From Protonemura montana (taxonomy: Eukaryota > Arthropoda > Insecta > Plecoptera > Nemouridae): 64,000 nt of DNA. Below the pieces are notes generated by a model. It saw nothing but the letters and a program-made list of their open reading frames with translations, did not search any database and was not told the DNA's origin. The stretch lies in the NCBI GenBank assembly GCA_947568835.1, contig OX387602.1, forward strand, positions 13,071,021 to 13,135,020. Reading direction: 5' to 3'. The position numbers were made by a program, and so were the translations under genes. Below, piece after piece: positions 1 through 64,000 of this stretch; positions within the stretch are counted from its first letter, which is position 1; each line of letters begins with the position of its first letter.

Positions 1-784
1 GACTGAGGTATTTCATAATTCATGCGCAGATTGGCGCCTTCCTCAATACCAATATTGCTCACTACCAAGATCACTCACTTTTATCACCTCATTACTATCT
101 ATCGATAGGTACTTATAAGCATGCAACCACATGAACTGAATTTTTATTTTCTTCTAGTAGGTATAAATTCAGGATTGAAAAGAAAATGTCATCTGCATTT
201 TGTAAATTATTTTACGAACAGATTGTGATTGTGTCCTGTGCCCTTTTATTAAATTTTTTAAATGTGCATTACATTTATTAACAGACATGTTTTTGACACA
301 TCCAGTCATCTCAAAAAGGGGGTGTTGTACATAATTGCATCATATGTATGCAAAGCATTAACAATCATAAATGCAAAATATAAGATGAATTTTTAGTTCA
401 TTGCTCATATTCACTCTCTTACATCTCCAACTAGGTACTGAGTAAAAAGTTTAATAAAATAAAAAAATATGTTGGGCTGCAGATAATTTAAGGCTGGTTC
501 ATCTTCATTACCAATAGTGAATTACTTGTTGCTTCTCCTTCCAATTGTTTTATTGCCTGATACCCAGTGCATTTCCTGTTATGTATCTTCCTGGTTGTGT
601 GTGCCTAATGGTACAGCAGTCTTAGACCTAGTCAACTAAATCCTGCAAAAGTCTCACATTGCAAATACATGCTAGTCACTTTGATGAAGGTTTTATTAAA
701 TCTTATGGACACAAGTATAATTATTATAAGAGCCACCCTCCATTGAGCTTATCCACTAGTTGACAGCAACTGTTTTGTCCTCAG
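1..784. other. Upstream intron of PHYH, no feature seen
   Basis: This stretch ends at a good acceptor (TTTTGTCCTCAG, ending at 784) of the first PHYH exon in the window, so it is most simply an intron. It is AT-rich and I see no exon, RNA gene or clear repeat in it. The N-terminal half of PHYH, including the peroxisomal targeting signal and the first iron ligands, must lie further left. Confidence 0.5.
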
Positions 785-2393
785 AATGGAGTAAACAAGG
801 CCTATCACGGGCTGCGTGGATTCGACAACACACCGCTAGTACAACTGGAGATGGAGAAGGGGGACACTGTCTTCTTCCACCCTCTCCTTATCCACGGATC
901 GGGGGTGAACAGAACTAAGGTAAGAAACAAAAACAATATGCGTCAGGTTCAGTATATTTTCGTTTTAGATTCCTGCACCAGGTGCACTAGGTAGCGGACC
1001 GCTAAGATGCTACAGAGCGAACTAGCTTCAGGGGTAGCAGGAAGCGAAGGGGGGCAGGGTAGTTGTAAGGAATGATTTACAGGGTTAGGGTGTGTGACCC
1101 TACTCTGCAGTAGGGTCTTGTATTTAGAGTTGCGTGAGATTAAATTGGTGAACAATGAGCAAATTTCGAGTTTTCATTGAGGAGAGGCCAACCTGATGAA
1201 AGAAGAGAGCAAAACGCCGACATGCTTGAAGACTTCGACCTAAGGCTAATGTAATGTTCAAAGTCCAATGTCAAAACAGTTTACCGGCAAAATTAATTAA
1301 ATTGCGAAATCTTTCACATTGGTTCTTTCACAAATTTAGAGAAAAGGTATGTTAGGAATCAGTACCAGATTATCGCATAGGCTGACAATGCTTCTCGACG
1401 TCAGGCTACAGCTTACACCGTATCTGAGGGCCCCAGCTGAGGGGACACCAAAACATGCAAAGCTAACGTGTAGATCAAGTGTAGATATTTCTTTTTCGGA
1501 AAAAAAAAGATTTTCTCTCATGCAATGAGTACATTTTCTTAGGGAATGAGTTCCCCCCCATGTCTCCCAAATTTTACCAATTTTTTGTTCTGTAAATTTG
1601 AAAATCCTGGAAGTTTTTGTTTTTTTAACTTCGGCCACTGCCCAAATCCCACTGAACTGAATCCCTCTTGAGCTAGAGGAGGCAGAGACTATGAGTGATT
1701 GTATCTTCTAAATTCAACTGCAAATGGAATAAGATAAGTAAATAATTCGTAGATTTTCTTTTGGTAACCGTGAAAATTTGACACCATGATTCACCCAATG
1801 GAACTCTAGCCCACCAATAACTTGCCAAAACTAGCCAGAAGACAGATTGTCTTATCCATTGGCTGCAATTAAATCTGTAAATAGCTTTATTAATGATTAT
1901 GAAACACATATCCATTGATTGTGATTGGAGAATTGACAATACTTCACACATTTCAGCCCAAATTTGTTTCATAATAAGCCACTGCACGCAGCATTCCTAT
2001 TTTATCCCATAAACACACAGAAAACAGAAGATAAAATTCCCTAATTCAATTGGAAATCTTAGACAGCAAAAATGAACACAAATATCAACTTACAACTCAC
2101 ATTTTATTGCAAATGGACAAATTTATTGATTTCACCAAGTTCTAGGGTAAATGCACTTGCAGTATAATCGCTGTGTCTGACTCGGGCAATTTCTATTGCA
2201 GGGATTCCGCAAAGCCATCTCTTGCCATTACGCTGCTTCCGAGTGTGAGTACATCGATGTAAGAGGAACGACGCAGGAATCTATTGCCATGGAAATTGAA
2301 GAAATGGCCAAGAGTAAGGGAATTCATCTTGAGTTCAGAGAAGTATGGAAATACCGGAGCCGTTTGGTCATGGGAGAAGAAGCCAGTCTATAA
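785..2393 (+). CDS. PHYH: Phytanoyl-CoA 2-hydroxylase (PHYH), last two exons, 5' partial
   Basis: PHYH is the peroxisomal Fe(II)/2-oxoglutarate dioxygenase that hydroxylates phytanoyl-CoA, the first step of alpha-oxidation. Exon 785-919 (45 codons) joins exon 2202-2393 (63 codons plus TAA) in phase 0, with donor AAG|GTAAGA and acceptor TTTCTATTGCAG. The first exon reads [18 protein letters not shown], which carries the distal His that is the third iron ligand (His264 in human PHYH). The junction NRTK/GFRKAIS carries the Arg that binds 2-oxoglutarate (Arg275 in human). The C-terminus, with [10 protein letters not shown] and SRLVMGEE, follows the vertebrate protein to its end. The HxD iron motif and the targeting presequence are off the left edge. 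The gene converges on the - strand zinc-module gene. Family assignment is very secure; only the 5' part is missing. Confidence 0.95.
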
Positions 2394-4085
2394 GAGAAAG
2401 AGGTTGGATCCTTTTTTTCAAATTTTTCATACCTATGAAGGAATCTTTTATACTAAAAAGAGAAATTATTGTTCAGAATTGATTTATTTCTTAGCTTTAA
2501 ATGCTTAAAATTGTAAGGGTAAAATGCTAAATGAACCACTGAATTGTTTTTAATGAATCAATATTGATAAGCCATGTGCTTCGTATAATCGGGGTCAAAG
2601 AAGATTTTCTTTAAGCAGGAATCATAAATGTGATAAAGCTTGTAAATATTTAGGTAGTAGGTACATTCACCCCATACTCTATCTTGACAAATGTATTGAT
2701 AAAGTCAAGTTGCAATTAAATGCTTTTTACATTCCCCTAGGTTATGTCATCAGTCATCACAAATTGTATCTGCTGTTCAAGCATTCCCTAAACACCAAGG
2801 CAAAAAAAGATTTTCTTTGAACACCAGAATTTAGACTGTTACTTGTGCTAGGCCGAAAGATCTCGCTTGGCAATGTGAGAGGCCATAACTTGCCAGGATA
2901 TAATTTAAGTTCTACTTGGCCAGAAGGGAACTTAATATTGTGCTTACGAAAGCTGTAGTACACCAGAAGAACCGTTCAAACCCAGGAGCTGGTTTCTCTC
3001 TGCCACAATTCCTGACCACATGAATCCAGCTGGGTAATTTGGATATTGCCGACACTTACCGTACAATTTCCTACCTGCATGCGACAGCTCACCTAAGCAC
3101 CAACTTCAAACATGCAGTTTGCAACAATATTTATATGCTTTATTGTTTTTACATGCAACTGGACATTGGTGGGAATTAAAAGGGAAGAAAGTTTCTTAGA
3201 ATAAAAACAAAATTGACTTCTCACATTATTTCAGAAATTAATTGCCTTTTACACTTTACAATAAATTGACATGTTCAACAAGTTATTTTGATCATTGCAT
3301 GCAAAAAAGAAAACAAAAGGTTGCCAATGTATGTGAGAAATTTGCTCATCTTTGTTTGACCAGCACAAATGAGGGTAAGTACCACATTATGCCTAGTTCT
3401 GAACATAAATGCAGGTTTGAATTTTATAAACACAGAAAATTTAGAAATCACATTCCACTCGTGAGAATGTCAATATGAGAATCTCACCTATACCTACCTG
3501 CAATACCTACTTGGTATAGGTACCCCTGCTTACAATGCTTGGGGCAAGAGATCATATGGTACCCAGTGTACCCATGGACTAAAGTTCTTACATAATTTAT
3601 AATATTTTCTATTGCTCAATGACTAGACTCCTTTATAACCTGACTTTGCTATCGACATTTCCAATTCACAAACTTCGAATGATAGATATATTCAACAACC
3701 CAAAAAAGCAACTTACAGAGATGATTAAAAAAATGAAGTATGGAGGCAGTCGAGCAAATACTTGTTTGCCTAAATAATACAATTTCAATTCCAATAAAAT
3801 ATTATAACAACCATCAGTACCAGAAACATTACAAATTTCAATGTCTCTATGGTATCGTCAATAGTGAAATTCAATAAAACAAGGAAAATATTTAGGAACC
3901 TATTCAGTAGAATACAGTACTTCAAAATACAATATTCATAATATATACCTTAGATATATCAAGATCAACATAAATAAATTGAAATATTAAATAGACGTAT
4001 CATCGACAAAACCTTACGTCACCAAACAATTTGTTAAAAAGAAATATGAATACTCGAAAAATTGCTTTGATGGCAGCTCAGCCAT
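2394..4085. other. Convergent intergenic region, nothing supported
   Basis: This region lies between the stop codons of two convergent genes. It should contain both 3' UTRs. I see no coding exon with splice signals and no RNA gene. A - strand AATAAA (plus-strand TTTATT near 3140) could serve the leftward gene, but it lies about 940 bases past that stop. Short ORFs here have no recognisable content. Confidence 0.4.
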
Positions 4086-7000
4086 TCAGCCAGACATGGA
4101 GTGAAAATTGGTCAGGTGTTCGCTCTAAAAAAAAAGTAAGCCAAATGTGATTTAGAATAGATGATTTAAATTTTACAGAACCAAATACCAAACGTTGAAA
4201 GTATTTGGGTGCAAACTGCCAACCTAAACACCTTACATTTTAAATGTGAAATTATTTAACTAACTTTTAACCATAGTAAAATGCAATGATAAATTGTGAA
4301 ATTTGAATTTATAATTTTATTGCATGTATGTTTCAAACTGCATTAGGCTTTAGGGAAGAAAAGTCGACAGATTTTAATATTTGCAGCAAGTGGTGGGGAA
4401 AAGTGGAAAAGAAAAGAAATTTAAGTGAAGTGGTAAGAGCATCCCACAAGAAATATTTTGGGATTGCTGAAGAACAACGAATGGGTTCGAAGAAGATGTA
4501 ATAGCAATTATTTAATTTGTGGTGATGGATAAAGAAGACGAAGAGAGTAGAAAGTCCTTAGAAAAATAATGAAAATGGGCAGAAATCAAAATTAAGAAGA
4601 GACTATAAAAAAAGTCTTACCAGGTGACTTTTAGTGCACACGTGTATGTCATCACAATATCTACATGGAATTGTGGCTTTTTGGCAGCAAATTTCACATT
4701 GCTTGATCTCATCCTGCTCAATCGGTTTGTGCTACCACAAAGAAATAAAGCATGTTACATAAACGCAAAAATGTCGAAAAATTGAAAAAATATATATATT
4801 TTGTTACCAAGTAAGATAATTAAGAAATTTGGGAGCCTTTTCAGCACAGTTTAACTGGTGCCAACTTGGTGAGCACCATCTCTCGCCAAGTTTACAGTCA
4901 TTTGGTCTTACTATAATGCCACTTAACTATTATCGTGATATTATAACCCGTCCCAACTTGTGATTTCAGTTATACGAGACTTAGAGAGACAAGTTAATTG
5001 AGCTAAAAATTATAAAAGTTTCTGGTTTGACCACAAGGACTGTTTTGGAGCCTCCAGATAATTGTAGCAGACAGGACCAGAAATAAGATATCACACGTTC
5101 AAGTTACAAGAAAAGTACTGTTCAAAAGGGAAAAAAGTACCTTTCAATAATTATTGCACGGAGTTCAAGAAAGTCCACGCAAGCATTTCTTTTTGGATAT
5201 TGACTACTAATGCATTTTGAATAACTACGGTACAAGAGAGGTCTTAACTGGACCTACCGATAAATTCCTGATAACACTTTCGTATCGTAGGTTCATGGGA
5301 TTAGTCGGATTCAGGCCTTGTTCTGTGTTGTATACAATGACAGATTCCGGTTTACAGAAATCCATGCCGTCCAGAGTTCCTTCAAAAATCAGGCCAAAAA
5401 TGTCGGCTATTGCCTTTCTTGAAAGAGTGTCTGCTCTGAGTTTAAGTGCCTCACTAGGAAGCAATTCTTTGTACATATATATTAATTCAGGCAAATCTCC
5501 CTCGAGCAGTATTGAATCATTTGCCCCAGTTACCAAATCTGTAATTATTGGCTTTACTTTGTTGATTACCATGAAGAGATCACGGCGGGCTCGGCATTCG
5601 TCAAGTCTCCGATTAATTTTATCTAGTCTTGATGCTATTCTGAAACTATCGTTGAACTTGATCAGGTCTTGGTTAAGAAGAATAAAATATTCAACCAGTT
5701 TTGTTAATTCAGACCGTCCAGGAAAATCATTTACAGAATTGTAATTGATTGGCCAGAGAGTTCTTGCTGGAGGAGAAGCAACAGGCGAATTGCTTTCTAT
5801 GCCCTCAGCAGGCAGGTAACTTTTTTCTGAATGGTTGTCAACATCTATTTCTTCTTTTTCCAATAGTGTGAGTGGAAAATTACTGTCATCTATTATTAAC
5901 TCCATTCCTTCTTTCAAGGTAAAGGTACTAAAATCAGAATCAGAGGTATTCAGTTTGGTGCATGAGCTTTCTTGAGACACAATTGATGTAAGAATGCCAC
6001 TTGACATAACAGGCAAAATATGGCTGAATACATCATCATCGTCGCTAATTGTGATGACAGGTATGTGAGCCTCTGAAATATTTGTCATATTTCCATTAAA
6101 TTTTTTAATTGAACTCTTATCATCAATCTCATTCTTAATGGCAGTAAGGGTCTCTTCTATATTTGGAGCTGACTTAGTGCCGTCATCCTCGACCATTTCT
6201 TGTAGAGCAGACTCAGCAGGCTGCAAAAAATGCTTGCAGTGTGCATCGAACTGCTCCGAGGACTTCTCGAATTCTACAGCAACAGAAAAGGTCGCTGGAC
6301 TCGTTACTCCCTGGTCATGCACCGACGAAGGGTTCATGTCAAGAGTAGGTATCGAGTCTACGCTTGCTTTACAAATCACTTTAAAAACATCTACACTCGG
6401 TTCGCTCATTTCTTTGCAAGGCATTTTATAAATTGGCTTTTCTGGTATCTTCTCCGAAGATCTTGCTGGTTTTGTAATGTTTTCATCCAGTGCTCTTTCA
6501 GTCACCGGGACATTTGTTTCCTTAGGTCTTTTGCACTCGGCTACTGATCTGCTTTCCTTTGGAGCGGACCTGACCTTCTCATCTGCTGTACTAGAATCTG
6601 AATCAGGTTCACCAAAAGGTTTCAATTTCTTTGAGGATTGTGATTTCACTTTCGTATCAGATGAACTCTTTCTCTTCAAAGAATCCTTTTTGTGCTTGGA
6701 CACAGCCTGATTTGAAACATCAGAATTTTTGATAAGATCAATCTTGGATGTTTTATTCTTCAGTGGTTCAACAGGCGGTGTTGCTGAGGATTTGTGAGAG
6801 ACCAATTTTTTTTCGTTACTGCCATGCATTTTGTGTTCGGACTGTTTTTGTTGACTATCACTATTCACATTGGGATTCTTCTGATCAGAAGAGGAAGCAG
6901 TCTTGCTCTTCTCCTCGCTCCCCGAACTTGGCTTACGAGACTTGTGATGCTTATTTATTTTCTGCAAAGCAACATTGGAATCTTTTGGATGTTTAACTTT

Positions 7001-10000
7001 GGCCAGCAAGTCTTCAATTTTATTTTTATCAACCACCTTTGAATTTGCACTTTGACCGACAACAGGCTTGTTAGCAGTCACTGAAGCTATCTCCATCTGC
7101 ACTCCATCTGCTCTTCCATCAACTACTCTTTCTTTGTTTGATCCCATCTTAGCAGAGCTGCGGTGTTTTGTTTCAGATTTCCTCCTTTTATCTATTTTCT
7201 CCTTGATCGATTTCGATGTGTCCAATCCCACATCGGTCAAAGTCGCTTTTTTGGTCGAACTGGTGATTTCATCACCGTTGGCTGTAATTCCCAACATTCC
7301 CTCACTCGATTTGCTTAATTCCTTTTCGGAATTGGGGCACTTTTCGGAATGGGTGCTTTTTTCGGAATGGGTACCCTTTTTGGGGGCAAGCGTTGTAGAC
7401 GGTTTTCCTCGTTTCGAATTTGAAGCATTCGATGACAAAGACGTTCTCCTTTTAGTCCTGTCTGCAAAAATAAATAAATTTTAAGGATAAATTTGTAAAC
7501 CTAATATCAATAACCCACTGAAACTTGGTGTATTGACTAGATTAAATTGCCATTCGTCCCAACGAATGCCATATAGGTACCATCTAGCTTCAACACTACG
7601 TGATCTTGTGAATCCCTCTTGTCAAGTATTTTAGTATTTCACATTCATATGCCAACTCTTGGTTGTTCAAGGCCCAACATGCATCAAAGAAAGTCTCAAT
7701 ATCATCAGAAAATTACACAAATACTCTGCAAACACCTATATTTGGGTGTAAAATTGTGACATACAGATAAGACATTGATATCAAGGAGGTTGTACAGCAT
7801 TCTACTTGTCAGTGCTTTTAGAAGCAGTGGAATCATGGCTTACTGAAATAATTTCAAATTTTGTTCATTTGTCTTGTGCAACCATTTTAAACAAAGACAG
7901 AATCAAATGACATTAGACTTCTTCCTTAATAAAAGCCCTAAATTGGTTGCCGTAGGCGACGGCGGAACTGCCTGGTCCGTGGCAAGATGGGGATTGGAAT
8001 AGGGCACGTTAGAGCTAAATCTGGCTTATAACAAAAATCACAAGCAGTCAAAAACCAGTGTTTTACCACTTTAGGGCACTTTTAGGTCACATCAATCACG
8101 CGGGTATAAAAAAAATGCCGATGAAATGCTCCATAGGCGAGCAATTAGACGAAAAACTTAAAAACCAAGTGGGTGCTGTATAAAATTTGTACATTTTATT
8201 CTGATTGACGCCAGCTGAAGGAGATAACTCCCATTTGACACTTTGGTAAGGTTTTGTATTGTTTTGTATCGCAAGGTATTCAAGGTACCAAAACGCAAGA
8301 ATGATATTTTGGCACCAGCTAGCTGTAAAATTTGCAATTTGAAACAATTGAAATGAGAAATGAGAAAATAGCCAGTCTAACAGCCTGTAGGATATCTGTC
8401 AATGTTTGGAGGAACAAGACTCGACTCCAGGCGTGCACCGTGCACACGTTTTACTAGTCTTGTGTGACTCTGTCTGAGGTCAACTTCACTCTAAGGCCTG
8501 ACATTTGTTCACAATGACAGTGGAATGACAGCAAAGAAATTAATATTTTATTATTATCAACACTATAACCGTCTCAAAAATTGATGCCCAAACGGGGACT
8601 CGATCTCCACCTATCGCGGGTGTTGCTCTAACCCATTGAGCTACTTGGACACTGGCTTCTTGAGACGATTTTAGTGTATTTGATGAGAATGACAGATTAC
8701 TCACAGTCACTCTGATTCTAGTGACGCTATACCACGTCACAACCTGTCAAACTTGAGTAACTCCAATTTGACGTCGGATGTGTTGAATGTAAATGAAATC
8801 TTATTTAAATTGCAAACGCTTGCAATGTGTGGGGTATTTTATTATTATCAACACTATAACTATAACACTATAATTTTTGAGACGGTTATAGTGGTGATAG
8901 TAATAAAATACCGTGCTCATTACAAGCGTTTGCAATTTAAATAAGATTTCATCTAAAGAAAATAATAAATTGCGACGAAATTCATTCCGAACGAAAAGGG
9001 TCATCTATGAGTCATGCTGATTTAACCAAGGTAAATGCTAATATTGTGGTTTCTAAATTACAATCTTTTCTTTCTCTCACAAAATTTGTCTCGAGGGCAC
9101 ATTTTTAAAAATCCATTTAAAATATAGGCAATACTAACTGCAATGAGAATGCAATTTACTTACTTTGAATAGCAACAACTTTGCAGTTTTCTTCCAGATG
9201 CACATCCACCGCAGTTTGTGGCACAGATGGTACATCCACGGAATCTTTTCTTTCCTTAGCAGGAATTGTTTTAGTACTTATTTTGGTACGATTGTCTTTC
9301 TTTGGTCGCCCAGTCTTAGCCAATTTTGATACAAGCGTGTTTGAGGTCAATCGACAATCCTTGCCGTTGCCATCATCCAAAATTGGTGACATCAATTTTT
9401 GTTTCACACAACTTTTATCACTAGAGCGGCTGTTGGCACGTTGAACTCGCATATCTATATCCTTTACAACCTTCTTTTCCGGAAGTCTGGAGTCTCGGAG
9501 CCCTCCTGCAGCAACCTGGACAAATTCTGTATTAGCTGTCAAGTTTGGTGAAGACAAATGGCTTTGGTCTTCTATGGGAGGAATGTACAGAGGCGGCGAT
9601 ATTACCGAGTGGGCACTGACTCCATTCTTGTTGCTGGATAGATGTGTGGCTGCCGTATGTTCAGCTTTGGCATCATTCAAGGTACTAAGAGAGACCTTTT
9701 TATCTTCTCTAAAGTGGCCAGGATGTAATTGTACAGGCAAATTTCTATCTGCTGCCAGACTGACTATATCAAAGGATTTCTGTACTTGAGCTGCCTTTTC
9801 AAAAATAATATTGCTGGTAGTGAGGTCAATAACATCTATCAACAACTGATTTCTTGAGTCACTAGACATGTTCATTGTTTTCTCACTTTTTAACGTAATG
9901 ACTGGTATTTGGCAATGACTGGCAAAATTGTGGGTAGATTCTGTCTCTGGTGTTGTTGTTGAATCTGGCCGAGATACTATTTGTTTCTTGTTCATTTTTT

Positions 10001-13000
10001 TCATTGGTTCGGTTTGTGAAGTTTTATCCACATTTGGTTGAAGATCAACCTTTCTAACTGCAAAGTTTTGGTGTTCTGTAGTATTGAAATCCTGGTCAGT
10101 CTTTTGAGTATTGACATTTGCCTTTGAATCAGATCTGGTTTTCAATTCTGAACATGTCTGGGAATAATCCAATTTTGAGTCTGTCTTTGATGATCTAATT
10201 TCCATGTTGTGAGATTCAGGTTTTGTAACATCTGGCTGAAGACAGTTCACCATTTCAGTCTTGATTTGTTCAGCACTGGTTGTGGGTTTATCACCAGATT
10301 CAAAGTCTGAGGGACATACAACTGTTAAATTTCTTAATAAGGGAAGGGAGCCTGGACAGTTATTAAATGTCGTGAAACAACTTGCTCGGTAAGAAGGCTC
10401 TTGTTGAGGTTCCTGTCGCCACTCTCGAGTTTGATTGTCAAAAGACATGTTTTCGTAAAAATTATAGGCGCCATTAAAACGGCTCTGATAGAAGCCAGGG
10501 CATCTTTGGTTTACGCCTCTGTGGAAGTTCGGTCTGAAGTAGCCTTCCTGGCGGTGACCATTGAATGCGTGTTGTGGTCCTCGACTGGGATATTGGGGCC
10601 GTCCGGAGAACACACGGTGATTAAATTGAAAATTCCAGTTCTCTCTGAAACTAAGCAAATATTGAACCATTTTAAACTTATTTTTTATATTTAATTTTTG
10701 TACTAACTAAAATTAATAATGAATTAATTTATGATAAATAATTAAAAAACTGTCATTTATAAAAATAAAAAATAAATAAAAATTATTTTATAATGTTAAA
10801 TATTTATTTTGGAGAAATATATTTATTTGACCTCAGGACATCGACCACCTCAGACCTCACTCCTCATCAGAGTCAACCACCAAAGATTGTCAACTATGAA
10901 AGTGTCAACTAATGATAAATAAATTCCTATTGTTTCACATCACTCCAAAACCTTGACTAGACACCATAAATCCAACACACAATTACCAAAACTAAAAGCA
11001 TGTGCTTCCTTACCTGAAGATTAAAATATATTGTCAGTCCCCAGTCCCCAAAACCTTAATTAAGAATACTATGCCGTTAGCATTCCCATCTATACGATCC
11101 ATCTCTTCTGGGGTAAAGCCTTAATGCATAACAGATATTCCTTGCCAAGTACAAGCCATCTGTATACTAGCAGGCAAATCCAGAAAAAATATCAGCTAAC
11201 TCTGCTTCCCCAAATTTAGCTTGCCTGCATCTTTGTCTAAAGCACATTCTTTCACCACATCATGTGATGTGTCTCATACCACATCAGCCATCATCCACCT
11301 CCAATTTAATTGCCACCTTCAAAACCTGCCGTAAACCCTTCCCCATCCAAAACCTATATTTATATTAGAGGAGTACCTCCATTCCAACCATTTACTTCAA
11401 TATATCTTAGAGGCTTCTTGTAACTTAGTGGTTTGCACAAGTTCTAATTGTTATTGCTTGTAGCAAATGAATAAATTTGAAAAAAATAACAATAAAAAAA
11501 TGTACTTACTTTCTTTGGCTTTGTATACCAGTACCGTGACACATCTAGAAAAAAGAGAAATGGGGTATATTCATGACGGCATACTAATTGCATTATTTCG
11601 ATCAATCAACGATCAATGCGGGTATAGGGATTAGGGGGGGGGGGGGGGCGCTAAAACACTGTCCCTATTATCACTAGCTTTGACAAGGTCCAAATTTTGG
11701 ATTCTACTTGACTTGATATTCTCAAGTATGGCCCTTTTCAGATCATTAATGTTACTTCTTTCGATGCATTGCAAACCAGGCTTTCTGATAACAGTGACAC
11801 TAGTTCAATTTTTCTTGTTGGGCGGGGCGGGGCGGGGCGGGGGGGGGGGGGGGGGGGGGGGGGCAAAAGAATTTTGACACACTTGTCTAACTGGCCAGTA
11901 GTTACACAATCTGGGGGGGGGGGGGGGGGGAGAGATTGCTGCCACCAGCAGATCTTACGGAGTCTCGACCGGCAGCGATGTAATGGGGAAAATTGGCGAG
12001 ATCTCTTCTGAGGACGCGAGAATCGATTGAGCTGTGTGCAAAGCATAGTTAGGGAAGGATATTTTTTTAGTGATCTTCGAACTGATCGCGATCTTTTTTG
12101 TACCTATTTCACGATCTCCTTATTCGATCGCGATAGGATTTTCAATGATCTTTTTAAGATCGTTTTACCTTTATCAAGATCGTTTGCAAAGTCGTTCCTT
12201 TCTTGGTGTTTGTTGTTGTACAACACTCGCGACAATTGCAATTTGAAAACCAGCAGCTACCATTACGATTCACGATCGTTTTATTTCCATAATCATTTCT
12301 TGCTGGGTTCATTGTTGGACAACAATTTACATTGGAAACCCATTAGCCTCAACTCGCTCAACTGTTCCATGTAAATCGTAGTCGACACTCGAAAATATTG
12401 AACTTCCGATTGTCGACTACTTATAATATTGAATATATTATACTACTATTGAATTCCATAGACGTCGGAGACAGGTGAGAAAGACGATTTTGGCCAGTGG
12501 AGTTCCGTGCCTAAGTCTTGATTCGAATACCTCTCGACTGAAGCACTTGTTGCGGGTATTGTGATAATTAAACGAAATAAGCGTAAAATCTAAGAAAACC
12601 CACTTAGAGGTCGTTTTCAACTAAAAATTCCAGGAAATGTCTAGCTTTCAATTTACTTCAAAGACTTGAAAGCGTTTCCAGGATTCCAAACGGTTATTAG
12701 TTTTACTTTTATTAGTTTTATTGATGCGGGCAAATGCTGCCTAGTATGTCCACCGTGCCTGTCCACGACCACAGCTTTTTTAAATTAAGTCATCGAGATT
12801 TGAGACCCTTTTCAACCATGTTCCACTGACCACTGTCCGTTGTAGACAACATGCAAGGCATTTTTGTTCCTGTTAGGTGTTTACAGGCAGTTAATTTTGT
12901 TCTTGTATTCTTGAGTCATGGTCCTCGTCGCATTGTGTTCCTTCTATTTCTGTATTAATATTGCATTTCCCAGTACCTATAGGTGCTAAAAGATACGTTT

Positions 13001-16000
13001 TTTTTCCAGAGATCTCACGATTTTTTTCGAAAAGGATCTTTTAAATCAGTGGTTCTCAACCTTTTCGCTAGATCACGATCCACAAAAAAAGCGATCTAAT
13101 GTCGCGACCCTTTCTTTTGTATTAAAATATTTTTCGCGATTTTACATCACTGGGGACATTGTTGGGGAAATACCGTGGGTTATGCCGTGTTGTTACATTT
13201 TAGCATTTACAAACATTGCTTACTCACCATGCCTCTCATAGATCCCTGTCGCGACATGTTTCTCGTGTAAAAGTTCGAGATTGACGGACCAAGCTTGCTT
13301 CATTTAAAAAATTATTTTGTTTCGTCAAGGGAGGCTAGCTTGAGTCTCGAGTTTTGTGTCGTGTTTGCAATGTTTTAAAAGTTTTGGGTTTGGATACTGT
13401 TTCGGAGAATTCACTTTTAAGTTAATTTCCCGAATTCGAAGTAGCCCATGGTGTCCCGGCGTCCGGTGTCAGTGGTTCCAATACACTGGACCAAAGCACT
13501 GGACCACACTGGACACTCTCAGTAGCACATGTAGGAAACTGCGGGGGGTCTGTCAGAGTAGGAACGACAAAAAGGATCACATTTCATTCTCAGAATACAA
13601 GCAACGCTACCCAATTTGACAAGAATCAAAATAAATTTTTGAGACAAATAAATGTACTTCAGGCTTTTTGGCATGAAACGGTCTTGTTGGCCACTTTACA
13701 CGCGACCCAGCTGAAAAGCTGTCGGTGGTCGCGACCCACCGGTTGAGAACCTCTGTTTTAAATGAACTTGATCTTTTCTTGTGACAAATTTGAATTTGAA
13801 CTTAAAATAAAAACGATCGCGAACTTCGATCTTTTTAAAAGATCATTTTTTGACGACGATCTTGATCTTTTCAAAAGATCAATTTCAAAACGATCTTCTC
13901 CAACTATGGTGCAGAGGAAACTATTTTTAGGAAAAAAAGGAAAAGTCTTACTCAGCTTGCAATTTAATTTCACAGAGATTACGTGAACGACAACTACACA
14001 TAATTTCACAGAGTTTAATTTTCGTGTTCACAAGGGAAAGGGATGACTCTAAATTAAGAATTATTCTCAAATTCTACTATAATCAATTATTGCTTTCTAC
14101 TCAGTAGAAGATTTTAAGGGACTTCGACTGGTTTGGAACAAAGACTGTTTGAAAGTTCGGCGGCACACGATGTCCAGCCATTGCCGGTCATCGTAATTGT
14201 AAAAAGCTATTGCTTGTCGCTGCACGTGTTTTTGTAAATAGGATCGCGTTTGGATGAAGGAAGATCTCTTGTGTGGTACCGACCGGATGCTGCGAGGCAG
14301 ATGACGGCCATTCTAGGGATCTAGAGGGGAGGTTAAGGGTGTACTACCCAGTTAATCCCTTTATCTTAATTTTGAGAATCTCAATGGCCTGTGTGCCGTC
14401 AAGTAAAGACTTATTTACGATTTTTGTAAATTATTGGCACTGTTGGATTCGATTCTAGAAGCCGATTGTAGCCAATATCGTTTCAAAGTTTTCGAACGTC
14501 AGGTAGTCATTCTATCAGCTTGACAAATTCTTCCTCGATATCGGGGAGTCTCCATTCCACCTGTTTTTTTTTTGCTGCTTGACATCGATCTAAATGTGTT
14601 CGAAAAGATCCGAAAATAACGGTGCGTAGGGAAATACTGAGGTCATGGTTGCTATCATTTTTTTCTTCTCATTATTCACAGAAAGCCTTCAAATATGTGC
14701 ATTTTAACTCTTTTTCAAAAACTTATCCAGTCACTGTTTTTAAGAAAATCCAAATATGAAGTGCTAGCAACCGTAAACACACTTTTCCTTTACACACCGA
14801 CTTTTTTCAGACATTTTCGAATAATTTACGACCCCCAAAAGTCTGACCGCGTGAACCTCTGCTCGCAGATGGGTGGTTGGGTAGGCCGATCTCAAGCGTG
14901 TCGGTATTGGCTCATTTGCATCTTCGAAGTATCGAGGGTATAAACAAGAGTAGAGTTAACTTTGTTGTGTCGTGACAAATCAATATCGGACGACAACAAC
15001 GTGACGGTCATAGATCCTCATGTCGACTTTTGTGATATCCTGTCGATAGGGAATCACAAAATTAGCCTCCACTACAAGGGATCACACGTTTGTTACGGTG
15101 GTGGAGGCTCTTATATATATATCTCTTATTTTAAAAGCACCTGTATGTGAAAATGCTTTCTGCACAATTGATTGATTGATTTTTGTTTTTAGCGACGTAC
15201 TGTTTTGACAACGGGCCCTGTGGCACTGGTCTAATGGCGTCGGTGAATTATTATTATTATTATTTGTGGTGTTTAACGACGCACTGTTTTGACAACTGGC
15301 CCTGCAGCACTGGTCTAATGGCGTCGGTGAATGAGTGGATGATGATGAGGATGATGATGAACCTAACCTAGCCTAGAAGGGAGGAGGGGAAACCCGGTGC
15401 CGGCACGTAGCCTACTCCTGTCGAAGAGCACCAAGGGGACCACCGGCTTCACGTCCCTTCCGAAGGACGGTACAACTCGAACAGCAGGATTCCTCCACAA
15501 ATCCATGCTGTCGAGAGGTTGATAAGCAAGGCGAGTGAAGTTGTTGTACTAACTTTCATCCCTCCAACCTATCTCCTGAACAGAACTGGTCATGTGTATG
15601 ATTGTCACCCATTCAATACCTGACTCAGCGCAGTGTTGCTTAACTTCGGTGATCTAACGAGAACCGGTGTTTCCAACACGCCAAACCGTTCGGTGTCGGT
15701 GAATTAGTGGATGATTATTAACCTAACCTAACCTAGCTTAGAAGAGAGGAGAGGAAATCCGGTGCCGGCACGTAGCATACTCCTGTCGACGAACACCAAG
15801 GGGAACACCGGCTTAACGTCCCCTCCGAAAGAGGATACAACCAAAATACTCGAACAGGATTCCTTTACAAATCCATGCTGTCGAGAGGTTGACAAGCAAG
15901 GCGATTGAAGTTGCTGTACTAAATTTCATCCCTCCAACCTCTCTCCCGGACAGAACTAGTCATGTGTATGATGGTCACCCATCTAATACCCGACTCAGCG

Positions 16001-19000
16001 CAGTGCTACTCAACTTCGTTGAGGTCATGAGAACGGGTGTTTCCAACAGGCCAAACCGTTCGGTTTTATGCTCAAAATATATTTTGAACCTTTAGTGTAG
16101 TGTTTGTTTTGATGTTGATTCCAGCGGTATCCAATGGTTGTATTGTCCTCTCACTAGTTATTCTAACTCTGTTGAATTGATAAATTTTAGCAACAAAATT
16201 GTTGGGGTTGCTCCCGAGTCGGAGTAATGTACACCGGGCACTGCCACCCTTGTTTATTTATACCAGTCAGGTGTGTCGGGTGTTGCCAGCAACGACCTGA
16301 TGCGGACTGACCTGCCTGCGGAAACTGATGGGAACGGCCTGGGGTGTTGATACACATCGAAAAGTTTCTTTTCTGGATTGCGAATCTTAAACTTGTTTCC
16401 AGTGAAATAAGATTACAGAAGAATGTTGTACTCTTTCACCGAAAAATTGTAAGCGAACCGAACTCCTGGTAGTCGTAGCTAATCCAGGACGATGTAAGTA
16501 TTGCAGGCCCTTTGACGGTGCTCTGACGGCAACCAATAGGAGAAACATGTGTCTCAGCTTCGGAGGCCATACTGCGCATTAGGTTTTGGTAGATTTTCAA
16601 TGCTTATGAACTAGTAATTCCATACCTGCCGGCCGGGCGCAGGGCAGTATCATGCATTATTAATTGTAAAGAAAAAAACAAAGACAGTCCCCAATTGCCT
16701 GTTGCACAACAATTGTTGCGAGCCAATACGAAAGCAAGACTCGCATTTTCGAGCCAGTCTGCCACAAATTCGCTGTGTCGCTGTGCTACTGCTTATTGCT
16801 ATGTCAATTGTGTGTGCATCTTAAAATTATTATCTTCGTGATTATGGATAATGTTTACATTCACAATCCATGCGCGCTGAGAAGACGAATTGGCAAACAA
16901 ACCCGATATCTTAATCAATACAAACCGATCACGAAACAATTCCATTACTGCGGCATTACTACAACAGGAAATACGCAGAACCTTCAGAACCACTTCCAGC
17001 AGACGGTGGCTAAAGAAGCAGACCGCAACAGCCTATCTTCGACGTAAATAACCCACCCGATGCTGTTAGCACGCTTCATCGATAACAAGCATTGACAAAC
17101 GTATTTGTGAAATAAACACCTACAAAACCACAAATTTATGTTTATGATACAATTTTCGAAATACCAGGCCATTTAAATATAGCTCTCTGGTACAGGTGAC
17201 TTTCTACGAACAGAAAGCGCAGTAAAGACGCTTATTCCAATACTAGTTAGTCTTATTGATGTATTTCGGTCCAATGTCAACTGTAGATTTCATAACGTAC
17301 TTTGTAGCTTGAAATGCGGCAACTACGTTGCGTCTCCAAGACAATTATTCAGTTAGATCTTCATTCTTGCTTGATAAGTCCACTGGGTGTCTGATCAAAG
17401 CATATTAGGTGTTAAGAACAATGCACAAGATTTTCGCGATCGAACTTGAAGATGCCGCGAGGAAGGAGCGTGAGAGCTTGACGCAGGGACCTAGTTGGGC
17501 CAAAAACGGTTATGGTTCGATTGAACAAGAACTTGTTATCACTGATCAGCCGAACAACAAAAATAATCACTTGTGAGTATAAGTAATGTTGATGACGAGG
17601 CACAACCGGTGTAGTATAAAAATCAAACGTTTGAATCCTCCAATCAATCTTGCATATCAAGAGTGTCCTAAGAGATTGAGTGATCACGAAATCTTTTCAA
17701 TTTTACTTAGGTTTTATCAAATATTGAAGTGATTTTGTGATTTTCCACGATTGCTAAGTGCGCATGGATGTCACTCATTACCAATACTTTAAAGGTCCGC
17801 AGTCCGAACTTAAAACTAAACACTCGTGACTACTATTCGATAACATAGTTGAAAACAAAGTAACGGTTTTTATCACTTTGCCTGCATTTACTCGTCTCAA
17901 GAGAATTATCTCGCTGATTATCTAAATTTGACCTCTAGTTAAAAAATGTACAAAATAAGAGCATACTCGTCCGATTTCAGTCGATTCGTCGCACGGGGTC
18001 ATGAACTCCGAATAGTAATCACTGTGATGTGCATTGCTCTGCTGCTGATCATTGCTGGCTTGTCTACTGGTCTACCACCTATGCTGGCGAAATTCGATCG
18101 AAATTATACCGAATCTATTTAAAATGGTTAGTATTTTATCATCCAGATATCACCCAGTTGCCCTTATGTCTCTTTATAGACAACCAAAAGTCTATATCTT
18201 GTTCTTGGAACTGCGCTCTCTCGCTATAACTATATACCTCACATTGATAGGTGTTTTATCTTATTAATAAATCTGACATTCAAATAACAAGATTCCGTTC
18301 GCTGGACAGCCAATCAAAAGAAAGCGAAGAATCAGGGAAGGAAGTTAAATTGTATCCATAACTGTATTAAAATGTATGTATGTATATTCTACGTAAGTAA
18401 ATTCATACTCTAAACAATCATTGCCTCCTTGTGTGCTCTAGCTAGGCTTGTGCTATTTGTTATATTTATAAAATGTATGCTTTTAGTAAGTCGAAAAAAA
18501 ACATCTGGAAGTGCGACAATAGATATTCTACTCGCGGTCGTTCATGCAAATTATTATTACCACATAAATATGTGTCTTGCTCTTGTTGGATTGTTGTTGC
18601 TTTTAAAACGCCGTGGCTACGTATAGATTTCATTTCGTATTGTTAGCGTGGTACATTTAGCCGATTTCGCAAAACTTGAGTTTCACGTGCGTTAACGATG
18701 CTCAGACGAAACCTAACCCCTAACATTGTTGTGAAGTAGTAAGCAGTAAGCACTTAGATTCAGGGATAGCAGGGAGGCACGTCTAGTGAATAATAGAAGG
18801 TCAGATGAATTTCATGATAGATTTGAAGCTCTGCTTTTTTCTGAAAGATTCTTCCGAATTTTTATTACGAGATAGGACCCAATACTTTAATATGAAAGTC
18901 ACTTTGCCTGGTCTGTGCAACTAGAAAATATAGCTAATCAATGGCCAATGGAAGGCCAAATCCTTTTCAAACAGGGTTAGAACACCGTCACTACTTCAAA

Positions 19001-19263
19001 TTTGTGGACGGCGGTACAAGCGATTGCACAAATATTCGGTGTTTGATGATTGCTGACAGGCCAAGTAATTGGAGATCTTGAAAATTACCATTTAAAGATT
19101 ATAAAAGTTTGCCAATTATAGTAAATTTTGCTTTAAATTGGTATGAAGTAAAGTAAGTAACAAGAGCGGGAGTGAGTAAAAATAAATGGGAAATTACCTG
19201 TTGCTGTGACGGCGGCCGCTGCGACGAGTAACTCTGCTCGAACCCCTTTTTGGCCCTTGGCAT
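4086..19263 (-). CDS. Unrecognised 1311-aa low-complexity protein with C-terminal Cys/His zinc module
   Basis: Six coding exons are phase-consistent: 19263-19198 (ATG, MPRAKKGFEQ), 11544-11510, 10644-9164, 7461-5258, 4731-4621 and 4124-4086 (TGA). Donors and acceptors fit consensus, for example CAAA|GTAAGT, TTTTTGCAG and TCG|GTAGGT. Residues about 35-100 are Arg/Gly/Tyr/Asn/Phe-rich, like an RNA-binding low-complexity tail. Most of the rest is Lys/Ser/Thr/Glu-rich and disordered, with basic patches that look like nuclear signals. Around residues 1090-1230 lies a predicted helical segment (RLDKINRRLDECRARRDLF, then ELIYMYKELLP). The last 49 residues carry CEICCQ, CRYCDD, HVC, SHL and HLTNFHS, that is C-x2-C, C-x2-C, C and three His, a likely zinc site. 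I infer a nuclear or RNA-associated scaffold but do not recognise the family. If the last donor is not used, translation stops at 5225 with a short tail and no zinc module. Confidence 0.75.
8543..8652 (-). repeat. tRNA-derived SINE (family B), copy with head and tail
   Basis: Read on the - strand, this starts with a tRNA-like head: TAGCTCAATGGGTTAGAGCA fits an A box, and GAGATCGAGTCC fits a B box about 30 bases later. It is followed by GGGCATCAATTTTTGAGACG and a tail with GTTGATAATAATAAAATA. Pieces of the same tail recur at 8789-8953 and 25001-25138, so it is a dispersed family. It lies in an intron of the zinc-module gene. Confidence 0.7.
8789..8953. repeat. Palindromic repeat made of two inverted family-B tails
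   Basis: The arms ATGAAATCTTATTTAAATTG (left) and its reverse complement (right) enclose GGTATTTTATTATTATC and its complement. The whole 165 bases can fold into one long hairpin. The inner part matches the tail of the neighbouring tRNA-SINE, so it may be two copies head to head or a MITE that shares the tail. It lies in the intron between 9164 and 7461. Confidence 0.6.
11634..11930. repeat. Three long G-runs (15, 25 and 18 G)
   Basis: Pure G runs lie at 11634-11648, 11839-11863 (preceded by repeats of GGGGC) and 11913-11930. They sit in the first intron of the - strand zinc-module gene, just upstream of its second exon (11544-11510). The transcript would therefore carry C-runs, and the + strand could form G-quadruplexes. 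Run lengths in an assembly may be inexact. Confidence 0.85.
12044..13908. mobile_element. Non-autonomous hAT-like DNA transposon, outer element of a nest
   Basis: The ends are imperfect inverted repeats: CATAGTTAGGGAAGGAT on the left and, read on the other strand, CATAGTTGGAGAAGATC on the right. Flanks GTGCAAAG (12036-12043) and GTGCAGAG (13909-13916) make an 8-bp target duplication with one mismatch, as expected for hAT elements. Both subterminal zones (12060-12190 and 13760-13900) are packed with GATC-containing motifs such as AAGATCG, probably binding sites for a transposase supplied elsewhere. No transposase ORF is visible. A second hAT (13047-13755) sits inside it, so this element is the older one. 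Confidence 0.65.
13047..13755. mobile_element. Non-autonomous hAT transposon with perfect 8-bp target duplication
   Basis: The left end CAGTGGTTCTCAACCTTTT is the classic terminal repeat of hAT (Charlie-like) elements. The right end, CCGGTTGAGAACCTCTG, is its imperfect inverse. TTTTAAAT occurs on both sides (13039-13046 and 13756-13763), a perfect 8-bp target duplication. The 709-base interior has no transposase-length ORF. Next to each end lies an inverted copy of a GTCGCGACC-type motif. The insertion is nested in the GATC-rich element at 12044-13908. Confidence 0.9.
15178..16064 (-). repeat. 5S rRNA-derived SINE (SINE3-type), two joined copies plus a tail fragment
   Basis: Read on the - strand, copy 1 (about 15265-15691) begins with sequence nearly identical to the 5S rRNA gene: ACACCGGTTCTCG, GATCACCGAAGTTAAGCAAC and GAATGGGTGAC in the right order and spacing. 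Copy 2 (15692-16064) repeats this with more changes. After the 5S-like head comes a body (TCGACAGCATGGATTTG, GTAGGCTACGTGCCGGCACC) and a tail ending GTGCGTCGTTAAACACCAC. A third, tail-only piece lies at 15178-15257. The two copies abut at CCGTTCGGT, so they form a dimer. The 5S internal control region would give a type 1 RNA polymerase III promoter. It lies in the first intron of the zinc-module gene. Confidence 0.85.
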
Positions 19264-20989
19264 CTTTTCGGAGCTATAAAGTAAAGCAAATTTAACATAT
19301 GATTTGCCAATAAAACATTACCAGTATGATATGCAATGCATTTTCATTTTAACTAACCTAAAATCGGCGACCAAATGAGTGTGGTAATGTGATTCAAGTT
19401 TGTGGCGGCGATATGATTCTTTAACAAACCAAAATAAATCACTGCATGTCACAGCTCCAGTAAATTTATGTAATTCTGATGTGCTGTCCAAACCTCGCCT
19501 GCCGAGAAAACGTTGCTGGAATACACCTCCGAAAGGACCATCCGGCGCAGGCTTCCGATGATGACTGACTACAAGCGACTGTTCAATGCGCAGAGCAGCG
19601 CGGAGGGTGCCATCCTTCTGTTCGAAGGTTGAGCGTACTAATCAGCTGGCGGTGCGGAATTTCAGCGCGACCGATCGCCTCCCAGCCCCTTCACTTTCTA
19701 TCATGAATCTTGACGATATGAATGGCACGTACGAGCATGCATCGGACTCTAGACAAATCGAACAATCGTTATCAATTTGCCGAAAGTGGTAAATACATTG
19801 ATATCGTTCTATCAATATTCACGCAGATATGATAAGTTACTGAAGTTTTCATGATGCGCTTCTTTCCAGAATGAGTAGAAAGAGTTTACTTTCCGAACTG
19901 CTAGCAGAATTACTTTTTTGTGCGATTTATATTGTTTTATTCGCACCGTAATCCGTGTATCACACATACATTCCCAGCTTCACGATGCACTAAATAGTTC
20001 ACTAAAACATTACAATTGTCTGTCGTCTACAGCCAGTTACTGGAATGCAGACCACGCTACAAGAATGAGATTTTCTTTTTTAACCACGTGTCCAATTCTT
20101 CTCAGCAAATCATATATGGACACATATGTTCGGACGGTTCGATTGCTACGTGACGATTACGTCAATCGCAGAAATAAATTGATAATTATGAAACCTTTGT
20201 AGATTAGGTACAGGCCTTTTTCTTACCGTAATGAGGCCTTATTGACTTCAACTGTTTTGGGTCGTTTCAATTCGCTTTCAAGTGTTTCAATTGAGATTAT
20301 TATCATTATCAATAAGATTTCGATATTGTGACAGTTGCAGGTGGTACTCACGGTACTCTGGTGTCGTGGCTCAATCTCGCTTGGCAATGGGAGATCACCT
20401 AGAGATCCCTCGGTGCTGCTAGTTTAAACCCAAATTCCATTTATTTATTGAGTGACAAATAATTCTGCATTACACATAATGTCAAGCCTAGTAAACCACA
20501 CTCATAGAAAACAATAACTAGCTCAGTTCTACCGTAATCTCTCTTTGCTTCTATCCACTTAGACAGATTGTTCTTAACCAAGTAATCACACGCGAAGGAC
20601 TCACTCGATGTAAAAACAGTTATCTCATCACAGGTATTCCGGAAGCACACGGGTAGAAGGGTTGGACTGGACGGACCAGCAACCTAGTTAGAGAACCCTA
20701 GTTCGGTCTTGACTCTCCACGTGTTCTTTAGCTCGGAAACCAGACTCCACGCGACGGACCAGTAGATAGCTAGAGGACCCTTGCTCGGTTTTAGCTCTGG
20801 GCTATCGCATAGCCTAGCTCATGTGCGTTTTAGGCCACAGGCTCGCTTGACTCCTAGTTATTTTGCTTTGGTCAGCAAGATCAAAGTCTATAGTTTGTCA
20901 TTACTGCTATTTCACGCTCGGTTAAAAGTGTACTTGTCTTTAGTTATACAAATGGTCCCTGTAAATGAAATTTTGTAGGGATTTTTTCT

Positions 20990-21128
20990 TTTCTGGCGAT
21001 TCTCCGAACCGGGATACGAAACCGGGACCTCCCAATTGACGGTCATTGCTGGCAACCATGACCGGCAATCATGACCGGACCATGACCGGCAGTTGGGAGG
21101 TCGCGGGTTCATATCAAGTCTGGCTTTC
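20990..21128. repeat. Two tRNA-SINE pieces in inverted orientation
   Basis: GGTCGCGGGTTCATATCAAG on the + strand and GGTCCCGGTTTCGTATCCCG on the - strand both look like tRNA B-box regions. Between them lie the arms ACCTCCCAATTGACGGTCAT and ATGACCGGCAGTTGGGAGGT, which pair with each other. The centre repeats ACCATGACCGGCAATC-like words. This fits two SINE heads joined head to head. Confidence 0.5.
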
Positions 21129-22365
21129 TTTCCATTTTTTACTTTATTTAATTTTTTAAGTTAAATACAATAAATGTCATTGGATTTATGACTATACATT
21201 ATCCAAAATGCAATCAAATTTAAAAGAATGTCTTCTGCTAGCCATTTCTATCGTGCGACAGGACCAAATTATGATACCGAATAACATGGAGACTAAAGCT
21301 GAAGAGATGTGAACAGCAATTTTAGGAAATTGTCTACTAGTCTAGTGGTCACCCACAAACAAGGACAGAATCTGCTCGATTCACTTGTAGCAATAATCAA
21401 TCATTCGCAGGCCAAAAACAGTAGCCACACCGCCATAATTTGACTACCACATGGACATTGAAACCTTTCAAATCCAATGAGAACTTTCTATCGATAGAGA
21501 TGAAAACAACTTATGTCAAAAAGAAAACCAATGGATACAATACAAAACGCAGTTGCTGATGGCCATTTTGAAGCTCAGCAGAAATATGTGCAATGCCTTC
21601 CATATCTGCGGTTTCATATTTCATAATAAAAAGTACAGTACATCCAGACACATTCTTTGTCACGCTGCCGAGTGCTAAATTTACCTTTCCTACTGCTATT
21701 TATATTTCTGTTTTTATGTATTTCCATTAACTAAATTCACTATCTCCTCTTTTCTGCTATAACAGATTTCCTCTACAAGTAATTGTATTTAACACCTTGT
21801 TTAAATAATCATCTTTTATCACCAGGTTACTTTTGCAGGCTAAATTCCCTCCCGTTTTCTCAGATCCTTGTCAACCCCTACATCCTGTCCAGGTTGAAAA
21901 GTAACTACAATAAAAATCATGTACAGCTTGAGATAGACCCATCCACGATAGGCTTTGGCTGAGTACTGTGTACCACCAAGCCTACATAATTATAAAGCCA
22001 ATTCCTAAAGTCTGAAAGAGGATGAATTCGCCCCAGGTATCAGTCGAACTTCCATCTCCGATCAGGACTCATCTCGAATCTACAATTGAGCAGCTAACCA
22101 TTGTGATCACTTCTTAGTCTCCAAGAGGTTCGAGAGGTAATGGATGGTACATCCCCAGGAAATTCCTGTTGCTATCTGGCAGAGCAGTGTCCTGTTGTTG
22201 AGTCCCGGGCACGGTAGCCAGGACTCGCGGGTGTGTGTAAGGGGGTCAGAAAATGTGAAACAATCTTGGGCTCTGAGTGGTCAGCTGCCCCTCCCACGAA
22301 TCGCACCAAACAGGAAACAGTCACTATAAAAGCAGCTATTCCTGCTGCATCAACGAAGTCCTGAC

Positions 22366-22410
22366 GATGTCGGCGCCAACGCCGAAAAAACGTCGAAACG
22401 TGCTAAAAAA
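22366..22410 (+). ncRNA. Possible hammerhead-ribozyme-like motif in a repeat
   Basis: CTGACGA matches the CUGANGA half of a hammerhead core. It is followed by a strong hairpin (CGGCG-CCAA-CGCCG) and by GAAAAAACGTCGAAACG, which contains the GAAA half. Hammerheads of this compact kind are known from Penelope-like retroelements and retrozymes. I cannot show the closing stem I, so this is only a candidate. Confidence 0.3.
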
Positions 22411-22639
22411 GCAGAGGCTCACGAGAGAGGTAGGAAAAACTTCGATCTTATCTGGAAATTTTTACAAAGACTTGTGTTAGCTTGCAGTTATAGATATAAA
22501 ATTGCATGTATCAACAATGATCATAAAAGTGCAGGATGTGAGGAAGAATATGAAAAAAAATGTTGGTCGTGCACATTTGGTTTAGAAAATTGGTAGAATT
22601 ATTTCAAGAAATAATTTCTTGAAATTTTTATTGTTTATT

Positions 22640-22805
22640 GGTGCTTTCTTGTGCAATATTAGAAAGGAATTTGTTGTAACTCAATCTAATTCTATGATGT
22701 ATCCACAAATATGCAATTAATTAACTTGAAATTATATAGTCAAACAAAAACCTACAAATTACCTATCTACCGAGATAATACAAATAATATGAATCTAAGC
22801 TTTGT
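22640..22805. repeat. Inverted duplicate, arm X (uninterrupted)
   Basis: Its reverse complement matches 24911-25222 almost base for base over about 165 bases, from CAAAGCTTAGATTC to GCACAAGAAAGCACC. The only large difference is a 138-base insertion plus target duplication in the other arm. This arm therefore shows the empty site, TTAATTAATTGCATATTTG on that strand. Confidence 0.85.
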
Positions 22806-22865
22806 TGAGATATGTTTAGCGGTTTTGCTTTCTGCGTTGAGGAGTTTTTTGGTCTAACGTTTGGC

Positions 22866-22915
22866 CTAACGTGTCGACGTTTCGACGAGGCACGACGATC
22901 TTCAGGAGAATGATG
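22866..22915 (-). ncRNA. Second hammerhead-like motif
   Basis: On the - strand CTGAAGATCGTCGTGCC is followed by TCGTCGAAACGTCGACACGT, which gives CUGANGA and GAAA elements in hammerhead order. The sequence between them pairs poorly, so catalytic ability is doubtful. It most likely marks a decayed retroelement terminal region. Confidence 0.25.
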
Positions 22916-22961
22916 CTTTTGTTTTGTTTTGAAATTCCAGGGCCCCCCCAGTCCGCCCTGT

Positions 22962-23012
22962 AAGCATGGCGATCGTTTTACAATACATCGCCTCTGCTTT
23001 ATAGGTAGAATG
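22962..23012 (-). repeat. SINE family C fragment
   Basis: AAGCATGGCGATCG and ATCGCCTCTGCTTTATAG match, in opposite orientation, the body repeated at 23370-23445 and 23972-24045. The copy is short and has no tRNA-like head. Confidence 0.55.
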
Positions 23013-23369
23013 CATTTCTCGACCGCCTGGTTTTATGGCGGGATGTTGCTTATCTGTTGGGTCGGGTTGTCTTCTCATTGATTCTGGCTGTGGCCAAGGA
23101 TACGTAGTACAAGTTCAACAAGTACCCAAACACGACTGTAGACAAGCACATGATGTATCCAGAAGTTGTGTTAGAGACTCTAGTGAGCTGGGGTATCTTG
23201 GAGGGCAGGTTGGAGGGCGCGCGCGCCCCTAAACCCCGGGTAGCCCAAGGATTTCCCAGCTTGGCAACCGGCCTAAAGTGGTTCAGGACATCCTACTGAA
23301 CAAAATGAGGGGTGTTGCCTGCTTGTACTCTCCGGCTCGAGATCTTTAATTTGTAGGCGCCTTTTGAAA

Positions 23370-23507
23370 TATTACTATAAGGCAGAGGCGATATAGTGTG
23401 AAGTGATCACCATGCTTGCCGGGGCGAGATGGATGCCCGGTTAAAAAAAAAAAAAAAACTGACTAGTCACGGTTGTTACTCTAACCCATTGAGCTACCCG
23501 GACTCAT
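23370..23507 (-). repeat. tRNA-derived SINE (family C), most complete copy
   Basis: Read on the - strand, a tRNA-like head (GTCCGGGTAGCTCAATGGGT, an A box) leads through a run of 15 T to a body with GGGCATCCATCTCGCCCC, GGCAAGCATGGTGATCAC and ATATCGCCTCTGCC. The A-box segment matches family B, so the two families share a tRNA ancestor. The B box is not clear here. Confidence 0.6.
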
Positions 23508-23959
23508 GAGCATCTTTTACGCACTACGCAAACTGACACGCTTTTCTGCTTCAGGTACGCAGCAACCGACGCACGGCTATTGCTCTCTCATGTGGACGTT
23601 AATGGAAATACTTCTCCCAGAGCTAGAAATTTCTGCAACTACTTAAAATCCTACTTCCATATAGACTAATTGATAGCCCTATTGCAGATTAAGTTAACTC
23701 ACTTCTAGTAATAATGCAGCCTTTTCTTCTCCATCTGCATGTTTAAACAGAGTTTTTATTGTCACAACCTTCTTTTGTGGTGGTCTTTTCACTGCCTGTT
23801 CTCTCTTCTAGATTCCATCTTGGAATGCCCAACCAACCAACTACCAAGCGCGACAGTATTACACCAGCCGGAAAGCTAAACCATGCATCCTACCTATCCG
23901 ACATAGTTGATCCTTGCATGTACGCACATCAGAGATTCCTGTCGCCTACAATAGGCAGT

Positions 23960-24066
23960 TGTAGTAAAGCAGTAAAGTGTAAAGCAGAGGCAATATAGTG
24001 AGAAGCGATCGCCATGCTTGTCGGGACGGGATGGAGGCCCCGGTAAAAAGAGTCTGACTGATTACT
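23960..24066 (-). repeat. SINE family C, truncated copy
   Basis: This repeats the family C body (AAGCAGAGGCAATATAGTG, AAGCGATCGCCATGCTTGTC, GGGATGGAGGCC on the + strand), the short AT-rich spacer and GTCTGACTGATTAC, then diverges where the tRNA-like head should begin. Confidence 0.55.
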
Positions 24067-24910
24067 TAGGTCGCGTTCCGAAACCTACTAAATCTACTGG
24101 GCCAATAAAATTGTACTGGGTCCATTCTGTAACCTCCCAGTAACTGGGAACGGTTACTGGACTTGTGTTCCAAATCCTACTGTCACAGTGATAAAAGCTA
24201 CCAGAGCTAACGCCGGGACAGGGGCCCAGGGGAAAAAAAGCACTGACCAATTAACTATTATTGTCTAAGTGATCATCAATTATAGAAGACTAGTAATCGC
24301 CTCCAAAGTACTCGGTGCCAATTCTCTCTGATCGCCTGTGGCAAGTCCTCTGTCTTGAATGCTGTTTCAACTTTGTATTTTTCTTAAGGGGAAGGACCAC
24401 GAGTGATTTCAGACCAATCTTTTCTGCCTTTTCCTAGCCTTACCATTGAAGTTCGAACTCAAGTATAACTATTTCAACTCTAATTTTAACTCTTACTATT
24501 TAAATCCAATCTCTGTTTTATCACAAACCTTGACACGTGCAATCTACATCAAAACATCAATAATAAATTCTCAAGCTCACTCTCAAGTTCTTTTTACTCT
24601 GAGTTACTCCTTGGCAAACCTTCCAATCTTTAATCAAAGAAACCTCACAAGTCATGACAGTAGTACCAATTGGCGTTGTACTTGTGTGATTTGGAAAATT
24701 ATGATCAGATAAGTATGTTGGTGAAGGCCTTTTTGCATCGACTGTATATATGCAAGTCCTTTGCAGGCGACCCAGGAGACGTTTAATGCCTTAGTGCTCA
24801 TGCCTCCAGGGCTACATTTAAACCCAACCAGACCCACTATAATATTTTGGAAACTAGGAAAATAAAAGGCATGGAAATGGAACCAATAAAATGTTTTCTT
24901 CAATGTCACA

Positions 24911-25222
24911 CAAAGCTTAGATTCATATTATTTGTATTATCTCTGCGGATAGGTCATTTGTAGGTTTTTGTTTGACTTATCATTTCAAATTAATTAATTG
25001 TATTTTATTATTATCAACACTATAACCGACTCAAAAACTGATGCCCATTTGGGCATTAATTTTTGAGACGGTTACAGTGTTGATAATAATAAAATACCCC
25101 GCGCATTGCAAGTGTTTGCATTTAAATAATATTTCATCTAATTAATTGTATATTTGTGGATACATCATAGAATTAGATTGAGTTACAACAAATTCCTTTC
25201 TAATATTGCACAAGAAAGCACC
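24911..25222. repeat. Inverted duplicate, arm Y (interrupted by insertion)
   Basis: This is the reverse complement of 22640-22805, split by the 138-base insertion at 25001-25138. The two arms lie about 2.1 kb apart, so the locus could form a large stem-loop. Confidence 0.85.
25001..25138 (+). mobile_element. Family-B tail insertion with 10-bp target duplication
   Basis: TAATTAATTG occurs on both sides (24991-25000 and 25139-25148), and the inverted duplicate at 22640-22805 preserves the unfilled site. The insert has an inner palindrome (GCCCATTTGGGC, flanked by TATTTTATTATTATCAACAC and its complement) and ends TTGCATTTAAATAATATTTC. It matches the repeat at 8789-8953. The duplication length fits target-primed insertion. 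Confidence 0.8.
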
Positions 25223-25890
25223 AAAGGACAAGATCATTTCCATAGTAGAACCATAATGATAGGCCTGAGTAAGAAACATAAAAAAAAAATATATAGAAAA
25301 ATATATAAAGGTACAGGGAAGAAAACACATTATATAATGAACACAAAGTTTTACACATAAAGTACCGAATTAAACTCACTACAGTTTGAATCATGGTAAG
25401 TACCACTTTTTTCATCTAATAAAATATAGAAAGTAGTCAAGTATGTTTTCTGACAATGAACCGCAGGTTTCGAACATAACAGATAAACACATAAATAACA
25501 GATTTAACAGTGATCAGAGCACTGTAAATACATCCTCAGCAAGACACACACACACACAAACAATGTAAATTTTAGTAGATGGCCACATTCTAATTTGCAT
25601 ATGAGCAAACAGATACAGCATCTTGATTTTTTAAAAGCATGGCCAATGCAAAAGCATGAGTTTGTCCACAAAAACAAAATCCACCATTATTTATGCAAAT
25701 AATTGCATAAACTGACTTATACACAATGTAATAAGAGCAGTTGAGAGATTTAGGTATCACTACACAGTTGCTTGCCAAATTATCTGTCACGTAGTGGTAC
25801 TTTGCACTAGGTAAAACCAGAGCCACTTTGATTTGGAGGCAGCTATAAAAATATCACAGAACATCTTCTTGACAGCTCATTCGAAGAAGC

Positions 25891-27459
25891 TCATGGAGGC
25901 ACATGGCTCTCGTCATTTAGCGGCATTTCACCGTAGCAATGCTTGGCTCGCGGGTCTCGGTAAGAGTTTTCGTGTTGTACGCTTTGGGAGCTGGTACGAC
26001 ATTTGGCCAGGCACAGTTCGAAATGATCTGTCACTGACGCGAAAAGCACGTTGAAAGTCTCCGAAGCTTTTCCCAGGACTCCTTGTAAAACATTTTTCTA
26101 AAGAAAAAATACCATAGAAGTGAGAAGCTGAGTCGACTTTGCATGCTTTTTAAAGAGAGGAAGGGAATCACTATTCTTCTCTCTCTCTCAAAGTCCCTGG
26201 ATGCCTTGAAAAATGCACAAGTAATGAAAAAAGGATTGGAAATTCAATTTTTCATCTACAACAACTTATTTGGGGATCATTAAATTAAGATTCTTTCAGA
26301 CAAATCTGAGAGATCAACATGGAGTTTTTTAAGAATACATATGGGATGACACCTTTAAATAAATTGTATTTCTTGACAAATCTATGTCCACAACCAAAGC
26401 ATCCAGATTTTTGAGTAATTTATGAACAAGATCTTCATAAATAAACTAATTCCATTAACAAATCTAAATTAAACCTTTTATGGCATTCCATACCTAATCA
26501 CCACCATTGGTTTAATATTGTTTTAGCTTGCACTACCTTGTCGGGGTGTAAGCAGCATGATATGCAGTGTTCGTAAATACTGCAGCATCCATTGTCCTTG
26601 CATGTTTCGCAGCAATACTGTTTGGTAGTTTCTGGTAATAAACTGCAGCACCCAGATGATAGAATGTCTTTGCGATAACAAACAAATCCTGAAATATAGC
26701 CAATCAAAAATGTATATCAGATTTCTGCAGACCACAAATATCAGCATGTATATGAGCAAATTGTTAACAATTGGGAAGGGATCGTTTGATTTATTTGTGG
26801 TGCTTAATGACACGGTTTTGACAACAGGCCCTGTGGCACTGAACAATCGCAATTGGTGATCAGGTAGGACATTAATTAATCGCACCTACCTTTGTCATCA
26901 ACCAAAAGAACTTTCCCTTGCACTGAATTCCGGCATGTGGTGACTTTGACGTTGGTATCGTTGGAGTCCACTCCATTCACCGAGTGCCAGAGGAATGGTT
27001 GATCTAGTTTACGTGCCGATACGGTTTCAATCTCATTAGTAGCCGTAAATGTTTGGTTCTGCAAAGTACAGAATGTAAGTAAAGTAATCAACTTAGATCT
27101 GACCAGCTATTGTAACAGTTAAAAATGTTGTCAGTAGGTATTGGTTTACGTCCGAGAACTCAATCTCAATGATTGAACTTTCAAGCTACCAGAAAAAAAA
27201 TTGTAACAACTAGACACACATTGCCTTTAAAGGTTAAGCATTTATTACACTCATCAACTACAACAGAAAGTTTTTTCGACATGTTGGATTCATAATTTTT
27301 CTGGACTTACGTTTACTTTGGCCCTCTTAACCTATAATATCTCACCTGCTTCACAAAGCTTACTACACAATATGACAAAGATAAGAGAAAAATGATAGCC
27401 AAAACTATTTTTCTTCTCAAAATGCGCATTAGAAAAGCGGCCCACATTCTAAAATCCAT
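25891..27459 (-). CDS. SPRING1: SREBF pathway regulator in Golgi 1 (SPRING1, C12orf49)
   Basis: SPRING is a Golgi single-pass membrane protein that licenses the site-1 protease MBTPS1 and so supports SREBP cleavage and sterol control. Four phase-consistent exons are present: 27459-27346, 27058-26890, 26688-26537 and 26097-25891, giving 213 aa (human 205). The N-terminus [17 protein letters not shown] is followed by one membrane segment (about residues 19-35), as in the type II human protein. The Cys-rich core is plain: [38 protein letters not shown] and SCCLHPDK. The final exon has [20 protein letters not shown] and CYGE, near identical to the vertebrate C-terminus. The start lies 207 bases below the MYO19 stop on the same strand, so read-through or a shared regulatory region is possible. 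Introns contain a 5S-SINE tail piece. Confidence 0.95.
26790..26850 (-). repeat. 5S-derived SINE, 3' tail fragment
   Basis: ATTTGTGGTGCTTAATGACA and CGGTTTTGACAACAGGCCC with TGTGGCACTG match the tail of the 15.2-16.1 kb SINE. The 5S-like head is absent. It lies in the second intron of SPRING1. Confidence 0.65.
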
Positions 27460-27624
27460 GAGATTGGCATAAAACACGTTAACTAGGTACAATGATACAA
27501 TTTTCTAGGAGCTCAAATCCAACATCTTCCCATTGTTTTTATTAGCCTGTAACCATGCAATTCACTTTTGTCTGCAATTGACATGAGCTTTTTGTCAAAT
27601 TTCTATCAAACATAACTAAACTTA

Positions 27625-27630
27625 TTTATT
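27625..27630 (-). terminator. Polyadenylation signal of MYO19
   Basis: AATAAA on the - strand (TTTATT on the given strand) lies about 37 bases after the MYO19 stop codon and about 165 bases before the SPRING1 start. It is the only good signal in the short gap between the two genes. Confidence 0.55.
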
Positions 27631-27666
27631 TCCCTCATTAAAGTCACTTAAATTAAGCCCGTTAAC

Positions 27667-30600
27667 TTATAAAGCGTCTTTGAGTCCCTGCGGAAGTTCG
27701 CTGGCTGGCAAACAATGGGAAAAAGAAATACACGTTTTCCGCGTGTGAAACCGGATTGGCACCTAAAACAAAACGGTGTAATTTGAAGCACATAAAATTG
27801 AACAGTTATAAAATTGTTAAAACAAGAAAAAATAAAAAAAATCACTGAAAAACTCACTATAGACAAGCGTAGTCTTGAAAGTATGCCATCTCCACAAAAT
27901 ATTTTGCGGGAACCTCCAACTTTAAGGCACTTCTTGATTGGTGTACTTATTTTCTCATCTTTTCTCTTGCATATTGCTGGAGTGTTTATGTAATCTTGGA
28001 CTAAAACCGTGTTTCTTTCCCCTGATTTGAAAAAAATAAACAATTAATGTGTGAAACATAATTTTATCCCCTCGTGGGTTTTTTTCAGATAATTTTAACA
28101 TGAATATTTAAAAATAACAATAAATATCAAAATAAATTTGAATATTTAAAATTCAATCATCACTAACCTGCAGCAGCATTGTTCTTTTTTGTTATGAAAT
28201 TTCTCCAGGCCCTTTGAATCTTCAAGACTGCATTACTCTGAGCAATTTGCTTCCACTCTTCCAGTTTGCTGATACCTGCTTCACTCACAAATACCGACAG
28301 TCTTCCAACTTTGATGTGGTCATGCATTTCATTGTTTTCTTTCATCATTTGCACAAAATCCAAACAGTCAACTGTTGTCTTTGATAATAGTGTATGGTAT
28401 CGCTGCATAAAGTCGGTTGATTTGAACCTGGATACAAAAACTTTCAGTATTACACGCAGTATTACAAATGCATTAAGCTTTGAGCAAGTGAACGTTAATA
28501 GAAAGCAGAAAGTTCTGTTAAAATGTCTGGCTTTTTGACAGGGTGAAGGATAACTTAACAAAAAGCTCAATGAATATGTACATTGGAAATGAAGGAGAGG
28601 ACGGAACTTACTGAGCGAGAGTGGCAGGCCGCGATAGTAGATACTTGTTGGCTAACGTTTCGGCTGATAAAGGCAACAGCCGAAACGTTAACCAACAAAT
28701 ATCTACTATCGCAGCCTGCCACTCTCGCTCGATAAGTTCCGTCCTCTCCTCCTTCCTTTTCAATATACATATTCGTTATCCCAGTCTTTTGGCACATTAC
28801 AAATCAACAAAAAGCTCAATATAATTGAAACTGTTCAAAATTCTGATTTCTCTTTTTATGGTCAGAATATGCTTTAGTTGTTACGCCAGACAGGTATGAG
28901 ATATTCCATCAATTAGTACCAGTATGGGAAATGGCGAAAGCGATGGCAGTTCAGCGGAATTAAGTCCATGATGCCGCTAGCGACAAGCTGCTGTTTGAAA
29001 TATGGAACGTCCACTGTACCAGGTTTCAAGTTCTCTGTTGCCTTCACGCAGCGTATGAAGTGGATGTCTGCCGCATCCAAAGTGCTCAACAAAGTATCCA
29101 GAGATGACTAAAAAGTTAAGTGGAAACTTATTATGCTAACAATTCATTTCAGCGATGTCACACGAATTTTTAAGTACCTATGATTGGAATAGGTACCGCA
29201 AATTATTTGAAATCAGAAAATGTGTACCTGATATTTGTTTATAACTGTCATTTTCTTTGTCGAATGTTTCAGATTGCCTTTGGTTTTATCATCAATCAAC
29301 TGGACAATGAAAGAGTTCTTGCTTATCTTGACGTAATCTTGAAGCTCACTTGGTACTTTGTCCAAGTTCTTCTCGCAAATGTCCTTAACATCATAACAAA
29401 CTTTTCCGGCATAATGCCGAACGGAAAATTGAGGTTCACTCGGACTGTACTTGGTTGGTTCCAAAGTGTTATATTCTGCAAGATTTGTGTAGATTTTTTC
29501 CCAAACTTTGATATCGCTGGTGTTGCGTGAAAGCATCGACTCCTGAAATTATAATTTTATTAGAAAACATCCAATGCAAGAATTTCAATTATCAACAGAT
29601 GAAACAGTGGTTGAATTGGCGCAATAGAGATTTGTATTCACCAAATTTAATTTAACCCTTCTAACAACTTTACTTGAACTTAAATTCAACTTTACTGAAT
29701 AACTTATATAACATCTCATTATTTTCATTATTATTATCTCAAACTGGTAATCTAACCCGATTGGGTAGAAGAGTCTTACCTCGTTAAGGATGGCAAACAG
29801 GGATAGTGATGGAGCATGGAAAACGTTCAACGCTTGCTCACAGCCATCGATGGAAGCAAAATACACGTCCTCTTCCATCTCGAGCCGCAGAGTCATTTTG
29901 GCGTGTTCGATGAAATTTTTGACGAAGTAATTCTGGAGTCGCTCGTTAGCGTAGTTGATGCAAAGCTGTTCCAGACTGTTACGCTTGAAGTTCTCAAAGC
30001 CGTAAATGTCAAGGATTCCTAAAATATATTAAAACAGCTGTGCAACAGACTGTATGCATTGAAATTTCTCTAAATAATAATTTTTTATTGCCTTCCATCA
30101 TTATAACAATAAACTGACTTTTTTTTTAAGGATTAAAAAGGCCCTTTTTCCTCACTGAAGTAAATTCTATTTCATGAGTAGAAATTATATTAATGTTGTT
30201 TTTACCCAGTCAATTTTAATTTGCAAGTGGACTAGAAGGCAATGTTTAGATCTAAAATGGACTCTTATAAAATATCATTGAAATTAGCAATTTTTAACTA
30301 ATTATTTCAGTTTTTAGTAGCCGCACGGGACGATAATGTCTCGATTGGAGTATAGCTTAAATGTCAGCCGGGCATCTTCTCTCTCTCTGTCTTACTCTCC
30401 CGTAGAAGCCAATCTGATGCCGCCTTGCTACCTCTGCAGCTACATAAGAATACATACGAGTTCATTTGCGCATGAATTCATTGGCTTATTGATTTTTGGG
30501 GTTTAACGACGCACTTTGGCACTGGTCTTATGATGTCGGTAAATGAGTGAATAATAGTGACAACCAAAAAGTACTGTATTCAGAAATTTTTCTCCTGCTC

Positions 30601-33600
30601 GTCGTGATTATTTCTTACATTATTTATTGATTTTTATTTTTCCCTCACAAAATTCTTAACTAAGAAGTCTTTACCAATGAAAAAAGTTTGAACTAGCAGG
30701 TAAAAATCCCTTAAGCCTCTGCTCTCCCCAGTGATCACTTTGTCCTATTCGAAGAAGAGAAAGCAAGTGGAGAGCATACATAGCAGATCAGTTCCAAGTG
30801 TCATCCCAGCTCAATTGCAGATATCAAATTTCTATTAATACCAAAAGACTGGCAAAAAAAAATGTTGGACTGATATTTAAACTATGTTTTCTTGATTACT
30901 ATATATTTCCAAGCATAACCATAATTCCGACTAAATTCCTGCTGAAAACACTCACCCAGCTCAATGCAGTTGCCACCGCCGTCAATTTGAATCTGCTTGT
31001 TGATGAACGCGACGAGCCAATGAAAGAGTTTTTCATAGAGCAGTCGCATCAGACAATCTCTTCGGACCTGACAGCTCTCCGTGGACAGGATCGGCCTGTG
31101 GTATATCGTACAGCGGCGGTTTGCGCTTTGTGGCGCCAGCATAGATGTTGTCAACAACTTTGACAACACAGCCTCGCTGAGCCCGAGGAGCTTACTCGCT
31201 GCCTCAAAACTATCCTTACTTTCTGTCGATGACATGGAAAAGCATTCTGTTGTTGTGAATTTTCTAAATTGAGTTGTTTGTAAATTGAAGTGTTTTTACA
31301 CTTTATGATTATGACTATGATTATGTCAATTATAAAAATCTCTGTTCACTGTATAAAACAAACTCTGATACACCTGCTCCTTTGGCTGATGCTGTGTGCT
31401 AAATTAGTTGACTAAATTAGTTATTTTTCTAAATCGGTCCTTGAATAACAGAAAGTCGGGGATAGTTATACATAGTTGTACATATGCAAATCAATAAACT
31501 TGTGCATCTACAAACCTCTTTTAGATTCCATTCAAGTAAAATATAAACTCACCCTTATTTTGATCAATGGCCATGCCTGAAAGGTCGTCTTCTTGCCAGA
31601 AGGATATGTTCCCAAGATGAACGATAGCTGCAAGAACGACATGGACCTCGTAAAGTTCTTCGGGTTTCATCCCTAATTCGATCAACGCATTTGTGGTCTC
31701 ATTGTACCCGAGATTGTCACTTTCCAGAATTCCTCCGGGAATTATCTTGTATTTAGCAGACTTGGACAAACTCAGAGATGCCAGTTCCTTATCTTGCAAA
31801 CCAGTTAGCACCTGAAATTGTTAGTTAACTAAAAGTGAAAATATAAATATAATAACTCTCACTCAGGCTTGGTATTGGTCTGTTATAAGCCTAGTATTTG
31901 CATGCTAATGGATCACATCCCCCAAGATAAGACATACGTATCAATTAAGATTCAAAAATAATTCCTGGCTCTTACAGTTTAGGAGAGGGTTCTTCTCAAA
32001 GCAAAGGCCAAGATCATCATGCAAGGTGCTTGGTCAGTAAAGGTGGTTGGAGTTGTTGCTTTGAGGGCCATCTGCAACTTTCTTTATGGACACTGACACG
32101 GGGACAAGGCCAGTGACATGTATTTATGCAGAACAGATAAAAGGGTAAGTGTTTATATGATAGAAAACATATAAAAATTTGTATTCTAGAATAATCTGTG
32201 CAAAGGTAAAATCCCATTCCTGAATTTCCACCGCCCGCCACCAGCTCTATCTTTAATGATCACATTGTAACTTAGTGGCAGTTATCACATAGCATAACAT
32301 GGCCCTTTCTTTTGGCTCTACCATTATCAGTATTGTATCTTTAAATTTCTAATGATTTCCAAAACACATTTTTTAAACTTCCTTTGCCGCATCTTTATTC
32401 ATTGAAATTTTCCGTGATTTGTTTTTACAGACCAATGATCTACAAGCTACTTATCGTCTTCCAATTGTTAACATGTTTTTCCTGAATACATGCTTTGTCT
32501 AAATACCTGATGGAACACATGAAAGTTCCTCTGATTTTTTCCTTGTGTGGCCACTCGTGTCTTCTCCAAAAGAAAGGTTTTCAAATATGCTCCTCTGATA
32601 GTTCCAAATCGGTATTGCAACTGGATCAACTTCCCAAAGCGCGAGCTGTTGGCATTGCATTCTGTCTTCGCGTTCCCAAATGCCATTAGGATCGGCACAG
32701 AAGTCCAAATCTTTCGCAAGCCTCGCTGGGATTTTTGGACATCAGCCGAACTATGAGTGATGAGTAAGTTGAGCACGTGTGAAGCAGAGAACGTCTGTGG
32801 GTTACTTGATGATTATTTTCAAGCATTTAAGTGATTTTTTTAAATGTTGGGAGGCTTTGATAGGTGATTAAAATGAGAATTAGTTGTTTAAATTTTAAAT
32901 TTGCCGAAGATTTTCACAGTCTAACACACTGGCAGTGTTTAACAATGCACTGTTTTGACAACTAGCCCCGAGGCTCTAGTCTAATGGTGTCGGTGAATGA
33001 GTAGGTGACAATGAGGATGATGATGAACCTAACTTGGTCCAAACCTGACCCAGCGCAGTGTTGCTTAACTTTGGTGATCTTGCAAGAATCAGTGTTTCCA
33101 CCACCCAACCATTTGGCAAAGCCTAGCATTGTTGGGGTCTTGTATTTGCATCATTTTAGCCTTCAGGAAAAGAAGCCACACTATGCTGTTCTTCTATTAA
33201 AAGTGAATTTTGAGCGATACCTATCCCCCCCCCCCCCCCCCCCCCCCATATTTATTTTAACAACCAACTAAAATGTTAAACAATTTGTTGTTATAAAAAT
33301 ATTTCATAATAATAAAATCGAAATTACTACTACTACTACTGCTACTACTATTGAGACATTACAATTCACAGTTATTTGAAAATGATTTCATTGTTGATCT
33401 CCAGACATTATTGCTATCTGACAGGAGATACATTAATTAACAATTACGCTCACACAGCAGTTGATGCGGTGCTATAAATTATAACAAGATTAATTATGTA
33501 CCTTTCCAGATCCGCTATCACCGCTGATAACAATTGCTTGATTTTTGCGGCCCATTTCGTTAGTAAGCCTGTATTGGGCCCTTGCTGCCACTGCGTAAGG

Positions 33601-34023
33601 ATGGGGAGCTAAGACAGTCTGTAAAACCCAATTCGCGAGTCAATACGCGCAAACTGTAGAACATATACACTATTCCGAGAAGTCATTCTGTGTGAACATA
33701 CGTTTCCGAAGTTGTTTCTGAATCCTTCCTTCGCGGATTCTGAGAAGTCGAGAATGCTTTCCTGACCGGCATTTACTGCCAAAAGAGCTACTCCTGCCCA
33801 GGAGTAGCAGTTTCCCGAAAGTAGGCGGGATTTCAACCACTGCACAGCTAAGAAAGTATGCATATAAACACTGATTCTCAAGTACTATTTATCTCGTGTT
33901 AATATAAATATTTACGTGATCCATATCCTTACCCTGGTCATCAGAAATGCGTCCTGGAATGTCTGTAAGATTACTTATTGTCCAGTCTATTTTTTGCTCC
34001 TTCAAAGCAGAAGGCATTTCCAT
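27667..34023 (-). CDS. MYO19: Unconventional myosin XIX (MYO19)
   Basis: MYO19 is the actin motor bound to the mitochondrial outer membrane. Twelve phase-consistent exons: 34023-33933, 33847-33702, 33618-33502, 32794-32507, 31811-31553, 31222-30956, 30018-29780, 29542-29228, 29107-28920, 28427-28168, 28021-27858 and 27762-27667, giving 809 aa (human 970). Motor landmarks are the P-loop GDSGSGKT (about residues 112-119), switch [10 protein letters not shown] (165-173) and switch II DIYGFE (393-398), followed by [16 protein letters not shown]. Class XIX features are [16 protein letters not shown] and the C-terminus PIRFHTRK, which aligns with the human membrane-binding tail end. One IQ motif is visible ([13 protein letters not shown]); human has more, which explains much of the shorter length. 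The P-loop departs from the usual GESGAGKT by two conservative changes. The exon 9 donor (CTG|GTACTA) is weak, and the exon 6 acceptor has an in-phase alternative 18 bases upstream. Confidence 0.93.
28572..28805. mobile_element. Palindromic Penelope-like terminal-repeat insertion with 15-bp target duplication
   Basis: Two arms of about 95 bases, from GAATATGTA through GAGAGGACGGAACTTA and GAGCGAGAGTGGCAGGC to GGCTAACGTTTCGGC, lie head to head. AACAAAAAGCTCAAT flanks the whole (28557-28571 and 28806-28820), so it is one insertion event. The centre, CTGATAAAGGCAACAGCC then GAAACGTTAACC, is the hammerhead-type motif common in terminal repeats of Penelope-like elements. The core departs from the active consensus, so it is probably a relic. 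It lies in the intron between MYO19 exons 9 and 10. Confidence 0.7.
30487..30550 (-). repeat. 5S-derived SINE, short 3' tail fragment
   Basis: GTTTAACGACGCACTTTGGC, ACTGGTCTTATGATGTCGGT and AAATGAGTGAATAAT match the tail of the 5S-derived SINE with a small internal deletion. It lies in MYO19 intron 6. Confidence 0.6.
32933..33125 (-). repeat. 5S-derived SINE, internally deleted copy
   Basis: The - strand begins with a 5S-like head (GAAACACTGATTCTTGCAAG, ATCACCAAAGTTAAGCAACA, CTGCGCTGGGTCAGG). It jumps directly to the tail (GTTCATCATCATCCTCATTG, CACCGACACCATTAGACTAG, GTCAAAACAGTGCATTG). The body of about 250 bases seen in the 15.3 kb copy is missing. It lies in MYO19 intron 3. Confidence 0.75.
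33225..33247. repeat. C-run of 23
   Basis: An uninterrupted run of 23 C on the + strand lies in MYO19 intron 3. The - strand transcript carries a G-run that could form a quadruplex upstream of exon 4. A run of ACT triplets follows at about 33326-33352. Confidence 0.9.
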
Positions 34024-35159
34024 ATTCTTCACAACTCTACACTTGGAGAATTACAAGGCACCTTTGATAACACCTCCTATTTTATTCAAACTTATCTAGG
34101 GCAAATAAAAGAACAAAAGTCGAAAATTAAATGCGGGCGCACAGCAGATATCACCCGACTTTCTGATTTCAAACCACCAACATTAACAACGTCGCAGGGG
34201 TGCCACCTGTAGCAGTAAGGGTTGTAAGCCAATCGGGAATTTTTGGACCGGCGCCCTGTTTGAACGCGGTTTTGTGACACTTTCGTTTATTGTTATTTTC
34301 ACTGGCTGACATAGTTTTTCTTTGAAGGAATTGCACACATGCTTATTGCAGCTAATTACGATTATGGGGATCGGCACCAGTCTCCTTGCGAATGAGCCTG
34401 TGGTGCCAAGGGTGTGTAATTTTTGTGAATCTTTTGTGATTAATTCCTTCAATTTTCCTGTCAATATATATTTTTTTGTATTAACTAATCAATTTTTGTT
34501 TGGTTGATTACGACAAATTTGGACTTGAGAGAAGAGTTACAACCTGTCACAGCTCAATGCAAAATTAAGATGCTGAATCGTGATAAAAATTACGCCTCTA
34601 AGTTTACAATGTGAAATGCTGGGAACCGACCAGCTCCTGTGGTTTAATTTGCTGTTTTCTGACAGACATGTCAGACAAAGACTCCAATTTCTTAATAATT
34701 GCCAGTTCTGGGATTATCTCGACTGAACATGAAACTGCGACTAGCAAATCTACAACAATTGTCACCAAGCACGTTGACTGGCAGGTACATCAATTTCAAT
34801 TTCATTGTAATTTGTAAGCCGATGATGATTATTGGGAAGTCTCTAATTTTTTATCTGCATGGATGAGAACTTGGCATACACACAGTTGGGAGATACATTC
34901 AGTGCCACCAACAAAGGGCAAGAATGAGTGGAATTGAAAGGAGTGCTCAACCAGAAAATAAATTACAAATTCAATAATTCAATTTCAACAGTTTTTTCAA
35001 CATGTTCATACATAACTATGAATTTATAAATGCATGCATATTCAAATATCCCATAAAAAAAGTTGCACAAATTCACACACTTTCAAACCAGTGGAAAAAA
35101 TTGACAAAAATAAAAACGGCATACATCTGTTATTTGAATGAATCGAGTTTTCAGGCATT
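34024..35159. other. Spacer between MYO19 start and TBL2 stop
   Basis: Both neighbours are on the - strand, so this should hold the MYO19 promoter and 5' UTR and the TBL2 3' UTR. I see no further exon. The TBL2 stop TAA lies inside an AATAAA word (GAATAAAATG), which is too close to the stop to be the working signal. Confidence 0.4.
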
Positions 35160-38100
35160 TTATTCAGCCTCTCCCATTGACTTGAGGAACTCTTGGGCAT
35201 CTTGGATTTGTCCCAGCATCCGCTCTTTCTGTGCATTGGAGAGACTCGGCTTGAGGCCGGCTTTCAGCGAGGCAATTGTAGTCCGATAGCCAGTGACGTT
35301 GTGGAAGACTCGCACGTGGGTGTCACCCGCAGTCAACACAAACTTACCCAACGAGTCAAACTGAACACATGATATGGGTCCTGTGGCAGAACATAATAAA
35401 ATTAACATCTCTTCCTCATGACTTCACTTGCCGCTATGATTGCATTCCAGATGTAAAATTTCAAGGGCCTTAAAGAAAGATCACTGAATTGTTAAGGCTC
35501 CACAGACAAAAAGGTGGTTTTACAAACAACCAAAAAAAGGCAATTGAAATTTTTTTGAGCAAAATAGTTTGGCAAATTTTTTAGAATTTGCAATGCTATG
35601 TTTTGCTAGGTTTTTATCAGAAATCTTAATTCTTCTTAGAAAGACTGTACCAATTTCCCAGCTCGACTTTGTGCTACAAAAGACCTTTAACCAAATGAAC
35701 AATCATTTTGTAGCTAATTGCCCTAGTAAATACCCATGAAAGGACCAAACAAGAAAATCACACCTGTGTAGATGTCGTCAATAATCTTGTCACATTCGCC
35801 AGTGAGCACGGAGAAGATGGAAAGCGAGCTGCCCTTGGCGATGGCAATTACCTCGCCGTTTGGTGACATGGCTAGGTGTGATGGCTCCGTTGATGCCTTG
35901 GCGTTGTACTTGCCAGAGATCAGGGGATGCGGGTCCTCGCCTTGCTGGTACTCGACTATGGATTAGATCGAGAGATTGAAAGCAGGGATGTCTTAACCAT
36001 AGTTCAACGGACCACGAGCTCAAGATTTTACGGGGTACCACAAACCAACACACTATGTTTGAGTTGCAGTTCTAAATTAAAAAAATACTGCTTATTTTGT
36101 TCATTTTGTTGAAAATCTGACAAATGTTTCACGTTCGACAGCAAAAGTTCTCTGAGAATGAGACTTGCCTTTCGAAACTAGAAAGTGCTCACTATCTGTT
36201 ATCAGTTAGCTCAAAACTACATTTTAGAGTCATAATTTTAAAAAATCTTGCAAATGGAGGTGTGAACTTGACTGGGTGACTACTCAGCAGTATGAATTTA
36301 ATAAATGACAAGGATAGCCTCATGCTCACTGAAAAGCTAGAATTTGTATTGGAATTACAAAAAATACAAACAAATTTGTGAATATTATCCATTGGAACGA
36401 CTAAAACCAGAAATAAAGTTTGCTGTTACACCCTCTACATACTTTTAGTGTCGAAAACCTTCCATGTTCCGTCTTTGGACACGGTGGCCATCCGGGAGGA
36501 GTCCGAACTGAATCCCATGTCGTAGATGCCTGCTGAATGTCCAGACAGCTCGAATGCTTTGGTAACATGGTGAAAATCTCCCGCTTTGTTGAACCCCACC
36601 TCCCAAACACGAACATCGGGTGCGAAGCCTTAAAAAATGACAATTATCTATAACCTGCTGAAAACGTTGGTACATCTAGATGGAATTCTTGGAATTTCTT
36701 TTTTTTTTGGCATTAGCAACTATAGTGGATTAATCAGTAAAAATGTTGTACGTGCAAAACTATTTTATGTAGCAAATGTTATTCATTGTCAAAAAAAGAA
36801 AAAGTTTCTTGACACTGAGCAATAAAAAATAAATATTCAGTTCATGGATACAGGGAAGCAAATCATACATGGCCTACATACAAAATGAAATCGCTCATTC
36901 ATTCTGGCTTTAGTTTAAAAATTAGAACACTTATAAACTTAAAAAGATATTAAGATGAGCCTGAATGACGATTTAACAAAAGCTTTTTTGTCTGACGAAA
37001 GTAGTATGTAAGAGCTTGACAACATACCTGCTGCCACAACAAATCGTCCGCATGGAGTGATGCGGGCTCGATAAGTTGACATGAGAAGAGTGTCGAGCTT
37101 TGCCAGCTGCTGTCCCTTGAGACTCCACAAAGTCAAGTCAGTCTTCTCGGAGCACGTCATGATAAACTTGCCGTTGCACGCAATCCCAAGACCGACCAAC
37201 TCGTCGTCATGACGTTTTGAGAAAGTCATGGCCTTCGTTACTCCGCTGATCCAGCCATCAGGTTTTTTCGATACTTTATAAACCTCGGAGCAATTGTCAC
37301 TAGCCCGCTGAATAATAAACGCTTTCGAGTCGGGGCTCCATCTAACGAATTTCGCATGGTCAAACTGAATATTAAAGCGAAGCGATTTGTGGTCCTTGTG
37401 GTCCCAATCCTTGGTGCTCCAAAGAATAACGGCTCGATCTGAAAAATTCCCAACGATGTGTCCAAGAATTTATCGAAATACTGGGTAAAGGATTTGCATG
37501 TTCAAAATATTTTTTACGACAAAGTAAAATTTCTCTGAGAAACTTTAAGTCCGCTACAATTTTCTTTTGTGCAAGATTTTCTTTTAAGCTCAGAATCTGA
37601 CTTACAAAATACTTATATGGAAAAATGTTCAAACCATGCAATGAAAAGTTCCTCCATTATGAGGAATTTGAAAACCTAAATGTTACAAGTTACTACCTAT
37701 ACAGCTGGAGACAATTTGAACAACTGAGTGACATTTTTTTGATAGCAGGCACGAATTTTATCATGTTTCAATCAGAACAAAATCTATTAGATATTCATCA
37801 AATACTTCATTGGGTTATAAGGGAGGGAATGAGGGTAGTAAATACAGAAAAGTAGTCCGTTGCAAATGAAGCATTTATTGATTATTGCCTTTCTATTTGC
37901 TGAATCAAAATCATTTAACCAATAATGGTCTTCTTCACGGCTCAAAATTGTCCCTAAAAAGGTCATACGACTCAATTTCTTATGGCAGTTAAGTACACCC
38001 TTCCGCACAATATCGACACAGCATTATATATCACTGGTCATGAGCTCAGTACAATAGAAGCAAATAAATACAAATTGAATGGAGTAAGTTGATTCAAAAT

Positions 38101-41100
38101 CCAACAAATTGATGCCAGTTGTGATGTGCAGTCAATGCAATACTAACATTTCTCCCAACAAGCAGGAGATAATACTGGACAGAATATGAAAAACAGCCCT
38201 GCTCAAGTTTTGGATGATAGTGACATTCGAATTAAACAAAACCACTGTACTTTCCTACCTTCAATCATTCACAAATCAAAAGTCAATTAATATTATCGCT
38301 CAGAGGCAAAAGGAACGTTCTTTTCCCTGTAACTAATATCAAAGTAAGTGAACCACACTCGGTCCAAATTGACAACTCATAGCTTACAGTCCCCCTATAA
38401 AATCAATATGAACATATCACACAGATTAGCTGCAATCGCAGCATGCATAGGCTCTTATGACATATCAATTCACTTAACTGGGCTTGTTACAACTAGCATT
38501 TGCATTGAATTAAAAAAAAAGATCACATAAAAAATATTATTCAAGTAAGAAAATCACAATCTAGGAATGAACACATAAGCTTAACTTCACATAGCTACGT
38601 TGAAAAATAATAAATTAATAAACAAATAATCACAACTTTAAATGAGTTGTGTAAAAAGCAGTACATTAATAGGTAGAATCGAACACCTAACCCACATTCG
38701 GACATTGATACACCACTAGCCCATGTAAAAAACCTCACGACTTCCCATTTCACTATTTAGGCTATTGCCTAAAATCACTCTCACATCACATTCATAAAAA
38801 CACCTGCGCTCACATCAGAGTAAAAATTCTAGGCAATAGGAAGGCAAACATTACGTAAACAGGCATCGTTGTATTGATTATCAGATCAAACTTCCAACAT
38901 AGTTAGTTTAGTAAATATTCATAGTGGACTAGGCTTGTTTTAACCGATAAGTACGTTAACGAAGAACCTATCACTCAGTCTAGGCGAGGATCGACTGGAA
39001 ATCCTTCCGCACCCTCCACAACATGAGATCAATGCAAGCACGAGAGTCTTCAAAACTGTCGTGTCCTGATGAGTCTTGCTGGATTTCACGCTTCAAGAAG
39101 CATCCAACAAGCGACTTGAGCGAGCGCCGGTAGGGAAGCCCGTAGAAGTGTGGGAACGCAACGGAAGTGTCGATGACCGTACCGTGAATAATTCGCAACG
39201 CACGAAGGTCATTCTCCAAACCGTGTCCGATCAAGATCGAATCAGCATTGATGAAGCCTAACAAATCATTTTGAACCTCAAGCAGAGATTTTGTTGCTCC
39301 TCGTTTCTTCAGGTCCCTGGCGGTTATTCCAGAAAACCTCGTGTTGTAATCGATGATGAAGTTTTCTGGCCTGACAAGACAGTCATAGACGAGACGTCCG
39401 TCAGCCCCTACCACGGTGACCTTAGTCAACTCCAGTCCATACGTCGTGAAACACATTTCACAGTCGAGAGCGTAAATCCCATAGTTGTTGTCAGTAGGTG
39501 GCGTTTTGCGCGGACGGGTCCGAACGTAGCTATCGAATGGGCCATTCATGCCGATGTCGACACCGTTCCACACGTGCAGCTTGCCAGTCGTGCAGCCGCG
39601 GGCCATTGCGCTACCTTTGCAGCAGCTGTACTCCGTGCGCACAGAGGTGGGTGCGATCACCATTTTCTGCAGCTTGCCCCAGTGGTACATGCAACGCTCC
39701 TGTGTCAGGTACTCTCCGTCCAGAGTCACGAAAAAGCCACGGCTGCAACGCACGCACCGCTTCTCATCGCTTCCGCTCCACTGTCTCTCCTCTGCAAGGG
39801 GCCTACCTGCACCGACACCTGCTTTGTTCTTCAACGAATTAAACAAGACTTTCCCAACGTTACCGCTGAATTTATCGTGATAATCAGAACTACCTGAAAT
39901 ATCGTGCGAAGAACTAGATGAAGACGCCTCCTCACTCGAGGTTTGACCACTGTAGCACTGGTAATTTTCAAAGTACTCTGTTTTGACACGCCTATCCGCG
40001 TTCCACTCGACGCCGATCTCTGAGTAGTCCATCCCACGGTTGCCATCAGCCACTAGCCTAGTCACACACATGGTGGCACTCGGGTCGGAGACTTCTGGAC
40101 CGAACACGCCCAGGTCCGGCAGTTGCTTACTCATCGGCACAAACTCGCGTGCATTGACATCGAAGTGTGACGAACTCGCCACCGCACTCTTCGCATGGCC
40201 ATAAGCAGCAGGGCGTGGTGGGGTAGTGGCTGACTGGTTCTTGTAGATGACGGCACGGCCTGGATGAATTGAGCTCTCTACCGGGTAGCCGAGTCCGAGT
40301 AGCTGGTCGGGGCTGAGCACATAATGCCGCAGCAGCATAGACAGGTCGCTGTCAGCAAGATTGAGCCGGTCGTGCTGACGCAGGGCGGGCGCATCTGCGC
40401 GTCCGTCGCTGGCCGCAGTAGGGGTAGTCCCACGCCGTGTCTTAGCCTTGCCCTTCTTGGCGCGTTGTGCAGGTGAGTCGTCGTCGCGCCGCACGCGATT
40501 CCGCTTCTGGCGGCGGCTCAAACCCGTACCCTTCACGCCCCCAACCCCTGGCTCGGGACTGTTTTCCTTGTTGCCTTCGCTGCCGCTGCTGTTACCGCTG
40601 CACTGCTCGCTGTCGCCCGGCTCTCCACCAGGGTCCAGGTCATCTGTCGTGTCTTCGTCAGAAAGAGGAATGTATCATCACTCACCAGTCCACCACAAAG
40701 AAAGTTCCAGAGGTAGAGGTACGAAAACAAATAGTACACCAGGACATGCGTCTGACTTAATTTATAATTAGGACTTATTAAAAACACCTTCACGTATAAT
40801 TTATTCTGCCTCTTACCGTATTAGAGCTATTATTTACAACACTGTGACGCATGTAGTCCAAAGTTCATGGTTAAAGCATTTCTTCTTGGATTTAATGATT
40901 CTTTTCTCTTGTAACAAAAAAAAGAAACGAAAAAGTTTGAATCTATAATGCCACTGTTGCATCACTTAATGAGATTTTCACCCTCAGAACTTTGAACGTA
41001 GCAATTTCATGAAATTGCCAAAGCGTCACACGTATATATATTTTTCTATGTTAAGATTTTCTACATAGAAAACACTAGCGGTTGAACACTAGCTATGCTT

Positions 41101-42868
41101 TTTTGTAAGCTGGAAGATCCTACTACCCGTCAGAAACATAGAGCTAGTTTAGTCCCTAAGCTCTGAAAATATGTGAGCAAGGCCGCAATCATAGATAGGT
41201 TGTCGGTGAGCCAATAATTTGCAATATGCGCAAACCATCTGCAAATAGTTAGGCCAAGGTGATAATTTTAGTGCTGATAATTGGTTAGAAAACAGAACAA
41301 CCAATATTTAGCCGATGAACCTGCTTTTCACAACAATACGGTATTTACCGCAGTATACAAGGGCAATATCATTGCCGATATTTAATAGATATGTACAGCC
41401 ATAACCGTTCTAGCCCAAACCACCTCAACACAAAAGCACATTGATCAATAATAAGCAGGAAGTAGAAAGACAGGCGCAAAATCTATACACAAAAACTATA
41501 CTCAAACAATATCTAAATTACAATTGGATTTGTTAATGCTAAAAAATTGTGACAGCAAGTACCTACTGGAGATTATATATTACATCAACTTTACCCTTAT
41601 AATCCCTTAAGTGGTCCTACAGTCAGCATTACCTTCAGTCAATATCTTTGAATAGCGTGAAAAACTACGAAGCATGGGAGGTACGTTTCAGGATCTACTC
41701 TTTCCATTACAAAATGAACAAAGGTGATGAGCAATGATTTCATGTTTGAAATCAGCAAAGGTGTTTGAAATAAACACCTGTAACAATGCATTTATGCCCT
41801 CCTGTCTCTTGCTACTTTCAAAAGCAGGTAAACAAATATTAAGAAATTATATTTAAGCATACAAAGCACACCCTAAAACTTTATCTTGAAACTGCACTCA
41901 TAAATCCTCACCTTCTGCGCAGGTAGCTAAGAATTTCCCATTGCTGCTGAAGTCCATGTCGAGAACTCGACTACTGTGACCCTTGAGCGAAGTGAGCAGC
42001 CACCCATGTGTGAACCGTTGCTTATTGGAATCTTGGTTCCACTTCTCATTTTGCTTCTTCTTAACAGTCTTGGGAGGAGCTCCTGTGGAAGACTCGGGTG
42101 TCTTCTTTTTTCGTGGCGGCTCAACATTGTCTTCTGGAAATTAAAAATATATTGTCATTGCTTTACTGTATATTCCAATAGGGAAGTGCACTTGGCTATT
42201 TTATATTTATAATAAAAGAAGGTACAGAGCAAAAAATCTTATCAGATGCATTGCAGTCTTTCCCCTCTCTCCCTTCAACCCGCAGATTGTTGCCCCTTCC
42301 TACAGTCATTCATCGGCACCCACCCAAACAATGCACCTCGTGGTGTGCTACTTTCAAGGACACTATCACACATTACGCAAATGACCCTGCTTCATTTATT
42401 TACACCAGGTTTATCTACCAACAATACTTCTACACACACACACACAATGTTCCACACTTACACCTTAAAACGGCAGCCACTTCCAGAAACCCCCACATGT
42501 CAATGCAATAATGCAAGTCTGAAAAGACCATCTGAACCCACGCACGTGGTTAGGTTCGGCTGTTTTTGATTGCGGATTATTTTAACTACTTTCCCCACGA
42601 GTCCAAACTAGCTATAAAAGTGTTTTCTAGACATTGCAAATTTGTATAATTCATGTTGCCATCATGGCCTTTTTGGGGAAGCGGCCAAGTCATACGACCT
42701 AGATCATCACATGAGACATGAGGTTATGCTGTGTGGTTACTCACTTTTTACATCTTCATCTTCGTCGGCACTTTTCAACACGTTCCTGATATACAAGAAC
42801 AAGATACCTGCAACTCCAAACAAAATAGCGAACACTATCGGTGACGACCCGGAGAAAATTAGGCTCAT
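35160..42868 (-). CDS. TBL2: Transducin beta-like protein 2 (TBL2)
   Basis: TBL2 is an ER-membrane WD40 protein linked to PERK signalling. Six phase-consistent exons: 42868-42745, 42133-41912, 37438-37028, 36628-36443, 35955-35764 and 35380-35160, giving 451 aa (human 447). The N-terminus is a membrane anchor (SPIVFAILFGVAGILFLYI, about residues 9-27), then an acidic DEDEDV stretch and a basic KKK linker. WD-type units include LKGHSSRVLDMDFSSNGKFL, RAVILWSTKDW, KTDLTLWSLKGQQL, PDVRVWEVGF, YDMGFSSDSSRMATVSKDGT, HLAMSPNGEVIAIAKGS and ISCVQFDSLGKFVLTAGD. The C-terminal helix (SNAQKERMLGQIQDAQEFL) is also family-typical. The second intron is 4.5 kb and contains, on the same strand, the REXO1-type exon at 38980-40652. 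All TBL2 junctions up to exon 6 leave phase 1. Confidence 0.94.
38980..40652 (-). CDS. REXO1: REXO1/GOR-type RNA exonuclease, single large terminal exon inside a TBL2 intron
   Basis: This is a DEDDh 3'-5' exonuclease of the REXO1/GOR group. The last 170 residues carry the whole fold: YALDCEM (Asp and Glu), TRFSGITARDLKKRG, ILIGHGLENDLRAL (Asp), VDTSVAFPH, RRSLKSLVG and GHDSFEDSRACIDLM (His and Asp). Before it is the GOR Cys-rich block (CVRCSRGF, GEYLTQERCMYHWGKL, YSCCKGS, GCTTGKLHVW). The N-terminal part is Arg/Lys-rich, then Ser-rich. The frame is open from about 40652, where CCTCTTTCTGACGAAG|AC looks like an acceptor; an in-frame TGA lies just above. No usable in-frame ATG precedes the conserved part, so at least one upstream exon is needed. 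The exon needs a phase 1 donor, which TBL2 exons 1 and 2 provide. It is much richer in GC than the surrounding intron. Confidence 0.85.
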
Positions 42869-43076
42869 GTCCATTGTCCTCGCTTATGCTGTTCACTTTT
42901 CTGATATATCTCAACCTCTCACACTTTCCACCGCACCAACGAGACCTAACTACACCGCTCGACGGCTCTTCCGTTGAACCGATCACTCGTCACAACTAGC
43001 GATTCACGAAATGCATGCACTCGGAACACCAGTTTAACCGCCTGCCCAGCTGATTCGCTGTCGCTCGGTGGTCTCA

Positions 43077-43529
43077 CTTCATGCTGCCGACTACGGCTCT
43101 TCTATGAATTGGAATGGCGGGAACCGGGTCGCGGGCACAAGTCTCTAACGGGAACGTCTCTTGAATCGTTGGATGCATGCCGTTTATTCCGCTACGAGCG
43201 TGGTTCGCCGAGGTTACACTGGTTGCTTCCACGTCGTCGTTATTCGCATCACCGCCGTGGTTCACGTGGTCAGGCTGATGACTCTGGTATAAAAATAATT
43301 GATCGATGTGAAGCGAGTTGAAGTGGCTGCGCCGGTCGAACATTAGCGCGCTCGCGCTGTTTCGGAAGAAAGTCTCGCCGTAGTCGTCCTCGCTGAGAGA
43401 GCACTGTGGTTGTCTGAACGCGACCTTGCCTCTTCGGTACTCCGAAATGTACTGGCAGTCACTGGCTCTAGTCGCAGTCCATACTTCCAAGATTCTAGCC
43501 TTCTCTCTCGCACGCCTCTTCTGAGTCAA
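43077..43529 (-). CDS. Hypothetical first exon, unknown product
   Basis: A 151-codon open frame begins MTQKRRAREK and ends at a plausible donor (ATGAA|GTGAGA) about 0.2 kb above the TBL2 start, on the same strand. The product is rich in Asp, Asn, His and Arg, with no domain that I recognise. Its donor leaves phase 2, so it does not join the REXO1-type exon in frame at the acceptors I can see. It might be an upstream exon of a gene in this cluster, or a chance ORF in a GC-richer promoter region. Confidence 0.25.
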
Positions 43530-46500
43530 TTATGCATGACGTAGTGCTCACGCAAAGTTATCAGATTGTGCGAAACAAGATGTGCAGCAGATGGATTTGA
43601 TGCGTCACTCCCTATGACGTAGCAGTGGAGATCTCCAGGAAATTCAGTCGCGGTTAGTCATTCGCAGGCTGAAACAAACCCGGCCAGAAAGGTTTTCTTC
43701 TGAACTCATGTTTCCCTGCAGGAAATACTTCCTCCAAGCACAGATCCTCTGCGAAACACTTTCCCTGTTTATCGAACTTTTTTTTTTGCTATGAATAGAC
43801 TTATGCTCTAAGATAGCGTTGCACTGCGTCGACGCGTGTGGCTGCGTGAACCCTCTTTTTGGCTTAATCAATCTGTGTGTATCTAACATAAATGATGGGC
43901 AAATCGATCTAAATCAACCGAGGTGATTTTAGCGTTGCCAGACTGATTGATTGTTCCCATTCGCATGCGAAGGAACACGTGTAACTTGTGCACGCATACA
44001 AACTACAAAGTCTCATAGAAATGGATGGCTTTGGCCGTGGATGAGAAAAATAGTCATAGATCACATAGATCACAATGTATCACCCTGCTCCCTGTTCCTG
44101 TCCCTTCTTTCACGCTCCCTCTCCGTCGAACTCAAATTAGGAGAAGCAGTTCGTAATTATAATGTGGTGTACCTTCACTAATAAATTACATCAACACTTA
44201 TTTAGTATGACCATTGGCGGACATATGGGTCCTGACTCCTTGATAATTGGGACAGGACACAGTCTGTTTCTCATCAATTCAAAGTCACTGATAAACAAAG
44301 AAACAAAACAATGGGCAAGCGTGGGCAACAAGATTCTGCTTACGTTCGAGGGCAGACATTCGATGTCATCGAAGACGGCAATCTCTGGGGAAACAGTGAT
44401 TTGTCGTGATCTGCATTGTTGGTATGGCTAGATGAGTTCAAAGATCTGGTCTGTTTCGACTAGAGGTGACGAAAAAGAGTTGGTCTACAGGTAGCGGCCA
44501 TTGATCTTGAAAGACAGTCCAGAGGACTGCAATGTAATGCCTCTAAGGTAATACTTATTATAACGGACACTGAAAAAGCATAGACGTAGGTACTAGGTAA
44601 CTTTAAAAAGAGAGCATTACTCACAAGTCAGAGACCCCTCCACCTTCATTGCAGTCGTCCAGATCAATTTCATTGGCAAGGAAAATTATCTGCACATGGA
44701 CTGAGCTGTTGTCTGAAATGCGACATGCTTACTTGTGCTATTAAAAGGACTTGTCACTTGCGACCGAGGAAATGCCATACTTTCGTACACAATAAATTAA
44801 TGATAGATATCTACAAACGAATTGGCAAATAAAGCTTAGATATATTGGGCTTTAAACTTAGGAAGCAGCTAATAATTGATGACTTTCAATAAATGTATAT
44901 AAATGTATTAGTTCTTGTCAAGTTGGCTTTGACAAAGTGACAAGTTTCTTGAGTGTTTCCTGGTTTCTGGAGATATCTAAATTGCTTTAAATTGGCCATT
45001 GTAACAACAATAGGAAATAGGAAATAGGAAATACGGAATCATTTTTTGTCTTCTCCGCATTAGGACATGAAAAAAAATCATGTGAATTGTGCGAATAACT
45101 TATTACTTATCAGGTATTAATATATTGGAATCAAAAGATTACATTCCACTACAGTTAGCCAATAATAAACCTTTGTAATGTTCCCCAATATCGAATAAGT
45201 GCCTTATATAACACATATTTCTATGCGTTATCAAAAAAACAACACTTTTCGAGCAGATGTCTACCACCAGCCGAGACCTAAGTACAAAACAAAGTGCAAC
45301 CACGCAGACTCGTCAAAATTGCAAACCACTCGTGTAAAGTGCGTCTCCAACAAACAAACCAACCACAGGCCACGCATAGAGATAATAACACCATACGCAG
45401 TAAATTAGACCTATTGTGTAATGATCCGATACATCCAAGGCGATCATCTCCCAACGTCGCCACATGGCCTCTTACACGACATCAACAGCAAGTTGTCTCG
45501 AATACCTTTTGGCACGCTGCACGTGTTGTGGCAGATGAATCGCCGATGCCATAATAATATTATGATTATTATCCATGTCGGTATCTTGATAGCTGATAGG
45601 TAAAATTGCCAGATAGATGCTAGCTGTTTTACAGTGGTACGAGGCCGCCGAGAAGAAAGAACATGGAATATCGCGTATGTAGGAATATCCCTTCAACAAA
45701 CTGAAGTGACGATGGCATTGAGAGTTGGATAAGCAATGATAAACTATCGTCGCAAGTCTCGTGTCTTATCGTTTGACTTGAGTCTACCTACAGGCGGCTA
45801 GCAAATAACAATGCAATCCTGAGTGTTCGGTCTTGCATAGCGTAGGTGATGGCCTCTAAAATTAGATCATCGCGCGTCACCGTTCCTTTCAGTGCAGTTT
45901 TGGTTGCGTCAAAAATTCTGTAGCAATATATTTGTAAAATCAATTTTTCCTTCCTTTTCATTTCAATTTCTTGTAGGATGAGCGGATTTCAAGATCAGCC
46001 CAGAATAGAGGGTCGATGTTGCATAAATTTCGTTTCCGGTTGTGAGTCTGAGCGGGAATTGAACCCCGGTTACCTTGTAGTGAGGCCGCCATGCCTAACA
46101 CGTGTAGAGTTTCTGTAGGCTCTCAGCGGTTCAGCTAATTGGGAACATGGATTAACTGCTTCTATATCTGCTAGATCTAGGCTTAGAGTTTGGCTGAGAC
46201 TCACAAACCTTTGTAAGCCCTCAATGAACCCAAATTATTAATTGTTCCGGTAAAACAATGATACAATAGCCAATATAATAAAATAAAATCTATTCAATTC
46301 TAGTAAAGAGGTCGCGGTTATCTTTGATATATTATAATTTTTTTTATTTCCGTTTGTTGCCAGGTTATTTATTTGAAAATTGTCACAAATACTACGCACA
46401 ACGTTGCTGAGTAGTAAATACATTTAGGCTAAAGATATCACAATAGCAACCAAGGATGGAAATAAAAATGTAAAATTATGCTGCTGATAACGATTATTTT

Positions 46501-49500
46501 ACTAATGACATTGAGTATCGTTAGCCATTATCACTTGTCATATCAGGAGACCTTCTCAACTTGCAGGTCACAGAATTACCTCACATGCCCTAAATTACCT
46601 TGTCACTCTATTTCGCCGTATACCACTATCTTAATTGGAAGCTTTAATATCTGATCGCAATTCTTAATCTTCAAATGAAAGTAAGCTTGCAACAAATCGT
46701 CAGGTATGGTTTTAAAAACAGGGATGAGATACCTAAATTACGTACAATTGCAATGAGAGATACGATCATAGTTCACTATGCATTTGATTTTGAACTGTAT
46801 TCTATTGTGATATTATATTTAAATATTATATGATAGGTATATTACCTACTAAATTAATTATGTTATATTAAATTATATCGTGTTATGTATTATATTATAT
46901 TATAAATAATCACGGATATATAAATAATATTTTTATATTTGACTTAGTAGGTATTGCTAAAACCACTTACTGTTTAACGACACACTCACTTATTGTTTAT
47001 GCTGGCCAACATTCGCCAACATTCGAAACACTTTCATCTTTGTTTAAATCATGACTAACAATAATGGCGGCTCGCCGTCAAAACAATTACAACCACTGCA
47101 CTTTGAAGTTTAAGCTGAGAAAAAAAAAACTTTCAAGAGGGTGCGTCGGTCGCAATTTACAATAAAAAGAGATTCATGATAAATACGCACGCACGATGCA
47201 TTAATTATGTCACCGTTGACAATGTGTCACGCGTGAAACACCATGTCGCTATAAGAGTCAACAGTTTCTTGCAGCGTAATTAATAAAAATGGAACTGATT
47301 GGACACGTATGTCTGCCATGCATGCTCAATATAGGCTTTGCTCAATATCTACGTCATCATGTTACTGACCATCTCATGCAGTTGTCATGGAAATGAACCT
47401 TGACCTAAGCCGTTGGACTTTTTTACGAACGTCGAACATTAAAACATTCAAATCATAAATAGACATTCTTCTTTATTGCAGAATAAATTGCACTCCCGTA
47501 CCAAATAATATGAAATAGTTTGGTCTCATATTGAAATTAAATGCAATTAAATCACCTAAAAAATGTGAAACAAAGTAGGTACATTTACAAAGATGTTCAA
47601 TATATCATGGTAACAGTAATAGCTATAAATTAATCTGTAGATAGCCACCTACCTACTTACCTGTACCACTATATATTAGCCGCCTAAACTGCTTTTAGTT
47701 TTCAATTTATTGTACATGTGCTTCATATTGTGTTAGCCTTGACGAATAATTTTTTATAATCGTCGGGCACCGTATTTTTAATGAGATCAGCTAAAGTTGT
47801 CGATCCACTTCCGCGATCTCTTAGCATTTTTCATGTATTGATTGAGTGTCCATAATACTATTAAGAAGTAGTAGCTGGTTTCTAAAAAATTTCGAACGTC
47901 AACATAAACTTTAACGTCGTGTCTGTCGAAGCCTGCTTACAGGTGCGGGTTTTTCTGGAATCTGGAATCAGGAAAATATGGTTTTGAGACTTTGCCTACA
48001 CAGCCATAGTAACAACTTACAAGGCACAGCATCGTGCCATGCAATATATGCTAATATATTTATAAATGGTGGTTTGAGAGCGTGGATGTTGCAACTCGCA
48101 AACAGGTACACTAAAACATGAATTAACTTTCATTATCATCTTCATGCGAATCAAATGTATGCGATACACGTGACAAATTTGCAAGGTCTATTCAAATAAA
48201 GCTACTTCTTTTCTATAGAAGAAAACACGACACTCGAATTAATTAAGTTTGCAAGATGGCTGTGTGGTCGGCCATTTTAACTGATAGTCTGTGCCACGAG
48301 TTCGCTAGACATTTAAAAATGATAATGGCGGTTGAAAATGACAGTTGAGTGACTGGCTATATCGGCGAGGGCGCGGTAGTTGCTCATTGCTCTTGTCTAT
48401 AGCCTGTCTATCTATTGATAGTTATTATTAGCATTAAGTCTGCTACGTTGATGATAACTTTCTTTGTGTTATTCAAGTGTGATGCCATGCCATGTGTATA
48501 GATTTGTCATGATAGAAAGTAGGCTAAAAAGTGTAATGAAGACTAGAGTGGGAGTGTAACTTTCTTTTGATGCCGAAGAAGTTGAAGAAAAATTTTCAAA
48601 TGCCGTAAATTGATGCATTCAAATTCGTAATAATAAATTGGAACAAGAAATTTCGTGGTTAATGAAGGATTTAAGAACCAATATTATACGATTGCAAAGT
48701 TGAGTAGGTAATGTCGATTTTGTATTGTGCAACTATGTTTAATATATTTAATACTCGTGCGTTAGGATGTTCAAAATGGACTTATAATTAGGTACGCTCA
48801 CGAGACTTACAAAGTGCTTTATGCCTAAATGAAAATGGGAGTCATGAGTTATGAATTATGAATTACGTGTGAATAATTAACCAGTTCGGTGTCTGGTTCT
48901 GTAAGACACTGAAGAACAAAGATACGACAATATAGCAGAGACAAGCCAAGGATAATGACATAAGCCAGTCATAGCAGTAACCTCAAGGCCCCTTAAGAGA
49001 ATACAATAGAATATAGTGTGCCTTACTATGGGGGTTTTGAACACATGCGAGTTAAAACTTTTAATATATTTATAGCACAGTGAACAAAAAAAAACTAGTG
49101 ATATGCTGAAATAAAGACTGATCACAGTGCTTACACCGGTAAGAAAAAAAAACCAGGACTACATTGTTTACGAGTAGAAAACATATATTTTTTTGTATAC
49201 AGATATGCTTTAAATCAAGGACGATGTTTGTGCCAAAATTTCAGCCAAATTACGTCAGAATGTATAGCCCCCCAGATGCCTAACATCACGCGTTCCTCGT
49301 TGACTTGAAAGATTTCTGTGGGAGCCAAAAAAGTTAATTATACATTTCGCTTGTCAACATTTAGCATTCATTAAGGGTATTTGGTGTTCAGTTTTGTCAA
49401 AATATCATTACATCGCTGGTTGCTGCATAACCACTCGGCTGACTTCAACTGTGACTGATAGATTGAAATGTTTCGGAACTCGTTCAAGATTTGGAGAGAT

Positions 49501-52500
49501 CGCGCGCCAAGGGCTGCTGCGTTTAGCAATCTACGGTTTAGCCTTCGCCTTCCTTTTGATAGCAAGAAGCTCCAGGAAGCATCGTTTCAATTAGCACACC
49601 AAGTGTGCTCATTTTAATTCGCTTTCATTTCAAAAGGATCAAATACGGAAATTCTGCGCAGAGGGGTCTTCAGATATGCTACAAGTTGGGTTGCAGCACT
49701 GCAATTTTATTATTAAAGCCGTTTTTTTTTCTCATACCCTTTAGGTAGGGAGTAATAAAAACGATTGTAAATGTAAACAATTAAAACCAACAAACTCGCA
49801 AAAGAAAGTGTGCAAGATCAGTGGCCAAAGGATTTCACATTTACAGCACAAGAGGACACACGACAGAAGCACCAACCATAATTGAAAGTCGCCTAATGTC
49901 TGTAGCGAAATCACAGTAACTTGTTGGGAGGATACGATTTTAATGTAATCAAATTTTAATTCCTGTCTCTAAGCTTTAGTTTTTCTAATAATGTTATTAT
50001 AAATAAACTCTCAAGGTTTATTATTTCATTACACATTTATTGTAATTGCGCCATCATAATTATTTATAGCACGGTTCAATAGGTACCCACCAATGCTGCA
50101 CTTCTCTAATCCACCTTAAAAGGTTGCTTCGATACTTTCTCACGGCTCAACGACCAAATCGACAAGTCACACTTTTTTTACAATTCGAGGCAAATTCGAG
50201 TCCTACAGACAACGTTTTGATGCAATAATGTTTAGGTCAGTAAAGAATGTAGCATTTAGCAAGAATTTTCATTGAACTCCGTTTATTTTCTGTGTTATAG
50301 TTAAGTGACTTGATACAGGCGACGTGAAGACTGCTATTTTCGCAGGTCTGATGAGAGCGGAAATATTCTGATTGTTTAGAGTGTGGTGGAAATTTGAAAT
50401 TAAGATTCGCAGCTGAATATGTGTGTCCTCGTCTGACAGGCTCTCGATAAACACAAGAGCAGCTTGCATCTATTTCGTATTTGAATTTGGCCAACCGTTT
50501 TTGCAGTGACATTGACTCGTCATGGTGAACCACAGCCCGGCATCATCAAGTGAGTTGTAGTACGTATGATAATTTGTCGCAATAAGAAGATATACTTTCC
50601 GGACGACCTCTGCTGAATTGTTTAAGCACACATAGCAGGCGCCTTGTGTACAGATTTAACGTAAAACTTGTATTGTAAAAGTAAGAGTACACATAAAATT
50701 TCCGTGACATCGTTTTTATAAAGGAGACTGCACGCACGTTGATAAGAAAGTATGAGTGCCTCTCGGAAGATCAAGTTTTGGCTAAAATCTAGTTTTGCAT
50801 TTTTAAACGGGTCATTTCGTTTTTCGACGACGCGCTAACGGTAGATTATCCTACTTGCGGCAATCATGAGATGCATCCTGAACCTGTTTTGCGGTGCCAA
50901 AGTAGGCCGAAGCCATTGCAGCCTCATTTCGACCTCACTCATTCATCTCTTATTGGTGCTATCGAAAGGATCCAGTCTGCTTGGAAAGAGAGTAGGATAA
51001 CATTTTCCGGTTTCTTTTTGCGAGGCCTTTTCATTTTTTTCTGCGACCTTTTAATCTTAGTGCCTTCATTATTCAAACATTATAGCACGCAAAATATTTA
51101 CTCAAGCTTTTTGTTGGTGCTATTTGATAGTCATAGATCTTACATGAGTACCGAAACCATGTTGATTTAGAATTTCTGGAAGCAGGAACAGGTAGATAAT
51201 TGTAAGTGGGAGGCGGGTCGCATATTAATTGACCTAGAAGGTCGAGGGTGCTCGCCTCTAGCCTCGGTTTAGCAGAAAGCATTCATAATAATCTAAATTT
51301 GTCTCCTGCACTCCGTGACAGAAAGTAAGCCTTCAAAAATACACGTCAAGGAAGCGCAGATTTAGCACATTTGTTAGTTAACTTTCAGGTAAACTTAATG
51401 CCTCTACAACTGCAGTTGATAGTTTACGACCAAAATGCGTTGTAGTATTTAAAGTTTAAACGCGCTCGCAGTTAATTTATTGCGAATAGTGTGGCCACTC
51501 TCTGCACTTAGCCAAATAAAGAACAACCTTTTAGAGAGCATTGCACGTATAATTCGCGAGAAGGCAAACACAGTATTTTGTACACACAGAGAATCCTCTG
51601 CTTTGCGACATTGTGGACAGCTGACTCGGATAAATCACGCTATAATTAGAGCCCTTGTGCTGACATTTTCAATTATAATGCAATAAAAGTTAAATGCGCA
51701 TCAAGAAATGCGTGTGCTATGTATTTGTGCGTGCATCGAAAGTCATTGTACGCTCAGGGTGGTATGTTGATAACAGAGATCAAGAAACCTTCAACGATTA
51801 GAACAATTCTGAAAAAATGAACACAATACAAAATTGTGAGCATTGCGTAAATTAAAAAGTTTCCATTTTGATAAAGATAAACCTATCACAGAGGGTATTA
51901 TAGCGAGGTTGTGGCATATGATAATAATTGCGGTTAGAGGTTTGAAGTTAGAAGATAGTTCAATGCTAAGAATTCGAAACATAGATTACCGTGGAGTGGA
52001 CTTGGAAGTTTGAGGCAGGCAAATGTTGCTGCAAAGACGTCATCATGGTGTGCAAAATATAGACAAGCCAACTATGAGCACCCGGCAGCTCGAACCGACA
52101 GAAACAAACACAAATTGTTGACCTCGAAGAACATTATGCTAGAAACTAATATTTACAATAGTGAATTGCATAATGCTCATCAGGCATGAAGCTACATTGG
52201 ACTTACGAGCCTGTGTTTTTGCAAACAAAATCCATACAAATACATGCTACTTATCGTAATCTCAGTTGGTGCCCATGCACAAACACGACTATAATTATAA
52301 ATTGTAATTATAAATGTGAAATGATTGTAGCAGGTACTCTTGTGGCTTGTATTTGTTAATATATATATTACGCATGTCTTATGACCGATCTTTCGTTATT
52401 CATTGATCTTTGTACAGGTTCAGGCAGGCACTAGAAGAAGAAAAAAATACAGAGTTGACATTTAATGTCGTGAAATAGGAAAAGCGAAAAGAGCTGAAGT

Positions 52501-54545
52501 TGTAACGGCCAATTAGATAGTATTATTTGAAGATGTACTTGAAAAAAATCACGAAGAAAGTTGTGACAGCGAGATTCGAACTTGACAGTAAACAGCCAGA
52601 CTAGCCAGACTAACTGCCAGCCACAACTTTTAAAACCACGTTTAGCATGTGTTATCAACTCACATCTAGCACATGCATTAGATTACTATGTTCTACCTTT
52701 ACTATGTCTACCTGAAGCGTATTCAGTGAAGAATTGCGTGCATGTTCAGGACATTATATGTTATTCAGACGCCATAGGAGGACTGGCATAAGGAAAAGTT
52801 GTGCCTCTTCTAGCCAGCTATAGACATGATTACTTTTTTTTTCACATCGCCATGAGGTGCACATAAATAGAAATCCCTCGTGTGAGAATCGATCTAATTC
52901 TAAACGAATCAAACTCAAGCACATGGTCAATTCAGCTGTCCACAACATATCAACTAACAATATACATACCAGCAAATGGCAGAGAAAATACTGCCAATTT
53001 TATTTATGCATCCCATTTTTTAACACGTTGTGGGGGTTTAGTGAGAAATGAATTATGGGAAAGTATTGCAAATGGGATAGAAACATTGATGTTAGCTGTT
53101 CGTGGAAAGGTCTATGTGGTTGTAGCAAAAGCTGGGGATTGTTATGTGGTGATCCACGGAATAAACGCCCACTACTCTTCCAGAACAAGTCCCCAGGGAT
53201 TTCTTCGCAAATAGTGATAAAAATTTCAATTAATCCCGTCCATTGTTTGTGAGAACTCTACAAACACTTGTCCTCTCACCAATTCATGTCACAGTACATA
53301 AAAGTAATTAGATGATTACATTGTACGTTGTGTGGATTGGTTTAATTACAAAATTAACTGTGCTTGACCCAAATAACTGCGTCGGAGTATGGACCCCATT
53401 TAGATGCGCTGAGGAGAATGGAGGTGACAGATTGACATGAGCGATTATTAACTATTGAGATTGATATCGTCTGGTAATACGAAGGTGAATTTATGTTTTT
53501 AATCTTTACCGCTATATAAGGTCTCAATATATTGGTAAAAAAATTGGCAATTAAATCAATCATTCGGTCATGTCAGCAAAACAATTAGCTTTGTCCGGCG
53601 GAATACCGAATCAGTACATAACGTGCGATAAATTACGTAATACATGTTGTACATAACCTTCTAGTCATTTAAAAAAATTAACATTATTGATGGGGTTTTA
53701 GTACACTCGAATCTCGAAAGTGTATGTGTGGATGGAAATACATTTTTTTAAAGATACGTTTGTAAACGCGTTTCAAGAAGAATCACGAAGAAGAAAGCTA
53801 TCGCAGTGTGATTATTTTTAAAAGGTTAATTTTGAAGAAATGCGGTAGCTCGTGATTGCACAAATGTTAAAAATTTAAAAATTTTCATTCACATCTAAAA
53901 ACTGTAAACCTACAACGCTACTCTTCTCAGCTGCATTTGCTCGAAGGTGCAAACAGCGAAACCTATTGTGTAATTCTTGATATATTTCGCCAGTGGCGTT
54001 AAAGTAGTATGTTGCTCTTACCACAGATAACCTGTCTCTGTGCTTTCACCGTGCAAATTTACCAGTGCCACCTAAGTTGAAATTACCACCATGAAAGAGA
54101 CGACTATCATAAAAATCTTTAAAACAAAATAAAACCAAATATTTTTTCTTGTGAAATTGTAATCATTCTTTGGGTTCTTCCATATACTTCACTATTCTTC
54201 CCTATATTTGAAATAAAATGAATACCCGTTTACATTTAGAAACAACTTGATTGGATCCATGAAAATTCGTGATGATAGTTCGAAAGGGCTATTTTTAAAT
54301 ACTCTGCGTAATTCATAATTAGCAATTTCACCTCATTGCACAAGAATTGAGCAATTTAAGTGATCGCGGGTAAAATATCAATGGCGATCTTGTTCACGTG
54401 ATCATGTACGTCATGCAATTATTTTCTACAAAAGACAGAAGAGTGTTGATCGACTGAGGCCCGAAATTTTCTCGCAGATTCAGTCCAAGCGCGCACCGGT
54501 TTATACCTTTCATATTCGAACGAATAGTAATTTAAATTATTGAAG
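43530..54545. other. 11-kb gene-poor region
   Basis: I found no exon with splice support, no RNA gene and no large repeat here. Items noted are: GGAAATA repeats near 45010-45035; a tRNA-SINE fragment at 46025-46100; very AT-rich TATTATAT-type sequence at 46800-46930; a tRNA B-box-like GTTCGAATC on the - strand near 52570; and short ORFs without recognisable content. The CHCHD2 promoter should lie at the right end. Confidence 0.45.
46025..46100 (-). repeat. tRNA-derived SINE fragment
   Basis: The - strand reads GTTAGGCATGGCGGCCTCAC, then TACAAGGTAACC and GGGGTTCAATTCCCGC. The last is a good B box (GGTTCAATTCC). The D-arm and acceptor stem do not close, so this is a SINE head and not a working tRNA gene. 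Confidence 0.55.
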
Positions 54546-55512
54546 ATGGTACGACGTGGTAGATCCAGCCCTCCACCGGCACCGAGGTAAGAAAATATCT
54601 AAAGTATAAGATTTCATCATTTTTGTAACAAGGTCACGAGATGGTGTTCATCGTTAACGAGGCCCACATGAGTCCACCAGACTTTAGAAATAAATATATT
54701 TTCAACCAAGTTACCATTACGTAACAATTCACACTTTTTAATTTTTCTCTAGGCAGTAGGTGTCTGTTTATGAAATGAAACATTTGTCTTTGAACACAGT
54801 ATTTCCACAACCTCAAATTTCTTCTAACTATTCAGGCGGGCATCCGTTCCGGCCCGTGCACCGCAGCATAACCAGGCTCCACCACCCCCTATGATGCAGC
54901 AACAGCAACCGGGAGCGATGATGCAACAACCGCAGCAGCCGTCTATGTTCAAGCAGATGGCGGCTACAGCCGGAGGTGTTGCCATTGGTTCAGCAGTGGT
55001 ATGTTTTGAAAAATGTTAGGTTTCTAATGGTTTTGGGAATTTTTTGTAGTATATTTTTGAATTTGGCTCGAGGGATACATTTATTGGAATTTGCATCTAG
55101 CATCATTCAAGTAAAACTCTGAAACTATAGAAATAAAAAGACGTTATATAAGTTTGTATTTGGAAGCTTGCATAGAGCTAGAAATCAGGTTAATTAAATT
55201 TTGTTGTATGCTTACTATTTTGGCAGACAAACTGGTTATGTAACAAATATCTTTTGTGTTTATTAATAGGGCCACACCATTGGACATGCAATGACCGGCA
55301 TGATGGGTGGGGGCGGAAAGGATGAGGCACCGCAAGCGCAGCAGCAGAATTACCCTGAGGCAACTCAGCAGGGTGGACCACAAGAACCGACCGGGGCATG
55401 TGCTTGGGAGATCAAGCAGTTCCTGCAATGCGCCCAGGGCCAGAGCGACCTGACGCTGTGCGATGGCTTCAATGAGGCTCTACGACAGTGCAAGCAAAGC
55501 AATAGGATCTAA
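54546..55512 (+). CDS. CHCHD2: CHCHD2-type twin-CX9C mitochondrial protein, copy 1
   Basis: CHCHD2 (with CHCHD10) is an intermembrane-space protein that acts with MICOS and respiratory-chain regulation; import depends on the MIA40 disulfide relay. Three phase-consistent exons, 54546-54586, 54836-54998 and 55270-55512, give 148 aa (human 151). The N-terminus [13 protein letters not shown] is basic and Pro/Ser-rich like the human one. A Gln-rich stretch follows, then the conserved hydrophobic segment ([22 protein letters not shown]). The CHCH domain has [11 protein letters not shown] and [11 protein letters not shown], each with exactly nine residues between Cys. The protein ends NRI. Two AATAAA signals follow at 55573 and 55689. 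A paralogue lies 0.5 kb downstream. Confidence 0.95.
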
Positions 55513-55572
55513 GTTAATCTAGTCGTTTGTTCAAATTCCAAAGTAGTGATGGCGGGTTATCGATCCCCATTT

Positions 55573-55694
55573 AATAAATTCTGACGTAACTTGTGTAGGT
55601 GGATAAAACATCAGATGTTATTAATGTGTTGTTGACTTATTTTAGGTAAATTGATATGTAGACGATACTAAGGGTCTGAAACTAGTCTAATAAA
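55573..55694 (+). terminator. Polyadenylation signals of CHCHD2 copy 1
   Basis: AATAAA occurs at 55573-55578 and 55689-55694, about 60 and 177 bases after the stop codon, before the start of the second copy at 56040. Either or both may be used. Confidence 0.5.
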
Positions 55695-56039
55695 ATTGAT
55701 TTACCTTAAATATTACTTAGATAGTGTTTTTTTAATTATTGCCCTATTTCAGTGTTGACTAATTAAGATGTATTTCCATATGTATAACCGTTGAGTGCAT
55801 AACTTAATTGGGATGCTTCTGTTACAAGTTGCATACATTTTCTATTCTTTTTGGAAAAGACTGCCCACACCATCCAAACAATGGTCCCACTTCATTGTCA
55901 ATTGGAGTTTGTGCAGAACTCTGTTTCCACGACCCTTCAGGGTCGGATAACAAAAAAAAACTTCATCTTGGCCTTGTTTCCAAATAACCATAAACATCAA
56001 TCCCCTAAATTCTTAGTGGATCGTCATTAGTCCGAAAGC

Positions 56040-56847
56040 ATGCCTAAAGGTGGGGGCGGAGGTAGGGCTTCTGGGGGCATCTCGAGGTCTCCTCAGGGGT
56101 CGGCAACTCGTACTCGACCCACAAACTACCCGGCTTCTCATCCTCATGATGTGCCGCCCGCAAAGCCTTCGGCGTTAACAAACCAGAAGATGCAACCAAT
56201 AGCAAGCACGGAGTGAGTGGAAATGAACCTCATTGAGTGCCTACACTGACTTTTCCTTCTCTATTGTGCGGTACACATACATTCCAGGCGTGCACCGGCG
56301 CGTGCTCCACAGCACAACCAACCCATGGTTCAACAACAACAGCAGCCGTCACTACTAAAACAGACAGCGGCAACTGCAGCAGGAGTTGCTGTTGGGTCTG
56401 CCGTGGTACGCATCCAATTGAGATTCCTGGAGCGAATGGCAATGGGAATGATTTTGAGATTATTGGAGTATTATAGAATAGCCTTGGGCCAGGACATGCT
56501 ATTTATCCTAGGCTAGTAGCGGGAATTTTATGCCATGTATTAGTTGCTGGTTAGCATTCTCAATGTTTTGTTTCCAGGGACACACAGTTGGCCATGGAAT
56601 AGTAAGTGCAATGGGTGGCGGCAGGGAAGACACGGCGCAGTACCCTGAAGGACCGCAAGAGCCAACAGGCCCCTGCGCCTGGGAGATCAAGCAGTTCCTT
56701 CAATGCGCTCAAAATCAAAGCGACCTGTCTGTATGTGACGGATTCAATGAGGCATTACGTCAGTGCAAAATAAACAACAGGATTTATTTGTTTTTGTCAT
56801 TGCTAGCAGTTTTAAAATGCTCTGTCAATCGTTATCATATGATGTGA
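56040..56847 (+). CDS. CHCHD2: CHCHD2-type twin-CX9C protein, tandem copy 2 with extended ends
   Basis: Three phase-consistent exons, 56040-56212, 56288-56405 and 56578-56847, give 186 aa. Intron positions in the shared part match copy 1, so this is a tandem duplicate. The core is conserved: [12 protein letters not shown], Gln-rich stretch, [10 protein letters not shown]-like hydrophobic segment, [18 protein letters not shown] and [11 protein letters not shown]. The N-terminal exon is different from copy 1: about 57 residues, Gly/Ser/Pro-rich, starting [13 protein letters not shown]. After NRI, where copy 1 stops, this frame runs on for 20 residues ([13 protein letters not shown] and more), a hydrophobic tail. 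Loss of the original stop is the simplest explanation. An ATTAAA lies 20 bases past the stop. Copy 2 may be a specialised or weakly constrained paralogue. Confidence 0.88.
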
Positions 56848-56866
56848 TATTATGCTTTCTCCTGTA

Positions 56867-56872
56867 ATTAAA
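56867..56872 (+). terminator. Variant polyadenylation signal of CHCHD2 copy 2
   Basis: ATTAAA lies about 20 bases after the stop; no AATAAA is seen nearby. Confidence 0.35.
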
Positions 56873-57094
56873 AAATGTAATTAATTAGATTTCATTTTCG
56901 TACTTTTTTCCTCTAAATTCCACGCTATCCCGACGTTTTTGTATAAAACACTCATTTTGAGGATCCCTTTGGTTTCTGGGTGAAGTCTGGGGGCTTTATT
57001 GTAGTGTTTAATTCCCCATTTCACTGCCGGCTCATCGAAGCATCTGTGTCACAGGCTGCCAACCAAAAACAAGAAAGTGTGAGGTCGAACTGTC

Positions 57095-57414
57095 ATGGAG
57101 GTGCTAAGGGTAGGATTTAGATTTAACCTATTAAACTCAATTATCAAAGTGCTGTTATTCGTGATATAGCCATTAATAAATTACGTAGGATGTTAATGAA
57201 TACTAATCTTCAATACCTGCTCAAGATATCATTATAATGTGAAATATCAATCCATATATTTTTATTTTATCTCAAGTTCAAGGCTGAGCTGTGCTTTTCT
57301 GACACTAGCCTCTTATTAGTTCTCAATCTAAATAGTTTTTCAAATACATAGTTTACGACGTGAACCTTTGTACTAAGCTCAAATAATTGTTAAATATTGA
57401 ATTCTATCTAGTAA
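57095..57414 (+). promoter_or_regulatory. Possible 5' UTR exon with a five-codon upstream ORF for Rabaptin
   Basis: ATGGAGGTGCTAAGG (57095-57109) is followed by a donor-like GTAGGA. The acceptor ATTCTATCTAG ends at 57411, two bases before the Rabaptin ATG. Joining them would give a five-residue upstream ORF whose stop TAA overlaps the main start (TAATGG). The splice is inferred from consensus only. Confidence 0.3.
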
Positions 57415-60400
57415 TGGAGTCTAGCATTGAGTCGGATGACTTACCAGCAAAAATGCAGACATTGATAGAAAAGATAGATCAGCTTGAGGCAGAGAAGCAA
57501 GAATTTGGACATCAGCGGGCTAAAATGAAAGAGCTTTATCTTCAAAAAGAAGGTAACATTAAATATCATACGAAGGTCTCATTGGATCTGTAATGTTTTT
57601 TAACACATAATGGCCTGTTTATGACCTGTTTGGTGTGTACGTCGAGTTTCGTTCGTTACTCATTCACTGAAAATGTTCTGAATGCTTGCATCTACTTTGG
57701 AAATATAGGTCTCAGTAAAAATCGAGGACCATCCGTCCCAACCAATATAGAATGACATACAACAACTTTTCCTTGTTGCCATTACTTTCCAGATGGTTTT
57801 CTGAGCTAAAAAATATCCACAAATACAAAAACCTACATCAAAAACATAACTTATCCCCACCTGTGAATACAAAAACATTCTAGCTTTGATCCTGACATAT
57901 AACATAGGTAAAGCCACGTTCTGAATGTCAGTGAAATGCACTAGCAGTTGGTGTACCTACCTACCTACTACCCTAGGCTGTTGAATAATGTGGAAACAGC
58001 AGATTGATCTTGGAATGAACGTGACTTTAAATCTATAAAAACTTCATATTGTTTGACTAAAGTTGAGTTCACTGCTAGAGTTGTCGTTCGTCCAAACAAA
58101 CACTGAGGACTAGTCTAAAAAGCGTATTCAGATTGCTTTTTATGGAGGTTTCTAAAGGTATAGCTACATTTACTGCCAGTCTTATCAAGTAAAATGTTGC
58201 CACATTGCACTAGTAGACACAAAAGCTCAGCTTATATGTTTACCTGGATGTTTTTGTTTGTTCTATTGATGAATCAGGTCATTGGCAATTATAATTTTAT
58301 AGTCGTTTTGATTGCTAGAATTGTTATTAGCAAATATAAGTTTGTTGTTTCTGTGGATTGATAATAATGCCACCAATCCACTTGGTTCTTGGTGTAGGTA
58401 TTATGCTTAAAATACAAACAAAACGAGTAATCTTGGTTAGTAATAAATCTGTGTAAATATTTCAGAGGAGCACAAAATTGGAATGGCTGAGCAGAATCGC
58501 TTGAAAGAAGAGATTAAATCGTTGACAGTAGAGTTGGAAGAAGCGAAGAGTCAAATGCTCGTGGAAGGATTTCGAATGGAGAGTGATCTTGAAGTTGAGA
58601 AAAGAAAGTGCAAAGAGGAAATTGCCACACTTCAACAGCTCATGCACGGTACACCATAATTTACATAAATATATTTCTATAAGTCTTAATTCTGTTCATA
58701 CTTGATACTAGAAAAAGGTTGCTTACAATTTTTATTTTTATTTAATGTCTTTATTAGCTTGGTTCAGCTATTTACATTGTCAATATATAAGTCTCATACT
58801 CTATAATTATCATTACACATTTTAATAAATTTTGCTCTAAATTCTTTAACATTTTCAGCCCTTTTTATTAGTATTGGTAGTTGGTTATACTCTCGTATTC
58901 CATTATAGAAAATTGATCTTGCTGATTTTGTGGTTTTGATGCTGCTTAGATATAGAGAGTTGGTAGTTACATTTCTAGTTTTGTGGGTATGGACATCTGT
59001 TATTTTTACTAGGTTATCTTTAAGGTAATCTGGGAGGAGGCTCTTTTCTATTTTGAATATAAAGATCATAGCATTCATCTTCAGCCATTCTTTCATGTTA
59101 AGCCACCCTATTGTTTGTAGCATATATTCTATTGATACATATCTGTCACATCTTAGAATGCATCGCATGCCTTTATTTTGTAGGATCTGTAACGCCTTTA
59201 CATCCTGAACTAATGTTTGGTACAAAATTGTTGAACAGTATGTAAAATGTGGTAGTACAATTGTTTGGTAGATAATTAATCTGGTGTAACATGACAGGTA
59301 GCCTCCTATTCTTTGTAGGTATCCAATTTTCTTTCTTATTTTACTTTTAACATAGTCTACGTGTTCCTTAAAATCTAGCTTGTCATTTATAATTACTCCT
59401 AGGTATTTAAAGTTACTTACTAGTTCTATTTTTTCATCTTGTATTTCCAGGCAATTTTGATCATATTCAGCTCTAGTAGCTCTAATACATATAGCTTTTG
59501 TTTTGGCAACATTAAGTTTAAGCCTATTAATACCTAACCAGTGATTTACATAGCGCAACTCTTTGTTTATGGCTTCCATTATGTATTTGGTATCAGTACC
59601 TGATATAAACATCACTGTGTCATCGGCATACAGGTTCAAGGAACATTTTTCCACACATATATCAATATCATTAATGTACACAATAAAAAGGAAAGCTCCG
59701 AGTACACTTCCCTGTGGAAGCCCAATGTCGACATGTAGGGGCTCTGATATTTTGCTGTCGTATTTAGTTCGTTGCTTCCTCTCGCTTAAGTAATCCCTGA
59801 ACCACTCTAGCACAACCCCTCCAATATTGTATAGGTGTTCTAATTTTTCCAGAAGTCTTTCTCGGTCTACCGTTTCGAAAGCCCGTTTGAAGTCCAGGAA
59901 TACTGCTACGGTAGTTAAACCTTCATCCTTCTTCCGTGTCCAATCGTTTATTAGCCATTGTACTGCTGTTTCACAACTATGTTTCTTTCGGAAACCTGAT
60001 TGGTTTTTCAATATCAGATTATTAACTGAGAAATACTCTTCTACTTGTTCATGGACACAAAGTTCAAGGACTTTCTCTAGGACTGGCAGCATATTAATGG
60101 GCCTGAATTCACTTGCTAGTTTTGTTTTTTTAACTTTTGCCACTGGTATAATGAGGGTTTCTTTCCAGCATTTTGGAAATAGCCCTTCTTCTAGGGATAT
60201 GTTTATCATATTTAGCATATGAGTTTTGATACTTGGGTAGGCAGCCCTTAGAATCTTCACTGATATGCCATCTAAGGTCCCACCTCCTTTATTTTTTAGA
60301 CCAAATATTATTTCATCTAGTTTCTTCATAGTTATATTTTGGAAAATGTTCATTTGGTAAGGCAATTCCCTATTTTCGTCATTACCTTCGAGTCTTATTG

Positions 60401-63400
60401 ATTCCCTCACCATCTTATTTTCCACGTCTTTGTGGTCGACAATATTTATGCTAGTATTGATCTCTTTTATACTATCTATAAAGTATTGGTTAAATTTATT
60501 TGCGATTTCACCTCTGTCATACTTAGCTACTCCATCTATGAAAGTAATACTTTCAGGGTGTTCTTCAGTTGCTTCTGTCTGCACTAATGTTTTCAAAGTT
60601 TTCCACATTCCTGGGCTATCCCGTTTTTTTTCATCAATCTTTTTGTTATAGTAGTCATATTTGGCTTTTCTAGATATTGCAACAATATGATTTCTTTTTT
60701 TCTTAAACATAGTCCATAGATATTGAGATTGTGTAATTCCGATTATCTCAAATAGTTCATCTCTTTCTTTCATCTGCTCTTTAATATTGCTAATAATTCA
60801 AAATTGCTAATTTGTTGTAAATATGACTCCAGACTAGAGGAGTGAACTAGATTTAGCTAGCAAAACTAGTTTTTCTAATTAACCTGTATACTTCAGAAAC
60901 GGTTGAAGAATCAAGTAGCACACGTAACAAACACGACATCGAGGTCCTTCGCTTGCGGCGTGTAAACGAACGTTTTGAGCACGAACTACACGAGCTCCGA
61001 GCGCAGCTGAAAGGAGAGTCGGACAGTCTCGCGCCCGGTGTTATGCTATCGGCGGTCACAAAGACACTCGCGCGGAAGGTGGCCAGTCAGTTGACTGGAG
61101 ATTCATCAACGCCTTCCCAAGACAGTAGTCTCGACGATAGTATGCGGAAGGTAAACAAATATGTACGTAACACACCGCTTTCATATTCTTTACTTGCACG
61201 CAATGTAATGATATTTATATTAACTAGGTATTTTTTCTCTTACTATTGGTTGTTCCTATGGTTGTACTATTTTGAAACTAGATTATTTTAAGAAAAGACA
61301 TTTAAAAAGTTGGTTTAAAAGTTGATTCTTATTTTTCTTGCCTGTTGCTTGATCTGCTTCATAGATTATTATAGTTGGTTTTGGTACAGTCATTTTATGT
61401 ATTTTATGTAATTTTATCGGCACGCAGTAGTTTTATCACGTCACAATACTCCTAGGGCTGGAACCACAAAGCAAAGTTTTCAATTTGGGGGAAAAGTTGT
61501 TTCACCATGAAAACAACCTCTAAAATCGGGAAACACCGTCTGTGATTGACTGATCATCATCTTTTAGCTCCGGGGTTTCACTTGAGCTCTGATTTGTGGA
61601 TCCGACCCTTAGAAGCCTTACTCTATCCCATTAAACTTAACCAATCAAGTAGAGTATTTAATTTTTTTATATTTGATGTTTATAATATAGTTTTTTAAAC
61701 TTATCTGTAAATAAATGCAACACCAATTTATTAAATTATATTTTTACATTTTTTCTTCAAGTTTGGTAGCATGTGACTTGGATCATAAATCCTCATTTTA
61801 TGTTAGTTAAGCAAATAACCTTGTTCATTTAATTTCAGGCAAAGGAAGACGCGGAGGTATTAAGGTCGTTAGTCATTCCGCTAGAAGAAGAAATCCAAGC
61901 GCTGAAAGAGAAACTTCGTGATATGGACCAGGAACTGCAGAAGTACAAAGATGGTAGCCACGATGCTGCTAGCATCAAGGAACTTGTATGTGTGAATGAA
62001 CAAGGAGGCAAGGATTCAAATCTTGCGGGCAGTCACCAGCTTGTCTCTGCTGCTAGTCTTGATGCTCCGAGCCGATCAACAACAAGTACGTGCACCCCTA
62101 TCTCTGGCTTATGACGATGCAGATGTATCATGCCTAAAAACTACAGATCCATAAGATTGTGCATTCCAGGATTATTCACATTTGATAAGTGTTTTTTCAG
62201 AATTTTTGGCAGCTTTTATGCCTTATTCAACCTCTTTATCGCTCTTTGGCGCATGTCCTTCAACACCCTTAAGAACGTTCGCAAAGCCCTAGTGTAATTA
62301 TGAAAAGATCTAAAAAAATTAAAAACACATACTGATTAGCTGTTGCCAAGCAATTAATTATATAACAAACCGCTGAATAACTGGAACCCAAAATTTTGTG
62401 GACTGAAATTTATATTCTCTGAGTGAATGGGCATCATTGAAAAAAATGATAATTTATTATTTAAATATACAGTGCATTACCAGTAAATTGACAAATGAAC
62501 TGAACTTTTTCTTTTGTGTTGTGCAGAGGCGAGTGCTATGAGCGCATCTGCCAACTCACTTTCCAGCCTAGCTGAGGGCAAGCCGAGCCCGGAGCCGTTC
62601 TCGCCGGCCGGATCCCCGGTGAGCCCAGCCGGGCGCACTTGCGACATGTGCTCCAACTACGAGGCCCAGCTTGTGCGAGCCCAGCAACGAGCACGTGAGC
62701 TCGAGAAACAGGTGGGTGATCAGAGCAATCAAGCGATGATTCTTTTGATGAAAATTGGATTAAGTAGATGTGAAATAGATTAAAGTCTAATGCTTCCTTT
62801 CAGGCAGGTTTTTCAGAAAGATACGTTTGCTGCTTCGTAATCTTAAATTAGAGCTTAAACCAAGTTCCAGTCCACTGTAAACAAAGAATGTTTTATGCCA
62901 AAATGACCAAGTGCTGTGTTAGGCCTGCTGCTGCGTGCCATTAATCATTATAAGCGTTTCTTTTAGCATTTTAGCATTTTCTTGTGAATCAAATACTTAA
63001 GTCGTAAAAAATGTTGCATACCACATACTGGCTCTGTTCATGCCACACTTTTTGTCTTTTCTTCCTGAATGTTTTAAATTATATTTTGGTATTCAAGCGA
63101 TCAGATTTAGGGACAAAATGGAATATCAGTACAAAAGAGGCAGAATTTTGTAGGCCCAGGTAAAGCATTGATTTGGCACAAAATTTAGGAAAATGGCAAA
63201 ACCAATGTCTCTGTTTCAGGTGGCATCTATCGAACGAACTGCGGAGCGCTATCGCGAGGACCTGGCCAAGGAGTCTGAGTTCAGGAAGGAGATGGAGGAC
63301 AAGTGGGGCGAGAAGAAGGAAGAGCACAAGACGCAGGTGGCCGAGCTGAAACTCAAGCTAGAGCACACAGAGGAGGCACTTCAAGAGCTGCGTCAAACAT

Positions 63401-63482
63401 ACACTCAGACGTACACCGAAGTGACCACCCAGCTGACGAGCTTATCGCAGCATCGAGAGCAGGTCCAGGCGGAACTCACCAG
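57414..63482 (+). CDS. RABEP1: Rabaptin (Rab5 effector), 5' part, continues past the window
   Basis: Rabaptin-5 is a coiled-coil Rab5/Rab4 effector that works with Rabex-5 in early endosome fusion. Seven phase-consistent coding exons are visible: 57414-57552 (ATG), 58466-58648, 60897-61150, 61839-62085, 62527-62711 and 63220-63482, the last leaving phase 2, after a probable non-coding first exon. Diagnostic blocks are EDAEVLRSLVIPLEEEIQAL, and CDMCSNYE, which matches the human segment GRRCDMCSNYEKQL. The rest is heptad-like coiled coil (LIEKIDQLEAEKQ, LRLRRVNERFEHELHEL, LKLKLEHTEEALQEL). SREQV-like QHREQVQAELTR aligns with human SREQVSEELVR. RABEP1 and RABEP2 cannot be told apart from this part alone. 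An antisense LINE sits in the intron 58649-60896, and a minisatellite starts at the last donor. Confidence 0.9.
58729..60790 (-). mobile_element. 5'-truncated non-LTR retrotransposon (LINE) with intact reverse transcriptase ORF
   Basis: A 659-codon ORF (60773-58794) is open throughout. It has LINE reverse-transcriptase blocks in order: FRPINMLPVLEKVLE, NQSGFRKKHSCETAV, FLDFKRAFETVDRERL, GLPQGSVLGAFLFIVYINDI, LYADDTVMF and FKYLGVIINDKLDF. The C-terminus has HTHKTRN then an RAENVKEFRAKF-type end. These fit the CR1/Jockey superfamily. No endonuclease domain precedes it, so the copy is 5'-truncated, as is usual for target-primed insertion. An A-rich 3' end (AATAAAAATAAAAATTG on the - strand) lies near 58729-58745. 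The intact ORF suggests a young insertion. It is antisense inside a Rabaptin intron, where it does little to the host transcript. Confidence 0.9.
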
Positions 63483-64000
63483 GTCAGAGTCATGGCAGTA
63501 CAGTTCAGAGGGGTTGAGTCTCACCAGGTTAGAGTCATGGCAGTACAGTTCAGAGGGGTTGAGTCTCACCAGGTCAGAGTCATGGCAGTACAGTTCAGAG
63601 GGGTTGAGTCTCACCAGGTTAGAGTCATGGCAGTACAGTTCAGAGGGGTTGAGTCTCACCAGGTCAGAGTCATGGCAGTACAGTTCAGAGGGGTTGAGTC
63701 TCACCAGGTTAGAGTCATGGCAGTACAGTTCAGAGGGGTTGAGTCTCACCAGGTCAGAGTCATGGCAGTACAGTTCAGAGGGGTTGAGTCTCACCAGGTT
63801 AGAGTCATGGCAGTACAGTTCAGAGGGGTTGAGTCTCACCAGGTTAGAGTCATGGCAGTACAGTTCAGAGGGGTTGAGTCTCACCAGGTTAGAGTCATGG
63901 CAGTACAGTTCAGAGGGGTTGAGTCTCACCAGGTTAGAGTCATGGCAGTACAGTTCAGAGGGGTTGAGTCTCACCAGGTTAGAGTCATGGCAGTACAGTT
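63476..64000. repeat. 45-bp minisatellite at a Rabaptin exon-intron junction
   Basis: Eleven full units and a 30-base partial run to the window edge. The unit is CTCACCAGGTCAGAGTCATG followed by GCAGTACAGTTCAGAGGGGT and TGAGT. Units alternate GGTC/GGTT for the first eight, then all are GGTT, giving a 90-bp higher-order period that later becomes uniform. The first unit contains the last bases of the coding exon and its donor (CACCAG|GTCAGA), so every unit copies a potential 5' splice site. The coding frame stays open through the array, because 45 is a multiple of three and there is no stop. Confidence 0.95.

Follow-up and report, generated by a model that had tools for sequence, protein, structure and literature searches.

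The window, a stretch of 64,000 nucleotides from Protonemura montana, contains on its minus strand a six-exon gene with WD40, propeller and anchor features, which we take to be TBL2. Within intron 2 of this gene and on the same strand lies an open reading frame for a REXO1/Rex3-type exonuclease (Table 1).

Table 1. Features at the locus, in window positions.
Feature	Position	Strand	Remark
Coding-looking stretch upstream of TBL2	43078..43343	-	ATG 43343 to donor-like site 43077, phase 2
TBL2 exon 1	42745..42874	-	start codon and hydrophobic segment, phase 1 donor
TBL2 exon 2	41912..42133	-	phase 1 donor
TBL2 intron 2	37439..41911	-	contains the entire exonuclease ORF
Only further intron 2 exon candidate with an ATG and a phase 1 donor	41633..41675	-	14 codons, donor score 3.29; chance possible
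In-frame stop and two candidate acceptors	40643..40677	-	TGA at 40677-40675; the exon would start at 40652 or 40643, in phase 1 either way
Coding-looking segment ahead of Met113	40339..40641	-	residues 12-112, by frame score; contains the basic cluster 52-81
Met113, first in-frame ATG	40336..40338	-	T at -3
Predicted KIX-less terminal coding exon of REXO1/Rex3-type exonuclease	38980..40652	-	opens at acceptor 40652 (or 40643); stop at 38980
TBL2 exon 3	37028..37438	-	
TBL2 exon 4	36443..36628	-	
TBL2 exon 5	35764..35955	-	
TBL2 exon 6	35160..35380	-	with stop

The TBL2 model of 453 amino acids is stop-free and complete around the exonuclease ORF, and all five of its introns are in phase 1. WD40 scored over the cut-off in exon 2, and propeller matches below the cut-off were obtained in exon 3. 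The best hydrophobic window of 19 residues encoded by exon 1 begins at residue 11 with a mean of 2.38. A preliminary description of the locus reached to 42868, which is an in-frame ATG, yet the second one; the first TBL2 ATG is at 42874. Its placement of exons 1 and 2 upstream of the exonuclease exon on the same strand, both ending in phase 1, agrees with our exon models (42874-42745 and 42133-41912). The exonuclease exon is nested, since TBL2 exons 3 to 6 continue downstream at 37438-35160.

The exonuclease ORF comprises 564 uninterrupted codons (40674-38980), directly preceded by the in-frame stop that had been noted earlier. RNase_T (Pfam) matched residues 404-550 with an E-value of 7.2e-08, which is over the cut-off. 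Residues 307-368 have a CHORD-like Cys/His pattern, assigned by pattern and alignment rather than by profile or fold, which aligned with both paralogues in the genome. Rex3/REXO1 proteins have a CHORD in front of the nuclease. Their C-terminal DEDDh domain is described as containing DCEM and a Y/F in Exo I and DL in Exo II, with IQ preceding Exo III (PMC12129344). These Exo motifs are intact in the ORF (DCEMCF, HGLENDL and EIQ...GHDSFED), where we assumed that the phenylalanine after DCEMC is the Y/F marked in Exo I. From its sequence, the ORF appears to encode an intact REXO1/Rex3-type 3'-5' exoribonuclease, which would be enzymatically active and have a role in RNA turnover. Residues 52-81 form a basic cluster with 14 K/R per 30 residues versus a protein mean of 3.9; by inspection it resembles a nuclear localisation signal and would fit a soluble nuclear protein. 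A single-sequence structure model of the 564 residues had a pLDDT of 33 and was set aside.

EloA-BP1 (Pfam) matched the ORF only with residues 102-145 versus positions 119-162 of the 165 in the profile, at an E-value of 0.0013, which is below the cut-off. In the genome EloA-BP1 was found at three places, and no further piece near the window locus was among them. The whole profile (1-162) was matched only by a multi-exon REXO1 at 27.802 Mb of another contig (C16). A Cys/His-rich part and a DEDDh domain with the Exo motifs are present in both proteins, and the window ORF was 36% identical to this canonical REXO1 over 390 aligned codons, with the N-terminal part of the alignment being unreliable. 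Synonymous sites were saturated in the paralogue comparison. The canonical gene has a complete EloA-BP1/KIX match, and its modelled part contains five introns. Neither is present in the window exon; the four REXO1 introns within the part common to both are absent from the window ORF. Judged by these features, the window gene is a REXO1 paralogue that lacks the N-terminal KIX domain, and not canonical REXO1. The genome also contains an intronless REXO1 copy (L002). Pattern searches for relatives gave 3 matches among viral and 27 among prokaryote sequences, none of which was confirmed.

The onset of coding was analysed with regard to the acceptor-like sites at 40652 and 40643, for which the preliminary description had called for a phase 1 donor. 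Indeed, they are the only AG-derived exon starts between 40674 and 40623, and both are in phase 1. With generic matrices, whose values are general knowledge rather than trained on this genome, and a fixed pyrimidine tract, 40652 scored 0.65 and 40643 scored -1.77; 13% and 33%, respectively, of the 7368 AGs of the window score as well. The 11 comparison acceptors modelled in TBL2 and REXO1 ranged from 0.21 to 8.53. When the tract was allowed further upstream, 40643 reached 5.57 (1.7% of AGs) and 40652 reached 1.28 (21%). Thus neither site is a strong acceptor, and both are weak by the fixed-tract score. The coding-frame score of the 101 codons at 40641-40339, which were excluded from the training set of the test, was reached by none of 2000 dinucleotide shuffles. 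Because 175 of the 2000 shuffles remained open, the openness of this stretch alone is unremarkable. Within 41400-40345 the GC change point was at 40639 (40632-40669), coinciding with the proposed acceptors. Coding sequence begins at the acceptors. Since the 101 codons before Met113 are clearly coding-looking, the start codon is likely supplied by an upstream exon, which would be spliced onto the ORF. The shuffle test and the GC change point support the earlier claim that the exonuclease exon depends on an upstream exon.

An upstream exon belonging to the exonuclease gene itself was not located among the candidates in intron 2 or at 43343-43078. At 14 codons, the intron 2 candidate with a phase 1 donor is short; it is also weak and may have arisen by chance. 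The coding-looking stretch upstream of TBL2 was rejected as a missing first exon that splices directly, because its donor-like site at 43077 is in phase 2; the phase 1 donor at 43252 is weaker, with a score of 0.77, and sits within the continuing coding signal of this stretch. A scan for coding segments at 40-58 kb was too noisy to be used alone, as a reversed control gave 31 segments with a best score of 99.5 bits. The CpG and GC profiles around the ORF looked suggestive of a promoter mark. As a control we used the 400 bases before Ras-family start codons; 18 of 30 loci had a match beginning at profile position 1 or 2, and 15 were left after dropping three that lacked an in-frame ATG. They showed no consistent peak, with a median GC of 0.34 and a CpG o/e of 0.92. 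Thus composition does not exclude a promoter in intron 2.

The architecture of the exon is similar to that of Drosophila Prage (CG42666), which is described as a Rex3 variant without N-terminal KIX, with a C-terminal DEDDh domain and an unstructured-looking N-terminus (PMC12129344). Both proteins lack KIX and have the DEDDh domain, while a low-structure N-terminus of the window protein is suggested by composition only. The window exon lies inside a TBL2 intron, and its likeness to Prage is one of architecture. Human GOR was not used as the KIX-less type, because it was recognised via its KIX and CHORD likeness (PMC12129344). The prage gene is reported to span 79.2 kb, of which 96.3% is intron with four other genes inside (PMC7230524). 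Its six isoforms are reported to differ in their 5' ends and to have one 3' region in common (PMC4889664). By analogy with such a gene, separate remote 5' exons would be the plainer reading of the locus. We consider it probable that a Prage-type gene with its own transcription unit, which starts on at least one separate exon further upstream, is interleaved with TBL2, and favor this over a start supplied by TBL2, which we hold to be unlikely. The ORF would be the long last coding exon of a KIX-less REXO1/Rex3-type gene. Phase 1 splicing onto 40652 or 40643 would bring in its start codon from upstream exons, which are probably far away and may be alternative, and the first exons of TBL2 may themselves lie in an intron of the exonuclease gene. 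Such interleaving of the coding exon of a Prage-type nuclease with TBL2 on one strand would be a useful case, as annotation pipelines might join the two genes or cut them short in error.

Splicing of TBL2 exon 1, or less likely of exons 1 and 2, to 40652 or 40643 would yield a TBL2 isoform in which an ER anchor bears a cytosol-facing exoribonuclease. In human TBL2 segment 9-31 is reported to be the anchor, a mutant lacking 1-31 to be diffuse, and residues 32-447 to be exposed to the cytosol (PMC4231078); the hydrophobic stretch of exon 1 is at the same place. Exon 1, alone or together with exon 2, can be joined to each of the two acceptors, and all four resulting frames are open (600, 597, 674 and 671 amino acids). 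The TBL2 donors scored 4.33 and 7.26, and only five of 456 GTs at 48000-40700, both TBL2 donors included, reach 4.33. Intron 2 has six candidate exons that run from an ATG to a donor scoring at least 0, of which only 41675-41633 is in phase 1, and the next coding-looking stretch upstream cannot be joined directly to the exonuclease exon. The phase match of TBL2 exons 1 and 2 in the preliminary description is present, yet the two matches are not independent because all five TBL2 introns are in phase 1, and they count once. A phase match is also cheap: eight of ten modelled introns are in phase 1, those of TBL2 (5/5) and three of five in canonical REXO1 as derived from exon lengths. Furthermore, the basic cluster, with its resemblance to a nuclear signal, is a poor match for a membrane anchor, and a fusion via exon 2 would carry a broken WD40 domain. 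Drosophila prage, whose 5' ends vary and whose introns house other genes, is a precedent that also argues against the fusion. An intronless coding part in an intron of a host gene, on the strand of the host, is likewise a feature of retrogenes that recruit exons from the gene around them; the missing introns are the one mark of retroposition examined here. A chimeric TBL2-nuclease retrocopy was not found in a genome search, nor was a TBL2-exonuclease link among the matches listed from the literature on REXO1, TBL2 and exonucleases. Taken together, a fusion is formally possible, with thin support from the phase match and the open frames. It is doubtful that such an isoform places a KIX-less REXO1-type exoribonuclease on the cytosolic face of the ER, able to degrade or trim membrane-bound mRNAs beside the PERK/TBL2 stress pathway. 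If TBL2 did supply the start, the product of one promoter would be a scaffold of the PERK pathway or, alternatively, an exonuclease tethered to the ER, which would connect ER stress with RNA decay in a simple and testable way.

An unspliced transcript from a promoter in intron 2, with translation starting at Met113 or Met202, would produce a compact CHORD and DEDDh protein. The preliminary description saw no ATG before the conserved domains, which is wrong as worded: Met113, Met181, Met202 and Met215 all lie ahead of the exonuclease and of the CHORD-like part, which begins at residue 307, and Met113 is inside the EloA-BP1-tail match. Met202 has a strong-looking start context (GCCACCATG), the C. 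elegans protein Q9N5W0 is described as a compact form with CHORD and DEDDh alone (PMC12129344), and the composition data are compatible with an intron 2 promoter. The first Met of L002 matches the position of Met113 by eye, in a stretch that the paralogue alignment does not align. On the other hand, frame statistics give a coding appearance to the 101 codons before Met113, there are 24 ATGs between 41911 and Met113 when all frames are counted, and Met113 itself has T at -3. We thus regard an internal start as improbable.

An assembly error or a pseudogene fragment in the TBL2 intron could account for an ORF that does not begin with a start codon, yet such an origin is very improbable with 564 codons open and all catalytic motifs preserved, a single DNA match in the genome within a 33-Mb contig, and TBL2 reading on across both flanks.

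Finally, the stretch between the ORF stop and TBL2 exon 3 (38979-37439) contains one candidate poly(A) signal of the form AATAAA, at 37879; nearer to the stop only variant hexamers are present, at 38912 and 38875.

The window carries a complete TBL2-type gene on the minus strand with six exons coding for 453 amino acids, no internal stops and all five introns in phase 1. The exonuclease ORF lies on the same strand in its second intron, which also holds an acceptor-like site at 41238 (-, score 3.34) followed immediately by an ATG and a short frame.

TBL2-type gene model and exonuclease ORF
Feature	Position	Strand	Remark
TBL2 exon 1	42874-42745	-	gene model
TBL2 exon 2	42133-41912	-	gene model
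TBL2 intron 2	41911-37439	-	contains exonuclease ORF, same strand
Exonuclease ORF	40674-38980	-	564 codons, within TBL2 intron 2
TBL2 exon 3	37438-37028	-	gene model
TBL2 exon 4	36628-36443	-	gene model
TBL2 exon 5	35955-35764	-	gene model
TBL2 exon 6	35380-35160	-	gene model

An in-frame TGA at 40677-40675 is located just upstream of the exonuclease ORF. The only AG-derived exon starts within 40674-40623 are 40652 and 40643, both in phase 1. The GC content changes at 40639 (40632-40669 within 2 nats). A frame test on 40641-40339, a stretch excluded from its training set, yielded 32.9 bits for the coding frame and -21.0 and -36.7 for the others; 0 of 2000 dinucleotide shuffles reached the coding-frame score, and three intron stretches were negative in every frame. 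By these two measures coding begins at the acceptors 40652/40643. Because the first in-frame ATG is only Met113 at 40338, translation probably starts on an upstream exon. Alternatively, translation may begin at a non-AUG codon within 40674-40641. The preliminary observation was largely right, and dependence on an upstream exon is now better supported. Its claim that the conserved domains lack a preceding ATG was incorrect as worded: Met113, 181, 202 and 215 all lie ahead of the CHORD-like part and the nuclease.

Pfam RNase_T matched ORF residues 404-550 above cut-off (E 7.2e-08). EloA-BP1 matched by its tail only, with profile positions 119-162 of 165 falling on residues 102-145, and stayed below cut-off (E 0.0013); there was no KIX match in the ORF. 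All ten PDB sequence matches were DEDD-type nucleases, led by SDN1 (E 7.2e-22) and ISG20 (4e-13), followed by ISG20-like 2, PAN2 and a PolC-type chain; the DCEM, HGLENDL and GHDSFED motifs are intact. Residues 52-81 contain 14 K/R in 30 (protein mean 3.9), a basic cluster resembling a nuclear localisation signal.

A search of the assembly (258 Mb, 34 contigs including the mitochondrial one, which reads with the invertebrate code) located EloA-BP1 in three places, with a whole-profile match solely in canonical REXO1 on contig C16, the C-terminal part of which was modelled as six exons with clean read-through. Unlike this gene, the window ORF lacks KIX and, in the region common to both, has none of its four introns. 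Identity was 36% over 390 aligned codons, the N-terminal alignment being unreliable, and synonymous sites were saturated. At the DNA level the ORF matched only itself. L002, an intronless REXO1 copy (C1:1.022 Mb), is close to canonical REXO1 with 68% identity over 303 codons and a pairwise dN/dS of 0.14 (bootstrap 0.07-0.21), which mixes both branches. In L002 a 303-codon ORF is left at 1321-2232 (C1:1021761-1022672); the upstream EloA-BP1 part contains a stop and, judged by eye, a frame change. L002 is a possible second route to the KIX-less form.

Drosophila Prage has been described as a Rex3 variant that lacks KIX and has an N-terminus of low structure, a variant said to be widespread in metazoans (PMC12129344). 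Hence we read the window gene as Prage-type, a likeness of architecture and not of a tree. The label GOR from the preliminary description was dropped because human GOR was recognised through KIX and CHORD likeness (PMC12129344).

We favor the view that the exonuclease exon would belong to an interleaved Prage-type gene with 5' exons of its own, which is rather probable. Drosophila prage is reported with six isoforms differing in their 5' ends (PMC4889664) and, later, with 11 transcripts; the gene spans 79.2 kb, of which 96.3% is intron, and its introns harbor Adar plus three further genes (PMC7230524). Thus a 3' coding exon with distant 5' exons and another gene between is known for such genes. 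A separate upstream start exon was not found in scans of 43400-40700 (donor score at least 3), 41911-40680 (at least 0) and, for coding segments, 40-58 kb, the last scan being noisy. This is weak evidence for TBL2, because short remote 5' exons are undetectable from one genome without transcripts and genuine donors here can have scores of just 0.09.

The preliminary description had proposed the exon as an alternative terminal exon of TBL2, which would then provide the start. Indeed, each of the four joins leaves an open frame, of 600, 597, 674 and 671 amino acids, and the TBL2 donors score 4.33 and 7.26. Among six ATG-to-donor candidates in intron 2 (donor score at least 0; three in phase 0, two in phase 2) one, 41675-41633, is in phase 1, and 43343-43078, the nearest stretch further upstream that looks coding, cannot be joined directly because its end is in phase 2. 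However, eight of the ten introns modelled in TBL2 and REXO1 are in phase 1, so the phase match is worth little, and the basic cluster and the prage precedent count against a fusion. We consider it possible but less probable than the interleaved gene. If real, a fusion through exon 1 would yield an exonuclease tethered to the ER and facing the cytosol, because the hydrophobic segment of exon 1 matches the N-terminal anchor region of human TBL2, where residues 32-447 face the cytosol and loss of residues 1-31 renders the protein diffuse (PMC4231078); here we infer each step beyond the open frame.

The stretch 43343-43078 (-), 89 codons about 200 bases upstream of TBL2, has a frame terminating at a TGA within a donor-like GTGAGA. 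For the surrounding 151-codon ORF, Pfam, NCBIfam, PDB and the rest of the genome gave no match; the stretch may be the opening exon of a further gene, or else a small ORF preceding TBL2. Two similar coding stretches at 55270-55500 and 56575-56754 (+) resemble tandem CHCHD2-type genes, and a 667-codon ORF at 58794-60797 (-) with a YADD motif is taken by us to resemble a LINE reverse transcriptase. Finally, C4:5760925-5762262 matched COX1 with a score identical to that of mitochondrial contig C34 (455.5 bits). Another match, a partial one, follows at a distance of 15.9 kb, close to the 15,885 bases of the mitochondrial contig; the pair would fit either mitochondrial DNA inserted into the nuclear genome or an artefact of assembly.
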